Source: Clostridium sp. BNL1100
GTDB taxonomy: Bacteria; Bacillota; Clostridia; Acetivibrionales; DSM-1351
Assembly (NCBI RefSeq): GCF_000244875.1
Contig: NC_016791.1
Span: 186,001 to 250,000 of the forward strand
Reading direction: 5' to 3'
Length of the DNA: 64,000 bases
Below the pieces are notes generated by a model. It had not been told where the DNA came from. It was given only the letters and a program-made list of their open reading frames with translations, and searched no databases. Positions 1-64,000 of the stretch are shown here, piece by piece; positions within the stretch are counted from its first letter, which is position 1; every line of letters begins with the position of its first letter. Both the position numbers and the translations under genes were made by a program.

Positions 1-846
1 GTTGACAAAGCAGATTACGTTAGTATGCCGTTTGACGCGAAGCTCACAAAGATTCATCAGAATGTCATAAATATAAAAAGAGCGGTACCTGTTTCAATTA
101 AGGTTGATGGGAAAGAGCTGGACGTAAAAACATATAAGGATACGGTTAGTGAAGTTTTAAAAGATAATAATATCAGTGTAGATTCGGATGACAGATTTGT
201 AGGGTCTCAATTAGGAGACAAAATCGTATCAAATATGAATATATCAATTGTCCGTGTAGAGGAGAAAACAATCACGGAGACATCGTCTATTCCATTTAAA
301 ACCATTACAAAAGATAGCAACCGATTAGATAAGGGAGTACGAAATACAGTCAGACAAGGAAAAGAAGGCGTCAGAGAAAAGTTATACAAGGTAGTTTTTG
401 AGGATGGAAAGCAGACCGCTAAACAGCTTGTAAAGGATTTTATATCTAAAAATCCTTTAAATTGCATTGTTGAAGTTGGTACGGTTTTAAACTACGAGAC
501 ATCTAGAGGCGAAACAATAAGATTTTCAAAGGTGATGAATATGAGGGCAACCTCGTATACCGCTTCTTTTACAGACACAGGTAAAAGGCCCGGAGAACCC
601 GGGTTTGGTATTACAGCTACAGGTGCTAGAGTAAAAAGGGGTATAATAGCAGTAGACCCCAGTGTAATACCCTTGGGAACAAGAGTATATATAGAGGTTC
701 CCGGGAAGGCAGCCGATTATGGATATGCGGTTGCGGCAGATACAGGAGGAGCAATAAAAGGCAACAAAATTGATGTTTATCTTGAATCAGGCAGTCAAGT
801 TGATGCCTGGGGTGTAAAGAAAGTAAAAGTTTATATACTGAAATAG
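1..846 (+). CDS. DUF348/G5/3D-domain cell-wall protein (5' partial)
   Basis: The frame is open from the first base, so the true start lies upstream; 281 residues are visible. In order they show DUF348-type repeats (about 1-75), a G5 domain (about 78-158) and a C-terminal 3D domain (about 185-281) with the conserved Asp residues in AADTGGAIKGNKIDVYL. 3D domains belong to the MltA-like double-psi barrel group, and YabE/Rpf-like proteins with this architecture act on peptidoglycan outside the cell. In Bacillus, yabE lies upstream of rnmV and ksgA; here rsmA follows after about 195 bp and rnmV is absent. A signal peptide would be in the missing part. The family assignment is firm, but the peptidoglycan-cleaving activity is inferred. 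Confidence 0.9.
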   Translation, partial: VDKADYVSMPFDAKLTKIHQNVINIKRAVPVSIKVDGKELDVKTYKDTVSEVLKDNNISVDSDDRFVGSQLGDKIVSNMNISIVRVEEKTITETSSIPFKTITKDSNRLDKGVRNTVRQGKEGVREKLYKVVFEDGKQTAKQLVKDFISKNPLNCIVEVGTVLNYETSRGETIRFSKVMNMRATSYTASFTDTGKRPGEPGFGITATGARVKRGIIAVDPSVIPLGTRVYIEVPGKAADYGYAVAADTGGAIKGNKIDVYLESGSQVDAWGVKKVKVYILK

Positions 847-899
847 GGCATTTTACTTTAAAGTATGTAAACAAAATAAAAAGTATTAAAGGGACTGTT

Positions 900-935
900 A
901 GAGCTGATCCAAGTTTATTGGATTGGCTCTTTTTC
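900..935 (+). terminator. Rho-independent terminator
   Basis: Bases 900-912 pair with 918-930, with one unpaired base, around a 5-nt loop. A run of five T follows. It closes the transcript of the 3D-domain gene before rsmA. Confidence 0.8.
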
Positions 936-1040
936 TATGAATCTCGTAATAATTTCTCTTTGAAAAGTCGAATATATTATTTGATGCTATTGTGTTATAA
1001 TATTTGACAATGTGTTAATTTAAAAGGTTAAGGAGTACCT

Positions 1041-1898
1041 ATGATTAAAAACAATACGTCTGAGATAATAAAAAAACACGGGTTAAAGCTTACAAAGGCC
1101 TTGGGCCAGAACTTTCTTACTGACTTCAGTGTGGTGCAAAGAATAGTTGATGCATCTGATATGGATAAAGATACACTTGCAATAGAAATAGGGCCGGGTG
1201 TGGGAAGCATGACCCGTGAGCTGGCAGCAAGGTCTGCCGGGGTAGCTGCAATAGAGATAGACAAAAGGCTCATTCCTGCCTTAAATGATAACTTAAGCGA
1301 TTATTCAAACGTCAGCATAATCAACCAAGATATAATGAAAGCGGATATTGATGCAATTATAAAGGAGTACAGAGAATTATACAATGCAAAAAGCGTAAAG
1401 GTTGTTGCAAACCTGCCATATTACATTACTACACCAATAATTATGCGTTTTCTGGAAGAAGTAAAAGGCGTTGATAAGATGGTTTTCATGGTACAGAAGG
1501 AAGTTGCCGAAAGAATGGTTTCAGGCCCCGGTACCAAGGATTACGGAGCTCTTTCGGTAGCAGTCCAGTTTTACTCAAACCCTAAAATAATATTCGATGT
1601 TCCTCCACACTGTTTTATTCCCCAACCGGAGGTACATTCAACAATAATAGGACTGGATATATTAAGTGAGCCTCCTGTAGAAGTTGCTGACCGCAACCTT
1701 TATTTCAAAATAGTAAAGGCCTCCTTCGGGCAAAGAAGGAAGACCCTTGTGAATGCATTAGCCAATTCGGGATTTTTTAATAAAAGCAAGGAGCAGATTA
1801 AACAAATACTTGAACAAATGGGACTAAATGAAAATATCAGAGGAGAAGTTTTAACGGTCGCACAGTTTGCACAGCTTTCAAACCTGATTCTAAAATAA
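1041..1898 (+). CDS. rsmA: 16S rRNA (adenine1518/1519-N6)-dimethyltransferase RsmA/KsgA
   Basis: This 285-aa protein has the family's usual length. It dimethylates the two adjacent adenines in the 3' terminal hairpin of 16S rRNA during small-subunit assembly, using SAM. Visible motifs are GQNFLTD near the N-terminus, the SAM-binding IEIGPGVGSMT, and the catalytic NLPYYITTPI. The C-terminal part carries the FGQRRKTL helix typical of KsgA. The ATG at 1041 has an AAGGAG site 5 nt upstream. The order 3D/G5 protein then rsmA matches the Bacillus yabE-ksgA neighbourhood. Loss of this enzyme confers kasugamycin resistance in other bacteria. Confidence 0.97.
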   Translation: MIKNNTSEIIKKHGLKLTKALGQNFLTDFSVVQRIVDASDMDKDTLAIEIGPGVGSMTRELAARSAGVAAIEIDKRLIPALNDNLSDYSNVSIINQDIMKADIDAIIKEYRELYNAKSVKVVANLPYYITTPIIMRFLEEVKGVDKMVFMVQKEVAERMVSGPGTKDYGALSVAVQFYSNPKIIFDVPPHCFIPQPEVHSTIIGLDILSEPPVEVADRNLYFKIVKASFGQRRKTLVNALANSGFFNKSKEQIKQILEQMGLNENIRGEVLTVAQFAQLSNLILK

Positions 1899-1912
1899 TA
1901 AAAGACGGATTA

Positions 1913-1947
1913 ATAAGGCTATCAAAAAAGATAGTCTTATTTTTTTA
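1913..1947 (+). terminator. Rho-independent terminator after rsmA
   Basis: Bases 1913-1923 pair with 1930-1940 over 11 bp, including one G-U pair. The loop is six A and is followed by seven T. Confidence 0.85.
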
Positions 1948-2005
1948 TTTATATCATATATTTTTACTGTTAGGAGTAATTTGCTTAAAAAAGGAGAAAT
2001 CTGCA

Positions 2006-3367
2006 ATGGGAAATGCATATGAAAGACAGTTTCATATATTTAAGGCAATGGATAATAATTGGGAAAACCCCGGCGGATTTATAAAAGTTGAAATCAACGG
2101 TGATAATACCCGTTTTCAGCTTTCTCTGAATAATTTATCCGATAATAAAGATTCACTATATAATTTATACGGTATACATAAAGACGTTGAAATGCTGACC
2201 TATACTGATATATGCCGGATACAGCCTACTAACGGAAGAATTGATATGAAAACAAATTTCCCTTCGGAAGAGATAGGTTCAAATAAGCTTAATGTGCAGG
2301 ATATAAATATATTTGCAGTAATATGCCGTAGTACTGATAATAAAGCCTCAGGGACCGTTAAGTGCCCTTTAGTGGCATATACAAAAGGGGAGCAGGTGTG
2401 GAAAGAGCAATTTGAAAAATTGCTGGAACAGCCTTTTGAGACAAAACCCGATAAAACACCTGAGCCCATTGCAGAGGATACAGCTATACATCAGGCAATA
2501 CCCGAAGAACCTGAAACTGAGATTGCCCTGACAGAACAAGATGAGGTAACGGATGAAACAGAGGTAATGAATATACAGCCGTGGACCGTTATTGAGGAAG
2601 AGGGAAGTGAAAACTACCCTGAAACACCTGAATCCGAAAGTGCGGAGCAGGAAAGGGAGGACTTTGAAACAAATAAAGAAGCAGAGGAAAACAATCTGTC
2701 CGAAAAGGATTCTTCTATACCTGACCTGTCAAGTAAATTCCGGGGGAGCTTGTCAAGCGTATATCAAAATTCTTACGAAGAAGAAGCGAGGGAAACAGAG
2801 GAACCCAAGGAACCCGAATCAGAAGAATCGGAGGAATTAAAGGAATCAGAGGAAGCTCAGAATGTATGGAAAAGGATTCAGGAGGATTTTAACGATATTT
2901 CATCTATTAAGATAGAAGAATCCGAGGAAGGAGAACTGCAGGGAGAAGACAGGGAACGTTCATTCAATATGCAGCTTTTGAAACAGGAGCTTGATAATAG
3001 CTTTGAGGAATATAACCCTTTCAGAACAAGGAATAGGAGCTTTAGATGGTGGAAAATCAACAGCCCCGGCTTTCTTAACAATATTCTTTTCAGGAATAAC
3101 ATTAAGACATATCTTTTGTTTAATCCCAAGGTAATGCTTGCACATTATAAGTACAGGTATATTATCCTAGGAATTAAGAATAACAGACAGCCTGGCAGGG
3201 AAAAGCTTATATGCGGCATTCCCGGCGTTTATAATATAGATGATAATCCTTTTAATAGTGTTGGCAGTTGGGTACAAATAGAAGGCTTCAGACCCAAATA
3301 CGGAGCCTTTGGATACTGGATTGTAATGCTTGATCCCAGAACCGGTAAAATATCAAAAATGAAATAA
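2006..3367 (+). CDS. Acidic two-domain protein of unknown function
   Basis: I do not recognise this 453-aa protein. Three parts are visible: a folded-looking N-terminal domain (about 1-145) with alternating hydrophobic strands; a long Glu/Pro/Ser-rich, probably disordered linker (about 146-330); and a basic, aromatic C-terminal domain (about 335-453) containing SFRWWKIN, YIILGIKNNRQPG and GYWIVMLDPRTGK. No signal peptide or membrane segment is seen. The start at 2006 has an AAAGGAG site. It sits alone between rsmA and bacteriohemerythrin. The negative linker joining two conserved-looking ends suggests a scaffold or adaptor, but this is only inference. Confidence 0.85.
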   Translation: MGNAYERQFHIFKAMDNNWENPGGFIKVEINGDNTRFQLSLNNLSDNKDSLYNLYGIHKDVEMLTYTDICRIQPTNGRIDMKTNFPSEEIGSNKLNVQDINIFAVICRSTDNKASGTVKCPLVAYTKGEQVWKEQFEKLLEQPFETKPDKTPEPIAEDTAIHQAIPEEPETEIALTEQDEVTDETEVMNIQPWTVIEEEGSENYPETPESESAEQEREDFETNKEAEENNLSEKDSSIPDLSSKFRGSLSSVYQNSYEEEARETEEPKEPESEESEELKESEEAQNVWKRIQEDFNDISSIKIEESEEGELQGEDRERSFNMQLLKQELDNSFEEYNPFRTRNRSFRWWKINSPGFLNNILFRNNIKTYLLFNPKVMLAHYKYRYIILGIKNNRQPGREKLICGIPGVYNIDDNPFNSVGSWVQIEGFRPKYGAFGYWIVMLDPRTGKISKMK

Positions 3368-3441
3368 TTATAATTGTTTTAAACCATTTTAGCAGGGTAT
3401 ATATTAGACATATAAATTTTGAAAATATTGGAGGCAGGAAA

Positions 3442-3840
3442 ATGGCTATAAAATGGAGAGACAGCCTTGCTATAGGAATAACTGAAATAGATGACCAGCA
3501 CAAAAAACTTTTTGAAGCTATTGATAAGCTTTTTACAGCATGTATACAGGGAAAAGGAAAAGAGGAAGTTGTCAACACCATTAAGTTTCTTGAGGACTAT
3601 ACAATAGTTCATTTTACTGATGAGCAGGAAATGCACAAAAAGTACAACTATCCTGAAAGAGATGCCCACAGAAAAATACATGATAATTTTCTTAAAAATT
3701 TTGAAAAACTAAAGGAGCAGTTTGAACAGGAAGGTGCCAGTCCACTTTTTATTTCGACAATAAACAAGCAGGTGGTTGATTGGCTTATACAACATATTGG
3801 TAAAGCTGATAAGGCATTTGCGGCATTTGTAAAGGGTTAA
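3442..3840 (+). CDS. Bacteriohemerythrin (diiron O2-binding protein)
   Basis: This 132-aa single-domain hemerythrin has every expected diiron ligand: His20 (DQHKKLF), His57 and Glu61 (HFTDE), His76 and His80 (HRKIH), and His118 and Asp123 (HIGKAD). Such proteins bind O2 reversibly at a non-haem diiron site and in anaerobes are thought to sense or buffer oxygen. The start has a GGAGG site about 8 nt upstream. It stands alone, with no fused chemoreceptor or GGDEF domain. The fold and metal site are well supported; the physiological role is inferred. Confidence 0.95.
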   Translation: MAIKWRDSLAIGITEIDDQHKKLFEAIDKLFTACIQGKGKEEVVNTIKFLEDYTIVHFTDEQEMHKKYNYPERDAHRKIHDNFLKNFEKLKEQFEQEGASPLFISTINKQVVDWLIQHIGKADKAFAAFVKG

Positions 3841-3973
3841 ATAAAAAAATAATGGAAATTTAATACATATATTCAACAATGTTTCAACTTTCCATAAGAA
3901 TTTATTTGCCGAATTATGGTGCTATATAGTATAATTAGGGGTGTGGTTAGCAATTTGAAGGAGCTGATATACC

Positions 3974-4411
3974 TTGACTGCAAAAAACAAAGTTGTTATA
4001 CGTATAGCCGGCAAGGATTATACTCTGGTTGGAAGTGAACCTGACGAATACATACACAAGGTTGGCCTTTATATTGATAAGAAGATGAACGAGATAATGC
4101 TGCGAAACAGCAGCTTTAGCACGTCTTTGGCTGCGGTGCTTACGGCAATTAACGTAGGTGACGATTATTTCAAATCTAAGGCTAGGGAGCTTTCCCTTGA
4201 AAAAGAGAAAGACGAGCTTGTCAGTGAAATGGAAAAACTTAAGAGTGAAGTTGAACAACTGAGAGAGCAAAATGAAGAGTTGGCCGCCAAAAACACATCT
4301 TTGCAGGTTGAATTGGCAAAGAGAGAGGCTGAACTTGGAGAGGTAAGAAACTCTATAAGCAGGGATAACCGGGTAATCGCTCAGAAAAGCCTTGCAGGAT
4401 ATGACATGTAA
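3974..4411 (+). CDS. zapA: Cell division protein ZapA
   Basis: This 145-aa protein has the ZapA N-terminal fold (about 1-75, KNKVVIRIAGKDYTLVG onward) and a long charged coiled coil (about 75-125, heptad Leu/Glu/Lys). ZapA binds FtsZ and bundles protofilaments at midcell. I chose the TTG at 3974 because AAGGAG lies 10 nt upstream and no ATG precedes the domain. It heads a cluster (zapA, metalloenzyme, U32 protein) common in clostridia. The C-terminal tail is longer than in the roughly 85-110-aa Bacillus protein. Confidence 0.85.
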   Translation: MTAKNKVVIRIAGKDYTLVGSEPDEYIHKVGLYIDKKMNEIMLRNSSFSTSLAAVLTAINVGDDYFKSKARELSLEKEKDELVSEMEKLKSEVEQLREQNEELAAKNTSLQVELAKREAELGEVRNSISRDNRVIAQKSLAGYDM

Positions 4412-4432
4412 AAAAATTTTAACTAATTGCAG

Positions 4433-4465
4433 GCCGGAGGAAATATTAATTTCTCTGGCTATTTT
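4433..4465 (+). terminator. Probable terminator after zapA
   Basis: Bases 4433-4442 pair with 4450-4459, including two G-U pairs, and are followed by TATTTT. The T run is weak, so termination may be partial. Confidence 0.45.
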
Positions 4466-4553
4466 AATGTTAAAATCCCTTTTGAGCAGGAAGGGTAATG
4501 TGTTACAAAGAATTATATAATATATATGAAAATAATTCTTTAAGGAGAATGAC

Positions 4554-5432
4554 ATGAAAGTAATTTTTACATTTTTAGACGGAGTGGGAATAGGTGAAAA
4601 AGATAGGACGGCAAATCCTGTGTATGCTACTGAACAACAGGTACTTGCCAGACTTATAGATAATGCCAGATTTCAGGCTGATGCTTCAATGGGTGTGGAA
4701 GGTCTTCCCCAAAGTGCCACGGGTCAGACAACCATATTTACCGGAGTAAATGCCCCTAAGGTACTTAACAGGCATTTAAGCGGACAACCCACCATTTCTC
4801 TTAAAAAGGTTATATATAAATCAAATATATTCAGCGAGCTTATAAAAAGGGGCTATAAAGTCACCAGTTCAAATGTTTACAGGGATGAGTATCTGGAAAA
4901 CATGCTGAACGTAAAGGACAGGAAACACAGACCTTCGGTAACATCTGTCATGAGCATGGCAGCCGGAATTGAGTTCAGGACAGTAAATGAATTCATAAGT
5001 GAAAACGGAGTATACCATGATATTACAGGAGATATACTAAAGGAGTCCGGATACAGGGTTAATACCATCACTCCACAAAGGGCAGCACAGAACCTATACA
5101 GACTTAGCCAAAATTATGATTTTACATTGTACGAGCATTTTTTAACTGATATACAAGGCCATAAAGCGGATTTTGATGAAGCGGTAAAATTAATAGAAAG
5201 ACTGGACAGTTTTTTTGACGAATTGATAAAACAGATGGATTTTGAAGAGGATGTGCTTATTATAACCAGCGACCATGGAAATATTGAGGATATGAGTGTT
5301 CATACCCATACCATGAACAAGGTACCTGTGGTAGTACTGGGAAAAAAAGCAGAAAACGTAAAGACAGAGGTTCATTCACTGACAGACATTATGCCCTTTG
5401 TGCTTGAATTGTTTTCAAAAAATGGACAGTGA
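4554..5432 (+). CDS. Alkaline-phosphatase-superfamily metalloenzyme (phosphoglycerate mutase-like)
   Basis: This 292-aa protein carries the metal-site motifs of the superfamily: FLDGVGIG at the N-terminus, the nucleophile loop SATGQTT, FLTDIQGHKAD, TSDHGNIED, and HTHTMNKVP. These bind two metal ions, usually Mn or Zn, for phosphoryl transfer. It is shorter than true cofactor-independent phosphoglycerate mutase (about 510 aa) and close to the short metalloenzymes annotated next to U32 proteins. The substrate is unknown. The ATG at 4554 follows AAGGAG by 7 nt. The U32 gene starts 38 bp downstream, so the two are probably co-transcribed. Confidence 0.85.
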   Translation: MKVIFTFLDGVGIGEKDRTANPVYATEQQVLARLIDNARFQADASMGVEGLPQSATGQTTIFTGVNAPKVLNRHLSGQPTISLKKVIYKSNIFSELIKRGYKVTSSNVYRDEYLENMLNVKDRKHRPSVTSVMSMAAGIEFRTVNEFISENGVYHDITGDILKESGYRVNTITPQRAAQNLYRLSQNYDFTLYEHFLTDIQGHKADFDEAVKLIERLDSFFDELIKQMDFEEDVLIITSDHGNIEDMSVHTHTMNKVPVVVLGKKAENVKTEVHSLTDIMPFVLELFSKNGQ

Positions 5433-5469
5433 AATGCAGTAACTTATATGGATATTTGGAGGTAGCAGT

Positions 5470-7977
5470 TTGGCTAAAAAAATAGAACTATTGGCACCGG
5501 CAGGGACATATGATGCCTTTTTGGCTGCAATAGAAAATGGGGCGGATGCAGTTTACCTTGGAGGAAAACTGCTTAATGCCAGACAATTTGCGGGAAATTT
5601 TGATGAGGAACAGTTGGAGAGGGCATTGGACTACGCTCATACCAGAGATGCCGGCATTTTTTTAACTATGAATACTTTGGTTTTGGATTCGGAAATGCAG
5701 GAGGCTGTAGAATATGCCGCAAAGGCATACGAAATGGGTGTAGATGCCTTTATAGTACAAGATATGGGTCTTGCAGTCAATTTGAAAAAACTGATACCAG
5801 GAATTACATTACATGCCAGTACACAGATGACAATATACAGCATGGAAGGCATAAAAGCCCTTGAAACACTTGGATTTGACAGAATAGTACTTGCAAGGGA
5901 GCTGAATCTTGAAGAAATAAAAAAGATTTGCGGACAAACTCCTCTTGAAATTGAGGCTTTTGTCCACGGCGCTTTGTGCATATGTGTTTCAGGACAATGC
6001 TATATGAGCAGTATGATAGGAGGAAGAAGCGGAAACAGGGGGAAATGCGCCCAACCATGCAGAATGCCATATTCCATAAAGAGGGATGGCAGTGACATTG
6101 GCAGTGGATATCTTATCAGCCCAAAAGATATATGTTATATAGATCATTTATCTGAACTTATTGATGCGGGGGTAACCTCACTAAAGATAGAGGGGCGAAT
6201 GAAAAGCCCTGAATATGTGGCCTCTGTAGTTGCTACCTACAGGAAATATATTGACTTGATTTATGAGGCAAAAGGTATTACTCACAGTAAAACGAGTAGA
6301 CATAAAGTATCGCAGGAGGATAGACACAAACTGCTCCAAAGCTTTAATCGGGGTGGGTTTTCTAAAGGTTACCTTTTAGGTAAAACAGGGCCGGAAATGA
6401 TGGCGTATGAGAAACCAAAAAACTGGGGAACCCCTTTAGGAAATGTGGTTTCACAGGATAAAAGCACAAATTCTGTTCTCATAAAGCTTGAAAATACTCT
6501 GGGAATGGGTGACGGAATTGAGATATGGTCCGGCAGTAAGTTTCAGGAAAGTCCGGGGGGGATAATAACAAAAATAGTAAAGGACAAGAGATTGGTCAGG
6601 AAAGCCCAAAAAGGTGATGCTGTGTGGGTTTCAGTCATAAAGGGAAATGTTCAGAAAGGAAGCAGGGTCTACAAGACTTCAGACAAGGAAATGCTGGAGC
6701 AGGCTGCAGCAACCTATTCAAAGGGGAGCAGAAAGTCCTCCATAAAAGCAAACTTCACCATGAAATACGGACAAGTACCGGTATTAACTTTGCAGGATGC
6801 TTATGGAAACAGTGTTTCGGCAGTAGGTGAGCAATTTCCTCAAAAGGCTATAAATAAGCCTTTGACAAAGGAACGAATCATTGAACAATTGAAAAAGATG
6901 GGTTCAACACCTTTTGATATAGTTGACATTAACCTTGACATCGATGAGGATGCAGTCATCCCAATAAGTGAGCTTAACAACATAAGAAGAAGTGCTGGTG
7001 AACAACTGGAACAGAAACGAATATTATCCTTTAAAAAGGAATCAGCTAACTTAGATAAAAGAACATTTAATTCAATTTCATATTTCCCGGGAAATGTTCA
7101 AATGATAAATAAAGATAAAAAAATATCTGCAATGTTTTATGATTACCCTGGCGGAATGGACTTTAAAGACTTGGACGTTGACAGAGTGTATCTGCCATTT
7201 ACGGAAATAATGGGAAATGAGGGTCTGGTACGTGCAAAAAGTATTCATGAGACAGGTAAGGAAGTATATGCGTATATCCCCGCCGTTATAAGGGGGAATT
7301 ACACGGAAATATTGAAAAAAAGCCTACAAAAGGTTTCTAATGACGTAGACGGATTTTTGGCCGGAAGCCCCGCTGTTTATGATATAATACGGGGAAAGTT
7401 GGGTAATAATGTGCCAATAGTCGGTGACTATACGATTAATATAATAAACAGTTATTCTTTGAATAAGTTAAAGGAGCTGGGATTCACCGGAGGGACTCTC
7501 TCCTGTGAACTTAATCTGTCTCAGATAACTGAAATGAAATATCCTTCGGATTTTGATACTGAACTTGTGGTATACGGAAAAATCCCGGTTATGACCAGCG
7601 AATATTGTCCTGTAGGCGGAAGCGTGGGAAAATGTGAACCTCAGAAGTGCGGCAAGCTTTGTAAAAACGGTGTTTATAAGCTTAGTGACAGAAAGGGTGC
7701 TGAATTCCTTGTTAAAAGCGATTGTGTTGACTGCCGCAGTACAATATTTAATTCCAACGTACTTTTTGCACCTGAGCTTTCAGAGCAGATAAGCAAAACC
7801 GGGATTGAACATATAAGGTTGAGTTTTGTTGATGAAACTGAAAAGGACATACACGATATATGTTGCTTATATAGAAGTTTGCTTGGACATGATAAAATAA
7901 CATCTAATATGGAAAAATTGATTGAGAGGATTAAAGCATCAGGCTTTACAAGAGGGCATTTCCAAAAGGGAGTATAA
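5470..7977 (+). CDS. U32 family peptidase / RlhA-like rRNA hydroxylase homologue with DUF3656 region
   Basis: This 835-aa protein has the U32 TIM-barrel (about 1-290) with the signature FVHGALCICVSGQCYMSS and the Cys-containing GNRGKCAQPCRMPY. A middle beta-rich DUF3656-like region (about 300-520) and a second barrel-like half follow. The C-terminus has a Cys cluster (CPVGG, CEPQKCGKLC, SDCVDC). U32 members were named as collagenase-like peptidases. E. coli RlhA and TrhP show that several instead hydroxylate RNA bases and carry an iron-sulfur cluster, so RNA modification is as likely as proteolysis. The start is the TTG at 5470 behind GGAGGTAG. It lies downstream of the metalloenzyme gene, probably in one operon. 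Confidence 0.9.
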   Translation: MAKKIELLAPAGTYDAFLAAIENGADAVYLGGKLLNARQFAGNFDEEQLERALDYAHTRDAGIFLTMNTLVLDSEMQEAVEYAAKAYEMGVDAFIVQDMGLAVNLKKLIPGITLHASTQMTIYSMEGIKALETLGFDRIVLARELNLEEIKKICGQTPLEIEAFVHGALCICVSGQCYMSSMIGGRSGNRGKCAQPCRMPYSIKRDGSDIGSGYLISPKDICYIDHLSELIDAGVTSLKIEGRMKSPEYVASVVATYRKYIDLIYEAKGITHSKTSRHKVSQEDRHKLLQSFNRGGFSKGYLLGKTGPEMMAYEKPKNWGTPLGNVVSQDKSTNSVLIKLENTLGMGDGIEIWSGSKFQESPGGIITKIVKDKRLVRKAQKGDAVWVSVIKGNVQKGSRVYKTSDKEMLEQAAATYSKGSRKSSIKANFTMKYGQVPVLTLQDAYGNSVSAVGEQFPQKAINKPLTKERIIEQLKKMGSTPFDIVDINLDIDEDAVIPISELNNIRRSAGEQLEQKRILSFKKESANLDKRTFNSISYFPGNVQMINKDKKISAMFYDYPGGMDFKDLDVDRVYLPFTEIMGNEGLVRAKSIHETGKEVYAYIPAVIRGNYTEILKKSLQKVSNDVDGFLAGSPAVYDIIRGKLGNNVPIVGDYTINIINSYSLNKLKELGFTGGTLSCELNLSQITEMKYPSDFDTELVVYGKIPVMTSEYCPVGGSVGKCEPQKCGKLCKNGVYKLSDRKGAEFLVKSDCVDCRSTIFNSNVLFAPELSEQISKTGIEHIRLSFVDETEKDIHDICCLYRSLLGHDKITSNMEKLIERIKASGFTRGHFQKGV

Positions 7978-8036
7978 GTATTGGAAACATGGTTTACATA
8001 AAACAAATGAGAAATAACTAATGGGGAGGAAATAGA

Positions 8037-8540
8037 ATGTCTGTTGAGATATTTATAGAATTGTGCAGGAAAGATGCAGTTTTGCCCAAATATGCCAATC
8101 CGGGGGATGCCGGGATGGATGTCTATGCAGCGGAAAGTGCCATAATTGCACCCGGAGAAACAGTTGTTGTACCCACGGGGTTAAAACTGGCAATACCCGA
8201 GGGCTATGAAATTCAAGTCAGACCCCGCAGCGGAATATCCTTCAAAACACCTTTAAGAGTCCCAAATTCACCGGGTACAATTGATAGCGGATATCGGGAT
8301 GAGTTGGGAATAATAATTTCCAACAGCTCGGATATGGATGTTCCCGACAACAGTGAGTCACCTTTTACGTTGGATGAAAAAGAAAACCGCAAGGGAACAT
8401 ATATTATAAGAAAAGGTGATAGGATTGCGCAGATAGTTTTACAGGTTGTACCAAAAATGGAATTTACCATTGTTAATTCCGTCAGAGAAATAGGCAGTGA
8501 CAGAGGCGGAGGATTCGGCTCAACAGGAATTACAAAGTAG
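8037..8540 (+). CDS. dut: dUTP diphosphatase (Dut)
   Basis: This trimeric-type dUTPase is 167 aa and hydrolyses dUTP to dUMP and pyrophosphate, keeping uracil out of DNA and feeding thymidylate synthesis. All five motifs are visible: AGMDVYA, RPRSGIS, GTIDSGYRDELG with the catalytic Asp, GDRIAQIVL, and the C-terminal RGGGFGSTG. It is slightly longer than usual, through a small insertion (about 100-125) before GDRIAQ. The ATG at 8037 follows GGGGAGG. The next gene begins 31 nt after its stop. Confidence 0.96.
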   Translation: MSVEIFIELCRKDAVLPKYANPGDAGMDVYAAESAIIAPGETVVVPTGLKLAIPEGYEIQVRPRSGISFKTPLRVPNSPGTIDSGYRDELGIIISNSSDMDVPDNSESPFTLDEKENRKGTYIIRKGDRIAQIVLQVVPKMEFTIVNSVREIGSDRGGGFGSTGITK

Positions 8541-8571
8541 ACTTTTATATTCTATAAAGGAGGCTGATTTT

Positions 8572-10362
8572 ATTAAAGTTAATGGTAATATACAATCAAT
8601 AAAGGACAAAGTTCTTCATGAGTTAGAGGATTTATACGATAAAAAGTACGGTTCAAGGGACTTGGTTCCTGAGGAACTTGCCGTGACTATTTCCAGAATA
8701 TCAGCAGATATAAACCGAGAAATTTCCGTACTTATTAACAGAAGAGGTATTGTAGCAGACATCAGCATTGGTGACAGTGGAACAGTTACTTTGCCACAGG
8801 TAGACGGCAGACGGGGAACAGCAAGACTGTCTGCAATAAGGTGTATTCATACTCACCCCAGCGGAGGGGGAATGTTGTCTCAGGTAGACGTAAGCACACT
8901 CCAGAAGCTGAGACTGGATACCATGATAGCCATAGGTGTTGTGGACGGACAGCCTTCTGAGATTTATACAGGCTGCATTAACCATGAGGAAGGCGTTGAC
9001 ATTTATGGGCCATTTAGCATGGGGGATACTCGTCTCAACTATATCTACAGAATAATAGAAGAATTGGATGCCTCGGCAAAGAGCGAAATTTATGAAAACG
9101 AAGAAGAGGCAGAGACTGCAATACTTGTAGGCTTGGAAACTTCACAAAGCAGACTGGAAAATATAACCTCAAAGGATGCTCGGGAATCCCTGGAGGAACT
9201 TGAGGAGCTGGCAAAAACAGCAGGGGCGGTAGTTGTAGACAAGGTATTGCAGAAGAAGCAAACTGAGGACTCTGCTTATTACATCGGCAAGGGAAAAATA
9301 GAAGAGCTTTCTTTAATGTGTCAGGCAAGGGATGTTCAGCTGCTGATATTTGATGATGAACTTTCAGGGGCCCAGATAAGAAATATCGAGGAAATGATAA
9401 AGGTAAGGGTAATTGACAGAACAACCCTTATACTTGATATATTTGCACAAAGAGCTGTTTCAAAAGAAGGTAAGCTTCAGGTAGAACTGGCACAGCTTAA
9501 ATACAAACTTCCGAGGCTTATGGGTATGGGAACCCAGCTTTCAAGGCTTGGAGGAGGTATAGGAACCCGAGGCCCCGGTGAAAAAAAGCTGGAGGTTGAC
9601 AGAAGGCATATACGCAGGAGAATCACAGGTTTGGAGCAGGAATTGAAACAGCTGGAGAAGAGAAGAGAGTTTTTACGTAGCAACAGAACCAGCAATAATA
9701 CTCCTGTAATAGCAATTGTGGGGTACACCAACGCCGGAAAATCAACGTTAATGAACAGGATGTGCGGTTCTTCGGTACTTGTTGAAGACAAGCTTTTTGC
9801 AACCCTTGATCCATCTGCCAGACAGCTTACAATGAGCGACGGAAGGGAAGCAATACTCATTGATACGGTTGGGTTTATCAGAAAACTTCCCCATGACTTG
9901 ATTGAGGCCTTTAAATCAACTCTGGAAGAGGCAGTTCACGCAGATATGCTTTTGCACGTGGTAGATGCCTCAAATGAGAACGTCTCAATGCAAATATCCG
10001 TTGTAGAAAAGCTTCTTGAAGAACTGGGTGCTTCAACTAAAAACACCATACTGGTACTTAACAAGCAAGACTTGATAAAAGACGGCAGGAGAATCAGTAC
10101 TGTGGGCTATTCGGCAGTTTGTGAAATATCGGCTGCTACCGGAGATGGCATAGAACAGCTGTTGGAAAAAATAACAGAAGGCTTTATGCATCAGCTGAAG
10201 GAGGTAAACCTTCTAGTGCCGTATAATGACGGATGGGTTATGCCGTATATATACAAAAACGGACAGATAATTGATCAGGAATATGAGGAAGGCGGGATAA
10301 AGGTAAAGGCTCTGGTTAAGGTGGAAAAAGTTAGCAGGCTTGCGGATTTTATGGTTGTATAA
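8572..10362 (+). CDS. hflX: Ribosome-associated GTPase HflX, long form with N-terminal JAMM/RadC-like domain
   Basis: This 596-aa GTPase splits or rescues stalled ribosomes. The C-terminal two-thirds is classical HflX: GGRGPGE-like GIGTRGPGEKKLE, G1 GYTNAGKST (about residue 384), G3 DTVGF and G4 NKQD. The N-terminal ~170 residues are extra. They contain Glu50 and H93-T-H95-P, then Ser103 and Asp106, at the exact spacing of the RadC/JAMM metal site (HxHP-x6-S-x2-D). The start is unusual: AAGGAGG at 8557-8563 points to an in-frame ATT at 8572, and no ATG, GTG or TTG is suitably placed. A GTG at 8497 inside dut is the alternative but lacks a clear ribosome site. Confidence 0.9.
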   Translation: MKVNGNIQSIKDKVLHELEDLYDKKYGSRDLVPEELAVTISRISADINREISVLINRRGIVADISIGDSGTVTLPQVDGRRGTARLSAIRCIHTHPSGGGMLSQVDVSTLQKLRLDTMIAIGVVDGQPSEIYTGCINHEEGVDIYGPFSMGDTRLNYIYRIIEELDASAKSEIYENEEEAETAILVGLETSQSRLENITSKDARESLEELEELAKTAGAVVVDKVLQKKQTEDSAYYIGKGKIEELSLMCQARDVQLLIFDDELSGAQIRNIEEMIKVRVIDRTTLILDIFAQRAVSKEGKLQVELAQLKYKLPRLMGMGTQLSRLGGGIGTRGPGEKKLEVDRRHIRRRITGLEQELKQLEKRREFLRSNRTSNNTPVIAIVGYTNAGKSTLMNRMCGSSVLVEDKLFATLDPSARQLTMSDGREAILIDTVGFIRKLPHDLIEAFKSTLEEAVHADMLLHVVDASNENVSMQISVVEKLLEELGASTKNTILVLNKQDLIKDGRRISTVGYSAVCEISAATGDGIEQLLEKITEGFMHQLKEVNLLVPYNDGWVMPYIYKNGQIIDQEYEEGGIKVKALVKVEKVSRLADFMVV

Positions 10363-10371
10363 ATTCACCAG

Positions 10372-10386
10372 TTAGAGTATTATAAT
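10372..10386 (+). repeat. 15-bp direct repeat, copy 1, with a TATAAT box
   Basis: TTAGAGTATTATAAT lies ten bases after the hflX stop and is repeated exactly at 10861-10875. It contains a consensus -10 box and may be the promoter region of the Nudix gene. No good -35 box is seen. Confidence 0.5.
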
Positions 10387-10438
10387 ATTAACAGACAACT
10401 AAATAAAAACTAAATTCTATCAGGAAGGGGTTTTGATT

Positions 10439-10852
10439 ATGCTTGTTAGAAACTGTGCAGGTGGAGTGGTCTTTTCTGGAGAGAAAGTGTTTCTTTTAAA
10501 AAACGAGAAGGATGAATGGGTACTTCCAAAGGGGGTCATCAGAAATGGAGATTATCCCGATGAGGTAGCCAAAAATAGGGTAAAGGAAGAAACGGGAATT
10601 GATGCCGAAATTATTTTAGCAGCAGGCAATACCAACTATGAATTTTTCTCTGTAACACGTCAGCGTCCGGTTTGTAACAAGATTACCTGGTATGTAATGA
10701 AATCCCTTAATGATAATTTTGAAGTTAATAAAGAAGATAATTTCAGTGAAGGCGGATACTTTTCCATTGAAGAGGCTTTGGAGAAGATTACTTACAGTCA
10801 GGACAGAGCACTTATAAATTTGTCTTTTGCGAAATATAAAGAGCTGGCTTAG
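10439..10852 (+). CDS. Nudix-fold protein with degenerate catalytic box
   Basis: The 137-aa product has the Nudix fold, beginning MLVRNCAGGVVFSG and followed by a Nudix-box region starting at GVIRNGDYPD. Aligned to GX5EX7REUXEEXGU, Gly1, Glu19, Glu20 and Gly22 are kept. Glu7 is Asp, Arg15 is Asn and the metal-binding Glu16 is Arg (the segment reads KNRVKEETGI). Nudix enzymes hydrolyse nucleoside diphosphates linked to another moiety; with these changes the protein may bind rather than cleave, or use another substrate. I prefer ATG 10439 over TTG 10433 because AGGAAGGGG ends 8 nt before it. Confidence 0.8.
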   Translation: MLVRNCAGGVVFSGEKVFLLKNEKDEWVLPKGVIRNGDYPDEVAKNRVKEETGIDAEIILAAGNTNYEFFSVTRQRPVCNKITWYVMKSLNDNFEVNKEDNFSEGGYFSIEEALEKITYSQDRALINLSFAKYKELA

Positions 10853-10860
10853 CAGTTAGT

Positions 10861-10875
10861 TTAGAGTATTATAAT
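10861..10875 (+). repeat. 15-bp direct repeat, copy 2, with a TATAAT box
   Basis: This is identical to 10372-10386 and begins eight bases after the Nudix stop. The pair brackets the Nudix gene. Confidence 0.5.
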
Positions 10876-10886
10876 GCAGTAAGTAT

Positions 10887-10918
10887 CAGCACTCCCGGTT
10901 TTTGGGGGTGCTGTTTTT
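10887..10918 (+). terminator. Rho-independent terminator after the Nudix gene
   Basis: AGCACTCCC at 10888-10896 pairs with GGGGGTGCT at 10904-10912, with one G-U, and is followed by GTTTTT. Confidence 0.8.
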
Positions 10919-10990
10919 AGATATAGGATAGAATATACTAAGAATAAGTTTACATAACATTGGATGTTAATAGCTACTTGGGAGGTTAAT

Positions 10991-11641
10991 TTGTTACCTG
11001 AATACAAAACAATTTTAAATAACGCTGAAGCGGAGTTTGAAGAAAAAAAGTCCAGATTTATTGCTAATGTTCGTCCTGTAACATGTGAAGAAGAAGCACT
11101 GGAGTTTATCGAGGCAATCAGGTCAAAGTACTGGAATGCAACTCATAATGTATATGCCTACAGTATAAACAACGAAACCTTGATCCAGAGATACAGCGAC
11201 GACGGTGAGCCTTCGGGGACAGCCGGTGTACCGACGCTGGAAGTAATAAAACGTATGGGCTTGCAGGACGCTGTGGTGGTAGTGACCCGCTATTTCGGTG
11301 GAACATTGCTTGGGGCCTCCGGGCTTATACGAGCATACAGCAAGAGTGCCTCCTTGGGTCTTGAGGCAGCTGAAATAGTTACCCGTAAGCTGTGTTATAA
11401 CCTGAATATTATAATAGAATACACTATTTTCGGACGGCTTCAGAATATGCTTATTTCAAATAATAATATTATAAAAGACATCAGATATGAGCAGGATGTT
11501 GAACTTTGTGTTCTTATAGAGGTTGGAAATGAAGAAAAACTCATGAAGGATATTGTAGAGGTTTCCAATGGAAGAGCTATCCTTGACCTTGGTGAAAAAA
11601 CTTACATTACATTAGGCAGTGATGGAAGGTTGATTATTTAA
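10991..11641 (+). CDS. YigZ/IMPACT family protein
   Basis: At 216 aa this matches the usual YigZ length. The N-terminal UPF0029/IMPACT domain holds EKKSRFIANV, THNVYAY, SDDGEPSGTAG and VVVTRYFGGTLLGASGL; the C-terminal DUF1949 domain starts near residue 140. The family is related to eukaryotic IMPACT, and its bacterial role is unsettled. I chose TTG 10991 because GGGAGG lies 5 nt upstream and the protein then begins MLPEYKTIL like its relatives. An ATG at 10964 in the same frame has no ribosome site. Confidence 0.88.
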   Translation: MLPEYKTILNNAEAEFEEKKSRFIANVRPVTCEEEALEFIEAIRSKYWNATHNVYAYSINNETLIQRYSDDGEPSGTAGVPTLEVIKRMGLQDAVVVVTRYFGGTLLGASGLIRAYSKSASLGLEAAEIVTRKLCYNLNIIIEYTIFGRLQNMLISNNNIIKDIRYEQDVELCVLIEVGNEEKLMKDIVEVSNGRAILDLGEKTYITLGSDGRLII

Positions 11642-11733
11642 CAAATAACTATTATAATTTATAATGGATTTTAATTGTAAAATAAAGCTTTAGCTTTTAA
11701 AAGAATATAAATAGGATTTATTAGGAGGTAAAC

Positions 11734-12474
11734 ATGTCAGGGCATTCAAAATGGGCGAATATTAAACGCCAAAAAGGTGCAGCAGATGCTGTCAGAGCCA
11801 AGATTTTTACTAAGCTGGGAAGAGAAATCCAGATAGCTGTAAGAATGGGAGGAGCTGACCCAAATGCAAATTCTAAATTAAAGGATATTATCGCTAAATG
11901 TAAAGCAAATAATATGCCTAATGATAATATTCAAAGAAGTATTAAAAAGGCATCGGGTGAAGCCGATGGTTCCAACTATGAAGAAATAACCTACGAAGGC
12001 TACGGCCCGGGCGGAGTTGCTGTTATATGCGAATGTACAACAGACAACAGAAACAGAACAGCCGGCGACCTGAGGCATTATTTTGATAAATTCGGCGGAA
12101 ACCTTGGACAAAGTGGCTGCGTTTCCTTCATGTTTAACAAAAAAGGTGTTATAGTTATTGAAAAGGATGACAAGGTTAACGAAGAAACCTTGATGATGGA
12201 AGCATTGGATGCCGGAGCAGAAGATTTTGATTCAGATGATAACTGCTACGAAATAGTAACTGATCCTGCTGATTTTTCAGCTGTTCGTGAGGCACTTGAA
12301 GCAAAGGGCTACGAATTTATTGAAGCAGAGGTTTCAATGATACCAACTACTACTACAAAGCTTACAGAACCTGAACAGATTAAGTTTATGGACAAGCTGA
12401 TAGAAGCATTGGAAGACCTTGACGACGTGTCAAATGTTTACCACAGTTGGGAACAGGAAGACGAGGAAGAATAA
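11734..12474 (+). CDS. YebC/PmpR/TACO1-family translation or transcription factor
   Basis: This 246-aa protein has the standard YebC start [18 protein letters not shown] and full family length. Domain I covers about 1-80, and domains II and III follow with [19 protein letters not shown]. The C-terminus is acidic. Members were described as DNA-binding regulators, and the mitochondrial homologue TACO1 is a translational activator; recent bacterial work links the family to relief of proline-stretch stalling. TAGGAGG lies 8 nt before the ATG. It is transcribed alone and ends at a terminator shared with the opposite gene. Confidence 0.93.
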
Positions 12475-12486
12475 AATATTAAAAGT

Positions 12487-12536
12487 ATTGCCAATTTTTT
12501 TCAGGATTTCAAATAAGCCTGATTAGAATTGGCAAT
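12487..12536. terminator. Bidirectional terminator between convergent genes
   Basis: ATTGCCAATT at 12487-12496 pairs with 12527-12536, with an inner TCAGG/CCTGA stem in the loop. A/T runs flank both sides, so it can serve both yebC and the minus-strand lipoprotein gene. Confidence 0.7.
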
Positions 12537-12537
12537 T

Positions 12538-13434
12538 TTAATTTTGAAACCTCATGAGCTGGTTTTGGTCAAAATCCCATTCGGGTGTCTTCAACGTATC
12601 ACCAAAATTAGTTGAGTACCAAGGACTTAGAGCTTCATTTTCAGGGTTTCTTAGAATATGAATGCTTTGTGCAGGCATGTAACTCTGTGCTGTCAAAAAT
12701 ATCTTTTCTCCTGTTTTTTTGTTTTCTGCCATATCCAGTACGATAACAGCGTGACCGGGAGTAGCACCTTTTAAAAATACGTCTCCTATTTGCATGTTTT
12801 CTACAGATTCATATTTCATCTCTTTTGAAAGAGATAAGGTTCCTGCGTATGCAAAAACTACATCCAGATACTTTCTGAAACTACTGTATTCTTTTGAATA
12901 ATTTGTATTTTTAACCCAGAAGATGTTATTACCCTTAACTACAATTCTGTTTCCATTCATCCATTTCCAGTAATCAGCGTTAAATCCATTTGTAAAATTG
13001 AAGTGTATTCTTTTGTAAAGTCCCTGATTGTACAAATATTCAGCTCTTAATCTGATAACTGCATCAGCACATTGTTGTAAATCTCTATTGCCCACATCAA
13101 TATCAAGAACTGCAACATGAACATTTTTTTCCGTTACCTCGCCGTTGTAAAGCTTTATCTTCGTACCATCGGGCTTTACGGATAAATCTCTAAGGTATTG
13201 ACCAAAGGAGTTCTTTTCTACATTTATTCTTTCAAAGCCTTTAGGAACCCTGATTCTTTGCTGAACCGTTTGTCCGTTGGAATTAATAAGATTCTCAGGT
13301 TTTTCGATTGTATGAGAAGGTATGCCGGATGCCTGTGTTGGTACTGAGACAGTGCTTTTAGTGGTTTGAGCAGGATTTGTATTTGAACATGCAGTAAGTA
13401 GGACTAGCATAATCGTAATTAATAATTTTTTCAT
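12538..13434 (-). CDS. DUF4846 lipoprotein
   Basis: The 298-aa precursor begins with a lipoprotein signal peptide (MKKLLITIMLVLLTACSN, lipobox LTAC, Cys16), so the mature protein should be anchored outside the membrane. A Thr/Ser/Pro linker (about 20-55) leads to the DUF4846 domain, recognisable from LDIDVGNRDLQQCADA, IHFNFTNGFNADYWKW and DVFLKGATPGHAVIVLDM. The last of these resembles the Gly-His motif of NlpC/amidase-like folds, but no catalytic Cys is obvious. AGGAGG precedes the ATG. Function is unknown; an extracellular cell-wall or polysaccharide role is inference. Confidence 0.88.
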   Translation of the reverse strand: MKKLLITIMLVLLTACSNTNPAQTTKSTVSVPTQASGIPSHTIEKPENLINSNGQTVQQRIRVPKGFERINVEKNSFGQYLRDLSVKPDGTKIKLYNGEVTEKNVHVAVLDIDVGNRDLQQCADAVIRLRAEYLYNQGLYKRIHFNFTNGFNADYWKWMNGNRIVVKGNNIFWVKNTNYSKEYSSFRKYLDVVFAYAGTLSLSKEMKYESVENMQIGDVFLKGATPGHAVIVLDMAENKKTGEKIFLTAQSYMPAQSIHILRNPENEALSPWYSTNFGDTLKTPEWDFDQNQLMRFQN

Positions 13435-13576
13435 AGATCATCCTCCTGAACTCATTGTACCAAATTTCCAAATTAATGCATATGTAAGGCGATATTTTTG
13501 GAAAAAAAGTCGGACAGCTGCAATTCCGGTATGCTATTATATTCTCATCTTAAGAGACTAAAGGAGCGCTTCTTTG

Positions 13577-14926
13577 ATGAACTACTATGAAAGAATTCAG
13601 AAATCCATTGATTACATTGAAGACAATCTTGAAAACAAGATTAACCTGGACTTTGCAGCACAAAAAGCATATATGTCTATGTCAAACTTTTATAGAATGT
13701 TTTTTGCACTAACCGGCTATTCGGTAAAAGAATATATCAGGCTTCGCAGGATTAGCCTGGCGGCTTTTGAGCTACAAAGTAGCAATACTTGTTTAATTGA
13801 TATTGCAATAAAGTTTGATTTTGAAAGCGGAGACAGCTTTTCAAGAGCTTTCAAACGTGTAACGGGATTTCTGCCAAGTGATTATAGGAAACAGAAAAAC
13901 TTGTACAACTTTGAGAGGATTGATATTATGGAAAAGTATTTTGATATTCAGGACAAAGAACTTATTGAGAATTATCCTGACATAAAGGTTTTGAAAGAAC
14001 TGAAGCCAACTCGTGTAGCATATTTTTGCTATTATGGAAAACAACCTGAGCACCATGCTTTTGCTGTAATGGCAGAATGGCTTAATAAGAATAGTCTGAA
14101 TGTAAATGAACAGAATTTACGTATTTTCGGATACAATAACCCGAATCCGTCATCTCCCGATGAAGTAGAATACGGGTACGAAGTGTGCGTCACTGTTGCA
14201 GATAATATAGTTATAAAGGATGACCTTGTAAAGGAAAAAGTTCTAGACGGAGGACTTTACGCTGTTACAAACGTTAAGCGAGGACAGGATGGTAATATAG
14301 GGGATGAAATCGTCAAGGCGTGGAACCGCTTTAAAAACTGGCTTTCGGACAGCAAATATGTTTATGGCGGACACCAGTGGTTGGAAGAGCACTTGGGCTT
14401 TGATGATAATGCCACCCATATCGGTGGAATAGACTTATATATGCCTATAGCTGTGAAATCCAGTGAGTATGACATAACCAAAACATTTGATTACATAGAA
14501 CCTATGTTGACGGCTACATATACTGCAACCGGAAAAGATGCAGCTGAAAAAGCACGTGCTTTCTTTTTTAAATGGGCAGATTCCCAAGGCTTCTTTAATG
14601 ACAGCAAGACACACAGGTTTTTTGCTTACTACAACCATGAGAGAATAGGTCATAAAGATTTTTTCTATAAAATCCATGTTACAGTCGATAAAGAATTTAG
14701 AGCTGATAATCCGGATATTAAGCTGGAAGAGTTTAAAGGCGGTTACTATGCCATAATGAAAGCAAAATACAGTTATAACGGTTGGACATGGGGCGAGTTT
14801 CTTAAATGGTTATCCAAAAGTACGGAATTTGACTTGGGAGACTATTGGTTTTTTGAAGAATATAAGCTTAATAAACCTGAACTTGAAATGGATACAGAAG
14901 TAGTTTTACATATGCCGGTAAAATAA
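13577..14926 (+). CDS. AraC-type regulator with two tandem GyrI-like effector domains
   Basis: The 449-aa protein has an N-terminal double helix-turn-helix of AraC type (about 1-105; IDIAIKFDFESGDSFSRAF, then GFLPSDYR) and two successive GyrI/SOUL-like domains (about 135-300 and 305-449). Each ends in a similar acidic-strand plus LYMPI/LHMPV signature. Proteins of this Rob/SoxS-GyrI type bind small, often toxic or lipophilic molecules. Two effector domains in one chain is less usual and hints at an internal duplication. I chose the ATG at 13577, 10 nt after GGAG, over the adjacent TTG 13574. A related regulator follows. Confidence 0.87.
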   Translation: MNYYERIQKSIDYIEDNLENKINLDFAAQKAYMSMSNFYRMFFALTGYSVKEYIRLRRISLAAFELQSSNTCLIDIAIKFDFESGDSFSRAFKRVTGFLPSDYRKQKNLYNFERIDIMEKYFDIQDKELIENYPDIKVLKELKPTRVAYFCYYGKQPEHHAFAVMAEWLNKNSLNVNEQNLRIFGYNNPNPSSPDEVEYGYEVCVTVADNIVIKDDLVKEKVLDGGLYAVTNVKRGQDGNIGDEIVKAWNRFKNWLSDSKYVYGGHQWLEEHLGFDDNATHIGGIDLYMPIAVKSSEYDITKTFDYIEPMLTATYTATGKDAAEKARAFFFKWADSQGFFNDSKTHRFFAYYNHERIGHKDFFYKIHVTVDKEFRADNPDIKLEEFKGGYYAIMKAKYSYNGWTWGEFLKWLSKSTEFDLGDYWFFEEYKLNKPELEMDTEVVLHMPVK

Positions 14927-15043
14927 AAAGTGTAAGTAGCGTAGGGGAGTTAGGGGGAGGGATACCCTGCAATATAGTGCATGAATTGACGGGATATATA
15001 ATTCTGTCCATGTTAGACTGATTATTGAAGGGAGGTTATGCGT

Positions 15044-15916
15044 ATGAACTGGCTTGATAAGATGAATGAAGCAATTTGCTATGTAGAAGATAACTTAACG
15101 GGAGAGATTGATTTTGACGAAGCTGCAATAAAGGCATGTTGTTCAACCTATCATTTTCAACGTATGTTTTCGTTCATTACAGATGTACCGTTGTCTGAAT
15201 ACATCAGACGCAGACGGCTAACTCTCGCAGCGTTTGAACTTCAGAACAGAGGTGTAAAGGTAATCGACCTTGCGTTCAAATACGGATATGAGTCCCCCGA
15301 CGCATTTACCCGTGCATTTCAAAATCTACATGGTGTTACGCCCACATCAGCGCGTGATATGGGCATACAGCTAAAAGCCTATCCACGCATATCCTTCCAT
15401 ATTTCGATTAAAGGAGATATGGAGATGAATTACAGAATTGAAGAGAAGGAAAGTTTTTCAGTATTTGGTGTTGATACAATTGTAAGTAAGGTAGATGGGA
15501 AATGTTATGAGAAAATACCTTCATTCTGGCTTAAATCAATTAAAGACGGGACTATGGAACGTATTTTAAAAGCTGCTGACTGCAGGAATCCTGATATGTT
15601 GCTGAATGCTGCAATGTACGGGCATCAGGATGATGGGACGTATCATTATATGTTATGTCAAAAAACTCCGCAAAAAGGTATTCCTGAAGGCTTTGTAGAA
15701 CTGGACATACCAAAGCTGACTTGGGCCATTTTCCCGACAGAAGAGCATACCGAGGACAAAACTTCAGAAAAGGTACAGGCAATATGGGAACGCATATACC
15801 CGGAATGGTTTCCCTCATCAGGTTATCAACATGCAGATGCCCCTGAATTTGAAATGTACTATAAAGTGGGCGATAATAAATTTATAGTAGAAATCTGGAT
15901 ACCGGTTTATAAATAG
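15044..15916 (+). CDS. AraC-type regulator with one GyrI-like domain
   Basis: This 290-aa regulator has an N-terminal AraC double helix-turn-helix (about 1-105; VIDLAFKYGYESPDAFTRAF, GVTPTSAR) and a single GyrI-like ligand domain (about 130-290) ending in FIVEIWIPVYK. It resembles the preceding regulator domain for domain, suggesting a duplicated pair. I chose ATG 15044, which is 8 nt after GGGAGG; ATG 15038 is too close. The separation of 117 bp makes independent transcription possible. No efflux or enzyme gene adjoins on this strand, so the target is unknown. Confidence 0.87.
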   Translation: MNWLDKMNEAICYVEDNLTGEIDFDEAAIKACCSTYHFQRMFSFITDVPLSEYIRRRRLTLAAFELQNRGVKVIDLAFKYGYESPDAFTRAFQNLHGVTPTSARDMGIQLKAYPRISFHISIKGDMEMNYRIEEKESFSVFGVDTIVSKVDGKCYEKIPSFWLKSIKDGTMERILKAADCRNPDMLLNAAMYGHQDDGTYHYMLCQKTPQKGIPEGFVELDIPKLTWAIFPTEEHTEDKTSEKVQAIWERIYPEWFPSSGYQHADAPEFEMYYKVGDNKFIVEIWIPVYK

Positions 15917-15929
15917 AATTTAGCTTCTT

Positions 15930-16226
15930 TTATTTATTCAAAAACTTAGAAACCGTCCGGCAATCAAAGAATCCTTGCTTATAGAAGAAAGCTTGATTGT
16001 CGGAAGAAAGTTTCCCATTTATGCTATCAAGCTCCAGAACCAGTGCAAAGGTTTCAGAAGGCAATAAATTTGCCAGCTTCTTTAAGATGTCTTGATACTT
16101 ATTATAAATCTCCAAACAATCAGCGGAATTGCTGAACTCGTCGCTCAACTCATCAATTCTCCTATCCATACAAGATAAAATGAAACTTTCCCTGCTCTTA
16201 AAAATATCGTTATTTTTATTAAACAT
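15930..16226 (-). CDS. Small DUF6809-like protein behind a hairpin-masked ribosome site
   Basis: The 98-aa helical protein (MFNKNNDIFKSRESFILSC onward, ending in VSKFLNK) resembles the small clostridial DUF6809 family by its general helical pattern; this link is tentative. It contains no membrane segment. The ATG at 16226 has a good TGGAGGG site 7 nt upstream. That site lies inside a near-perfect hairpin (16229-16261), and a terminator-like hairpin lies just before it. Expression is therefore likely to depend on RNA structure. A longer upstream reading is open but lacks a ribosome site. Confidence 0.7.
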   Translation of the reverse strand: MFNKNNDIFKSRESFILSCMDRRIDELSDEFSNSADCLEIYNKYQDILKKLANLLPSETFALVLELDSINGKLSSDNQAFFYKQGFFDCRTVSKFLNK

Positions 16227-16228
16227 AT

Positions 16229-16261
16229 ATTTTCCCTCCAAAGAAAAAATGGAGGGAAAAT
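16229..16261 (-). promoter_or_regulatory. Hairpin sequestering the ribosome-binding site of the 15930-16226 gene
   Basis: Bases 16229-16240 pair without mismatch with 16250-16261 (12 bp) around a 9-nt A-rich loop. Read on the minus strand, the 3' arm holds TGGAGGG, the ribosome site 7 nt before the ATG. This would block translation unless opened by RNA, protein, heat or RNase. Confidence 0.75.
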
Positions 16262-16297
16262 TAAAAAGTGCGGATAGGTGTGACCCTACACGCACTT
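16262..16297 (-). terminator. Terminator-like hairpin in the leader of the 15930-16226 gene
   Basis: On the minus strand AAGTGCG (16297-16291) pairs with CGCACTT (16272-16266), with an inner TAGG/CCTA stem, and is followed by TTTAATTTT. It stands in front of the coding start, so it either attenuates that gene or ends a separate upstream transcript. Confidence 0.6.
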
Positions 16298-16303
16298 GTT
16301 TGA

Positions 16304-16332
16304 TTGCAAAAAGAAACAAAACCAAGTATAAT
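16304..16332 (+). promoter_or_regulatory. Sigma-A promoter of the four-way-junction RNA
   Basis: TTGCAA (16304-16309), a 17-bp spacer and a perfect TATAAT (16327-16332) predict transcription starting near 16339. That is exactly where the first stem of the RNA begins. Confidence 0.75.
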
Positions 16333-16338
16333 AAAAAC

Positions 16339-16434
16339 TGGTTGCTGTGGTGGACTTTCGTCCATACGTGTGGGTGCTCGTAACACCTGCATGAGTTACT
16401 AAGTGTTTGCACCACTTAGTAATCACGGCAACTA
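16339..16434 (+). ncRNA. Candidate structured small RNA with a perfect four-way junction
   Basis: The 96-nt segment folds into a cloverleaf with almost no unpaired junction bases. P1 is 16339-16349 with 16424-16434 (11 bp). P2 is 16350-16355 with 16360-16365 (6 bp, 4-nt loop). P3 is 16367-16376 with 16384-16393 (10 bp, loop CTCGTAA). P4 is 16395-16405 with 16413-16423 (11 bp, loop TTTGCAC). Seven pairs are G-U only when read on the + strand; on the minus strand they become A-C mismatches, which fixes the direction. A promoter is positioned for a start at 16339, and a T-rich stretch (16435-16444) follows. I match it to no known class: it is not tRNA (no CCA or T-loop), SRP, 6S or a riboswitch I know. 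It lies at the 3' side of the minus-strand AraC gene. Confidence 0.7.
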
Positions 16435-16487
16435 TTTAATTTTCCCTAAAAAGATTATATCCATTATGTGAGAATTTTGCAAGAAAT

Positions 16488-17351
16488 TTATATCCCGGTA
16501 AGCTTATGTTGATTCCGGTATTCAACAGGTGTTATATGAATTGCTTTTTTATATACCTTAGTAAAATAATTGGCACAAGAGAAGCCACATTCCTCTGCAA
16601 TTTTCTGAATAGACAGATTGGTATTCAAAAGGAGCTGCATCCCGTGTTCCAGGCGAATTTTGGTTAAATATTGTACAGGAGAAATTCCTTGTTCTTTACA
16701 GAATTGTCTTGTGAGATGGGAATAGGTAACACCAATCTCCGGGCACATTTCCTCAAGATTTATTTGCTTTGAGTAGTTTCTATTTATCCATTCTATTGCG
16801 GCAGCTACGTGGGGGCTTGATTTTCCGGTAGGTGGAAATTCTACGTTTCGCAGTAAAGCAATTAGAAAACGATAGAGCCATTCACTACCCATATAGTGGC
16901 CTACCGGTCTTTGACTTTGAAGGTTATTATATAATTCAAAAAAGTAACTGATGGGTAAACTGTCTATTTCTAATTCCAGTACGGAACCGGTTAGTTCACG
17001 GATACGATTAAAAAACGGTGCCACGGCAGGACCCGAAAAGTGTATATAAAAGAATGTCCAACTATATTCAGGATCATCCTCTGCTTGAGAAAGATAGTAT
17101 TTGCTTTCCTCCGGAAAGGATATTAAAAAAGCCTTACCCTTTGTCAGTTTGTACCGGGTATTCCGGTTTTCATATATCCCATACCCGTCTAAGGTGTATT
17201 GAAAAAGGTAGCCATGGTAGTCTCTTATTGAATTATCATAAATATAGTTTTCTTTTTGTCTTGATTCCAATCCTAAATCTTTTATACTTAATGATTGTTC
17301 GCCAATAATGTCTGAACCAAAAAAACCAAAATTGCCTAATTTCCATGACAT
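16488..17351 (-). CDS. AraC family regulator, probably of the adjacent alpha-galactosidase
   Basis: The 287-aa protein has an N-terminal cupin-like AraC ligand-binding domain (about 1-170) and a C-terminal double helix-turn-helix (about 185-287; YSHLTRQFCKEQGISPVQYL, IQKIAEECGFSCANYFTKVY). This is the classic layout of sugar-responsive activators such as MelR or RafR. It is divergent from the GH27 gene, with 123 bp between starts, so control of galactoside use is a reasonable inference. I took ATG 17351 over TTG 17354; GAGGGG lies upstream. Confidence 0.9.
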   Translation of the reverse strand: MSWKLGNFGFFGSDIIGEQSLSIKDLGLESRQKENYIYDNSIRDYHGYLFQYTLDGYGIYENRNTRYKLTKGKAFLISFPEESKYYLSQAEDDPEYSWTFFYIHFSGPAVAPFFNRIRELTGSVLELEIDSLPISYFFELYNNLQSQRPVGHYMGSEWLYRFLIALLRNVEFPPTGKSSPHVAAAIEWINRNYSKQINLEEMCPEIGVTYSHLTRQFCKEQGISPVQYLTKIRLEHGMQLLLNTNLSIQKIAEECGFSCANYFTKVYKKAIHITPVEYRNQHKLTGI

Positions 17352-17474
17352 CAAAAAATTACCCCTCTCTGCAGATAACTACTCTTGTTGGTGAAAAAGC
17401 CTAATTATATAATACTTTATATAGAGATTAAATCAAAGAATACATATCAAAATTTTACTTATGGAGAATAAATT

Positions 17475-18785
17475 GTGAATAAAAATAAGTTTGCTGTTAC
17501 GCCACCCATGGGTTGGAACAGTTATGATTACTATGATACTACAGTCAATGAGGAACAGGTTAAGCAAAATGCGGATTTTATGGCTGCAAACCTAAAGGAA
17601 TTCGGATGGGAATATATAGTTGTTGATATATCCTGGTATAGCCATGAGGCAGGTTTGAAAAGAGACGAATTTCAATATGTACCCTTCGGTAGAGTGGAAA
17701 TTGATGAATACTCCAGACTTCTTCCATGTCCGGAGCGTTTTCCGTCCTCTGTTAACGGTAGGGGTTTTAAGCCTCTGGCTGACTATGTTCATAGCCTTGG
17801 GCTAAAGTTTGGGATTCACATTATGCGAGGTATTCCCAGAATAGCAGCCCACAATCACATGAGGGTTTTCGGAACTGATAGAACAGCGAATGAGATTTCT
17901 GACCCATATTCCATTTGTATGTGGAATCCTGATATGTATGGATTAGAGGTTAATAAACAAGGAGCTCAGGAGTATTACAACTCCATATTTAATTTATATG
18001 CCCAATGGGGAGTAGACTTTATAAAGTGTGATGATATATGCAGACTTGACATGAAATCTGCTGAAAAAGAAATTGAGATGCTTTATAATGCTATACAAAA
18101 TTGCGGACGTCCAATAGTTTTAAGCTTGTCGCCGGGGCCAGCTCTTATAAATAAAGCATGGCACTATGAAAAATATGCGAACATGTGGAGAATTACAGAT
18201 GACTTCTGGGATAGTTGGCCGCTGTTAAAGAATATGTTTGAGAGATGTGAAAATTGGCAAAATCATGTTTCAGAAGGTTGCTACCCTGATTGTGACATGC
18301 TTCCTCTGGGGTATATCGGTAAAGGCTTCGGGGAAGAACGATTAACAAACTTTACTAGAGAAGAACAGATTACTATGATGACCCTCTGGTGTATATTCCG
18401 TTCTCCCCTTATGGTTGGGGCAGAACTAACCAAGTTGGATAATTGGACACTGGAACTTATGACTAATAGGAAAGTATTACGTCTTCTGACCCACTCAACA
18501 GGTGCTAAACAGATTTCAAGGGATGATAAGCAAGCGATATGGTTTTCAAGGGATACAGAACAGGAGTTTTGCTATCTTGCCGTATTCAACCTCAGTGACC
18601 GAGTAAGAAATGTTCAAATAACTCCTGATGAGCTAGGATTTGACTGTTTTAAAGGGTGTGTTTTTGAAGAATTGTGGCGTAATGATACCATAAACAATAT
18701 TGATGAGAAATTGGAGGTAACTATTGCACCTCACGGGGCAAAACTGTTTGAAGTTTCCATAAATATCCTTTATACTGATATTTAA
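17475..18785 (+). CDS. GH27 family alpha-galactosidase (or beta-L-arabinopyranosidase)
   Basis: The 436-aa enzyme has the GH27 TIM barrel. It opens with PPMGWNSYDYY, carries the nucleophile in DFIKCDD (Asp186) and a probable acid/base Asp in RITDDFWDSW (about 242). A beta-sandwich domain follows (about 345-436). There is no signal peptide or dockerin, so it should act in the cytoplasm on imported galactosides from galactomannan or raffinose-type sugars. Some GH27 members with WxSY instead of WNSW cleave beta-L-arabinopyranosides, so substrate is not certain. It starts at GTG 17475 after GGAG, opposite the AraC gene. Confidence 0.92.
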   Translation: MNKNKFAVTPPMGWNSYDYYDTTVNEEQVKQNADFMAANLKEFGWEYIVVDISWYSHEAGLKRDEFQYVPFGRVEIDEYSRLLPCPERFPSSVNGRGFKPLADYVHSLGLKFGIHIMRGIPRIAAHNHMRVFGTDRTANEISDPYSICMWNPDMYGLEVNKQGAQEYYNSIFNLYAQWGVDFIKCDDICRLDMKSAEKEIEMLYNAIQNCGRPIVLSLSPGPALINKAWHYEKYANMWRITDDFWDSWPLLKNMFERCENWQNHVSEGCYPDCDMLPLGYIGKGFGEERLTNFTREEQITMMTLWCIFRSPLMVGAELTKLDNWTLELMTNRKVLRLLTHSTGAKQISRDDKQAIWFSRDTEQEFCYLAVFNLSDRVRNVQITPDELGFDCFKGCVFEELWRNDTINNIDEKLEVTIAPHGAKLFEVSINILYTDI

Positions 18786-18797
18786 AGGGATTAAATT

Positions 18798-19211
18798 ATG
18801 ATTAAAAAATTAGTGGTTATACCTATACTTTTTATTCTTATTTCTCTTGCAGGTATTAAATATTTGATACCTTTGGACAAGTCCGTTCATAAAGAGATAA
18901 GGAAAGAGGATGTCCTAAGAATAGAGAGTTGGGGAGCTAAGGTAATTGGCCATACAGAAATAAAAGACCCTGTCTTATTTGATAATATAATTAAGTGGTT
19001 TAATAACTCATATGATATAAGAGAAAATCCGGAGTTTGCTGGTACGACTCCGGAGGCTGGTATTATTATAATATTAAAATCCGGTAAGGGAATAAGTATT
19101 TTAGAGGGAGCCAGAGATTTTGAGGTGCAGAGAAATGATATAAGAGATAAAAATATATCTTACTTTGCAAAACAAAAAGATATCGGCAAATATCTTGACG
19201 ATTTACGTTAA
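18798..19211 (+). CDS. Membrane-anchored protein of unknown function
   Basis: The 137-aa protein has one N-terminal hydrophobic segment (about 5-27, VVIPILFILISLAGIKYLI), with the rest probably outside the cell. I do not recognise the soluble part. It starts 12 bp after the GH27 stop, so it is likely in the same transcript. The A+T-rich coding style equals its neighbours. Function cannot be assigned. Confidence 0.7.
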   Translation: MIKKLVVIPILFILISLAGIKYLIPLDKSVHKEIRKEDVLRIESWGAKVIGHTEIKDPVLFDNIIKWFNNSYDIRENPEFAGTTPEAGIIIILKSGKGISILEGARDFEVQRNDIRDKNISYFAKQKDIGKYLDDLR

Positions 19212-19223
19212 GGAGGGGAATAG

Positions 19224-19592
19224 ATGAATGAAAAGAGGCCCATTTTAATAACGGTAATTGCCGATTTATTTATTTTGGCTGCAATGTTTTCAATAGGAGC
19301 AACTATTTTCCCCGGATATTTTAATAAACTGGGATTCCACATGAATCCTCTGCCGATTTATTCAAACAGTGTTATGAATATATTACTTTCATTAGTTCTT
19401 ATAACTGCGGCAGTTGGATTATTGTTCCTTAAAAAATGGGGTTATCGGCTAATGATTATTTATTATATTTTCTTTATGCTGGTAAATGTTATTTGGTGTT
19501 TACAAAATGGAAAAGTACCTCTTACTTCGGGTATCATTTTTTCGTTTTTAATAATATCTAATATCATACATTACAGAGAGCGCTTTGTTTAA
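19224..19592 (+). CDS. Small integral membrane protein, unknown
   Basis: This 122-aa protein has four predicted membrane helices (about 8-28, 45-66, 72-92, 100-117) separated by short loops. AAGGAGGGG precedes the ATG, and it starts 12 bp after the previous gene. No recognisable family motif is seen. The translational coupling suggests it works with the upstream anchored protein or is only a passenger in the GH27 operon. Confidence 0.7.
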   Translation: MNEKRPILITVIADLFILAAMFSIGATIFPGYFNKLGFHMNPLPIYSNSVMNILLSLVLITAAVGLLFLKKWGYRLMIIYYIFFMLVNVIWCLQNGKVPLTSGIIFSFLIISNIIHYRERFV

Positions 19593-19595
19593 GGC

Positions 19596-19838
19596 ATGGG
19601 GAAGTACGAAGCCGGAAGAGGTGAATACATATTTACGGTGTTCTTTCAGATTGGCAAGAATGAACTGGCAAAAATGCTTGATAAGATGGACGGATTCTTG
19701 CCAAGGACAAAAGAAATATGGGAAAGCCGTTATCCATGTGGTGACGGAGGCTGGCTTTATTATAGGGTTCTCAATGCGGAAGAAATCAATGATATTAAAG
19801 AGCTTATGAAAATCAAGAAGAAACCTGTGAGGTCTTGA
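19596..19838 (+). pseudogene. DUF3788-like C-terminal fragment
   Basis: The 80-aa reading frame (GEYIFTVFFQIGKNELAKML, then GDGGWLYYRVLNAEEINDIK) resembles the C-terminal half of DUF3788 proteins, which are usually about 140 aa. The N-terminal half is missing: the upstream bases encode the end of the membrane protein. No convincing ribosome site precedes the ATG at 19596. It is probably a remnant left by deletion, though translation by coupling to the upstream stop (3 bp away) cannot be excluded. Confidence 0.5.
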
Positions 19839-19846
19839 TTTTTTAA
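19811..19846 (+). terminator. Terminator of the GH27 operon
   Basis: AATCAAGA (19811-19818) pairs with TCTTGATT (19833-19840), followed by further T. It overlaps the last codons of the preceding reading frame. Confidence 0.6.
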
Positions 19847-19850
19847 TATA

Positions 19851-19865
19851 TATCTGCAGATAGAC
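19851..19865 (+). repeat. 15-bp inverted repeat, left copy, containing TATCTGCAGATA
   Basis: The 12-bp palindrome is followed by GAC. The exact reverse complement of all 15 bases occurs at 20156-20170, so the two copies bracket the Cys-rich precursor gene. It may be an operator or the edge of a moved segment. Confidence 0.6.
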
Positions 19866-19941
19866 TTTTACTTTTTAATCTTGTTACAATTTTTTCGTTA
19901 TGTAGGTCCTTGGGCAATTAATGACTATTGATAGATTAACC

Positions 19942-20124
19942 TCAAAGTCGTCCAAGCAGATTACTACAAGTACCATCACAACCTGAACAACCATACTGAC
20001 AACTACCACTACAACTATAACTGCAAGCACTAATACAAATAGCTGAACAAAAAGCATTGCAAGAATAACCATTTACATCTTTCTTTGACTTACCGATTTT
20101 TTTATTAGAAAATAAACGATCCAT
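19942..20124 (-). CDS. Cys-rich RiPP precursor peptide (CxxxC ladder)
   Basis: The 60-aa peptide has a basic leader (about 1-21, MDRLFSNKKIGKSKKDVNGY) and a core with nine cysteines at 22, 26, 30, 34, 38, 42, 46, 49 and 53. That is six successive CxxxC steps, then CxxC and CxxxC, with Ser, Ala, Gly and aromatic residues between. GGGAGG lies 8 nt before the ATG. It is on the same strand as, and 64 bp beyond, a radical SAM maturase operon. Known clostridial Cys-rich/CXXX-repeat peptides with such maturases gain thioether cross-links (sactipeptide or ranthipeptide type); that product is inferred here. Confidence 0.85.
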   Translation of the reverse strand: MDRLFSNKKIGKSKKDVNGYSCNAFCSAICISACSYSCSGSCQYGCSGCDGTCSNLLGRL

Positions 20125-20155
20125 AACAACACCTCCCTTAAATTGGTCTCTTAGT

Positions 20156-20170
20156 GTCTATCTGCAGATA
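20156..20170 (-). repeat. 15-bp inverted repeat, right copy, containing TATCTGCAGATA
   Basis: This is the exact reverse complement of 19851-19865. It lies about 32 bp upstream of the precursor ATG, in the gap where a promoter or operator for the precursor would be. Confidence 0.6.
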
Positions 20171-20188
20171 AAAGATAAACTAATCTTA

Positions 20189-20479
20189 CTATTTAGTTAA
20201 AAATATTTCACAGGTTTGAAAATCTATATTCCAGCGATATCCCTCAATGCTTTTCCAGTTATACTTTTTATACATTTTATCCCACCATATCTGCATATTT
20301 TGTTTGACCTTGCCCAATTCCGATATCATTTTATCCTGCATAATTTCTTTTTTATCAGTAGAGAGTAAATCATTTTCCAGAGTAGCTGAAAGCTCCTCAA
20401 TTCCAATTTTTCTTTCGAAAAGTATTAGTAATTCATTTCTTTCTTCTTTGGTGACGGTGCCAACTAATTCTCTAGTCAT
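20189..20479 (-). CDS. Small peptide-modification accessory protein
   Basis: The 96-aa soluble protein (TVTKEERNELLILFERKIG, then WWDKMYKKYNW and IDFQTCEIFL) resembles the small CXXX-repeat-peptide modification system protein annotated beside such maturases. This assignment is from memory of the family pattern. AAGGAG precedes the ATG at 20479, and the gene lies 19 bp after the maturase, so they form one operon. A role as scaffold or leader-recognition partner for the radical SAM enzyme is plausible but unproven. Confidence 0.7.
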   Translation of the reverse strand: MTRELVGTVTKEERNELLILFERKIGIEELSATLENDLLSTDKKEIMQDKMISELGKVKQNMQIWWDKMYKKYNWKSIEGYRWNIDFQTCEIFLTK

Positions 20480-20498
20480 AATAAGCTCCTTCCTTCCC

Positions 20499-22625
20499 TT
20501 ATGTTTTTAGTAGCTTTTCCAATGGGTCGCTATAGTCAATTTCTCTTAGTGTATTTTCGAATTTATAGGAGTTATTTTCTTTGAGTAGTCTTTGAAGCTT
20601 CCTAGAATGTTCTCTTTCTATATGGCTTATTACACACTGGATTTTTGAAGGTGTATTTATCTCATTTGTCATTTTTTTGTTTAGGTATTTACATCTGTTG
20701 CAGTTGTAAACATCACAGGCGGAGCATATAGGTGCATTTTCCAACTGGAACAGTTGGGGATTTTTTATATCAATACCGTCCGAAATAGTGCCTATGTGAC
20801 AATCAGGGTCATCAAAGTAAAATGCCGGACATATATAAATTCTTCCGTTTGGCGCAAGTGCAAAAGTATTGGTACCTGCGTCACAGTTTTTCATAGCATT
20901 CAAATTCCATATATCGGTCAATACGTTTATTTCAATTTCTTCGTCTTGGTCGTATTTTTTTGCAACAAATTCAACTATTCTAGCTAACTGAATTTTGTAC
21001 TGCTGAATATCTTGGTCATTCCATTCATTAATATCTTCAATCTCAAGATTTATCCTATAGACCACACTGAAAAGTTTCTCTATTAATTCATATAAGTTAT
21101 GTATATTATGCCTGTTAAGAAGTAAAATGCCGGGAGCTTCTCCATCCTGGTTGTCTGCACTATTGTCATATACTGAAATGGCATTCCCGGCTTGTCCTGC
21201 CTTATCAATAGTAAGGTATTCCTGATGTTTTTCTTCATTTACTCCCTGTGGGACCCCTAAAAAAACAGGTGTATACCCCTTTGCCTCGCAAAATGCGATA
21301 CCTTTTTCTAAAACTTCGGGAGTCATGATATTGTTAGTTGACTTTGTGTTTCTATAGGAACAATGGGGTATGATGTTATCTGAAGTTATAAATTGTAAGT
21401 AGCTCTTGTTTTGCTGTTTTCTGTCCAGTGCAGCTTTTTTTCTTTGAGAAGGCAAGCCGGATACACTTTCAAACTTGTCCCAGAAGTATTGATTTGCTCT
21501 AACAGTCGCTTTATGTATCTTGCATATATGTATAGCCCTTTGGTAAATAGTATCAGTGTCCGCCAGGTCGTAATTGCAGCCCTGACACCAAGCACAGCCG
21601 CTGGCCACTTCACACTTAACACATTCCGGCCGACTTTGACTTTTGAGACTTAAAGCTTGAAAGGGTCTTAGCTTGTCCTGATTAATCCCACTATCAGAGT
21701 TTCCAACACATATTGCTTTCCGGTTATTTAGACTGATACTATAAAACCTTACGCATGGATAAAAGTTGCCGTCACAGTCAATTGCCAACATTTTTCCTGC
21801 ACCGCAGTAATTTTGATTTATGTCTTCTTCTGTAAGCGGGTTACCTATGCTGGGATCGAAGAATCTTACAGAGTATTCTTCCCATAGCTTGTTCTCAAGA
21901 ACGTAATCAGCAAGCTCCCTGAGCTGCTGTTCCATAATTATGTCGTCGCCGTCCTTCCATACATCCTCAAACACTACATTTGCGGCTACAATTTTTATAC
22001 CGATATCCCAAAGGCTGATAATACTATCTTTAAGATAAGGAATATCATCATGGGCAAAGGTAGCCTTTGAAGAGGAGTCCGGAAATTGGCTTAGCCAGAG
22101 AGGTACATTTTTAATTACATCGTCATAGGAGCCGCTGCCATCCGGCTTTATTCTTTGCAAGTCATGTTTCACTTTATTTCCATCTACACTTAAACCGATA
22201 GAGAGGTGTGCCTTATTCTTTTTAATATATTTTTGAACCGCCGGTGTGCTGTAAAGAAGACCATTACTTGAGAAGGATAATCTGTAGCTGTTGAACCAAG
22301 GATGGTCAAGGAGGAAGGTTTGCTGCTTGATGTAGTCTGTTATTCTATCCACCAGCTCAATTTCTACAAAAGCCTCTCCGCCTATGAATTCCCATATTAC
22401 TGATTTTTCATTAAAAGTCTCTCTTTCAGAAAGTAAATAGTCCACAACCTTTTTAGCTGTTTCAAAGGTCATCTTTTTAAAACTGTTTTTACCTGTCATA
22501 TAGCAGTATTTACAGGCAAGGTTACAGTCTTCTGTTACGCAGAAGGTTATATTCTTTGGCCTTCCATCCAGACCTTCCCACGAAGGGGCTAAACTTCCCA
22601 TTTTGATATTTGTACTATTTCCCAC
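20499..22625 (-). CDS. Radical SAM/SPASM Cys-rich peptide maturase (CcpM-like)
   Basis: The 708-aa enzyme has the [4Fe-4S]-SAM motif C34NLAC38KYC41 and an N-terminal radical SAM barrel. A SPASM region follows (about 270-365; CGAGKMLAIDCDGNFYPC, then CVKCEVASGCAWC). A second half (about 400-708) has another SPASM-like cluster (CDAGTNTFALAPNGRIYIC, ICSACDVYNCNRC) but no second CxxxCxxC. This matches the architecture of clostridial CcpM-type maturases. It should install thioethers in the Cys-rich peptide encoded downstream. The GTG at 22625 sits 7 nt after AAGGAG and only 4 bp after the subtilase gene. Confidence 0.88.
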   Translation of the reverse strand: MGNSTNIKMGSLAPSWEGLDGRPKNITFCVTEDCNLACKYCYMTGKNSFKKMTFETAKKVVDYLLSERETFNEKSVIWEFIGGEAFVEIELVDRITDYIKQQTFLLDHPWFNSYRLSFSSNGLLYSTPAVQKYIKKNKAHLSIGLSVDGNKVKHDLQRIKPDGSGSYDDVIKNVPLWLSQFPDSSSKATFAHDDIPYLKDSIISLWDIGIKIVAANVVFEDVWKDGDDIIMEQQLRELADYVLENKLWEEYSVRFFDPSIGNPLTEEDINQNYCGAGKMLAIDCDGNFYPCVRFYSISLNNRKAICVGNSDSGINQDKLRPFQALSLKSQSRPECVKCEVASGCAWCQGCNYDLADTDTIYQRAIHICKIHKATVRANQYFWDKFESVSGLPSQRKKAALDRKQQNKSYLQFITSDNIIPHCSYRNTKSTNNIMTPEVLEKGIAFCEAKGYTPVFLGVPQGVNEEKHQEYLTIDKAGQAGNAISVYDNSADNQDGEAPGILLLNRHNIHNLYELIEKLFSVVYRINLEIEDINEWNDQDIQQYKIQLARIVEFVAKKYDQDEEIEINVLTDIWNLNAMKNCDAGTNTFALAPNGRIYICPAFYFDDPDCHIGTISDGIDIKNPQLFQLENAPICSACDVYNCNRCKYLNKKMTNEINTPSKIQCVISHIEREHSRKLQRLLKENNSYKFENTLREIDYSDPLEKLLKT

Positions 22626-22629
22626 TTTA

Positions 22630-23325
22630 TCACTCCTTTTTTAAAAGTCCCTTTTGTAGAGCTTCTTTAGCTTCCTTATAGGAAAGATTATTCTTATCTT
22701 TTAACATCCGAGCCAAATGCCCTGATATATACGCTGCCGATAGGCTTGTACCTCTTACGTTTTGAATGTCGGGTATTTCTTGCAAGAACTCTATACCGTC
22801 AATTCCTGCGGGAGCATGGAAAAACCCCTGTTTATAGGAATACTTCATACAATCATCAAACCAGCCTGCCTTTACGCCAATAACCCCTTTTAGATAAGCT
22901 GGGTAGGAGACCCTTTGTAGATTTTCAGCGGCAGCTACTATCGTTATATTGAGTCTTTTTGCCTCTTTTACTATTTTTCGAAGTGGAAATATGTATCTTT
23001 TTTTTACAGTACCCAGACTCATATGTATGATGTCAGGCTTGTAGTCAAATACCTGACTTAGGGAATATGCAAGTATTCTTCCGTCTGACGAAAGGTTCTC
23101 GTCAAGGATATTTATACTTATAAGCTCAACATCACTGCAAATATGGTGTATTATCGCAGCTACTATGGTACCGTGAAGGTTTCTCGCAGGCAGGGTTTTG
23201 TTCTCTTCTATATATCCTTCACTATTAACACCAAAACCTGTTGAGTGTATTACACACTTATTCAAATTGCACATTTGCGTGTTTATACCACTATCAATTA
23301 CGGCAATCTTGATTTTCTTGCCCAA
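22630..23325 (-). CDS. Compact S8 subtilase, probable leader peptidase
   Basis: The 231-aa protein keeps the full catalytic triad: Asp11 (AVIDSG), His51 (LHGTIVAA) and Ser194 (GTSLSAAY), with Asn in AAAEN as the oxyanion residue. It has no signal peptide or prodomain, so it should act in the cytoplasm. It lies between the ABC exporter (10 bp) and the maturase (4 bp), and the exporter lacks a C39 peptidase domain. Removal of the precursor leader is therefore the likely role. The start is TTG 23325; its ribosome site GAGGA is close (2 nt), so initiation may rely on coupling. Confidence 0.87.
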   Translation of the reverse strand: MGKKIKIAVIDSGINTQMCNLNKCVIHSTGFGVNSEGYIEENKTLPARNLHGTIVAAIIHHICSDVELISINILDENLSSDGRILAYSLSQVFDYKPDIIHMSLGTVKKRYIFPLRKIVKEAKRLNITIVAAAENLQRVSYPAYLKGVIGVKAGWFDDCMKYSYKQGFFHAPAGIDGIEFLQEIPDIQNVRGTSLSAAYISGHLARMLKDKNNLSYKEAKEALQKGLLKKE

Positions 23326-23335
23326 TTCCTCTATA

Positions 23336-25111
23336 TCAAATCACATCCCTGCTATTGTCATTTATAAGCTCTACTTCTGCTTGGTACAGATTTTTGTATA
23401 CTTTATTGGTATGAATTAATGAATGGTGATTGCCTCGGCCAACTACTTTTCCTTTATCCATTACATATATAACATCGGCTTCTATTATTGTAGAAAGTCT
23501 GTGAGCTATCAGTACTACGGTACAATCTTCAGCTAAGGTATCAATGGCTTTTTTTATGTAAAATTGAGATTCATTATCCAGAGAAGAGGTGGCCTCGTCA
23601 AAAAGAATTATCTTTGACTTTTTTAATAAGGCTCTGGCTATAGCTATTCTTTGCCGTTGACCGCCAGAAAGATTTACACCGTTTTCTCCAATCACAGAAT
23701 TATATTTATCAGGCAAGGATTCAATATAATCATGAATATAAGCCCTTTTGCAGGCACTTTCTATTTCCTGCTGAGAGGCATCCGGGTTTGCAAGCAACAG
23801 ATTTTCTTTTATAGATACTGTAAATAGAACAGGCTCTTGTCGTACTACTGAAATATGCCTGCGTAAATCTTCTTCCTTGATTTCATTTACTTCTGTGTGG
23901 TCAATGAATATATGCCCGTTACAGGGCTGGTAAAGTCGTAGCAATAAATTGAAGACGGTTGTTTTGCCGCTTCCGCTGCTTCCTACAATGGCTGTCCTGC
24001 TTTTAGCCGGAATGTTTATAGTTACGTTATCCAGTACATTTATTTGGCTTTCATAACTAAAGGAGACATTTTCAAATTTAATTTCTCCAGTACTATTATC
24101 TATACTTTTTTCACCAAACTTCTCAGGGGAATAAGTAAGTCCGTCTATCAAGTGAAATATTCTTTCAAGGGAATTCATAACCTGTTGTAAATTCATGTTA
24201 AATTTGCTTATGCTTAAAAGTGACCCTGAAAATTGACCGGAGTATGAATTGAAGGCAATAAAATATTTAATGTCTAATGAGCCGTTTACAACGAACATTC
24301 CTCCCACTAAAACGACTGCGATATAAGTTATATGGTTCACAATATCTGAAAGAGCCTGAGACTTTGCACCAAGCAATATTACAGTTATAATCATTTCCTT
24401 TAATTTGCTTGCAATCTGTGTAAATGATTCAAACTTGTCTTTTTTAATTCCTAAGCTTTTTACTTCTCTTATACCCCAGATGGTTTGGCCTGAGTCGCTA
24501 AAGTATTTATCATTCAATTTGGATAATTGTTTATTGCCGGCCCTGATTTTTTTTCCATATGTATTAAAGATGTAAAAAGATATGGGAAAAGTAATTATAA
24601 CTATCAAAGCCAGTTTAATGCTTATGGTAAATACGGTTATTCCTACGGCTATAAGACGTATGATATCAACAACAGTATTTATTAGCGTGTTGGTAATAGC
24701 ATTTGCAACCTCACCTGCATCTCCATGTAATCTGGACATTAATTCTCCATTATTTATTTCATCATAAGCTTTTACAGGAAGATCCAGAATGGCTTTGTAC
24801 ATATCCCTTTTTAAGTCGAATATTATATTTTGGTTTAATGAAGAAAAGATGTAAGATTGTAAATATGAAATAATGCTTGCAAGGATACCAAGTAACAGAC
24901 TGTATACTATATTGGGTATGGCACCAGCCATGCTTTTTTGAAAAAAGCTGTCTAATATTCCACCCCAAAACAGAGGCTGAGCTATTCCTATCCCTATTCC
25001 TCCGATTATACATACAAAAGCCAGTACGAATTTAGTCTTATATGAGAATACATATTTTAGAGCTCTTTTAAGCAAGGTTATATCTTCTTGCTTTAAAAAT
25101 TTTATCTTCAT
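23336..25111 (-). CDS. ABC exporter, fused permease and ATPase
   Basis: The 591-aa half-transporter has six membrane helices in the N-terminal ~320 residues and a C-terminal ATPase (Walker A GSSGSGKTT, signature LSGGQRQR, Walker B ILFDEATSSLD, H-loop AHRLST). It works as a homodimer. There is no N-terminal C39 peptidase. Its place ahead of the subtilase and maturase indicates export of the modified peptide. It is probably the first gene of a four- or five-gene operon. Only a weak GGGG ribosome site precedes the ATG. Confidence 0.92.
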   Translation of the reverse strand: MKIKFLKQEDITLLKRALKYVFSYKTKFVLAFVCIIGGIGIGIAQPLFWGGILDSFFQKSMAGAIPNIVYSLLLGILASIISYLQSYIFSSLNQNIIFDLKRDMYKAILDLPVKAYDEINNGELMSRLHGDAGEVANAITNTLINTVVDIIRLIAVGITVFTISIKLALIVIITFPISFYIFNTYGKKIRAGNKQLSKLNDKYFSDSGQTIWGIREVKSLGIKKDKFESFTQIASKLKEMIITVILLGAKSQALSDIVNHITYIAVVLVGGMFVVNGSLDIKYFIAFNSYSGQFSGSLLSISKFNMNLQQVMNSLERIFHLIDGLTYSPEKFGEKSIDNSTGEIKFENVSFSYESQINVLDNVTINIPAKSRTAIVGSSGSGKTTVFNLLLRLYQPCNGHIFIDHTEVNEIKEEDLRRHISVVRQEPVLFTVSIKENLLLANPDASQQEIESACKRAYIHDYIESLPDKYNSVIGENGVNLSGGQRQRIAIARALLKKSKIILFDEATSSLDNESQFYIKKAIDTLAEDCTVVLIAHRLSTIIEADVIYVMDKGKVVGRGNHHSLIHTNKVYKNLYQAEVELINDNSRDVI

Positions 25112-25308
25112 GATTCAGTCCCCACATTTACCTGTTTAATTGTTTCTATCTTTAAAAAATAAGTGTAAACCAGACTGACTACAAAAAGGCGTGTATTAGA
25201 GAATATCCATTAGGACGCATCTATTGCATAAAATAGAAAAATAGAATTTTGTATGATATCTGTACTTTATAAATAATTTACCATGTAAGGGGTTAATTGT
25301 CAATTTGT
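25112..25308. other. Intergenic region upstream of the ABC exporter
   Basis: With the decayed frame that follows, this fills the 394-bp gap between the exporter and the BtrH-like gene. It is A+T rich and likely holds the promoter of the exporter operon, but no -35/-10 pair stands out. Confidence 0.5.
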
Positions 25309-25509
25309 ATGATTGAATTACAGGATAGGATTGATAGTGTTCTTACTGATAAGTGACAAGTTTTTGCAGTCAAGCATTTTGAGAGTTTCAATAATAATGA
25401 ATATGAGGAAGAGTGCATAGTATCGGAATATAACGATAATGAAATGGAGATTCTCACCCAAGATAAAATTACACTGAGTAAGGTAAATTCCGCTTACAAG
25501 CTATGCTAG
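25309..25509 (+). pseudogene. Small reading frame interrupted by one stop
   Basis: From ATG 25309 a 66-codon frame reads MIELQDRIDSVLTDK, then TGA (25354-25356), then about 50 acidic residues (KHFESFNNNEYEEECIVSE and on) to TAG at 25507. A single in-frame stop suggests a decayed small gene. It overlaps the end of the minus-strand BtrH-like gene by 4 bp. No ribosome site is convincing and no family is recognised. Confidence 0.35.
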
Positions 25510-26495
25510 ATTATAATTCCAAAAAAATCAATTAGTTCTTCTGTCAACAGACGTTCTGCTTTAGCTAAGAACAGTATTTTATCCTTTAGATTTTCCGTTA
25601 GTGCTAAATTATTCGATAAAACAGCTTTTACATATGTAAGCTGAATGATATTCCAACGATTTATTATATCCAGAATTCTATCCTGAAAATATTTAGCAGC
25701 TTCACTTTTTACCTGTTTCAGGGTTCTAAAGCAAAATTCCAATAATACGGAAAAATCCTGCCGCCTTTCATATATATTAATGAGAACATACTTTAGGTTA
25801 TCGCTTCGAATATCTATCAGAGAGGAATTATGCAGCTCAAACTGGTGATTCATAAGGTCATCGATATCATGTGCAAAATCCTCTATCATGTGGAATGAGT
25901 TTTTACCGCCCACAAGTTCAAATCTCTTTTTTATAGTATCAATGAGTGCTTCAGCTGCATTTAAATTTGGGGATGTAATACATTCTGCTATGGAAATCCC
26001 TTGAATCCATTCAATTGCTTCATCCAGTACTCCAAAAGATACGTTTGCCTGATCATAATAAGGGTCGGTAACTATTAGTTTTTTTGAAACCGGATCAATT
26101 CTGACAGCTATGGCATAGTGCGGGCCGTGCTCTTTTTTATATGAGAGGTCCCATGGGATGTAATATGCATCAATTTTCAATATGATAAATAGATTTTTTT
26201 GCAGCATGTTCATTAATAAAGAACGGTTATCCTTTTCTTCATAAAAGAATTGTATTATAATCCCATGATGTTTTTTTAAGTCATTTAAATAATCGGGGGA
26301 CAATAAAAGGTTCTGACTAATATCCTTATTGGGATCGTTAATATATTTAAACTCCCAGGAACTGAGAAAGCATAACTCAAAATCGCGGCCTACTATTCCT
26401 GCATATGTAGCAATACAATCATAAAAACAATATCTGCTTGGGATACTATCTCCTCGAGGCCTGTAAACTTTTGTGTAATTCTTATTATTCAACAT
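25506..26495 (-). CDS. BtrH N-terminal-like protein of the peptide cluster
   Basis: The 329-aa protein starts with a region (about 10-165) resembling the BtrH N-terminal domain, a cysteine-peptidase-like fold named after the butirosin acyltransferase: PSRYCFYDCIATYAG, later HYAIAVRIDP and LIVTDPYY. The C-terminal half is helical and unrecognised. Similar proteins occur in clostridial peptide-maturation clusters. The candidate catalytic pair would be a Cys near 23-27 and the His of HYAIAV. AGGAG precedes the ATG. A 394-bp gap separates it from the exporter, so it may be transcribed separately. Confidence 0.72.
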   Translation of the reverse strand: MLNNKNYTKVYRPRGDSIPSRYCFYDCIATYAGIVGRDFELCFLSSWEFKYINDPNKDISQNLLLSPDYLNDLKKHHGIIIQFFYEEKDNRSLLMNMLQKNLFIILKIDAYYIPWDLSYKKEHGPHYAIAVRIDPVSKKLIVTDPYYDQANVSFGVLDEAIEWIQGISIAECITSPNLNAAEALIDTIKKRFELVGGKNSFHMIEDFAHDIDDLMNHQFELHNSSLIDIRSDNLKYVLINIYERRQDFSVLLEFCFRTLKQVKSEAAKYFQDRILDIINRWNIIQLTYVKAVLSNNLALTENLKDKILFLAKAERLLTEELIDFFGIII

Positions 26496-26767
26496 GGCAT
26501 GTTTCTCCTCTATGATATATTAGAGGGAGTTATGATGAACGATGAGATGTACTTTGGCACTTGATATGGTGTGTATATTCCTGAATCTATAAAGACATGC
26601 TTCCCTAATAATATATAATACTAAATTTATTAAAATTATAAGTTATCCTGCAAAAAATTACAACAAATGCTATTGGGGTTTGGTAGTTTGCTAAAAGGTT
26701 GGATTGGATGATTTAGAAATTTGTTAGAAATAATAATTTCCAGACTAATACCAAATTTACAAATTAA
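26496..26767. other. Intergenic region between divergent genes
   Basis: No coding frame or strong hairpin was found here. It must hold the promoter of the minus-strand BtrH-like gene; the + strand promoter is listed next. Confidence 0.5.
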
Positions 26768-26776
26768 TGTTATAAT
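26768..26776 (+). promoter_or_regulatory. Extended -10 promoter of the secreted protein gene
   Basis: TGTTATAAT matches TGnTATAAT. No consensus -35 is present, which is usual for extended -10 promoters. The ATG follows 31 bp later behind AAAGGAGG. Confidence 0.6.
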
Positions 26777-26807
26777 ATTGTTAATTTAATTCTAAAGGAG
26801 GAAAAGT

Positions 26808-27320
26808 ATGTTTAGGTTGAAACGTTTGTTATTAGTTATCATTTCAACGTTAATTTTCACAATGGCATTTTCGACAATGGCGTTTGCAATTGAAGTGAAT
26901 GCAGATTCCCAAAGCCAGAATTCCGGGGATTCAGTTATTTTACCTGTGTATTGGTATCATCAGATATTTTCTGATAAACCGCTCTATATTCATGATGCAG
27001 ATACCGATACATGGTATGACAGTGTAAAAGGTACTGTTGAAATCAAGTGGTCAAATTACGTGTCCATGGCTAAATCCTTGACTGCTGATTTACAGGTTCC
27101 TGACGGTACATACCAATTTAATCTGGTTACAACTGATAGTTGTTCTTCAGATTCTATTGAGGGTACTTTTAACATTATCAAAAACGGGGTAGTAGTTGCA
27201 TCAAACATCAAGGGTCAGGTTTATGGGCTAAGTTTGGCAGAGGGTAACTATTTCAAATTTTATTCCAATGACACTAAATGGCATTTTAGTGCATATATAA
27301 CCAAAAGAATTGATGGGTAA
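26808..27320 (+). CDS. Secreted protein of unknown function
   Basis: The 170-aa precursor has a signal peptide with a likely cut after TMAFA (about residue 27). The mature ~143-residue protein is rich in aromatic and beta-branched residues (YWYHQIFSDKPLYIHDADTD, WHFSAYITKR) and looks beta-sandwich-like. It has two Cys-free halves and one Cys. No dockerin, SLH or sortase motif is seen, so it should be released. It has its own promoter and a strong terminator. I do not recognise a family; its position beside the peptide cluster may be coincidental. Confidence 0.8.
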   Translation: MFRLKRLLLVIISTLIFTMAFSTMAFAIEVNADSQSQNSGDSVILPVYWYHQIFSDKPLYIHDADTDTWYDSVKGTVEIKWSNYVSMAKSLTADLQVPDGTYQFNLVTTDSCSSDSIEGTFNIIKNGVVVASNIKGQVYGLSLAEGNYFKFYSNDTKWHFSAYITKRIDG

Positions 27321-27332
27321 AATAATAATACA

Positions 27333-27368
27333 AAGAGTCACCGGATTAAATTTAATCCGGTGACTCTT
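27333..27368. terminator. Perfect 36-bp palindromic bidirectional terminator
   Basis: Bases 27333-27350 are the exact inverse of 27351-27368. It lies between the convergent secreted-protein and chemoreceptor genes and can end both transcripts. Confidence 0.85.
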
Positions 27369-27386
27369 CTACGTTATGTATACAAG

Positions 27387-29072
27387 TTAAATTCTAAAAA
27401 TTGATATTGAGGACTGCAACTCATCAGCAAGTTCTGCTAATGATTGTGCGGAAGAAGTTATTTCTTCCATTGTTGCAACCTGTTCCTCATTTGCAGCAGA
27501 ATTATCCTGGCTTAATATTGCCCCTTCTTCTGCCGCTTTTTTAATTGTTTCAGAAATTGAGACAATTGCTTGGCTCTGGGATGAAACAAGCTCTATAGAT
27601 GCCATTACATCCTTTACTTTACTATTCACATTTGTTACATCAGCTTTAATAGCTTGGAATGTTTCAGCAACATGCTGCGTTTTTGCAAAACCATCTTTAA
27701 CCTTCTCATTCCCTTTATTAATTGATATAACAGCATTTTCTGTTTCACTTTGAATTTCCTTGACAAATTGAGCTATTTGTGTGGCTGATACTTTAGATTG
27801 TTCAGCAAGTTTGCGAATCTCCTCTGCAACAACAGCAAACCCCTTACCTTGCTCACCTGCACGGGCTGCTTCGATTGCTGCATTTAGCGCAAGAAGATTT
27901 GTCTGTTCTGTAATGCCTGTAATAATTTCAACAATGTTTCCAATTTCTTTTGAATGTTCTCCTAACTTTCTGATTACAGTTTCAGAATCACTAACGGTTG
28001 ATGTTATATCATTCATTTGTGCCACAACGTCATTTACCGTAATAATTCCATGTTCGGAAGCTGAAAAAGCCTTATCTGACAAAGTGTACATCTCTTTACT
28101 ATTTTCAGAAATTTGCTGTATATTCGTAGACATTTCCTTTATTGTATCGGTTGAATGTTGAATGCTTCCTAACTGTTCTTCCGCCCCTGAAGCACTTTTT
28201 TGAGTAGCTTCAGCAATCTGCTCATTTGCTTTTGTACATTGTTCGGCACTGGCGGTTAATTCTTCTGAAGAAGCAGCAACTTGTGTCGATACGTCACTTA
28301 CTTTTGCCAGTATATCTCTCATATTAGCAACCATTTTATTTAAAGAAGTTACCAATACACCGATTTCATCCTTGCTTTTAATATTTAAAGCATCAACCGT
28401 CAAGTCTCCATCGGATATCCGGTGCAGTGTGTCTGTGACTTTTTTTACAGGTGTTGATATGCTCCTGATCAATAGGTACGATGTTATTATAGTAACAAGA
28501 ACTGCAATTATGCTGATTATTGCAATAAGTATGTTGCTCTTGTCTTGCACATCTATAACATCGTTCCAAGCATCATTTGTTAACTTGTCTATATCCTTTT
28601 TGATTTTATCATGAGATTCACGAAAGCTGTCAAATAGCTGTTTGCCATCCCCGGCTTTTGCACGTGCCTCTTCCAAATTCCCCTGCTTGACAAGGGAAAT
28701 CTGTGAATCAAAATATTTCTCAATAGCGTCAATCTTCGGTTTAGCTTCTGCTATAAGCTGTGCCATAATCGGGTGCTTGTCTAGCCTAGACTCAATTTCT
28801 TTTAATTTTACTCTAATATCACTTTTCCCGAAATTGTATGGATCAAGAAACTTTTCATCTCCTGATACAAGATACCCACGTACTCCAGTTTCCTCATTAA
28901 CTAACGCCGTTAATAATCCATCTGCCGCATAACCTATTGGAATAGCATCTGTTATAAGGTTTTCTGCCTGGATTTTCAAGGAGCGAGTTGCATAAATGCT
29001 TGTTCCAACGATACCTGCCATTAATACTAATACTAATACATAACTTGTGATGAGTTTTTTTGCTACTGACAT
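27387..29072 (-). CDS. Methyl-accepting chemotaxis protein with CHASE3-type sensor
   Basis: The 561-aa chemoreceptor has an N-terminal membrane helix (about 8-30), a periplasm-facing four-helix CHASE3-like domain (about 35-180, with the conserved [18 protein letters not shown]), a second helix (about 185-205), HAMP (about 207-260) and the cytoplasmic signalling hairpin. The hairpin carries the near-invariant tip [21 protein letters not shown]. It would signal to CheA/CheW and the flagella. The ATG at 29072 has TGGAGG 7 nt upstream; a longer reading to 29147 runs through a sigma-D promoter and is rejected. Confidence 0.94.
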
Positions 29073-29127
29073 TGGCGTTCCTCCATAGGGCATATTTTTT
29101 TTCTGTGAAGATAAAGCTTCAGTGTAA

Positions 29128-29154
29128 ATATCGGCAAATACATGCATTATGTTA
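29128..29154 (-). promoter_or_regulatory. Sigma-D (flagellar) promoter of the chemoreceptor gene
   Basis: On the minus strand TAAC (29154-29151), a 15-nt spacer and GCCGATAT (29135-29128) match the TAAA-N15-GCCGATAA consensus in all but two bases. It implies co-regulation with late flagellar genes. Confidence 0.7.
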
Positions 29155-29501
29155 ACCGATTACTGCTATAATTTTGTGAGGAGGAAATATTACCAGGTAA
29201 TACAAAAAGAGCTACACAGAGCCGCTCCGATTCACATTGACACTAAAAGTATGCAATGGTATTATATGGGTTATATCCCTATATAACTTACTGCTTTTTA
29301 TTACGTGAAAAATGCCATATATGCGTATCTAATTCCATACGTATAAACAAGGACGCGTTTATTCTTAATTAGACTTAACAATCAACTGTTTATCAATGTA
29401 TTTTGTATCAATCCTTAACAATTTTATGTTGGATTTAATGCGTGTGAAGCCTTAAAAGATAGCACACGATTCGTGAAAATTCTTTCAAAAATCGTATGTA
29501 C

Positions 29502-29517
29502 TGATTTCATGAAATCA
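29502..29517. repeat. Perfect 16-bp palindrome
   Basis: TGATTTCATGAAATCA equals its own reverse complement. Its size suits a dimeric regulator, but no promoter is obvious around it. Confidence 0.5.
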
Positions 29518-29560
29518 AAAAATCAAACATCTCTAAAGTCACATTTTTGTCACAGAAATG

Positions 29561-29599
29561 AACAAGGGCTGTCAGAATAAAATTCTGAAAGCCCTTGTT
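29561..29599. terminator. Hairpin resembling a terminator
   Basis: AACAAGGGCT with GTCAGAAT pairs with ATTCTGA and AGCCCTTGTT with one mismatch. A short T run follows on the + strand. No gene immediately upstream uses it. Confidence 0.45.
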
Positions 29600-29756
29600 T
29601 TGGCGTAGACATTCCATCATACTTATTCAGTCCAACGATGTCACCCACCGCTTACTCCCTTACGAATTTCAATCTCTTTCAATAAACCCCGCCGGGAGGC
29701 CAGAGGGGCATACGGGGAGACTGGTCTCTCCCGTAAGGCGCTTCGCATTTTTTTGT

Positions 29757-29794
29757 AAAAAAAACGCCTGTGTTTTCCGCAGAAAACACAGGCG
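29757..29794 (-). terminator. Terminator of tRNA-Ser
   Basis: A perfect 13-bp stem (29765-29777 with 29782-29794) has a 4-nt loop, with an uninterrupted T run on the minus strand (29764-29757). It begins 3 nt after the tRNA CCA end. Confidence 0.9.
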
Positions 29795-29797
29795 CCG

Positions 29798-29888
29798 TGG
29801 CGGAGAGAGAGGGATTCGAACCCTCGGTGAGTGTTACCCCACACACGATTTCCAGTCGTGCGCCTTAGACCAGCTCAGCCATCTCTCC
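29798..29888 (-). tRNA. tRNA-Ser (anticodon GGA)
   Basis: The minus strand reads a 91-nt class II tRNA. The 7-bp acceptor GGAGAGA pairs with TCTCTCC, followed by G and an encoded CCA. The anticodon arm CGACT-GGAAA-TCGTG gives anticodon GGA, decoding UCC/UCU. The long variable arm is typical of tRNA-Ser, and the T-loop GGTTCGAATCC is intact. It is a single tRNA gene with its own promoter and terminator. Confidence 0.97.
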
Positions 29889-29925
29889 ATAAAAATATTC
29901 AATTCAGCTTTTAAGCTGCCTTTTT

Positions 29926-29954
29926 ATTTTACATTAGGTCATGCTGAATGTCAA
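29926..29954 (-). promoter_or_regulatory. Consensus sigma-A promoter of tRNA-Ser
   Basis: On the minus strand TTGACA (29954-29949), 17 nt and TAAAAT (29931-29926). Predicted transcription starts about 30 nt before the tRNA. Confidence 0.8.
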
Positions 29955-30001
29955 CAAAAAAGTGTACCGTATTATTTGTAATATGTTAACAAGATTATTC
30001 C

Positions 30002-30031
30002 AAAAAAAATGGACTTGCTTTAAACAAGTCC
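30002..30031 (-). terminator. Terminator of the HD-GYP gene
   Basis: GGACTTG (30031-30025, minus) pairs with CAAGTCC (30017-30011), followed by a T run (30009-30002). Confidence 0.85.
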
Positions 30032-30075
30032 GAAGGAGTATGTATGTTAATTTTAAATTGCTTACAGTTATAAAA

Positions 30076-31362
30076 TTACAATGCGTGAAGATTAAGTTCT
30101 TCATCAAACTCCGGAAAGATTTCATTACAGCTCTGGAAAACAATCTCCTGAGAAGTACGTCTTATCTCGTTTATTTCCTCAATATTTTGGTTGAGGCAAT
30201 ACTTGACATCATAATCAAGAGTATTTACTTCATTAATAAGCTTAACCGTGTCTTTAAGGGACATGGCATGTCTGTAAGGTCTTTCTTCCGTAAGAGCTGT
30301 AAACATGTCGCTTACAGCAAGTATCCTGGAACCCAGATCAAGACTTCTTGAGTCCAATCCAAAGGGATAACCCGTACCATCAAGCTTTTCATGGTGGAAT
30401 GCGGCCCAGTCACGTACTTTTCCCAAACCGGGAATTGAATCCAGTATCCGGTAGGTATGATATGTATGTGCTTTCATAAGATTGAATTCATAGTGGTCTA
30501 AGGGACCGGGTTTTTCTAAAATACTTTCCGGGATACACAGTTTTCCCAAATCATGCATTAGCCCCGCAGAGTGCATCAGTCTGCTGTCGCAAACAGAAAA
30601 TCCCAGTTTAGAGGCCAAAGTACTTGCACTAGCAGCCACACCTATTGAGTGGGTAGCTGTAAATTTACTTCTGAAATCAATAATTCTGTGTGCGATATTT
30701 GCATATTGAATTAAAAGCTCACTATTAATATAAACCTTGTATGGCGACATTATTTTGCGTATCAGATCCTCAACATAAGTTCCTGTAATATCGAACCAAA
30801 AATAAGGTTTTGAGGCAATGTTCTCAAACGCATCAACTGCTGCGGGCATAAACATTGTATCTTTGCCGTTGCGAATCATTTTGCTTATATATTTTTTCTG
30901 CTGCAAGATTTCCTGATTAGGATTTATCAGTATATCAATTCTGTCTGCTAAATGGAGGATATGACTGAATTTTGGTATCTTGCAGGATTGAAACCGCTTG
31001 TGAGATATTTCTTTCCAAAATACATGGTGATATTTTATTATATCGGCAGCTGAACGTAATTCCTCTGCGTCCCGAAGAATAAACCATCCTTTATACCCAT
31101 GGTTATGCCTGTTGGAATAGGAATTCCCAAATTCAAACTCGAAAATGGAACTCCTTTCAAACAAATTAACTGCGCCGCAATCATGAAGCAAGCCGGCCAG
31201 TACTAAATCCTTAATCTCATTCTCCGAATAACCCATTTCTTTAGCGATACAATAAGAGATATATGCAACTCTCTTGTGATGATTTGAAATATTAGGGTTT
31301 ATCAAATCTATAGCACTCGATAGGGCTATAACAATATCTATAATCGGTATGTATTGATCCAT
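30076..31362 (-). CDS. HD-GYP protein with two HD domains
   Basis: The 428-aa soluble protein has an N-terminal HD domain (about 30-160; HHKRVAYISYCIAKEMGY, LLHDCG) and a C-terminal HD-GYP domain (about 235-400; HSIGV, GLMHDLGK, HHEKLDGTGYPFGL). HD-GYP enzymes hydrolyse cyclic di-GMP or cGAMP at a di- or tri-iron site. Both metal motifs look intact. There is no receiver or membrane segment, so the N-terminal HD may sense. ATG 31362 follows GAGGT by 6 nt; a longer upstream reading lacks a ribosome site. It is alone on this strand. Confidence 0.88.
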   Translation of the reverse strand: MDQYIPIIDIVIALSSAIDLINPNISNHHKRVAYISYCIAKEMGYSENEIKDLVLAGLLHDCGAVNLFERSSIFEFEFGNSYSNRHNHGYKGWFILRDAEELRSAADIIKYHHVFWKEISHKRFQSCKIPKFSHILHLADRIDILINPNQEILQQKKYISKMIRNGKDTMFMPAAVDAFENIASKPYFWFDITGTYVEDLIRKIMSPYKVYINSELLIQYANIAHRIIDFRSKFTATHSIGVAASASTLASKLGFSVCDSRLMHSAGLMHDLGKLCIPESILEKPGPLDHYEFNLMKAHTYHTYRILDSIPGLGKVRDWAAFHHEKLDGTGYPFGLDSRSLDLGSRILAVSDMFTALTEERPYRHAMSLKDTVKLINEVNTLDYDVKYCLNQNIEEINEIRRTSQEIVFQSCNEIFPEFDEELNLHAL

Positions 31363-31502
31363 TTTATACCTCAAAATATGTAGAAAAATGATACAATTTG
31401 CCGTTCTAAACATATTTTACTACAAAATATGACAAAAGAAAACAAAAATATCTACAAATTTCAATATATTTCTTCAAGTAGAAATAATTAAATAATATAT
31501 GG

Positions 31503-31531
31503 TTAATAATTTAGGTAAAATATAGTATAAT
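31503..31531 (+). promoter_or_regulatory. Sigma-A promoter of the ABC-2 exporter operon
   Basis: TTAATA (31503-31508), 17 bp and a perfect TATAAT (31526-31531). Confidence 0.55.
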
Positions 31532-31568
31532 TCTTATAACATTAAAAACTTATGTGAAAGGTGAAATT

Positions 31569-32282
31569 ATGCTTACAATAAGTAATTTATCCAAAACTTA
31601 TAAAGGTGGTAAAAAGGCAGTAGACAATTTGACATTGGAAATTCAAAAAGGTGATATCTACGGATTTATAGGACATAATGGTGCAGGAAAGACAACTACA
31701 ATAAAGTGTGTTACGGGTATTCTTGAATTCTCCGAGGGAGATATTCGTATAGGAGGCAAATCCATAAAAACAGACCCACTGGAATGTAAAAGGATGATTG
31801 CGTATATACCTGATAATCCCGACCTTTATGAAAATATGACAGGAATTCAATATCTGAATTTTATTACAGATGTTTTCTCCATTCCGGCAAAAGAGAGAGA
31901 AAAATCTATCAAAGAGTACGCAGACATGATGGAACTCACGGGAAGCCTGGGAGATTTGATTTCGTCTTACTCTCATGGAATGAAGCAAAAGCTTGCCATT
32001 ATTTCAGCACTTGTTCATAACCCAAGCCTGTATATAATGGATGAACCTTTTGTTGGACTTGACCCAAAGGCAGCACATACTCTGAAAGAGATTATGAAAG
32101 AAAAATGCAGACAAGGGAGTGCTATTTTCTTTTCAACCCATGTTTTAGAGGTTGCGGAAAAGCTCTGTAACAAGATAGCTATTATAAAGGATGGCAAGCT
32201 TATTACCAGTGGTGAAACTGACACAGTAAGAGGAAACAGCTCACTTGAGCAATTATTTTTGGAGTTGATAGATAATGAATAG
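31569..32282 (+). CDS. ABC-2 type transporter ATP-binding protein
   Basis: The 237-aa ATPase has Walker A GHNGAGKTT, signature SYSHGMKQK (a degenerate LSGGQ with SHGM, common in this subfamily), Walker B LYIMDEPFVGLDP and H-loop STH. It is of the CcmA/YxlF type that energises exporters of antibiotics, lipids or unknown small molecules. ATG 31569 is preferred because AAAGGTGA lies 6 nt upstream. Its last 8 bp overlap the permease gene, indicating coupling. Confidence 0.92.
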   Translation: MLTISNLSKTYKGGKKAVDNLTLEIQKGDIYGFIGHNGAGKTTTIKCVTGILEFSEGDIRIGGKSIKTDPLECKRMIAYIPDNPDLYENMTGIQYLNFITDVFSIPAKEREKSIKEYADMMELTGSLGDLISSYSHGMKQKLAIISALVHNPSLYIMDEPFVGLDPKAAHTLKEIMKEKCRQGSAIFFSTHVLEVAEKLCNKIAIIKDGKLITSGETDTVRGNSSLEQLFLELIDNE

Positions 32283-33873
32283 TGTATTTTTTTTAATTAA
32301 AGCAAACATAATTAATTCCTGGGGAATAAACAAGGCACTAAAATCAAAATCTGGTGCTGAAAAGGTAAAGACGGCATTGCTGGGTTTACTTATAGTGTAC
32401 GCTTTTTGTATGCTGACTTTCACCATGTTTATGTTATACTACCCTCTGGGTAAGGTTCTTGCGGAGTTGAATTCACTGGAACTGCTTATAGGAAGCTCTA
32501 TTTTGTCAACTACTCTGTTCTCACTTTTTATGAGTATTTACAAAATACCGGGATACCTGTTTTCTTTCAGGGATTTTGATTTACTAATGTCTCTGCCTGT
32601 AAAACCATCGGCAGTACTGGCAAGTAAGATGATTTTTGTTTATCTTTCGAACCTTGCCATAAGTATACTTGCTGGAATTCCTTCATTGGTCATTTACGGA
32701 ATAAACACTCATAGTGGGCCAATATACTATGTTTTTGCTGCCGTAGCAACATTGTTTGTTCCCCTTATTCCAATATCTATAGGTGCTGTTTTAGCTTATA
32801 TACTGGGACGTATATCCTCCAAGTTCAGATCTACTAATGTTTTAATGTTGATAGGAACTTTTGTTATTATTATTGCATTTATGGTTCTGCCCAACATGAT
32901 TACCGGAATTAATCAAGAGCAGGTTCAGAGTGCTATTCCGGCAATATCCGGTGTGACAAAGGTTCTTTTCTGGACTAACCTGTATATTAAAGCTTTAAGC
33001 AACACAAATATTCTGTATCTTGCAGCCTTTTTACTGGTTAGTGCGGCGATTTTTGGAATGTTTATTTTTATATTCTCCAGAGGCTTTAAAACCATAAATT
33101 CCAGAATGTCCGAAAAATACAAGGCATCCAATTACAAGGTCACAACGCTAAAGGCCTCAGGGGTTATGAAAGCGCTGTATATCAAGGAATTGAGATTCTA
33201 TCTGTCTTCATATATATATGTAACCAATACCGCAGTAGGTGTAATAATGATGCTGATTTTTTCCTTGGCAGTTGCTGTTTTTGGTAAGGATAAGGTTGCA
33301 ATGATGTTGGAACTCCCAATGGCCGGTTCGTATATAGCACCGGTGGTTGCTTTGGTTTTTGCATTCTGTATAAGTTTTACATTTGTTACCGCAGCATCAA
33401 TATCTCTTGAGGGAAAAGGCCTTTGGATAATAAAATCTCTTCCTTTAAAAGTAGAAAATATACTTTGGAGTAAAATACTCCTCAATATGACTCTTACTAT
33501 TCCGGCACTCATTATAAATATAGTAATTGTGGCATTTGCCTTTAAAATGAGTGCTGAAACGGTTATTGTTCTGCTTTTATTGTCGTTGCTCTTGTGTATA
33601 GTTTCTCCTGTTATTGGTATTTTGGTAAACCTGTACTTCCCAAAACTTGAGTGGACTTCACAGGTTTCAGTAGTAAAGCAAAGCGCAAGTATTTTCGTGA
33701 CCATGATTATCAACGTTATAATCATGGGAGTTCCGGTAGTTTTGTTTATTCTTTTAAAGCCTTCCAACACCAATCTGTTTATGGAATTGATTTGTGTTGT
33801 TTTGGCCGTATTGGCATTTGTACTTATAAAAGCATTAAGAACGATAGGTGTTAAAAAGTTCAAGGAATTATAA
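32275..33873 (+). CDS. ABC-2 type permease (large, ~12 helices)
   Basis: The 532-aa integral membrane protein has about 12 hydrophobic helices arranged as two similar halves, as in the ABC exporter permeases paired with YxlF-like ATPases. Conserved-looking cytoplasmic motifs include FRDFDLLMSLPVKPSAVLASK and LEGKGLWIIKSLPLK. This LPV/LPL pair recurs in both halves. The ATG overlaps the ATPase gene, so the two form one exporter. The substrate is not evident from context. Confidence 0.88.
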   Translation: MNSVFFLIKANIINSWGINKALKSKSGAEKVKTALLGLLIVYAFCMLTFTMFMLYYPLGKVLAELNSLELLIGSSILSTTLFSLFMSIYKIPGYLFSFRDFDLLMSLPVKPSAVLASKMIFVYLSNLAISILAGIPSLVIYGINTHSGPIYYVFAAVATLFVPLIPISIGAVLAYILGRISSKFRSTNVLMLIGTFVIIIAFMVLPNMITGINQEQVQSAIPAISGVTKVLFWTNLYIKALSNTNILYLAAFLLVSAAIFGMFIFIFSRGFKTINSRMSEKYKASNYKVTTLKASGVMKALYIKELRFYLSSYIYVTNTAVGVIMMLIFSLAVAVFGKDKVAMMLELPMAGSYIAPVVALVFAFCISFTFVTAASISLEGKGLWIIKSLPLKVENILWSKILLNMTLTIPALIINIVIVAFAFKMSAETVIVLLLLSLLLCIVSPVIGILVNLYFPKLEWTSQVSVVKQSASIFVTMIINVIIMGVPVVLFILLKPSNTNLFMELICVVLAVLAFVLIKALRTIGVKKFKEL

Positions 33874-33957
33874 GGGACTGTATATTAGCTGAGAATAAAA
33901 TATTGAGTAAGAGGATTTATAGAAATATGTCCTGTAATATGGATTGGGGGAGTCAGG

Positions 33958-34773
33958 ATGAGCAGTTTTTATGAATTCATTATCTATCTTACTATATACA
34001 GCTTCATAGGATGGGTCTGCGAGGTCATGTACTGCTCCATATTATCTAAACGGGTAGTAAACAGAGGTTTTCTTGCAGGCCCTGTTTGTCCTGTATACGG
34101 CTTTGGTGCTATGCTGGTAATCTATTTGCTGGAACCTGCTCAATCCAGTATACCCGTAATTTTTTTGGCAGGACTTGCACTTACCAGTATACTGGAGTAC
34201 ATAACGGGCTGGCTACTGCAGGTGTTCTTCGGTACAAAATGGTGGGACTATTCAAACAAAAGATTTAATCTCAACGGACGGGTATGCCTGAGAAATTCGG
34301 TTTTGTTCGGAATAATGTGCGTTGTACTGGTCAAGGTTCTGCATCCTGCAATAACCCATGTTGTTTTACTAATCCCTGAAATATGGGTAAGGGTATACGG
34401 GATAGCACTCATTGCAGCATATGCAATTGATATGCTATTTACTGTGAATACTCTGGTGAATCTCAATGAACGGCTTAAAAAGCTGTATGAATTTACTGAG
34501 GACTTGAAAAAGCATGGAGATATACTGGAATGGTTTAATGAGAGGGAACTATTTAAAAGCTTTGAAAAACTTCGGCTTTTAGCTGAGGAAGGCAAAAACG
34601 AGCTGAATGTAATGTTCAGAGAGAAGTTTGAGGCTCTTAGTCAGAAAAGAGGCAGCGGACACCGTTTAATTAAAGCCTTCCCTAATATGAAAAGTGTAAA
34701 ATACGAGGAACAGCTTAACCACCTCAAAGATATGTTAAGGCAACTAAGGGAAAAGGCCGGAGGAAAGCATTAA
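33958..34773 (+). CDS. ABC_trans_CmpB-type membrane protein
   Basis: The 271-aa protein matches the clostridial family called putative ABC transporter permease (PF06541). It has about five or six helices in the first ~165 residues, with YSFIGWVCEVMYCSILSKR, NRGFLAGPVCPVYGFGA and TKWWDYSNKRFNLNGRVCL, then a charged coiled-coil tail (about 170-271). Despite the name it has no ABC signature and its function is unknown. A GGGGAG site precedes the ATG. It is 84 bp beyond the exporter operon. Confidence 0.85.
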   Translation: MSSFYEFIIYLTIYSFIGWVCEVMYCSILSKRVVNRGFLAGPVCPVYGFGAMLVIYLLEPAQSSIPVIFLAGLALTSILEYITGWLLQVFFGTKWWDYSNKRFNLNGRVCLRNSVLFGIMCVVLVKVLHPAITHVVLLIPEIWVRVYGIALIAAYAIDMLFTVNTLVNLNERLKKLYEFTEDLKKHGDILEWFNERELFKSFEKLRLLAEEGKNELNVMFREKFEALSQKRGSGHRLIKAFPNMKSVKYEEQLNHLKDMLRQLREKAGGKH

Positions 34774-34795
34774 TCCTATGCTTCCTAGGCCTTTT
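34751..34795. terminator. Bidirectional terminator overlapping two gene ends
   Basis: AAAAGGCC...AGGAAAGCAT pairs with ATGC-TTCCT...GGCCTTTT. It includes the last codons of the CmpB-like gene and of the minus-strand response regulator, and has A and T runs on each flank. Confidence 0.65.
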
Positions 34796-36389
34796 GAAGC
34801 TTATATTCGGCAAATGATATCCCTGCAACTTTTTTAAAGCACTTTACAAAGTAGTTCGGGTCAGGGATTCCAATCATTTGTGCCAGTTGATATGCCTTTA
34901 AATCCTGTTCTTTTAGTATTGATTTGGCATTATCTATCCTTATCTTTGTCAGGTACTCTGAGAAGGTAATGCCGGTACTTTTTTTAAAAATACGGCTTAA
35001 GTAGCTTGAATTAATATAAAATTTATCTGCAACAACCTTCAATGTAAGGTTATTATCGTTATAGTTTTCATCTATATAATTTTTTATTTCGTCTACAATA
35101 GACTTGCTCTTGTTGTTCAGGGCTTCCGATATAAGGGACGTAGCTTTTTCTATTATACCTAGAATAGTTAATTCTATATCTGTATACTTTTCAAGTTTGA
35201 AAATATCCAGCAAAAAGTCACCCGATAGTGAAAATGTTCCTGCAAAAGGAATCTTCATTTCTGAAAGAAGCTCTTTTATATAGTTACACATATTTATTGA
35301 AAATATCTTTACTGCGTCAAGATTATTTATATTTTCCCTTGTATAATTGTATAAAACCTTTCTGGTAATTTCCAGAGCCTTAGATGTTGCCCCGGACTTT
35401 ATTGCAAGCTTCATGTTATCAGTCAGAGAACTTTGATCAAATGCCGTAGCGTTGTCAAAATCACTCATCTGGGAATCAGCATAAATTATTTCTTCTCCGG
35501 TAATATAACCAAGGTTTAGCGCATTAAGTGCTTGGCGGTAGGACTTATACACATTGTCAAGGGAATGTACCTCAAGGCCTATACCACAGGATACAAAGGC
35601 TGAAAAATGCTCTCTGAAATAAAGAGAGGCATGCTCGGAAACATCGCTTAATGAAATTGACTTATCATTATTCAGTAACACTATATTACTTTGAATGTCT
35701 GTAAAGACATAGGCAAGGCTACTTTTGAAATATAAGTCCCTAATATAGCTGCGACAGTTTTCCAGAAGCATCTGTCTTTCTAGATTGGTATATTTGTTTT
35801 TGTCTATTCCTACATTAATTAATGAAACCTGATACAAATTATAATCAGTATCAAACCTTATATCCATCATCTTAAGTTCATCAGGCTGGAAGGTAAAATT
35901 TCTGTTTAAAACAAGGTCATTAAGAACCTTGTTCTGAAAAACCATGATATTGCTTTGCATATATTGGTGAGACAGTTCCAATCTTCCCAGACGTTCTCTG
36001 GTTGCTCTTATACTGCTTCCCACCTTGGAAAGAACTTCGTATATGGTATCTTTATTAATCGGCTTTAGTATAAAGTCGGATACTCCTATGGAAACCGCAT
36101 TCTGTGCATAAGAAAACTCATCGTGTGCCGTGAGAATAATAATAGAAATATCCGGATGCCTTTCCTTTATATTTTTACTAAGGGTTAATCCGTCCATATA
36201 GGGCATCTGAATATCAGTAATTACAATGTCAGGGGTTAGCTCATCCAGCATGTCAAGGGCTTCAAGTCCGCTGGTGGCATCACCGACAGCTTCCATCCCC
36301 AGCTCATTCCAGTTAATGGACATTTTTAAAAGATCCCTTGTATTGCTTTCATCATCAACTATCATAACTTTCAAAGGTTTATCAATCAT
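34785..36389 (-). CDS. YesN-type response regulator with AraC DNA-binding domain
   Basis: The 534-aa regulator has an N-terminal receiver (about 1-125; phospho-acceptor Asp in DIVITDIQMPYMDG, Lys in FILKPINKD), a long middle region (about 130-420) and a C-terminal AraC double helix-turn-helix (LKVVADKFYINSSYLSRIF, AYQLAQMIGIPDPNYFVKCF). It overlaps the kinase gene by 8 bp and is its cognate partner. Divergence from the sugar ABC operon implies it activates that operon when its substrate is sensed. Confidence 0.94.
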   Translation of the reverse strand: MIDKPLKVMIVDDESNTRDLLKMSINWNELGMEAVGDATSGLEALDMLDELTPDIVITDIQMPYMDGLTLSKNIKERHPDISIIILTAHDEFSYAQNAVSIGVSDFILKPINKDTIYEVLSKVGSSIRATRERLGRLELSHQYMQSNIMVFQNKVLNDLVLNRNFTFQPDELKMMDIRFDTDYNLYQVSLINVGIDKNKYTNLERQMLLENCRSYIRDLYFKSSLAYVFTDIQSNIVLLNNDKSISLSDVSEHASLYFREHFSAFVSCGIGLEVHSLDNVYKSYRQALNALNLGYITGEEIIYADSQMSDFDNATAFDQSSLTDNMKLAIKSGATSKALEITRKVLYNYTRENINNLDAVKIFSINMCNYIKELLSEMKIPFAGTFSLSGDFLLDIFKLEKYTDIELTILGIIEKATSLISEALNNKSKSIVDEIKNYIDENYNDNNLTLKVVADKFYINSSYLSRIFKKSTGITFSEYLTKIRIDNAKSILKEQDLKAYQLAQMIGIPDPNYFVKCFKKVAGISFAEYKLQKA

Positions 36390-38151
36390 CTTTACCCTCC
36401 TCTAAAGGAATTTTCAGTGTTATTTTAGTACCTGAATACTTACTGCTTTCTACCATATATATATCATCGGTGCCATAATGTATCTTTAGACGCTGTATTG
36501 TCCCTCTGAGCCCAAAACTGGCTTGATTTCCTGCAAGATTTTCATCTGAAATACTGTTGATTTCCTGTTCATCCATTCCAATACCATTATCTTCAACGGA
36601 CAATATGAGACAACTTCCATTAATATGTGCTGATGTTTTTATAAACCCGGGTTCACCGCTGGGCCTGATACCGTGATATATACTGTTTTCGACTAATGGC
36701 TGAAGTATATTCTTGAGTATTTTTATTTGGTTTGTATCCGGGGAAATATCGTACTCGTCACTAATCATCTCACCATACCGGAGCTTTTGAAGCAACAGAT
36801 AGTTTTGTATCTGACGCACTTCATTTTCTAGGCTGATAACTTCTGAGCCCTTGCTGAGGCTGATCCTGCAAAAGCTTCCCAGAGCATTGACTGCTTCATA
36901 TACTGTTTGGTTGTTGCCGGATAATGCCAGGTAAGCAATATTATCAAGAGTATTATATAAAAAGTGGGGCTTGATTTGTTCATTCAGAACATCCAGTTCA
37001 AATTTACGCTTTTTCTTTTCTTCATCTAAGAGCTTAATTATTAGATTGTTTATTTCCATAATCATCAGATTGTAATTGTTTTTAAGTTCACCTATTTCAT
37101 CGTTTCCGGTATTATAGCTTACCCTTTTGAAAACCCCATTTGCCACACCCTGCATTGAGTTGATGAGCTTCTTAATGGGCGAGGTTATAAGGTTTGCGGT
37201 AAAAAGTGAAGCTACTATAAATAAAAAGATAGTAATTCCAATAAACAACACATACAGCACGTTCAGTGTCCGAATTGCAGGAGACTTGGAAGAGAGACTG
37301 GTACAGCTTATTATTTTCCAGCCTGTATCAGGCATATCAGACTTGAATACCAGTAATCTTTTGTTGTTAATGGTTATTATATCCTCGTTCGCCAGTATTC
37401 TCCCAAGATATGGATTATACATCTCATAGGCACCATCGTTTTTAATAACCGGATTATTATTTGCATCCAGGATTATAAAGGACGAACCTCCATTTTCACT
37501 GGTTTCATTAATAACGTCTGAGATACTGTCCTGTGATATGTTCAATACCAGTACTCCAATTGGCTTGAGACTGTCAAGGTCATTTAAAACTCTCATTACG
37601 GAAACAAGGTTTTTACCCGAATATGTTTTTAGGGTGTTTTCAGCATTTATAGCTATTTTATACCCGCCGTTGAGCTTTACAAGCTCATCAAACCACGGTG
37701 CCTTTTTAACATCTTCTACACTTGAAACAGTAAGGTATTTATTGGTTCTCAGTCCTGAACCATGTAAATCGTAAAGATAAATTGAATCAATATTCGGAAA
37801 GGTTATGTGAATGTTAAACATAACCTCGTTGGCACTTTTAGACAAGCTGCGAGAAGGTTTATCCGACTCAAGGTATGACCTAATAAGTGAGCTTGTAGTC
37901 ATCATTTTGGAAACGTTATTTGCGTTATCAATCATTGTGTTAATATTTGTACGTATAAGCTCCGTTGTCTCACGGGAACGCTGACGTACCTGACTTAGAG
38001 TTTCGTTTTTTATTACATTGACATAAATAACCGCACTGATTATTACATAAAAAAGCATAAATACCATAAAGATAATAAGCACTTTGCTTCTTATAGAGGT
38101 GTTTAAAAACATGCTTTTAACTGTTTCCATAAAATGCTTTAAATATTTCAT
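36382..38151 (-). CDS. YesM-type sensor histidine kinase
   Basis: The 589-aa kinase has two membrane helices (about 20-40 and 300-320) bounding an extracellular Cache-like sensor, then HAMP (about 320-375). The His_kinase domain follows with the phospho-acceptor in EQIKPHFLYNTLDNIAYL, then a C-terminal ATPase (NSIYHG, VEDNGIGMD, GLRGTIQRL). Such kinases detect oligosaccharides directly or via binding proteins. The ATG at 38151 has CGGAG 8 nt upstream; the longer frame to 38319 lacks a site. It is divergent from the sugar-binding protein gene by 250 bp, a gap containing TTGACA and the palindrome ATAACGTTAT. Confidence 0.93.
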   Translation of the reverse strand: MKYLKHFMETVKSMFLNTSIRSKVLIIFMVFMLFYVIISAVIYVNVIKNETLSQVRQRSRETTELIRTNINTMIDNANNVSKMMTTSSLIRSYLESDKPSRSLSKSANEVMFNIHITFPNIDSIYLYDLHGSGLRTNKYLTVSSVEDVKKAPWFDELVKLNGGYKIAINAENTLKTYSGKNLVSVMRVLNDLDSLKPIGVLVLNISQDSISDVINETSENGGSSFIILDANNNPVIKNDGAYEMYNPYLGRILANEDIITINNKRLLVFKSDMPDTGWKIISCTSLSSKSPAIRTLNVLYVLFIGITIFLFIVASLFTANLITSPIKKLINSMQGVANGVFKRVSYNTGNDEIGELKNNYNLMIMEINNLIIKLLDEEKKKRKFELDVLNEQIKPHFLYNTLDNIAYLALSGNNQTVYEAVNALGSFCRISLSKGSEVISLENEVRQIQNYLLLQKLRYGEMISDEYDISPDTNQIKILKNILQPLVENSIYHGIRPSGEPGFIKTSAHINGSCLILSVEDNGIGMDEQEINSISDENLAGNQASFGLRGTIQRLKIHYGTDDIYMVESSKYSGTKITLKIPLEEGKDD

Positions 38152-38401
38152 ATATAACTCCGTAAAAATGCAAATAATAGTTTCAAATGAGCGTATCAAG
38201 TTATTATACCATACGCAAATTAGAGATTGACATAACGTTATTATGCGTATTGTGCAAATATTTCGGAAATAGGATTGGAGGCGGTTTAAAGCAATTCTAT
38301 GAGTAAAAATAATGCACAATTATAGGTAACCATTTTACGTTTACTTTATGCAACATTACCTATATTATTACCATATCACATTATTTCAAGGAGGAATAAG
38401 G

Positions 38402-39721
38402 ATGAACAAAATGTCAGTGGCAAAAAGAGGAGCAGCATTTATACTGGCGGGAGCATTAACAGTCGGAATAGTGGCATGCGGCAAAAATACAACAGGTAAC
38501 AATGCCACAGGAACAACTAATAATGCAGGTGGAAATAATGCTAAAAATGTTGAACTGAAATTCAGCCATATTTGGGGATCAGCAGCAGACCCGTTTACAC
38601 CCGCGGCTAAGAAAGTTATCGATGACTATCAGACTGCAAACCCAAATGTAAAGATCAAGGTTGATACTAATGAAAATGAAGCATATAAAACAAAGATCAA
38701 AGCAATGGCGGCAGCAAATGAGCTTCCTGATATTTTTTCTACATGGGGCGGCGGTTTCTCAGAGCCATTTGTTAAGTCAAATTCAGTAGTAGCCCTTGAT
38801 GTGACCGAAGATATGAAAAATAAGCTTGTTAACGGTGCATTAACCAATGTGACTTATGATGGAAAGGTTTACGGATTACCATTCTTCCTGTCTTGTGGAG
38901 CATTGTTTATAAATACAGAGCTTTTTGACAAAAATGGTGTCAAGGCTCCTACTACCTGGGAAGAACTTCTTACAGCTGTAAAGACCTTCAAGTCCAAAGG
39001 AATAACTCCTATGGCTGTGTCAGGTAAGGACAAATGGACAATAGCAATGTACTTTGATGTAATGGCATTAAGAGCTGCAGGGCCTGAAAAGGTAACAAAA
39101 ACTCTCACAAAGCAAGGCTCATTCAAGGATCCCGAATTCCTGAATGCAGCTAACAGATTTAAAGAGTTAATTGATGCAGGAGCATTCTCAAAGGGTGCTG
39201 CCGGAGTATCAAATGATGAAGCTGAAGTTCCATTCTTTGAAGGAAAGATACCAATGATGTTTAAAGGTAGCTGGACTGCAGGAAAAGCGGGCTCAAAAGA
39301 TTCAAAAGTTGCAGGAAAAATCAAGGCTATATCCTTCCCGTCAATACCGGGCGGTCTTGGAAATCCAAAGCAGTTTACAGGTGGAGCTGTTGACGCTGTA
39401 ATGGTAAGTGCAAATTCAAAGAACAAAGAAGAAGCACTTAAGTTCCAGAAGTACTTTGCTGAAAATATGTCAAAAGAATCATATCTTTCAGGAGCTTCAA
39501 TGCCAGCATGGAAAACAGATGTTGACACAAGCAAGCTGAATCCTTCACTTGTTGATGTCGTTAATCTTACCAAAGATGCTGAATCATTTACAATCTGGTG
39601 GGATACACTCCTTGCCGGTAAAGATACAGAAACCTACCTGAATTCTTTACAGGAATTGTTTATGGGTTCAAAAACTCCTCAACAGTTTGTTGACAGTTTA
39701 CAAACAATTTATGGTAAATAA
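38402..39721 (+). CDS. Sugar ABC transporter substrate-binding lipoprotein
   Basis: The 439-aa precursor has a lipoprotein signal (ALTVGIVACGK), an Asn/Thr/Gly-rich linker and a family 1 extracellular binding fold (LKFSHIWGSAADPFTPAAKK, LPDIFSTWGGGFSEPFV, GLPFFLSCGALFINTELF). Trp and acidic residues of the cleft fit oligosaccharide binding. AAGGAGG lies 7 nt before ATG 38402. It is the first gene of an operon with two permeases and probably the GH3 enzyme. The ligand is probably a plant-fibre oligosaccharide released outside the cell. Confidence 0.94.
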   Translation: MNKMSVAKRGAAFILAGALTVGIVACGKNTTGNNATGTTNNAGGNNAKNVELKFSHIWGSAADPFTPAAKKVIDDYQTANPNVKIKVDTNENEAYKTKIKAMAAANELPDIFSTWGGGFSEPFVKSNSVVALDVTEDMKNKLVNGALTNVTYDGKVYGLPFFLSCGALFINTELFDKNGVKAPTTWEELLTAVKTFKSKGITPMAVSGKDKWTIAMYFDVMALRAAGPEKVTKTLTKQGSFKDPEFLNAANRFKELIDAGAFSKGAAGVSNDEAEVPFFEGKIPMMFKGSWTAGKAGSKDSKVAGKIKAISFPSIPGGLGNPKQFTGGAVDAVMVSANSKNKEEALKFQKYFAENMSKESYLSGASMPAWKTDVDTSKLNPSLVDVVNLTKDAESFTIWWDTLLAGKDTETYLNSLQELFMGSKTPQQFVDSLQTIYGK

Positions 39722-39746
39722 TCAAAGATAATAAAAGATAATAATA

Positions 39747-39798
39747 GGCGTCCATTTGTTTGCTTAAGTCAACAACACGTGGCAGAAAAATGGACGCC
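39747..39798 (+). promoter_or_regulatory. Intercistronic stem-loop between binding-protein and permease genes
   Basis: GGCGTCCATTT (39747-39757) pairs perfectly with AAATGGACGCC (39788-39798) around a 30-nt loop. No T run follows, so it is not a normal terminator. In other ABC operons such hairpins protect the upstream binding-protein mRNA and set unequal protein amounts. Confidence 0.7.
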
Positions 39799-39846
39799 AA
39801 ACTATATGAACATATTAAATATATTTTATAGAAGGAAGTGAGTTTG

Positions 39847-40728
39847 GTGGATAGAGTTTTAGGCAATAAGAAGGCAATAGTATTTTTCCTGTTTCCGGCT
39901 CTGGTTGTATTTATCGGATTAATAATAATACCTATCGTAATGTCAACGTACTACAGCTTGCAGGAATGGTCGGGATTTGGCAAAGGTACTTTTATAGGTC
40001 TGCAAAACTATAAAGGACTTCTTTCTGATCCAATATTCGTCAAAGCAGCAGTAAATTCATTAATTTTGGCAGTTGCATCAGTATTTATTCAGCTTCCGAT
40101 TTCGTTGCTTTTAGCTCTGACACTTGCAAAAGGTGTTAAGTTTGAAAAGAGCTTAGTAACTATCTACTTTATACCGGTTATTATTTCTACAGTTGTTATC
40201 GGACAGCTATGGATGAAAATATATAACCCTGATTATGGAATTCTTAACTTAGTATTAAAGGCAATAGGTTTGGGGTCTTTTGCATCAGAATGGCTGGGTG
40301 ATCCCAAAAGGGCGTTGGCTGCTACATTTATTCCTATAATATGGCAGTATATCGGATATCATATGCTCTTAATGTATGCAGGTATAAAATCTATTTCCAC
40401 CGATGTTTTCGAAGCGGCAGTAATTGACGGATCTTCTTGGTGGAATACATCTATGAAAATAACAATACCGATGTTGAAGCCTGTATTGAATGTGTCAGTT
40501 ATATTTGCTGTTACAGGCGCACTGAAAGTATTTGATCTTGTATATGTTTTGACAGGCGGAGGGCCTGCACACGCAAGTGAAGTAATAGGCACATATATGG
40601 TAAGTACAATATTTAAAGGTAACCAGTACGGATATGGTAGTGCAATGGCTGTATTTGTAATCCTTGAATGTTTTGCCTTATCCATTCTTGTAAGTCTATT
40701 GTTCAGAGAAAAGGAGGAAGCAAAATGA
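39847..40728 (+). CDS. Sugar ABC transporter permease, MalF type
   Basis: The 293-aa protein has six membrane helices and the cytoplasmic EAA loop (EAAVIDGSSWWNTSMKITIP), which docks the ATPase. It belongs to the carbohydrate uptake-1 family and pairs with the next permease. I favour GTG 39847, 8 nt after GAAGGAAG, over GTG 39838 or TTG 39844. No ATPase gene is in the operon, as is usual for clostridial sugar systems that share one MsmK-like ATPase. Confidence 0.93.
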   Translation: MDRVLGNKKAIVFFLFPALVVFIGLIIIPIVMSTYYSLQEWSGFGKGTFIGLQNYKGLLSDPIFVKAAVNSLILAVASVFIQLPISLLLALTLAKGVKFEKSLVTIYFIPVIISTVVIGQLWMKIYNPDYGILNLVLKAIGLGSFASEWLGDPKRALAATFIPIIWQYIGYHMLLMYAGIKSISTDVFEAAVIDGSSWWNTSMKITIPMLKPVLNVSVIFAVTGALKVFDLVYVLTGGGPAHASEVIGTYMVSTIFKGNQYGYGSAMAVFVILECFALSILVSLLFREKEEAK

Positions 40729-41579
40729 GTGACATAGTTCAGGATAGAAGTTCCGGATTTTCCATATCGAAAATCCTTATGTACGCTGCACTTTTCATAG
40801 TAGCGGTCATTCAGCTGTTTCCTCTATATTGGATGTTCTCTTTCTCATTAAAAGATAATTCTGAAATTTTCGGGGGAAACCCAATAGGACTTCCGGCAAA
40901 ATGGCTGTGGTCAAACTACAGCAATGCTTTATTGCAAGGGAATGTAGGAAGATATTTCATGAACAGTGTAGTTGTAACGGCAGCAACAATTATACTTACA
41001 AGTATAATTGCGGTCATGGCTTCATATGCATTGACCAGAATGGTATTTAAGCTGAGAAAACCCTTAAATTCATTCTTTGTACTTGGATTGACAGTTCCTC
41101 TTCATTCGGCACTTCTTCCTATATTTATAATGCTGAGAAACTTAAAGATGGTTAACTCCTACTGGGCACTGATAGTTCCGTATACTGCATTTGCAATACC
41201 GATGGCATTACTGATTTTCTCAGGATTTATGAGTTCTATTCCTAGAGAAATGGAAGAGGCTGCATGTATTGACGGCTGTAGCATTTATAAAATATTTTTC
41301 TCAATCATACTTCCGCTTATGAGGCCGGCAATTGCAACAGTTACAATCTTTACATTCCTTCAGGCATGGAATGAGCTGATGTATGCGGTAGTGTTTATTA
41401 GCGATGCAAAATACAAGACACTAACTGTCGGTATCCAGTCTCTGGCGGGACAATATACAACGGAGTGGGGACCGATAGGTGCAGGTTTGATGGTCGCCAC
41501 TATCCCAACTCTTATTATATATGCGATAATGAGTAAAAAAGTTCAGGATAGTCTTGTTGTTGGAGCAGTAAAAGGCTAA
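40725..41579 (+). CDS. Sugar ABC transporter permease, MalG type
   Basis: The 284-aa protein has six membrane helices and the EAA motif (EEAACIDGCSIYKIFFSIILP). Its ATG overlaps the stop of the upstream permease by 4 bp behind AAGGAGG, giving tight translational coupling and a 1:1 heterodimer. It completes the importer except for the ATPase. Confidence 0.94.
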   Translation: MSDIVQDRSSGFSISKILMYAALFIVAVIQLFPLYWMFSFSLKDNSEIFGGNPIGLPAKWLWSNYSNALLQGNVGRYFMNSVVVTAATIILTSIIAVMASYALTRMVFKLRKPLNSFFVLGLTVPLHSALLPIFIMLRNLKMVNSYWALIVPYTAFAIPMALLIFSGFMSSIPREMEEAACIDGCSIYKIFFSIILPLMRPAIATVTIFTFLQAWNELMYAVVFISDAKYKTLTVGIQSLAGQYTTEWGPIGAGLMVATIPTLIIYAIMSKKVQDSLVVGAVKG

Positions 41580-41586
41580 AAAGACT

Positions 41587-41615
41587 TTATAATGTCGCTT
41601 AGTATCCTGTATAAT
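41587..41615 (+). promoter_or_regulatory. Possible separate promoter of the GH3 gene
   Basis: TTATAA, 17 bp, then TGTATAAT (-10 at 41610-41615). The -35 is weak, and read-through from the transporter operon is also likely. Confidence 0.35.
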
Positions 41616-41674
41616 GGGATATTAAGGGATGTTATATTATTAATCGCATAAATGCGGATTGTGGAGGTTAGAAA

Positions 41675-43813
41675 ATGGAAAAGCCAAAATATTTGGACAA
41701 AAGCCTTTCATTTAAAGAAAGAGCTGCCGATCTAGTTTCAAGAATGACTTTGGAAGAAAAAGCTTCACAACTTAGGTACGACGCACAACCTGTAGAAAGA
41801 CTGGGAATTCCCAGATATAACTGGTGGAACGAAGCTTTACACGGAGTTGCAAGAGCAGGTGTTGCAACAGTATTTCCGCAAGCAATAGGAATGGCTGCAA
41901 TATTTGATGATGAATTTCTAGAGAAAATTGCAGATGTTATTGCAACAGAAGGAAGAGCTAAATACAATGAGAACGCAAAAAAAGGTGACAGGGATATATA
42001 CAAAGGTATAACCTTCTGGTCGCCTAATGTCAATATATTCAGGGACCCAAGGTGGGGACGTGGACATGAAACCTACGGAGAAGATCCATATCTGACTTCC
42101 AGACTGGGAGTTGCATTTGTAAAAGGCTTACAGGGTGATGGAAAGTACCTTAAAACAGCCGCTTGTGCAAAGCACTTTGCCGTTCACAGCGGACCGGAGG
42201 ATGACAGACATCACTTTGATGCGGTTGTTTCACAAAAGGATCTGTACGAAACATACTTACCTGCTTTTGAAGCACTTGTAAAAGAAGCAAAAGTAGAATC
42301 AGTAATGGGAGCCTACAACAGAACCAACGGAGAACCCTGCAACGGAAGCAAAACCCTCTTGAAGGACATTTTAAGAGATGGATGGGGCTTCGACGGACAC
42401 GTTGTTTCAGATTGCTGGGCAATAAAGGATTTCCATGAAGGACACGGAGTTACCAAAACACCAACTGAATCTGTGGCACTTGCATTAAAGAGTGGTTGTG
42501 ACCTTAACTGCGGAAATATGTATCTTCTTATTCTCCTTGCACTTAAAGAAGGCAGAATTACTGAGGAGGATATTGACCGTGCAGCTATCAGACTTATGAC
42601 AACCAGAATGAGGCTGGGTATGTTTGATGATGACTGTGAGTTCGATAAGATACCTTATGAATTAAATGACTCTGTAGAACACAACAAACTTTCACTTGAA
42701 GCTGCAAAAAAATCAATGGTATTACTTAAAAATGACGGGTTATTGCCATTGGACAGCAAAAAGATTAAAAATATAGCTGTTATCGGGCCAAACGCAGACA
42801 GTAGTTTAGCACTAAGGGCCAACTACAGCGGAACTCCATCTCAAAATATCACTATCCTTGACGGTATCCGCAAAAGGGTTTCCGAGGATACAAGAGTATG
42901 GTATTCGGTGGGCAGTCACCTTTTCATGAACAGAGAAGAGGATCTTGCACAGCCTGATGACAGACTGAAAGAGGCTGTTTCTGTGGCAGAGAGAAGTGAT
43001 GTAGTTGTTTTGTGTCTTGGACTTGACGCTTCAGTAGAAGGGGAACAGAACGACCAGGGTACCGTAATACTGGATGCAGGAGGCGACAAGGCTGATCTAA
43101 ATCTGCCTGAATCCCAGAGAAACCTGCTTAATGCGGTTCTTGCAACAGGCAAGCCTACAATTGTAGCATTGCTCTCAGGAAGTGCATTGTCAATCGGAGA
43201 CGCAGCCGACAAGGCAGCAGCCATAGTTCAGTGCTGGTATCCGGGTTCAAGAGGCGGTCTTGCATTTGCGGAAATGATATTCGGAGATTACTCTCCTGCC
43301 GGAAGACTTCCTGTTACCTTCTATAAATCAACAGAAGAGCTCCCTCCATTTGCAGACTACTCAATGGAAAACAGAACATACAAGTTCATGAAGGGCGAAG
43401 CATTGTATCCTTTCGGATTCGGCTTATCCTATACAAATTTTGAATACTCCAATATAGTGTGTCCTCAGAATGTAAATAATGGAGAGAACCTGTCTGTATC
43501 AGTGGATGTTCAGAATGCAGGAAGTGTTGATTCAGATGAAGTTGTACAGGTATATATAAAGGATATGGACGCATCAGTAAGAGTTCCTAAGTACAGTCTT
43601 TGCGGCTTTAAACGAATACACTTGAAGAGCGGTGAAAAAAAGACCGTGACTTTTGAAATAGATTCAAATGCAATGACCATAGTTGACGAAGCAGGAAAAC
43701 GTTATATTGAGAATGGTGAATTCACATTATATGTCGGCGGATCACAACCTGACAAAACAAGTGAAATATTATCAGGCAAGAAGCCATTGGAGGTATCATT
43801 CAACGTTAAGTAG
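41675..43813 (+). CDS. GH3 family beta-glycosidase (beta-glucosidase/beta-xylosidase)
   Basis: The 712-aa enzyme has the two-domain GH3 core plus a C-terminal fibronectin-III-like domain (about 610-700). The nucleophile is Asp246 in GHVVSDCWAI. Substrate-binding landmarks are RDPRWGRGHETYGEDP, CAKHFAVHSGPE and ALKSGCDLNCG. SDC rather than SDW, together with the short NWWNEALHGV start, resembles bacterial and plant beta-xylosidase/arabinosidase members. No signal peptide is present, so it should hydrolyse imported oligosaccharides. Its place after the sugar importer supports that. Confidence 0.93.
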   Translation: MEKPKYLDKSLSFKERAADLVSRMTLEEKASQLRYDAQPVERLGIPRYNWWNEALHGVARAGVATVFPQAIGMAAIFDDEFLEKIADVIATEGRAKYNENAKKGDRDIYKGITFWSPNVNIFRDPRWGRGHETYGEDPYLTSRLGVAFVKGLQGDGKYLKTAACAKHFAVHSGPEDDRHHFDAVVSQKDLYETYLPAFEALVKEAKVESVMGAYNRTNGEPCNGSKTLLKDILRDGWGFDGHVVSDCWAIKDFHEGHGVTKTPTESVALALKSGCDLNCGNMYLLILLALKEGRITEEDIDRAAIRLMTTRMRLGMFDDDCEFDKIPYELNDSVEHNKLSLEAAKKSMVLLKNDGLLPLDSKKIKNIAVIGPNADSSLALRANYSGTPSQNITILDGIRKRVSEDTRVWYSVGSHLFMNREEDLAQPDDRLKEAVSVAERSDVVVLCLGLDASVEGEQNDQGTVILDAGGDKADLNLPESQRNLLNAVLATGKPTIVALLSGSALSIGDAADKAAAIVQCWYPGSRGGLAFAEMIFGDYSPAGRLPVTFYKSTEELPPFADYSMENRTYKFMKGEALYPFGFGLSYTNFEYSNIVCPQNVNNGENLSVSVDVQNAGSVDSDEVVQVYIKDMDASVRVPKYSLCGFKRIHLKSGEKKTVTFEIDSNAMTIVDEAGKRYIENGEFTLYVGGSQPDKTSEILSGKKPLEVSFNVK

Positions 43814-43839
43814 TATTTAATACAAGTTTATAAACATAT

Positions 43840-43878
43840 AAAGACCGTGAAAATTCTTTTTCACGGTCTTTATTTTTC
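43840..43878 (+). terminator. Strong terminator after GH3
   Basis: AAAGACCGTGAAAA pairs with TTTTCACGGTCTTT, and a T-rich run follows from 43873. Confidence 0.9.
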
Positions 43879-44188
43879 CCCTTACATACCATTTTAAAAG
43901 AATAATAGTTATAAAATATAATGGATTACATAACAAAGGTGATTTTTATATTTTGCATAAAGTTTTTGGTATATTTTTCTTTAATTTAGATAATTTATCT
44001 ACAACGGGAAAAAGTATATAATTGGTTTTAATAATCCAAAAGTAGGTAATTAATGAAGCAAATCCATAGAGGGTTTAATCGTTGCCGGGTCACGTTAAAT
44101 ACTTATTGGCAGTATAATCTGATTACAGTGTAGCTTTCCGGTATGTCAAGTGATAGGGCGAGGCTGTGTAAAAGGACGGTAAATTGGG
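43879..44188. other. Leader region before the LoaP gene
   Basis: About 310 bp without a coding frame. A weak TTGGTA-N16-GATAAT pair (43967-43994) and short hairpins (AAATCC/GGGTTT near 44061, TTGCC/GGCAG near 44082) are visible. I recognise no riboswitch. Confidence 0.4.
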
Positions 44189-44713
44189 ATGTACTGGTAT
44201 ATACTTTTTGTTAAATCTGGTAAAGAACATCGAGTGCAGCAATACATGAATAAAATTGCTGATATTGAAATGGCTAATCCATTTATTCCATTGCATGAAT
44301 TTCTTTTTAAAATTTCAGGTGTGGTAAAGAGAGAATTAAAACCTTTATTCCCTGGGTATGTTTTTGTTGAGTCGGGGATGCCCGGGGATGAGTTCCTTAA
44401 AAAGCTGAACAATAGAATACATTCATCAAGTGACATAGTTAGAATATTAAAATATTCCGATACTGAAATAGAAGTCAGGGAATCTGAAAAACAAATGCTG
44501 CTTGACTTATGCAATAACCAACATTGCATCGAATCATCAAGGGGAATTATAAAGGGAGATAGAATACATGTAATAAATGGGCCTCTTAAGGGGAAGGAAA
44601 GTATAATAAAAAAAATTAACAGACATAAAAAGCAAGCTTTGATAGAGATGGAATTTATGGGAGACAAAAGAATTGTAAACGTAGCACTGGAAATCCTAGA
44701 AAAGATACAATAG
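44189..44713 (+). CDS. loaP: LoaP-type NusG paralogue, processive antiterminator
   Basis: The 174-aa protein has an NGN domain (about 1-100; MYWYILFVKSGKEHRVQQY, LFPGYVFVES) and a KOW domain (about 118-155; IIKGDRIHVINGPLKGKES). The length and the FPGYVFVE signature fit LoaP, the specialised NusG family that lets RNA polymerase pass terminators in long Firmicute operons for exopolysaccharides or antibiotics. AAAGGA lies 12 nt before the ATG, a little far. The usual large target operon is not next door: the following gene is a divergent tRNA-synthetase-like protein. Identity as a NusG paralogue is firm, LoaP likely. Confidence 0.85.
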   Translation: MYWYILFVKSGKEHRVQQYMNKIADIEMANPFIPLHEFLFKISGVVKRELKPLFPGYVFVESGMPGDEFLKKLNNRIHSSSDIVRILKYSDTEIEVRESEKQMLLDLCNNQHCIESSRGIIKGDRIHVINGPLKGKESIIKKINRHKKQALIEMEFMGDKRIVNVALEILEKIQ

Positions 44714-44920
44714 TTTTTATGTTTACTATCATTATACGTGGCGGATTTATGGCAATAATAAAGTGTATCAATATATGTTAGCAACCCGTAGATGCTTATA
44801 ACCATGAGTTTGAACGACATTATTAGTTTACAGGGCAGATAAATAGTGATACAATTAGCTAAAAATAAACAGATAAATGTAATCTGTCACAAATTATGGT
44901 ATTAAGGAGATTTCTATTGT

Positions 44921-46957
44921 ATGAACGATCAGAAAGGAAAAAGTACTAATTCAATAGATGAATTTGACATATCAAATTCAAGACCCAAGTTCCCTAAACG
45001 TGCTATCGTAACTGCTGGAATGCCATATGGAAATAAAGAACTTCACCTGGGACATATCGGTGGGGTTTTTATACATGCCGACACCTATGCACGTTTTCTT
45101 AAAGACCGCATCGGGAAAGAAAATGTAATCTTTGTGTCGGGTACTGATTGCTATGGCTCTCCTATATTGGAATATTATCGTAAATTGGTTGATAGCGGGT
45201 CTTTTGATGGTACTATAGATGAATTTGTTACGTATAATCATAAAAAACAAAAGGAAGTACTTGATTCATATCAAATCGACATAAGTATTTTTGCAGCTTC
45301 GGCATTGGGACGTGCGGCCGAAATTCATCAAAAAGTTTCTTCTGATTTTATTAATAAGCTGTATTCAAACGGACATCTTAAAAAGATTACTACATCCCAG
45401 TTCTATGATACAGAGCTTGATGTTTTTCTTAATGGCCGTCAGGTTGTGGGACAATGTCCGATTGCCGGATGTTCATCAGAAAGAGGCTATGCAGATGAAT
45501 GTTCACTGGGACATCAGTATATGCCTATAGATTTAATTAATCCTAAGAGTACTCTTTCGGGCAAAAAACCTGAAATGAGAGATGTAACCAACTGGTACTT
45601 TGAGCTTGACGAATTCCACGATTTTCTTACCCAGTGGGTAAGCCAATTGGAACTGGACAAAAGCTCCAGAAAATTTGTAATCAAAAGCATAGGAGAGTTT
45701 TTGGAACCACCTGCCATATATGTAAAGAGAGACCAAATGGACATAGTGGATTCTATCAAGGAGAAACTTCCTGAATACGAATTGAGCGACGAAAAGAACA
45801 AGTCATCAGTGCTTCTGGTTTTTAAAAATCTTGCACAGAGAGAAGCAGCGTGTCTGGTACTTGCTGAAAACGGTATTCGTTTCCGTACCGGAAAAACCCT
45901 AGTACCTTTCAGATTGACAGGTAATGTTTCGTGGGGAGTTCCTTCGCCTGTATTAGAGGATATGAAGGATTTAACCATATGGGTTTGGCCGGAATCTCTT
46001 TGGGCTCCTATATCGTTTACAATGACATATCTGGAGCAACAGAAGGAAGACTCAAATGCATGGAAGAATTGGTGGTGCTCTAAAGAGGCGCAGGTATATC
46101 AGTTTATAGGTGAAGATAATATCTATTTCTACGGGCCTGTAGAAATGGCTATGTTTATGGGAAGTCAGGGCAAAGAGGTGTCGGCTAATCCGCCGGAAGG
46201 TGAGCTGCAGCTGCCCAAACTGATATGTAATAACCATGTATTGTTTTTAAATAAAAAAGCCAGCAGCAGTAGTGAAATTAAGCCCCCAAAGGCTGATGAG
46301 CTACTTAATTACTATACATTTGAGCAATTAAGGGCTCATTTCCTTAGTCTTGGATTAGGAATAAAAAGTGTGGGTTTCCAGCCTAAACCCTTAAATCCTA
46401 ATGCCAATGAAAAGGACAGCGACCCTGTACTAAAAGAAGGAAACCTGCTGGCAAATGTATTTAACAGGGCAGTAAGGTCGTGTTTCTATACCGCTCAGAA
46501 GTATTATGACGGTAAAGTGCCTGTTGCTGAAGTAAGCAGTGAGATTCTTGAGGAATCAAAAAACACCATAATTGAATATGAAAGATTAATGTACAAAACA
46601 GATTTTCATTTGGTTATGAGCCTCATGGACAGCTACATCAGAAATATTAATAAATATTGGTCAAAGTATATTAAGCAGTCAGAGCAGGATAATGATGATG
46701 AACTCAGAACAAAGGTATTGGCTGATTCTTTGCATATGGTAAGAACAGCAACTGTTCTTATGCATCCTATTGCACCTAAGGGAACAGAGATGATACTTGA
46801 GTATCTCAACCTTGGAGAAGAATTCTGGAATTGGGATCGTATATTTGATACCCTTTATGATTTTATGGAGGATCCCGAAAATCATAAACTCAAGTTCCTG
46901 GAACCAAGAGTAGATTTTTTTGAAAAGCATCCAAGCCAGATACAAGAAAAAAATTAA
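44921..46957 (+). CDS. Divergent methionyl-tRNA-synthetase-like protein
   Basis: The 678-aa protein is recognisable as class I MetRS: PYGNKELHLGH (HIGH site, about 42-45), VSGTDCYGSP, a zinc-knuckle-like insert (CPIAGC...ADECSLGH), WGVPSP and FIGEDNIYFYG. It departs from true MetRS in three ways. The KMSKS loop is replaced by KKASSSS (445-451). The anticodon-reading Pro-Trp after NKY is missing (NKYWSKYI). An extra ~70-residue segment lies after the knuckle. AAGGAG precedes the ATG. It follows LoaP by 207 bp. It may be a paralogue with a specialised role rather than the housekeeping enzyme. Confidence 0.8.
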   Translation: MNDQKGKSTNSIDEFDISNSRPKFPKRAIVTAGMPYGNKELHLGHIGGVFIHADTYARFLKDRIGKENVIFVSGTDCYGSPILEYYRKLVDSGSFDGTIDEFVTYNHKKQKEVLDSYQIDISIFAASALGRAAEIHQKVSSDFINKLYSNGHLKKITTSQFYDTELDVFLNGRQVVGQCPIAGCSSERGYADECSLGHQYMPIDLINPKSTLSGKKPEMRDVTNWYFELDEFHDFLTQWVSQLELDKSSRKFVIKSIGEFLEPPAIYVKRDQMDIVDSIKEKLPEYELSDEKNKSSVLLVFKNLAQREAACLVLAENGIRFRTGKTLVPFRLTGNVSWGVPSPVLEDMKDLTIWVWPESLWAPISFTMTYLEQQKEDSNAWKNWWCSKEAQVYQFIGEDNIYFYGPVEMAMFMGSQGKEVSANPPEGELQLPKLICNNHVLFLNKKASSSSEIKPPKADELLNYYTFEQLRAHFLSLGLGIKSVGFQPKPLNPNANEKDSDPVLKEGNLLANVFNRAVRSCFYTAQKYYDGKVPVAEVSSEILEESKNTIIEYERLMYKTDFHLVMSLMDSYIRNINKYWSKYIKQSEQDNDDELRTKVLADSLHMVRTATVLMHPIAPKGTEMILEYLNLGEEFWNWDRIFDTLYDFMEDPENHKLKFLEPRVDFFEKHPSQIQEKN

Positions 46958-47033
46958 CTTAAAAGAATAATTTTTTATGGAACCTGTCAGAATAAAAACT
47001 GAAATGAAATATAATTTTTGGGAGGCAAAGATA

Positions 47034-47144
47034 ATGTCAAAAAAACAACAGCCTGATCAAAGAAAGGCAAGAGTTAAGACAAGTGCCGGACAGGTTCCAA
47101 ATCCCGGTCAAAAGGCCAACACAGAAGTTACTACACCAAAGTAA
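47034..47144 (+). CDS. 36-aa basic, Pro/Gln-rich small protein
   Basis: This short gene reads MSKKQQPDQRKARVKTSAG, continuing to a TTPK end. It has an excellent GGGAGG site 9 nt upstream and a strong terminator 12 bp downstream, which together argue it is translated. The sequence is hydrophilic and probably disordered, with no Cys or membrane segment. I recognise no family. It lies 76 bp after the MetRS-like gene and may share its transcript. Confidence 0.65.
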   Translation: MSKKQQPDQRKARVKTSAGQVPNPGQKANTEVTTPK

Positions 47145-47156
47145 AATTTAAATTAC

Positions 47157-47197
47157 AAAAAGGCAAAACCAGCTAACCGCTGGTTTTGCCTTTTTTA
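47157..47197 (+). terminator. Strong terminator after the 36-aa gene
   Basis: AAAAAGGCAAAACCAGC pairs with GCTGGTTTTGCC and the following T run, around a 5-nt loop. Confidence 0.92.
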
Positions 47198-47297
47198 TTT
47201 CCCACAATATAGCTGAAATATTTACCACAAACTTTTTTATGTTTGAATCCATATTGAAACATAAAAAAGTTTATTTTAAAGAATACTGTAAATAAGC

Positions 47298-47325
47298 TTG
47301 ATAATAGTAATAATTATGATACAAT
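47298..47325 (+). promoter_or_regulatory. Sigma-A promoter of the purine permease gene
   Basis: TTGATA (47298-47303), 16 bp and TACAAT (47320-47325) give a leader of about 100 nt. I looked for a purine riboswitch in the leader and did not see its conserved core. Confidence 0.65.
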
Positions 47326-47430
47326 ATTCCTGTATTTTTGACAATATTATTCAAAATTCGTCATAAAACTACTCTGTTTTTCAAAACATTGGTAATAACT
47401 TATGGCGACATGATTTCAGGAGGGGAAATA

Positions 47431-48861
47431 ATGAGTTTTTTTGAAAGGCAATTCAAACTAAAGGAGAGCAGAACTAACGTTGCAACTGAAGCAATGGCTG
47501 GATTCACTACCTTTTTTACAATGGCCTATGTCATTTTCGTAAACCCTACTATTTTAGGGCAGACAGGTATTCCTAAAGGTGGAGTTTATGTTGCAACAAT
47601 ACTTGCAGCAGTTGTAGGAACACTTATCATGGGATTATTCGCCAATGTTCCATATGCACAGGCCCCGGGTATGGGATTGAACGCATTTTTTACTTTTACG
47701 GTTGTATTCGGACTGGGGTACACTTGGCAGCAAGCCATGGCAATGGTGTTTATCTGCGGTGTTATAAATATAATTATTACGGTAACTCAGGTAAGAAAGA
47801 TGATTATTAAGGCGATACCTGAATCCCTTCAGTTAGCCATCGGAGGTGGTATTGGATTATTTATCGCTTATATAGGTTTCAAAAGTGCAGGATTTTTAAA
47901 ATTTACATCTGAAGGTAAGGCTTGGGACCCCCTGAAAATCTTAGGAACTGATCCCAAATCTGCTACGGTTGTAGCAGACGGAGCAAACGTAGTTCCGGCT
48001 TTTGTTAATTTTACAAACCCTGTAGCACAGGTAGCGCTGATTGGACTTGTAATAACAGCTGTTTTAATGATTCTTAAATTGAAAAGTGCCATACTTATAG
48101 GTATAATTGCATCTACATTAATCGGTATTCCGTTACATGTAACAGATATTTCAATGTCCTCGTCATACAAGGTAGCTGACGTTGCCCAAACAGCATTTAA
48201 AATGGACTTTGTAGGTCTGTTCAGCGATCCGGGGAAATTGGCTCTTGTTTTGGTAACAATTCTTGCATTCAGTTTATCGGATACATTTGATACAATAGGA
48301 ACTTTCATCGGGACAGGCCGTAAGAGCGGTATATTCGATGACAAGGATGAAGCAGAGCTGTTTGCGGGAAAAGGCTTTAAGTCTAAAATGGACAAGGCAC
48401 TTTTTGCAGATGCTATTGCTACTTCCATTGGTGCGGTATTCGGTACATCAAACACAACAACATATGTTGAGAGTGCAGCCGGTATAGGCGCTGGAGGAAG
48501 AACCGGTCTTACATCCGTATTTACCGCCATACTTTTTGCTTTGTGTCTGCTGTTTGCACCTATTGCAGGAGTAATTCCGGCAGCTGCCACTGCACCTGCT
48601 TTGATAATAGTAGGTGTACTGATGATGGGAAGCTTTGCAAAAATTAAATGGGATGATTTTGATGAAGCATTGCCGGCATTCTTTACAGCCGCAATAATGC
48701 CGTTTGCATACAGTATATCAAGTGGTATCGCTTCCGGATTTATTATGTATGTGATTGTAAAGATATTCAAAGGAAAAGCAAAGTCCGTACACCCTGTCAT
48801 GTACATTGTAACGGGACTCTTTGTACTAAATTATATAATAACTGCGTTGCTTAAACTTTAA
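47431..48861 (+). CDS. NCS2 family purine permease (AzgA/PbuG type)
   Basis: The 476-aa membrane protein has about 12-14 helices and AzgA/PbuG-family motifs: MAGFTTFFTMAYVIFVNP, APGMGLNAFFTFTVV, FSLSDTFDTIGTFIGTGR and GTSNTTTYVESAAGI. It probably imports hypoxanthine and guanine, or adenine. ATG 47431 follows AGGAGGGG by 8 nt; an upstream reading from 47338 lacks a site. It is a single-gene transcript with its own promoter. Confidence 0.92.
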   Translation: MSFFERQFKLKESRTNVATEAMAGFTTFFTMAYVIFVNPTILGQTGIPKGGVYVATILAAVVGTLIMGLFANVPYAQAPGMGLNAFFTFTVVFGLGYTWQQAMAMVFICGVINIIITVTQVRKMIIKAIPESLQLAIGGGIGLFIAYIGFKSAGFLKFTSEGKAWDPLKILGTDPKSATVVADGANVVPAFVNFTNPVAQVALIGLVITAVLMILKLKSAILIGIIASTLIGIPLHVTDISMSSSYKVADVAQTAFKMDFVGLFSDPGKLALVLVTILAFSLSDTFDTIGTFIGTGRKSGIFDDKDEAELFAGKGFKSKMDKALFADAIATSIGAVFGTSNTTTYVESAAGIGAGGRTGLTSVFTAILFALCLLFAPIAGVIPAAATAPALIIVGVLMMGSFAKIKWDDFDEALPAFFTAAIMPFAYSISSGIASGFIMYVIVKIFKGKAKSVHPVMYIVTGLFVLNYIITALLKL

Positions 48862-48895
48862 TTATATATATTCCCCCACTTTTACTTCCTTTGCA

Positions 48896-48940
48896 TGAAC
48901 GGTCATATAATAAGACTGTTCATACAAGGGTAGTTTTTTT
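48896..48940 (+). terminator. Probable terminator after the purine permease
   Basis: TGAACGGTC (48896-48904) pairs with GACTGTTCA (48914-48922) with one G-U. The seven-T run comes 11 nt later, which is far for a classical terminator. Confidence 0.4.
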
Positions 48941-49005
48941 GTAAGCTCTATTATAAAATATAAAAAGTTGAATACATATATTGAAAATGGAAAGGAATCA
49001 TGCAT

Positions 49006-49965
49006 ATGCCGTTAATTGATATGCCATTGGCAGAATTGAAAAAGTATAATGGAATTAATCCGTGCCCACCGGATTTTGATGAATACTGGGCTAAGGCAAA
49101 AGAAGAACTTGAAGTCGTTGATCCAAAGGTTGAACTTGTTCCGTCTCACTTTCAGGTACCTTTTGCAGAATGCTTTGACCTGTACTTTACAGGGGTAAGG
49201 GGTGCAAGGGTGCATGCTAAATATTTACGTCCCAGAGGTGGGAATAAACCTCATCCTGCCATACTGCAATTCCATGGTTACACAGGCAACAGTGGTGACT
49301 GGAATGACAAACTTAATTTTGTTGCTATGGGGTACTCTGTTGCGGCACTTGATGTCCGTGGTCAGGGAGGCTACTCAGAGGATTCTGGATGCGTAAAGGG
49401 TGACACTGTCCACGGGCATATAATGAGGGGACTGGATGATAAGCCTGAAAATATGCTTTTCAGACACGTATTTCTGGATACTGCTCAACTGGCTAAAGTT
49501 GTAATGTCAATGCCGGAGGTTGATGAGAACAGAGTAGGGGCTATGGGATTTTCTCAGGGAGGAGCTTTGACGCTTGCATGTGCATCATTAGAACCTCGTA
49601 TAAAGAAGCTTGCACCAGTCTATCCGTTCCTGTGTGACTACAAAAGGGTTTGGGAAATGGATCTGGCAAAGGATGCCTACAACGATATCAGGGATTATTT
49701 CCGATTCTTTGACCCACTTCATGAGAGGGAAGATGAAGTGTTCGAGAAGCTGGGGTATATAGATTTACAATACCTTGTCAAACATATAAAAGGGGAGGTC
49801 TTGATGGGTGTGGGACTGATGGATAATATATGTCCGCCTTCAACACAGTTCTCCGCTTATAATAAAATAACTTCCAAAAAACAAATGCTGATTTATCCTG
49901 ATTACGGACATGAAAATATTCCTACAGTTTTGGATAAAATCTATCAGTTTTTGCTGGAACTTTAA
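49006..49965 (+). CDS. CE7 acetyl xylan esterase / cephalosporin-C deacetylase
   Basis: The 319-aa alpha/beta hydrolase matches the CE7 family: LQFHGYTGNSGDW, DVRGQGGYSED (RGQ motif), nucleophile Ser183 in GFSQGG, Asp273 in GLMDNICPP and His302 in PDYGHE. CE7 enzymes are hexameric and remove acetyl groups from short xylo-oligosaccharides inside the cell. That fits the sugar-uptake genes nearby. ATG 49006 is preferred over 49000, since AAGGA then lies 9 nt upstream and the start MPLIDMPLAEL matches relatives. Confidence 0.94.
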   Translation: MPLIDMPLAELKKYNGINPCPPDFDEYWAKAKEELEVVDPKVELVPSHFQVPFAECFDLYFTGVRGARVHAKYLRPRGGNKPHPAILQFHGYTGNSGDWNDKLNFVAMGYSVAALDVRGQGGYSEDSGCVKGDTVHGHIMRGLDDKPENMLFRHVFLDTAQLAKVVMSMPEVDENRVGAMGFSQGGALTLACASLEPRIKKLAPVYPFLCDYKRVWEMDLAKDAYNDIRDYFRFFDPLHEREDEVFEKLGYIDLQYLVKHIKGEVLMGVGLMDNICPPSTQFSAYNKITSKKQMLIYPDYGHENIPTVLDKIYQFLLEL

Positions 49966-49970
49966 AATAG

Positions 49971-50013
49971 AGGCACCCGGCCTGTGTAAGTGTGAAATAT
50001 CAGCCGGGTGCCT
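49971..50013. terminator. GC-rich terminator between convergent genes
   Basis: AGGCACCCGGC (49971-49981) pairs perfectly with GCCGGGTGCCT (50003-50013). Confidence 0.75.
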
Positions 50014-50024
50014 TATCTATTATC

Positions 50025-51125
50025 TTATGCCATACTGAAAAAGTAATCGTCTATTTTAAGCCTTAAATCATGATTGATTTTATCAACTATGTCATAATCA
50101 ATTGCATCTATGTATATGTTTTCAAGGTCATCGTTAAGATCTTTAGCTTTGGAAAGATAGTGCGTACCTTCGCGGATTATCCCTTTGTAGCCGGAGGCGA
50201 TATCCTCAAGCTGTGTCTTAAACTCCTCATCAGTTCCTGGTTTAATGGCATAGGAGTACACATCAATGATTCTATCGGTATCCTTGGAAGGAAAATACTC
50301 ATGAGGAGCAGTACTGTCAAATACAGCTGCGGACAATTCTCTGATAATAACCATATCAAGACTGTCAGGATCAAAGCCACAGTGATATATCTCTACATCA
50401 AATCCTCTGTCCTGAGCGGATTGGGCAATTTTTTTCAGCATCGTGGATTTTCCCGAGCCGGGTCTGCCCTTAATAAAATATCTGTTTGACATATCGGAGG
50501 TAAGATCCATAACGAAATCTACAGACCCTTTAGGGGTAGCACCTCCGAAGAATCTGTTCTTAACACTGGCCTGTTTGTCTTGAAAGTTATTACCGATTAT
50601 TGTATTGATAGTCTCTTGAGTAATTTCATTCATTTTGTTAAAGTCAATATTTGAAATGTATATCTTTTCCCACTCATCGTGAACATTTAGGGCCTGTGAG
50701 AAGAGCTTATAGGCACTTTCATAACACATGGCTATTTGTTTATTAATTTTAAGAATCTCGTCTTTTAGAGGAATTAACTTTTTGCTGTCCCAAGCAGTTC
50801 CAAGGTTTATGTACTCTTCAATTGCCCCCGGGGCTCTAGGTTCTACCACGTGAGGAAATGTTCCGTCTACAACGCCTATTCCCAAGGAAGGAAGAATAAT
50901 ACCATCTACAGAGCTATTGTCGCAAGGGGAATGAATGTACTCTACGTCAAAACCTCTGTTGTACCACTCCTTGCCGAGCCTTTTCATAAGGGTAGATTTC
51001 CCGGTAGCAGGACCTCCTTTAAGAATAAAAAGTCTGTCCAGATAATTAATATTATCGTCCAAGTAATTTACAAATCCCTTCGATGAGTTTGCGCAGGCAT
51101 AATAGTTAATAATTTTTGCACACAA
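50025..51125 (-). CDS. Double P-loop ATPase (PRK06851-like)
   Basis: The 366-aa protein contains two similar nucleotide-binding halves, with P-loops FILKGGPATGKSTLM (first half) and FIKGRPGSGKSTMLKKI (second half). Each is followed by a similar segment (FDVEYIHSPCDNSSVDGIIL and FDVEIYHCGFDPDSLDMVII), so it arose by duplication. This family is common in sporulating Firmicutes and uncharacterised. I chose TTG 51125, 6 nt after GGTGGAG, giving MCAKIINYYAC; GTG 51137 lies within the ribosome site. Confidence 0.85.
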   Translation of the reverse strand: MCAKIINYYACANSSKGFVNYLDDNINYLDRLFILKGGPATGKSTLMKRLGKEWYNRGFDVEYIHSPCDNSSVDGIILPSLGIGVVDGTFPHVVEPRAPGAIEEYINLGTAWDSKKLIPLKDEILKINKQIAMCYESAYKLFSQALNVHDEWEKIYISNIDFNKMNEITQETINTIIGNNFQDKQASVKNRFFGGATPKGSVDFVMDLTSDMSNRYFIKGRPGSGKSTMLKKIAQSAQDRGFDVEIYHCGFDPDSLDMVIIRELSAAVFDSTAPHEYFPSKDTDRIIDVYSYAIKPGTDEEFKTQLEDIASGYKGIIREGTHYLSKAKDLNDDLENIYIDAIDYDIVDKINHDLRLKIDDYFFSMA

Positions 51126-51599
51126 AAAGCACTCCACCTTTCAATAACTTGGGTATTATATTTCAGAATATGCTAATACTAGCAATATTGCTAAACCTAT
51201 TAACTAAAAATAACCACTTTAGCCAGGTGTGTCATGCAATATGTACAGTTGAAACACTTCGTTTTAGAAACCAGTAAATTACATTGTATGTAATTAAAAA
51301 CATATATATATTAGCTGCAGGCCTTGAATTTACTGACGCAAAAACCAAAAAATATATAATTATACTTATGTATGAATATATATACATGAAGTATTTAAAT
51401 TTAAAAGTTGCATATTTCCATGAAAAAATAAAAATGTGACAAAAACATATGTTGAAATTTATACTACTGTATGTTAAGATTGTTAGTGAAAAAATTATCA
51501 AATAATTTGCTTACCTGAAATACTGAATAGTACCGTGTTAATCACAAATACTACTCATTGATAGCAGTATATTTTTTATAAATTGAAGGGAGAATTATA
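51126..51599. other. Long leader/promoter region of pckG
   Basis: About 470 bp, very A+T rich, with no supported gene. Two TTGATA/TATAAA-like pairs are present but at poor spacing (13 bp), so I do not assign a promoter. The length is notable for a highly expressed central gene. Confidence 0.4.
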
Positions 51600-53393
51600 A
51601 TGACTACAAACAAGAAATTAGAAGCTTGGGTTAAAGAAATTGCCGACATGTGTCAACCAGACCAGATTTACTGGTGTGATGGTTCTCAGGAAGAAAACGA
51701 TCGTCTTTTAAAAGAGATGGTGGATTCTGGATTGGCTAAACCTTTAAATCCTGAAAAACGTCCTGGATGTTACTCTTTCAACAGTGATCCTTCTGACGTT
51801 GCCCGTGTTGAGAACAGAACATATATTGCTTCAAAGTCAAAAGAAGAAGCTGGACCAACTAACAACTGGATTAATCCTGATGAATTGAAAGATACTATGA
51901 AGGAACTTTACAAAGGTTGCATGAAGGGAAGAACAATGTATGTAATTCCTTTCTCAATGGGACCTATAGGTTCACCAATATCAAAAATCGGTGTTGAACT
52001 TACTGACAGCCCATACGTTGTTGTTAACATGAGAATAATGACTCGTATAGGAACAAAAGTATTGGAAACACTCGGTAACGGAGAATTCGTACCTTGCTTG
52101 CACTCAGTAGGAGCTCCTTTAGCAGAAGGCGAAAAAGATACAAAATGGCCTTGCGCTCCAATCGAAAAGAAATACATCAGCCATTTCCCAGAAGAAAAGA
52201 CTATCTGGTCCTTCGGTTCAGGATACGGCGGAAACGCTTTGCTTGGTAAGAAGTGTTTCGCTCTTCGTATAGCATCAGTTATTGCACGTGAAGAAGGCTG
52301 GCTGGCTGAGCATATGCTTATCCTCAAGCTTACTGATCCTAAGGGTAATGTTAAATATATCTGCGGTGCTTTCCCAAGTGCTTGCGGTAAGACTAACCTG
52401 GCTATGCTTGTTCCTACAATTCCAGGATGGAAAGTTGAAACAATCGGTGATGATATAGCTTGGATGAAGTTCGGAAAAGACGGAAGATTGTATGCTATCA
52501 ATCCTGAAGCAGGCTTCTTCGGTGTTGCTCCTGGTACATCAATGGATTCAAATCCAAATGCTATGCACAGCATTGAAAAGAACACTATCTTCACTAACGT
52601 TGGTGTAACTGACGATGGAGATATTTGGTGGGAAGGTATGGGAGTAGATGCTCCTGCTCACTTAATTGATTGGCACGGAAAAGATTGGGCTCCAGGTTCA
52701 GAAACTCCAGCAGCTCATCCAAATGCTCGTTTCACAGCACCTGCAAATCAGTGCCCTGTTGTAGCTTCTGAGTGGGAAGATCCTGCAGGAGTGCCAATAT
52801 CAGCTATATTGATAGGTGGACGTCGTCCAAGTACTATTCCATTGGTACACGAAAGCTTTAACTGGAACCATGGTGTATTCCTTGGTTCAATCATGGGTTC
52901 AGAAATCACTGCAGCAGCTATCTCCGACAAAATCGGACAGGTTCGTCGTGACCCATTCGCAATGCTTCCATTCATCGGCTACAATGTAAATGACTATTTA
53001 CAACACTGGTTGGATGTTGGTGCAGCTAGCACAGAAGATAAGCTTCCAAAGATATTCTATGTTAACTGGTTCCGTAAAGATGAGAACGGAAAATGGTTGT
53101 GGCCAGGATATGGTGAAAACAGCCGTGTTCTCAAGTGGATTTGTGAAAGAGTATCAGGCGAAGGTAAGGCTGTTAAGACTGAAATCGGCTACATGCCTAC
53201 TGAAGACGCTATCGATGTTGAAGGTCTGAACGTTTCAGCTGAAGACATGAAAGAACTTCTCAAGGTTAAGAAGGACGAATGGCTCAACGAAGTTGAGTCA
53301 ATCAAAGCTCACTATGAGACTTATGACATAAATAAGGTTCCTGCTGAATTGAAGAAGCAGCTTGCTGATCTTGAAGCTAGATTGAAGGCTTAA
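51600..53393 (+). CDS. pckG: Phosphoenolpyruvate carboxykinase (GTP)
   Basis: The 597-aa enzyme interconverts oxaloacetate and PEP with GTP/GDP and in cellulolytic clostridia can form part of the route from PEP to pyruvate. Motifs are [14 protein letters not shown] at the N-terminus, the P-loop with the reactive Cys262 ([12 protein letters not shown]), DDIAWMKFG and the [11 protein letters not shown] region. Codon use is visibly more biased than in its neighbours (frequent GGT, GTT, CGT, GCT, AAG), a sign of high expression. AAGGGAG precedes the ATG and a strong terminator follows. Confidence 0.97.
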
Positions 53394-53422
53394 TTTATAA
53401 ATTATTTATTTAATAAATAGAT

Positions 53423-53457
53423 AAAAACCCGGAGGCGTAGGCCACCGGGTTTTTGTT
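53423..53457 (+). terminator. Terminator after pckG
   Basis: AAAAACCCGG (53423-53432) pairs with CCGGGTTTTT (53445-53454). Confidence 0.92.
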
Positions 53458-53497
53458 TAGGACTAATTTAAATATTAAAATTTATTTTCTATTCATA

Positions 53498-53526
53498 TTG
53501 ACAATAAAATACTTCGGGGATAGAAT
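53498..53526 (+). promoter_or_regulatory. Sigma-A promoter of the MarR gene with operator half-site
   Basis: A perfect TTGACA (53498-53503), 17 bp and TAGAAT (53521-53526). ATACTTCG at 53509-53516 lies in the spacer. Confidence 0.8.
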
Positions 53527-53531
53527 AATAA

Positions 53532-53554
53532 TATACTTCGTTGAAAGAAGTATA
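53532..53554. promoter_or_regulatory. Inverted-repeat operator, probably for the MarR regulator
   Basis: TATACTTC (53532-53539), 7 bp, GAAGTATA (53547-53554) form a perfect dyad just downstream of the -10 box. Size and position fit autorepression by a MarR dimer. Confidence 0.7.
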
Positions 53555-53566
53555 TAGGAGACTTTT

Positions 53567-54067
53567 ATGACAAGTAAAAAAGAATTGGGACTTGAGACAA
53601 TAATTTTTGAATATATTGACGGACTGAAGTTTTTGTTTTTTCCCGATAAGTGGAGTAGCGTTTTTTTGGATTACTCGAAAAATGAGATACTTGCCCTGCT
53701 GCTTCTATATAGAAACAAAAAAGCTAACATGACTGAAATCGCTGAATATATAAGTGCACCACTCAATACTGCCACAGGTGTAATAGCCAGGCTTGAAAAA
53801 AAGCTCATGGTAGAGAGACTGCGGGACAAGGAGGACAGAAGAGTTGTCAATATCGTTCTTACAAAAGAGGCAGAGGATTTTATAGAGCAGGAAAAAAGAA
53901 CGATATCTCACTATTTTGAAGAGGTAGTTAAAACACTGTCTGATGATGAAAAAAAAGCAGCATTGAGTATTTTCAGAAAGGTAGCTTCGGTATTGAAGAA
54001 CGACAAATCACCTGCCGGGCATAATGATAAGACAGAAAAAAGAGTTAAACGAATAATAATTGAATAG
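53567..54067 (+). CDS. MarR family transcriptional regulator
   Basis: The 166-aa winged-helix protein has the MarR core (about 30-140): ILALLLLYRNKKANMTEIAE, then NTATGVIARLEKKLMVERLR as recognition helix and the wing DKEDRRVVNIVLT. Both ends are slightly longer than in typical 140-150-aa members, with a basic tail. AGGAG precedes the ATG, 12 bp beyond a perfect dyad. The same ATACTTCG half-site lies before the ArsA operon downstream, so this is its probable repressor. The ligand is unknown. Confidence 0.9.
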   Translation: MTSKKELGLETIIFEYIDGLKFLFFPDKWSSVFLDYSKNEILALLLLYRNKKANMTEIAEYISAPLNTATGVIARLEKKLMVERLRDKEDRRVVNIVLTKEAEDFIEQEKRTISHYFEEVVKTLSDDEKKAALSIFRKVASVLKNDKSPAGHNDKTEKRVKRIIIE

Positions 54068-54139
54068 TCAAAGCTTTTTATAAAGTTACTTGCGGAATCC
54101 TTATTGTTAAGGTGAACTGCAAGACTATTTTTTAAATAA

Positions 54140-54147
54140 ATACTTCG
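54140..54147 (+). promoter_or_regulatory. MarR half-site upstream of the ArsA operon
   Basis: ATACTTCG recurs here 42 bp before the first ArsA start. The second half is a degenerate GAATAAT after the same 7-bp spacing. Confidence 0.5.
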
Positions 54148-54189
54148 CAATAAGAATAATTCATAATAAGAAATATAGGAGGTATGAAT

Positions 54190-55365
54190 ATGGGTAGAAT
54201 AATTATTTTTACAGGCAAGGGAGGGGTTGGAAAAACAAGCACTGCAGCAGCACATGCGGTAAAGGCTGCGGGAGCCGGAAAGAAAACCCTTCTTGTGAGT
54301 ACTGACATGGCACACAACCTCAGTGACATATTTATGACGGAAGTGAGAGAAGACCCGGTTGAAATCATGGAAAACCTCGATTGCTTGGAAATCGACTCAA
54401 ATTATGAAATGAATAGGCACTATGAGCATATTTCGGCTACGTTTAAAAATATGATGACATTTAAGAGTGAGAAAGATACTGAGACTTTTGAGGATATTGT
54501 AGTATTTCCGGGCATCGAAGAGTTGTTTTCACTGCTTCGTATCAAGGAAGTGTATGACACCGGGGATTATGACTTGATTATAGTGGATTGTGCTCCAACC
54601 GGAGAAACCCTGTCACTTTTAAAATTCCCGGAACTGTTTTCGTGGTATATGGAAAAGCTGTTCCCGATAGGCAAGGTGGCAATGAAGGTTTTAAGACCTA
54701 TTTCAAAGGCAGCATTCAAGCTTGATATGCCTGATTCGAAGGCCATGAATGATATTGAAAAGCTTTACGTAAAATTAGGAGAGTTACAGGGACTGCTGAA
54801 GGACCGGGATGTATGTAGTATCAGGCTCGTTACAATTCCTGAAAAAATGGTAGTAGAGGAAACAAAGAGAAATTATATGTACATGAACTTGTACAACTTT
54901 AATGTTGACGGCTTGTACGTTAACCGTATAATTCCTGAGGATATAGATAACAAATTCTTTGATAGATGGAAGCTAATTCAAGAAAATTATCTCAATGAGC
55001 TTGAGGCTGCTTTTTACAATATCCCAACCTATAAAATTAAATGGTATGAGGTAGACATAAATGGGATAGAGGGACTTAATAGGATAGTGAAGGATTCCCT
55101 GCAAGACAAAAACATATTTGAGGTCAGCAGGAAGGTAGAGAGCGAGACCTTTGAAAAAACCGACAAAGGCTATAGGTTAAAGGTTTATGTACCTTTTACA
55201 AGCAAACAGGATTTTGAACTTCTTGAATCAGGAACAGATATTATAATTAAAATCGGAAATTTTAAACGAAATATACCGATTCCCAATGTAATGAGGAAAT
55301 ATTCTGTGGGGGCAGCCAAGTTTGAATCGGAAGTTCTTTGTATAGATTTTGCCAGAAAGGAGTGA
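54190..55365 (+). CDS. ArsA/Get3-family ATPase, first copy
   Basis: The 391-aa protein has the deviant Walker A GKGGVGKTS, switch I STDMAHNLSD (STDPAH in classical ArsA), switch II-like VDCAPTGETLSLLKFPE and a C-terminal HSP20-like ArsA domain (about 315-391). It is a single ATPase unit as in Get3. No arsB, arsD or arsR lies nearby, and the arsenite-binding Cys triad of ArsA is not seen, so arsenic export is unlikely. A dimeric chaperone or membrane-protein role is a better guess. ATG 54190 is 7 nt after AGGAGG. Confidence 0.88.
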   Translation: MGRIIIFTGKGGVGKTSTAAAHAVKAAGAGKKTLLVSTDMAHNLSDIFMTEVREDPVEIMENLDCLEIDSNYEMNRHYEHISATFKNMMTFKSEKDTETFEDIVVFPGIEELFSLLRIKEVYDTGDYDLIIVDCAPTGETLSLLKFPELFSWYMEKLFPIGKVAMKVLRPISKAAFKLDMPDSKAMNDIEKLYVKLGELQGLLKDRDVCSIRLVTIPEKMVVEETKRNYMYMNLYNFNVDGLYVNRIIPEDIDNKFFDRWKLIQENYLNELEAAFYNIPTYKIKWYEVDINGIEGLNRIVKDSLQDKNIFEVSRKVESETFEKTDKGYRLKVYVPFTSKQDFELLESGTDIIIKIGNFKRNIPIPNVMRKYSVGAAKFESEVLCIDFARKE

Positions 55366-55370
55366 TTTGT

Positions 55371-55595
55371 GTGAATAAAGAATTTATAAAAAACATGATA
55401 AAGTCTGAAATACTAAGGTATGAAGCTTTTAAAGAAATTCTCCCTAAAGATGTAAGAACCAAATTGGAAGGTTTTGAAAAGGAAGCTGTAAGTGTGATGA
55501 AGGATATTGCGATTGAAATAGTTACGGAGAACAGTAATAAGGATGAAGGAGCGGAAAGGAAAGAGGTCAGGAAGGTGTCTGTTGATTTTTCATAA
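55371..55595 (+). CDS. Small protein between two ArsA ATPases
   Basis: This 74-aa charged helical protein (MNKEFIKNMIKSEILRYEAF onward) has an acidic tail and no membrane segment or Cys. It begins at GTG 55371, 8 nt after AAAGGAG and 5 bp after the first ArsA stop, and ends 21 bp before the second ArsA. I do not recognise it. The tight packing implies a partner of the ATPases, perhaps an adaptor. Confidence 0.72.
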   Translation: MNKEFIKNMIKSEILRYEAFKEILPKDVRTKLEGFEKEAVSVMKDIAIEIVTENSNKDEGAERKEVRKVSVDFS

Positions 55596-55616
55596 TTTTA
55601 ATGGAGGTATAACAAT

Positions 55617-56777
55617 ATGAGGATTATTTTATATACCGGCAAGGGTGGAGTGGGTAAAACCAGCATAGCTGCTGCTACAGCATGTAAAATAGCTGAGGAT
55701 GGTAAACGTGTTTTGATAATAAGTACCGATCAGGCCCATAGTCTTGGGGATTCTTTTGCTGCAAAGCTGTCCAATGACCCGGTTATGCTGGCAGAAAACC
55801 TTTTTGCCATGGAAATTGATTCTATTCTTGAAAATGAGAAAATGTGGGGTAATATAAAAGGATATATTGAAAGGCTTATGACCCTGAAGGCTGATAATAA
55901 TATCGAAACTGAGGAGTTGCTGGTATTTCCGGGATTTGACGAACTCCTTTCTCTTATAAGAATCAAAGAAATTTACGATGAGGGTAAATATGATGTTTTA
56001 ATTGTAGACTGCGCTCCTACTGGAGAGACAATGTCACTTCTGAAGTTTCCGGATTTGTTTAAGTGGTGGATGGAAAAATTGTTTCCCATTAAAAGAAAGG
56101 GAGCAAAGCTTGTAAAGCCTGTTATTGAGGCAACTATAAAGATTCCTGTTCCCGGTGATGAGACTTTCGATGAAATTGAAAGGCTGTATTTAAAAATCGA
56201 TGAGCTGCATCAGCTTATGCTGGACAAAGAAAAGGTAAGCATCCGTATAGTAACGACACCGGAAAAGATTGTTATAAAGGAGGCGAAGAGAAGCTTTTCA
56301 TATTTGCACCTTTTTGATTATAACGTTGATGGAATTATAATAAATAAGATATTTTCGAAGGAATCCCTGTCGGGATATTTTGAGAAGTGGGATGAAATTC
56401 AAACTAGTAGTATTCATGATATCCTTGAGAGCTTTAATGGAATTCCGGTATTCAAACTTGAGCTTATGGACAGCGAGCTTAGAGGATACGATGCCTTGAA
56501 GAAAGTGGGTGGATTATTGTATCAAAATACTGACCCGGAACAGGTACTTTTCAAAGATAAAATATTTGATGTGGTGAAAGAAGCCCAAGGATATACTTTT
56601 ATAATTAGTATGCCCTTTATTGATAAAAATGAGCTGAAACTGCTTCAAAAGGGTGATGAAATTACCATCTCAATAAAGAATGAAAAAAGAAGCTTTATTT
56701 TACCTGTAAAACTGCAATCCAAGGAAATTACAGGAGCAAAGTATAATGAGGGGAAATTGAATATTCATTTTGCATAA
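55617..56777 (+). CDS. ArsA/Get3-family ATPase, second copy
   Basis: The 386-aa protein is a paralogue of the copy two genes upstream: GKGGVGKTSIAAATACK, STDQAHSLGDSF, VDCAPTGETMSLLKFPD and a C-terminal HSP20-like domain (about 310-386, ISMPFIDKNELKLLQKGDE). The two may form a heterodimer, as ArsA's two halves or Get3's two subunits do. Like the first copy it lacks an arsenite-site Cys cluster. TGGAGG precedes the ATG. It is the third gene of the MarR-linked operon. Confidence 0.88.
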   Translation: MRIILYTGKGGVGKTSIAAATACKIAEDGKRVLIISTDQAHSLGDSFAAKLSNDPVMLAENLFAMEIDSILENEKMWGNIKGYIERLMTLKADNNIETEELLVFPGFDELLSLIRIKEIYDEGKYDVLIVDCAPTGETMSLLKFPDLFKWWMEKLFPIKRKGAKLVKPVIEATIKIPVPGDETFDEIERLYLKIDELHQLMLDKEKVSIRIVTTPEKIVIKEAKRSFSYLHLFDYNVDGIIINKIFSKESLSGYFEKWDEIQTSSIHDILESFNGIPVFKLELMDSELRGYDALKKVGGLLYQNTDPEQVLFKDKIFDVVKEAQGYTFIISMPFIDKNELKLLQKGDEITISIKNEKRSFILPVKLQSKEITGAKYNEGKLNIHFA

Positions 56778-56817
56778 TTATTTTCCGTATGCTATATTTG
56801 GATGGGGGTGAATACAT

Positions 56818-57480
56818 TTGATTAAAAAAATTCTTTGCATTTTAGGCGATTATTATCATGACCATGACATAGCACTTGAAGCACTTAAAAAAGCAGTCGA
56901 TATGTTGAATAAATCAGGCTCTCACACATTTGAGCTTATTGATACTGATGTAGACGGCCTTGAGGAAGCACTATCGCAGAAATTTGACCTTGTTATATTG
57001 GGCAAGGAGAACAGAATTAATCCCACTGATGAAGTAGTAAACAATTGGATGACTTTTAACATTGAAAAGAAGATTGTGGATTATGTAAACAACGGTGGAA
57101 GCTGGATGGCATGGCACGCAGGTTTAGTGTTTTATGATGAAACAGGAGAATACACAAAAATGATGGGCGGGTATTTTTTGAGCCATCCAAATGAACACAA
57201 GGTTGTAAAGTATCTCCCTAAAGAAAATAGCAGCGGAATCAGACTGAATGAATCCTTTGAGGCCATAGATGAACATTATTTTATAAAATATAATCTTGAC
57301 AGCAGCCTTGTATTCCTAGATAGCGAATCCCCATATGGTAAATCTGAAGCGGGTTGGGCTCGTGAATTCGGGGATGGGAGGATTTGTTGTTTTGCTCCTA
57401 CCCATAGGGAAGAGGGACTTACAAATAAAGTAATGCTTGAGACTTTGGTTGATTGTATCTCTTGGTGCTGCAGACTGTGA
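56818..57480 (+). CDS. ThuA-like protein
   Basis: The 220-aa protein has the ThuA/class I glutamine-amidotransferase-like fold: KKILCILGDYYHDHD at the start, VILGKENRINPTD, GGSWMAWHAGLVFY and a late GRICCFAPTHREEG. ThuA was named for trehalose use and is involved in oxidising disaccharides to 3-keto sugars in rhizobia; homologues occur widely in sugar loci. TTG 56818 is preceded by GGGGGTG. It lies between the ArsA operon and uxaC and is more likely linked to the latter. Confidence 0.85.
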   Translation: MIKKILCILGDYYHDHDIALEALKKAVDMLNKSGSHTFELIDTDVDGLEEALSQKFDLVILGKENRINPTDEVVNNWMTFNIEKKIVDYVNNGGSWMAWHAGLVFYDETGEYTKMMGGYFLSHPNEHKVVKYLPKENSSGIRLNESFEAIDEHYFIKYNLDSSLVFLDSESPYGKSEAGWAREFGDGRICCFAPTHREEGLTNKVMLETLVDCISWCCRL

Positions 57481-57522
57481 ACATAGTTTCTTTAAGTGCG
57501 ACTAAATACGGGGGTGTAGTAT

Positions 57523-58914
57523 TTGTTAAGCAATAATTTTATTTTAAATGGCAAAACAGCTAAATCTTTATATGAACGTTTTGCTAAAGATGCGCCGGTT
57601 TACGACTATCACTGTCATCTTTCCGCAAAAGAGATTTATGAAGATGAGACTTTTACGGATATATCATCAATCTGGTTGGGATATGATCATTATAAATGGA
57701 GAACAATGCGTTTTGCCGGAGTGCCTGAGGAATATATAACGGGAAATGGTGACGGACGTACCAAATTTAAAATGTGGGCAAAAACCTGTGAAAGGCTTAT
57801 AGGAAGTCCCCTTTACCATTGGGCTAATATGGAGTTGGAGACTTACTTCGGAGTAAGTGAAGTTCTAAAGGAAAGCAATGCAGATAAAATATACGATCAC
57901 TGCAATGCAAAAATAAAGGAGGATAAGCTTTCTCCTGTGAAAATGATAAGGTCTTCCAATGTAAAGCTCATTTGCACTACGGACGACCCGGTTGACTCCC
58001 TTGATTATCATTTACTGCTGGGAAAGAAAACTGACAAAGGATTTGCGGTTTTACCTACTTTCAGACCGGATAATGCACTAAAAATACTAAATGACAACTT
58101 CGTTGAATACATAAAAAGACTCGAGACTTCTTCAAATATAAAGATTATAGCTTATAAGGATTTATTAGCTGCTCTGAAAAACAGAATTGAATTTTTCAGA
58201 CGGGCTGGCTGTGTTCTGTCAGATCACTCACTTGAAAGTCTTGTTTATTTGCCTACGGACTTTGATGAAGCTGGCAACATATTCGAAAAGAAACTTACTG
58301 GAGTGCCTGTATCCGTTGAGGAGGCAGAAAAATATAAGCTGTATACTCTTTGCGTTTTAGCAGAAGCATATAAGGAAGCCGGATGGGCAATGCAGCTGCA
58401 TATTGGAGCTATCAGAAGTATCAATGATACCATGCTGAAAAAGGCTGGAGTTGATTCAGGGTTTGATATCATGAACGATTTCCAGATTGCTGAACCTTTG
58501 GCAAAGCTCCTCAATGACATGGATAAAAAGAATTCACTGCCTAAGACAATATTATATACACTAAATGCCAAGGATAATCTGGTTTTGTCATCCCTTCCAC
58601 ACTGCTTTACGGAGGATGGTGTTCCCGGAAAGGTTCAGTTCGGGGCAGCATGGTGGTTCAATGACCACAAGGAAGGCATAACGGCCCACCTTAAAGCTGT
58701 TGCAGACCAGGGCATGTTGGCATACTTTGTAGGAATGCTTACTGACTCCAGAAGCTTTCTGTCTTATGTAAGACACGATTACTTCAGAAGGATTCTGTGT
58801 TCATTTGTAGGTGACCTTGTTGACAAGAGAGAATTTGCTGATGATGATGCAATACTGGGAGAAATTGTTGAAGGAATATGCTATAAGAATATAGTACGGT
58901 ATCTGGGTATATAA
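57523..58914 (+). CDS. uxaC: Uronate isomerase (glucuronate/galacturonate isomerase)
   Basis: The 463-aa enzyme converts D-glucuronate to fructuronate or galacturonate to tagaturonate, the first step of uronic acid use from pectin and glucuronoxylan. It is an amidohydrolase-superfamily protein: metal-binding YHCHLSAKEI at the N-terminus, LICTTDDPVDSLDYH, AMQLHIGA and GMLTDSRSFLSY...RHDYFRR at the end. Full family length. It starts at TTG 57523 after GGGGGTG and ends at a strong terminator. The other uronate genes are not in the window. Confidence 0.95.
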   Translation: MLSNNFILNGKTAKSLYERFAKDAPVYDYHCHLSAKEIYEDETFTDISSIWLGYDHYKWRTMRFAGVPEEYITGNGDGRTKFKMWAKTCERLIGSPLYHWANMELETYFGVSEVLKESNADKIYDHCNAKIKEDKLSPVKMIRSSNVKLICTTDDPVDSLDYHLLLGKKTDKGFAVLPTFRPDNALKILNDNFVEYIKRLETSSNIKIIAYKDLLAALKNRIEFFRRAGCVLSDHSLESLVYLPTDFDEAGNIFEKKLTGVPVSVEEAEKYKLYTLCVLAEAYKEAGWAMQLHIGAIRSINDTMLKKAGVDSGFDIMNDFQIAEPLAKLLNDMDKKNSLPKTILYTLNAKDNLVLSSLPHCFTEDGVPGKVQFGAAWWFNDHKEGITAHLKAVADQGMLAYFVGMLTDSRSFLSYVRHDYFRRILCSFVGDLVDKREFADDDAILGEIVEGICYKNIVRYLGI

Positions 58915-58931
58915 GGTTAGTTTAAAAAGTT

Positions 58932-58976
58932 AGAGGGTTATTTTATCCAAGATTGAGATAAAATAACCCTCTTTAT
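58932..58976. terminator. Strong bidirectional terminator after uxaC
   Basis: A 16-bp perfect stem (58932-58947 with 58957-58972) with a 9-nt loop and a T-rich flank. It lies between two convergent genes. Confidence 0.92.
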
Positions 58977-58994
58977 ATGTTGAAAGTTATATGC

Positions 58995-61016
58995 CTAAGA
59001 TAAAACCTCAGCCAGCTTCTCTGCCTCTGTAATAGGCTCCATACAGGAAAAGTTCCGGCATACATAGGCTGCAGTCTTGCCATTCTGTGCCTTATAGTCT
59101 CCAACATAAGGAGCGATTTCAGTAAGCTCCGGTGATATATTTGAGATGGCTACAGCAAAGGGTAAATATTTGCGATTAATAGTATCTACCAATTCCTTGC
59201 CGTTTGCTCCTGCTATAACTACCTCAGAGGATACATCAGAAACAGAATACATGTAACTGCAAAGCATGTAACTGTGCCCGGTGGGGGCTACTTCAACCTG
59301 ATTACTGAAGAAATCCATTATGGCTTTTGCTCTGTTTTCATATTCATGATGACCGGTTATTCTTGCTAATCGCAGCAGATTCATTGCTGCAACAGAGTTT
59401 CCGGAAGGAATTGCACCATCATAGCTTTCTCTTGGCCGCGATATAAGTTGTTCAGAATCGTGGCCGTATAAAAATAGTCCTGCAGAATTATTTTCTCCAA
59501 AGAGATTTAACATTGCATCTGTCAGTTTTAAGGCTCTTTTTAGATAAATGGTTGTAAACGTAGCCTCGTATAGTTCAAGCAATCCCCAGACAAGGAATGC
59601 ATAATCTTCGAGGTAAGCAGGAAAAACTGCTTCTCCGTCACGGTAGCGTGCCAGCAAACGTCCGTCAGTTCTAATAAGTTTTTTATATATGAAATCAACG
59701 CACCTTTTAGCCGATTCAATGTACCTGTCTTCCCCGAAAATCCTGCCGCAATAAGCCATTGCTGCTGTCATAAGCCCGTTCCAAGATGTCAGAACCTTGT
59801 CATCTTTGTATGGGTGGATTCTTTTTTCTCTGTGGCTAAAGAGTTTTTTACGACAGTCCTCTGCAAAGCTCTTTTGCTGTTCGGTTAAAGTCCCTGAATT
59901 AATAAGGTTTGGTATGTTCAGACCTTCAAAGTTGCCTGAGGATGTTATATCGAATAATCTGCAATACTCCTCAGCGTCTTTTGACCCAAGAACGTCAATT
60001 GCTTCCTCTCGTGACCAAATATAAAACTTGCCTTCAACACCCTCTGAATCGGCATCTTCGGCAGAATAAAAAGCTCCGAATTGAGAGGTCATATCCCGTT
60101 GTACATAGTCAAGTATCTGTCTGGCAGTTTCTTCGTAGTTTTTGTTTCCGGTTGCAGAAAAAGCTTCTCCGTATGCTATAGCTAAAAGTGCATTGTCATA
60201 CAGCATTTTTTCAAAATGGGGGACAAGCCACTTTTTGTCTGTTGAGTATCTGCTGAATCCAAAGCCAATGTGATCGAAAATTCCACCATTTTTCATTGAT
60301 TCAAGAGTTTTCTCAACCATTTCAAGTGCAAAAGGCTCTTTTTCGGTGTACCAATATCTAAGCAAAAAGAGCAGCGTGTGGGGGGAGGGGAATTTGGGAG
60401 AGGTTCCGAAACCGCCGTATTTACTGTCAAAATTATATTTAAAATGTTTAAATGCCTCATGTATAATGTCTTTTGAAATTTTCGCTTCATCAGAGACTTT
60501 TTCCTGACTTACATGCTCTATGATGCTTTTGGCTGATTCTAGTAGTTTATCTCTTTTGTTGTCCCATGCTTCTTTTACTGACCCAAGCAGAGACATAAGC
60601 CCCATAAAGCCTCTACTGTCTTCTTTCGGAAAATACGTTCCGGCATAAAACGGCTGCCTGTCAGGGGTAAGAAATACTGTGAGAGGCCATCCGCCGTGGC
60701 CGGTTAATGCCTGACAGACAGACATGTAAATGCTGTCTATATCAGGTCTTTCTTCACGGTCAACCTTTATACATATGAAATCTCGGTTCAATATGTGTGC
60801 TACATCTTCATCCTCAAAGGATTCACGTTCCATTACATGACACCAATGACATGTGCTGTAGCCTATGCTTAGAAAAATAGGTTTGTCTTCTCCTGCGGCT
60901 CGTGAAAAAGCCTCCGGGCCCCACGGATACCAGTCAACAGGGTTATGTGCGTGTTGGAGGAGATATGGAGATTTTTCTTGAATTAGTTTGTTGGGCATTT
61001 TATTATTTGTTGGCAT
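58995..61016 (-). CDS. YyaL/DUF255 thioredoxin-domain protein (SSP411 type)
   Basis: The 673-aa protein has an N-terminal thioredoxin-like DUF255 domain (about 1-165; [32 protein letters not shown] with a CxxC site) and a C-terminal (alpha/alpha)6 glycan-epimerase-like barrel (about 190-640; [24 protein letters not shown]). This is the bacterial form of spermatogenesis-associated protein 20, whose biochemical role is unknown. ATG 61016 is 8 nt after AAGGAAG; nearer starts at 61022 and 61025 are less well placed. Confidence 0.93.
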
Positions 61017-61219
61017 GGGCATCACTTCCTTTATAATTTTATAGTCTTGCTACTATATTTACCACAAAATTAGTATTTCAAATAAGGTAGTTATATATTC
61101 AGATTGAAAATGACAATAAAAAAGGGATACTATTTCATTTTTTAGTTATGACATTCATTTTGTAATAACTTTTTCCTTCTTTTAATGCGAGCATTACTAT
61201 CTGTTTTTTTGCAAATGAG

Positions 61220-61248
61220 TAGACATTCCGGACTTTGTTTGTTAAAAT
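61220..61248 (+). promoter_or_regulatory. Sigma-A promoter of the restriction gene
   Basis: TAGACA (61220-61225), 17 bp, TAAAAT (61243-61248). Confidence 0.65.
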
Positions 61249-61273
61249 ATTCCTGTTAAAGGGGTACAAAAAC

Positions 61274-62191
61274 ATGGCGAAAAACGGAAATAGTTCACAA
61301 GTTAGAATGGATATATTCTTTCACATTTTCATGTATGAGTTGGAAAACCTAATAGGGCAATTTAATGAGAAGATGCTTGAAATAAGCTTCCAGATGGATG
61401 AAGCAAATACAGATAGACCTTTAAAGGAATATTTAAAGGGTTTCATATTGCAACATCTTACAAGAATACCAACAGGTAAGGATAATAACACTTTAGTTAT
61501 TAGAGAAATTGATGAAGTAGGAAAAGAGCACACACAGTCATTCAGATATGGGGATTATTCTGATATTATAATTACTGATGTTTTGCTTCCAGAGGAAATA
61601 ACTGATGATCTTAAAAGGATGATAACAGAGTCAAAAACATCTGTTTACACAAATCCGGATTTATACTTTATTATTAGAGATGGGCAAGGGAAAACATACT
61701 TCGAATCTGTAGAATTAAAATCTACAAAGAACAACTCAATCCCAGGTTCAAGTGTTCAGCAGGTCAATCCTTTAGAGTGGGTGATATTTGTAAAACATAA
61801 TAACAGAGGGGTTAGTGTTACCACAGGTCAATACATAAATACTATTAACTCAAAAGTACAATTCCCAGATAGAAGTCCAAGACCACAGGTTTCATATAAT
61901 GAATTGGAAGAATGGAATAGTGCAAACAGGACAATAAGAGAAAATAGTATAGTATATAATCTTTCCTATTCAGATTGTGTGGCAAAACATCAACTATTAG
62001 GTGATTGGCAGAATTATTTAGCTGATAGATGGGTAGAAGTTCTAAAAGCAAATACAACAAAAGCCAATGAACCTTGGTTTAACAATACTCTAAGAAAGTT
62101 TGCATTGAAGTTCATTGACTTTTATGAAAGTTTAAATCCACAACAAAAAGCAAATCTTAAGAACAGAATAGAGAGACTAACAAAAGACTAA
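61274..62191 (+). CDS. Probable type II restriction endonuclease
   Basis: The 305-aa protein is A+T rich and stands convergent, stop codon to stop codon, with a DNA cytosine methyltransferase. That is a common arrangement of type II systems. A PD-(D/E)xK-like core is visible: NPDLYFII, then ESVELKSTK, where E-x-K follows a beta strand. The recognition sequence cannot be read from the sequence. It does not resemble MspI as I recall it. ATG 61274 follows AAAGGGG; an upstream in-frame ATG at 61235 has no site. Confidence 0.78.
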   Translation: MAKNGNSSQVRMDIFFHIFMYELENLIGQFNEKMLEISFQMDEANTDRPLKEYLKGFILQHLTRIPTGKDNNTLVIREIDEVGKEHTQSFRYGDYSDIIITDVLLPEEITDDLKRMITESKTSVYTNPDLYFIIRDGQGKTYFESVELKSTKNNSIPGSSVQQVNPLEWVIFVKHNNRGVSVTTGQYINTINSKVQFPDRSPRPQVSYNELEEWNSANRTIRENSIVYNLSYSDCVAKHQLLGDWQNYLADRWVEVLKANTTKANEPWFNNTLRKFALKFIDFYESLNPQQKANLKNRIERLTKD

Positions 62192-63349
62192 TTATTCTTT
62201 TATTAATGAGAGATATAATGCCCTTGCAATGTACCATCCAAGGACAGGAGGAACAGCATTTCCAATCTGCTTATATGTATATGTTGCAGCACCTTTAAAT
62301 TCAAAATCATCAGGGAATGTTTGTATTCGTGCACATTCCCTGACAGATAATCTTCTCCAACCTGTAATATCATCTGGATTTTCTGGTTTTGTAGTTCTAT
62401 AATGTCCTTCAATATTTCCATGATGCTCAGCTCTTATAGTTACAGAAGGCTTATCTGCTGAAATCCTGCAATTACCTTGTAGTTTCTTTCCTTCATAGAA
62501 TTTGGCTCTAGATACATCCTTTAAAGTATGATTGAATATGTTAGGTGCATCCAATTTACCCCACAAATCATCGATAGCTTCCTTAGCAGTCATCCAAGGC
62601 CTATCTTTTGAAAACTGGTCTCTGTCAGGTTTAGGAAGATAAATAGTCTTATGTAAATCTTCTCTAATACCAATTATAAACACCCTTTTTCTTGTCTGTG
62701 GTACTCCATAATCTGTAGCATGAAAGAGGTTATAAGTAACATTGTAGCCACATTTAGCAAAGTCCTCTTTTATTAGTTCTATTGTCTCATTACTACCATT
62801 TATATTTGTAAGACCTTCAACATTTTCAGCAATAAAAGCCAAAGGTTGACAATGTTCAATTACTCTTTTCATTTCTAAATAAAGTTGACCTCTTTCAGAA
62901 GATAAACCCTTTCTCAACCCTGCAATACTAAAATCCTGGCAAGGAAATCCACCTATTACAATATCAGCTTTTGGAATTGTATTTATATCAACATTCTTTA
63001 TATCATTACATACAATATCATGCTTGAAATTATGTTTATAAGTTTCACAGGCATGGCTTTCAATATCATTTGCCCATATAATGTTAAAATTATTCCTCTC
63101 ATAATGTTTGCCAAATACTGCAAAATCGCCTCTAAAACCCAAGTCTTTGCCACCACAACCACTAAATAGGGATACTACAGTAAAGACTTTATCTGATGGA
63201 AGAGGTATTTTAACATCAATAAATTTAAAAGGAATAACTTTACATTCATTTATGTTTTTATCCTTATTTTTTATATCAGATAAATCTGGCAATATACTTA
63301 ATTGGTCATTTAAAGCAGTACTTTTACCTGACAAATTATTACACCCCAT
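62192..63349 (-). CDS. DNA (cytosine-5)-methyltransferase of the R-M system
   Basis: The 385-aa enzyme has the ordered m5C motifs: I SLFSGCGGKDLGF, IV GGFPCQDFS with the catalytic Cys, VI ENVEGL, VIII QTRKRVFIIG, a target-recognition region (about 265-320; RISADKPSVTIRAEHHGNIE) and X KQIGNAVPPVLG. An N-terminal ~55-residue extension precedes motif I. It abuts the nuclease gene end to end. The ATG has no Shine-Dalgarno sequence, but a TATAAAAT box lies about 11 nt upstream, suggesting a leaderless mRNA. Confidence 0.95.
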   Translation of the reverse strand: MGCNNLSGKSTALNDQLSILPDLSDIKNKDKNINECKVIPFKFIDVKIPLPSDKVFTVVSLFSGCGGKDLGFRGDFAVFGKHYERNNFNIIWANDIESHACETYKHNFKHDIVCNDIKNVDINTIPKADIVIGGFPCQDFSIAGLRKGLSSERGQLYLEMKRVIEHCQPLAFIAENVEGLTNINGSNETIELIKEDFAKCGYNVTYNLFHATDYGVPQTRKRVFIIGIREDLHKTIYLPKPDRDQFSKDRPWMTAKEAIDDLWGKLDAPNIFNHTLKDVSRAKFYEGKKLQGNCRISADKPSVTIRAEHHGNIEGHYRTTKPENPDDITGWRRLSVRECARIQTFPDDFEFKGAATYTYKQIGNAVPPVLGWYIARALYLSLIKE

Positions 63350-63790
63350 TGCTTTTGTATTTTATAGATATAAGCATTTTACAAGAAAACAGTTTAAAAG
63401 TAAATTAAAACACTTGTTCATACTATATTATTATATAAAAGAACAGGTGTTCTTGTCAATGATTTAGTTAAAGATGGAAAACCAAAATTGTTCATTATTC
63501 TTTCATCAATAACCTTCAAATGCTGTGTAGCTGAATTCGAATAAAAATTGTAAAGTTTTCTGGTCCGTTATAGTCAAGCAGGAGAAAGGTTAGAAACTAA
63601 GAGCATGAGTAATATTTATTTAAATACCAAATAGTGATACTATATAACATATAATGGCTTGATAGAATACTTACGGGTAGGCTTAGTGTGGTAAAATCAT
63701 AACGCTTATGCGACCATGGAGAAGAAGGTAAAGTCGTAGAGTAAATCTTAGGCTTTTCTGTTTAGAATTATTCTTGAAAGGATGATCAAT
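63350..63790. other. Intergenic region upstream of the methyltransferase
   Basis: About 440 bp with no supported gene. It holds the inverted repeat listed separately and A+T-rich promoter-like sequence. The last ~120 bp lead into the nitroreductase gene without a recognisable riboswitch. Confidence 0.45.
63409..63451. repeat. Near-perfect inverted repeat upstream of the methyltransferase
   Basis: AACACTTGTTC (63409-63419) and GAACAGGTGTT (63441-63451) are inverse copies with one difference, separated by 21 A/T bases. It lies 60-100 bp before the methyltransferase start and could be its operator. Confidence 0.5.
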
Positions 63791-64000
63791 ATGATACTGG
63801 ATTTACTTAAAAAGCGAAAAAGTGTAAGAAACTTTACAGGAGAAGAGGTTCCGGAAGAAGTTACTAATTATGTTCTTGAAGCCGGGAGGTTGTCACCATC
63901 TGGTGGAAACCAACAGCCGTGGAAATTCGGATTGATAACAAATAAGGGACTGATTAATGAAATAGCTGACATAGCTTATAATCAGAAGTGGATAAAAACG
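63791..64000 (+). CDS. Nitroreductase family protein (3' partial)
   Basis: The first 70 residues are visible before the window ends. MILDLLKKRKSVRNFTGEEV and AGRLSPSGGNQQPWKFGLI are the typical N-terminal FMN-binding signatures of nitroreductases (RxSxRxF, then APSxxNxQPW). AAAGGATG lies about 6 nt before the ATG. The enzymes reduce nitro groups, quinones or flavins with NAD(P)H. The specific substrate cannot be told from this part. Confidence 0.9.
   Translation, partial: MILDLLKKRKSVRNFTGEEVPEEVTNYVLEAGRLSPSGGNQQPWKFGLITNKGLINEIADIAYNQKWIKT

Follow-up and report, generated by a model that had tools for sequence, protein, structure and literature searches.

The window, a stretch of 64,000 nucleotides from Clostridium sp. 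BNL1100, carries on its plus strand a compact four-way junction of 96 nt (16339-16434), whose stems of 11, 6, 10 and 11 bp close with only two unpaired bases. The fold and its covariation define P1 (16339-16349 with 16424-16434), P2 (16350-16355 with 16360-16365), P3 (16367-16376 with 16384-16393) and P4 (16395-16405 with 16413-16423), which expose loops at 16356-16359, 16377-16383 and 16406-16412, respectively. The stretch 16330-16444 has a folding energy of -48.1 kcal/mol on this strand, against a mean of -24.2 (sd 3.6) for 200 shuffled sequences, none of which folds as well (z -6.74). Seven pairs are G-U (two in P1, one in P2, three in P3 and one in P4) and would be A-C on the other strand. 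A promoter, TTGCAA-N17-TATAAT, lies at 16304-16332 and is conserved among related loci, as described below; around the element, promoter-like sites as such are about as numerous as chance predicts (4 seen, 2.4 expected). The RNA would span 16339-16444, its end being placed in the T-rich tail that follows P4 and P1.

An earlier note, made from the letters of this DNA, had proposed the junction, its seven G-U pairs and its promoter, and these are all borne out. It had also assigned the RNA to no known class. In a search of the window with Rfam release 15, no family reached its gathering score at the element; the list of matches up to E 10 for its stretch had 15 entries, all below their families' gathering scores, and among 40 loci given the same search none matched at the element. 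This check did not contradict the assignment. Neither ARAGORN nor RF00005 placed a tRNA at the element, the sole tRNA of the window being a tRNA-Ser at 29798-29888, and the 7-nt P3 loop, once likened to an anticodon loop, is simply one of three hypervariable loops.

The minus strand carries an identical promoter sequence (16482-16454) that faces the first one. This promoter, TTGCAA-N17-TATAAT at 16454-16482, is likewise conserved, and a transcript from its predicted start near 16447 would begin with AGGGAAAATTAAATAGT. It would contain the junction's complement, followed by an intrinsic terminator, a hairpin that hides a ribosome-binding site and a gene for a 98-aa protein (15930-16226, minus strand), giving this gene a leader of about 220 nt. 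Several segments of the leader, all on the minus strand, appear to be complementary to one another. Its 5' arm (16431-16447) forms an inverted repeat with 16253-16269. The 3' arm of the sense P3 (16367-16374), which we call the pre-emptor, is complementary to the 5' arm of the terminator hairpin (hairpin 16266-16297, arm word 16284-16292), and the same hairpin is found in sister copies. The ribosome-binding site is predicted by folding to be paired in a hairpin of 12 perfect pairs (16229-16261). Since a leader with a facing promoter spans the complement of the junction upstream of the gene, the plus-strand RNA is antisense to that leader. The earlier reading therefore stands in part: the structured plus-strand RNA, its promoter, its strand and its lack of an Rfam family hold, and the free-standing small RNA gives way to a cis-encoded antisense RNA facing an attenuator-like leader, as does the likeness to a tRNA. 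The facing minus-strand promoter, the position in a leader and the repetition of the unit in the genome had been missed.

The protein of the opposite gene is predicted to consist of three helices (mean pLDDT 88), and the predicted structure had no clear fold match. DUF6809 (PF20648) is absent from its own Pfam matches and does not reach its gathering score. Five of 16 near relatives match this family weakly (best E 6e-4), and the protein's alignment matches by profile (98.6%) a group including L092, which passes the DUF6809 gathering score. Profile comparison thus suggests a distant link to DUF6809, and it is the only line connecting the two.

The genome contains two further nearly full copies of the leader, 95% and 92% identical to that of the window, and their proteins are 80% and 71% identical to the window protein. 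A fourth copy of the gene is 50% identical and has one stop inside. The repeated unit comprises promoter, leader and gene, with ends read by eye in the three-copy alignment. In the three good copies the promoter and the leader are nearly constant except for the three junction loops and a few paired positions. The decayed fourth copy (L004/L012, G000:C1:256978-257323) keeps a leader remnant that matches only 16256-16321 of the window, with the terminator and the antisense -35 box; its junction is gone. Another remnant (L030/L053, G009:C1:202289-202443) has lost the leader; what is left is the sense promoter stretch, matching at 34 of 34 bases, and the broken end of a gene next to it.

Leader DNA is present in 8 of 60 genomes of relatives, the window's own counted, and a pattern derived from the leader ends found five loci in one contig scan, in Ruminiclostridium papyrosolvens C7 and two Clostridia bins. 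The R. papyrosolvens loci have the same scores as the copies in G005, a genome of the window's genus, which points to Ruminiclostridium, in the phylum Bacillota, as that genus. A covariance model (R1) built from 17 antisense sequences matched over its full length in 18 of 58 order genomes (E 0.1) and in 14 of 391 class genomes (E 0.01). A second model (R2), built from 47 sequences, matched 16 of the 391 class genomes and 6 of 398 phylum genomes at E 0.001, the window's own being in both sets; the phylum set includes genomes outside the class with up to eight copies. With the window's own locus, the resulting comparative set comprises 70 loci drawn from its order, class and phylum. The unit had no DNA match in 72,556 plasmid records, phages and viral contigs gave no match by protein, and viral contigs gave none by two patterns.

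The earlier note had made its fold depend on compensatory changes in homologues, and these are abundant. Among the 17 sequences, 98.1% of the pair cells are paired and 11 pairs have changed on both sides, with none of 500 shuffles as high on both counts; the count of pair types alone is equalled by 20 of the 500. Among the 47 sequences, 96.1% of the cells are paired, 31 of 38 pairs have changed on both sides, and 314 cells show double changes against 94 in shuffled data (0 of 500 as high), figures that lean towards the model because this alignment was fitted to it. The proposal that pairing was kept on the plus strand only is also upheld: over the 47 loci, antisense-strand cells hold 283 G-U pairs against 11 A-C, positions that would pair as G-U in the sense RNA, and 57 mismatches of other kinds, and the 14 copies within the genus hold 102, 0 and 2, respectively. 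In 16 loci (these 14, L018 and L026) folding energies are -45 to -52 kcal/mol for the antisense strand and -25 to -34 for the same stretch read on the sense strand; in the more distant L019 the values are -42.7 and -32.1. By these comparisons the fold is real and kept for the antisense strand.

Both promoters are conserved. At least 9 of 12 consensus bases are found for the sense promoter in 37 of 47 loci (L106 being truncated at this point) and for the antisense promoter in 43 of 47, and mean scores are 9.0 and 9.9, against 7.0 and 7.2 in shuffled sequences. Of the 70 loci, 62 have a terminator-like hairpin (11.7 expected), a tally of hairpins rather than of one aligned terminator, since the rule takes one best hairpin per locus and some of those counted are other hairpins. 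The best hairpin is the ribosome-site hairpin in L013 and L014 and some other hairpin in L067, L073, L086, L113, L124 and seven copies of two genomes, G764 and G802; eight loci have none by this rule. These seven copies (L117, L118, L122, L123, L125, L128 and L130) have downstream regions that resemble one another, with other terminator-like hairpins that lack the GTGTAGG arm. The pre-emptor arrangement was not seen in them, and they possibly represent a second architecture or solo antisense RNAs.

The arms of the leader also change together. The 5' arm of the antisense P3, of the GTGTAGG type, almost repeats the word that forms the 5' arm of the terminator in the sense RNA: the two have at least 7 of 8 letters in common in 37 of 47 loci and 6 in the other 10. 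Exact words of at least 7 letters are found for the P3 arm in 16 of 47 loci, against 0 to 4 of 47 for six other arms, and in the 14 genus copies the exact word reaches only 5 letters because of one mismatch. Pre-emptor and terminator 5' arm score 6.33 as own pairs and 5.47 (sd 0.19) when permuted, and joint changes are seen in L071, L019, L096 and L103. The leader 5' arm scores 12.1 with its own partner, the terminator tail plus the strand opposing the ribosome site, and 9.6 (sd 0.35) with the partners of others. None of 300 permutations reaches the observed value in either test; both used 33 loci (non-genus loci for the leader 5' arm), some of them close kin, and the permutation ignores kinship.

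How could these elements work as a switch? In partition-function folding of growing leaders, the pre-emptor pairs with the terminator 5' arm over 6.6-8.8 bp in 17 of 17 leaders once 2 nt beyond that arm are present; in 16 of 17 the local sense P3 hardly forms. Blocking the region that the antisense RNA covers leaves the terminator 5' arm and all six ribosome-site bases paired in 17 of 17 leaders. At equilibrium, 16 of 17 complete leaders prefer the terminator. The fold with both ON pairings, at 3.4-17.3 kcal/mol above the minimum across the 17 leaders, still leaves 2-6 of the 6 ribosome-site bases paired, and the 5'-arm pairing is weak, with fewer than four pairs in 15 of 17. Equilibrium folding alone, as modelled, does not account for read-through. 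Since the equilibrium favours the terminator and the ON fold lies above the minimum, read-through would have to be kinetic. In plasmid attenuation systems it is likewise a matter of timing.

We therefore propose the following mechanism. When the antisense RNA is absent, the pre-emptor, the 3' half of a weak P3, would pair in the growing leader with the terminator's 5' half. The leader's 5' end could bind the terminator tail together with the strand that otherwise covers the ribosome site, with the result that the gene would be transcribed and translated. The antisense RNA, shaped by its four-way junction, would contact the leader through its exposed loops, presumably by kissing, and then form a duplex. 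This duplex would remove the pre-emptor, the terminator would form and transcription would end; in any read-through product the ribosome site would be closed. The strand asymmetry has a likely reason here: A-C mismatches weaken the sense P3 and leave its 3' arm free to disarm the terminator, and the antisense P3 stays firm. Because the loops differ from copy to copy, no cross-talk is expected between sister copies in the same cell. The fold, its strand, the facing promoters, the terminator-like hairpins and the variability of the loops are established by comparison of sequences; the switch itself comes from folding software. Of the features expected of an antisense attenuator, facing promoters and a leader terminator are present in the sequence, and an exclusive pre-emptor covered by the antisense RNA is indicated by folding and co-variation. 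Taken together, we consider it probable that a cis-encoded antisense RNA, whose transcription we infer, acts on the opposite gene through transcription attenuation, with closure of the ribosome site in support.

The same antisense RNA could act on the leader by blocking translation or by cleavage of the duplex, with a terminator that is not switched. The 12 perfect pairs of the ribosome-site hairpin would suit such a mode of action, as would the preference of the complete leader for the terminator form in 16 of 17 cases, and E. coli SymR acts more on translation than on decay, according to passages of PMC1891008. However, pre-emptor and terminator 5' arm co-vary and pair in all 17 growing leaders, and terminator-like hairpins are far above chance, which makes this alternative unlikely, if worth keeping in mind. 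That the RNA acts in trans on other transcripts, the opposite gene being a mere neighbour, would fit its compact independent fold, its own promoter and its exposed loops, but the opposite leader keeps its promoter, its terminator and its co-varying arms, and loops that vary so freely make a common outside target unlikely; we regard this as improbable.

Two further readings turn on the sense strand and on the repeats. The leader has several alternative folds and could be a functional, riboswitch-like RNA with an incidental antisense transcript, yet it is the antisense strand whose pairing is conserved in the junction (283 against 11 cells), the antisense promoter is found in 43 of 47 loci, and the loops are the most variable part, whereas a ligand pocket would need constancy. 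This reading is very improbable. Three near-full copies and a 17-nt inverted repeat could also evoke a transposable repeat of the MITE type, with inverted ends mistaken for regulation. But the copies contain a gene and both promoters, the inverted repeat co-varies as a leader pairing and relatives precede different genes, and we give this possibility hardly any weight. Control of the opposite gene by antisense attenuation remains our preferred reading.

The sequence between copies changes above all in the loops. Among same-genome copies in five genomes of the genus, 116 of 242 loop positions (48%) differ, against 47 of 1064 stem positions (4%). In the 14 same-genome pairs, the P2 loop is common to 6, the P3 loop to 1, the P4 loop to 1 and all three to none. 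Extending this to 45 pairs from 25 copies in seven genomes, the whole P3 loop is common to one pair, the whole P4 loop to three and both to none. In these 25 copies the loops average 6.4 (P3) and 6.2 (P4) letters, and non-cognate loops of the same genome match over a mean contiguous run of 2.5 and 2.6 letters, respectively. The 47 loci hold 45 distinct P3 loops and 34 distinct P4 loops. P3 loops all differ among the copies of G764 (8 of 8) and of G802 (3 of 3), and some P4 loops recur there. In 38 of 47 loci (15.6 expected) one of the two RNAs, sense or antisense, has a YUNR U-turn in its P4 loop; in P3 loops U-turns are not enriched (19, with 18.5 expected). P4 loops include five reverse-complement pairs, a pattern that hints at loop inversion.

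The genes that follow the leader are varied. By Pfam, the first gene is a SymE toxin (SymE_toxin, PF08845) in L067, L073, L087, L095, L102 and L126, and by look in L106. Spo0E-like genes follow in L094, L100 and L104 (above cut-off), L078 (below cut-off) and L108 (by look), a resolvase in L107 and an HTH protein in L099. Three loci of one genome (L093, L101 and L105 of G163) encode peptides of 60-61 aa with one hydrophobic stretch, the size of type I toxin peptides; the one examined had no Pfam family above cut-off. The controlled gene may be another than the first reading frame in some loci, especially among the distant ones. An antisense RNA over the mRNA of a known toxin family, the mark of type I systems, is predicted in the SymE-bearing relatives only.

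The family can be compared with several known systems. In ColE1, loop-loop recognition between RNAI and RNAII sets the specificity between related copies and acts by primer processing; our element would resemble it in having specificity set by loops, and differs in its proposed attenuation and its four-way junction. The antisense RNA of pT181 governs plasmid copy control by transcription attenuation. Unlike those of pIP501 and pT181, the present element is genomic, forms a compact four-way junction with no Rfam match and would control varied small genes rather than rep. SymE-bearing relatives resemble SymE-SymR, in which an antisense RNA also lies over the 5' end of the symE mRNA; here, unlike for SymR, the antisense promoter lies in a leader with a terminator, and most cargo is not SymE. 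Passages of PMC1891008 place the E. coli symR promoter inside the symE frame, and the relevant passages of a review of type I systems in Clostridia name SymE for E. coli only (PMC6563280). Antisense attenuation itself is established for pIP501 and related plasmids, icsA and the V. anguillarum fat operon, as outlined in PMC4981023 and PMC8383071. The RNAIII of pIP501, as described in part of PMC4981023, is like our element an antisense RNA of 100-140 nt with a promoter facing the leader and, as we propose for our element, attenuation in that leader, and titles in its reference list indicate a U-turn loop and two loop pairs for systems of this type. In the plasmid systems, the rep mRNA has two exclusive forms (passages of PMC8383071). 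The same passages describe RnaG-icsA in Shigella and RNA-beta-fat in Vibrio anguillarum as antisense-driven terminators outside plasmid copy control, presented there as single cases with no multi-copy family; the family described here is multi-copy.

In the literature searched we recognised no description of this RNA family. The element appears to belong to a widespread, apparently unnamed family of small antisense RNAs with which Clostridia and relatives may switch off small genes. Its mode of action would be of a known kind; the RNA family, the scaffold, the genomic spread, the exchangeable cargo and the diversity of loops appear to be new. Antisense attenuation has so far been known mainly from plasmids and a few single genes, and here there are dozens of natural genomic variants, often several per genome, in which a fixed scaffold with variable loops precedes DUF6809-like, SymE toxin, Spo0E-like and resolvase genes. 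This puts a long-standing question within direct reach of experiment, namely how loops set antisense specificity and how sister RNA switches become insulated in one cell. It also predicts that a protein family whose function is unknown (DUF6809-like) is under RNA control. Tentatively, and as something possible rather than probable, we suggest a portable antisense attenuator module, found across the phylum before toxins, sporulation regulators and other small genes, whose copies become mutually insulated through loop changes only, partly by reverse-complementing the P4 loop, which would move the U-turn between the partner RNAs. Such a module would amount to a natural library of orthogonal RNA regulators. 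Orthogonal sets of attenuators are an aim of synthetic biology, as stated in part of PMC3753616.

A few observations concern the surroundings. Two plus-strand genes before the element (13574-14926 and 15038-15916) look by eye like AraC-type regulators. Also by eye, the last part of the second is similar to a stretch beside the copy L002, a likeness which suggests that a larger block may have been duplicated. In L079, CRISPR repeats (RF01316, 494-986) are found some 500 bases away from the copy of the element. Further along the window, on the minus strand, 19942-20124 encodes a Cys-rich peptide (NCBIfam TIGR04118, 49.5 bits, cut-off 35), and 20499-22625 a protein of 708 aa that matches the CXXX-repeat radical SAM maturase TIGR04115 and the CXXX repeat peptide maturase TIGR04119; from these profile matches, we read the two as a RiPP gene cluster.
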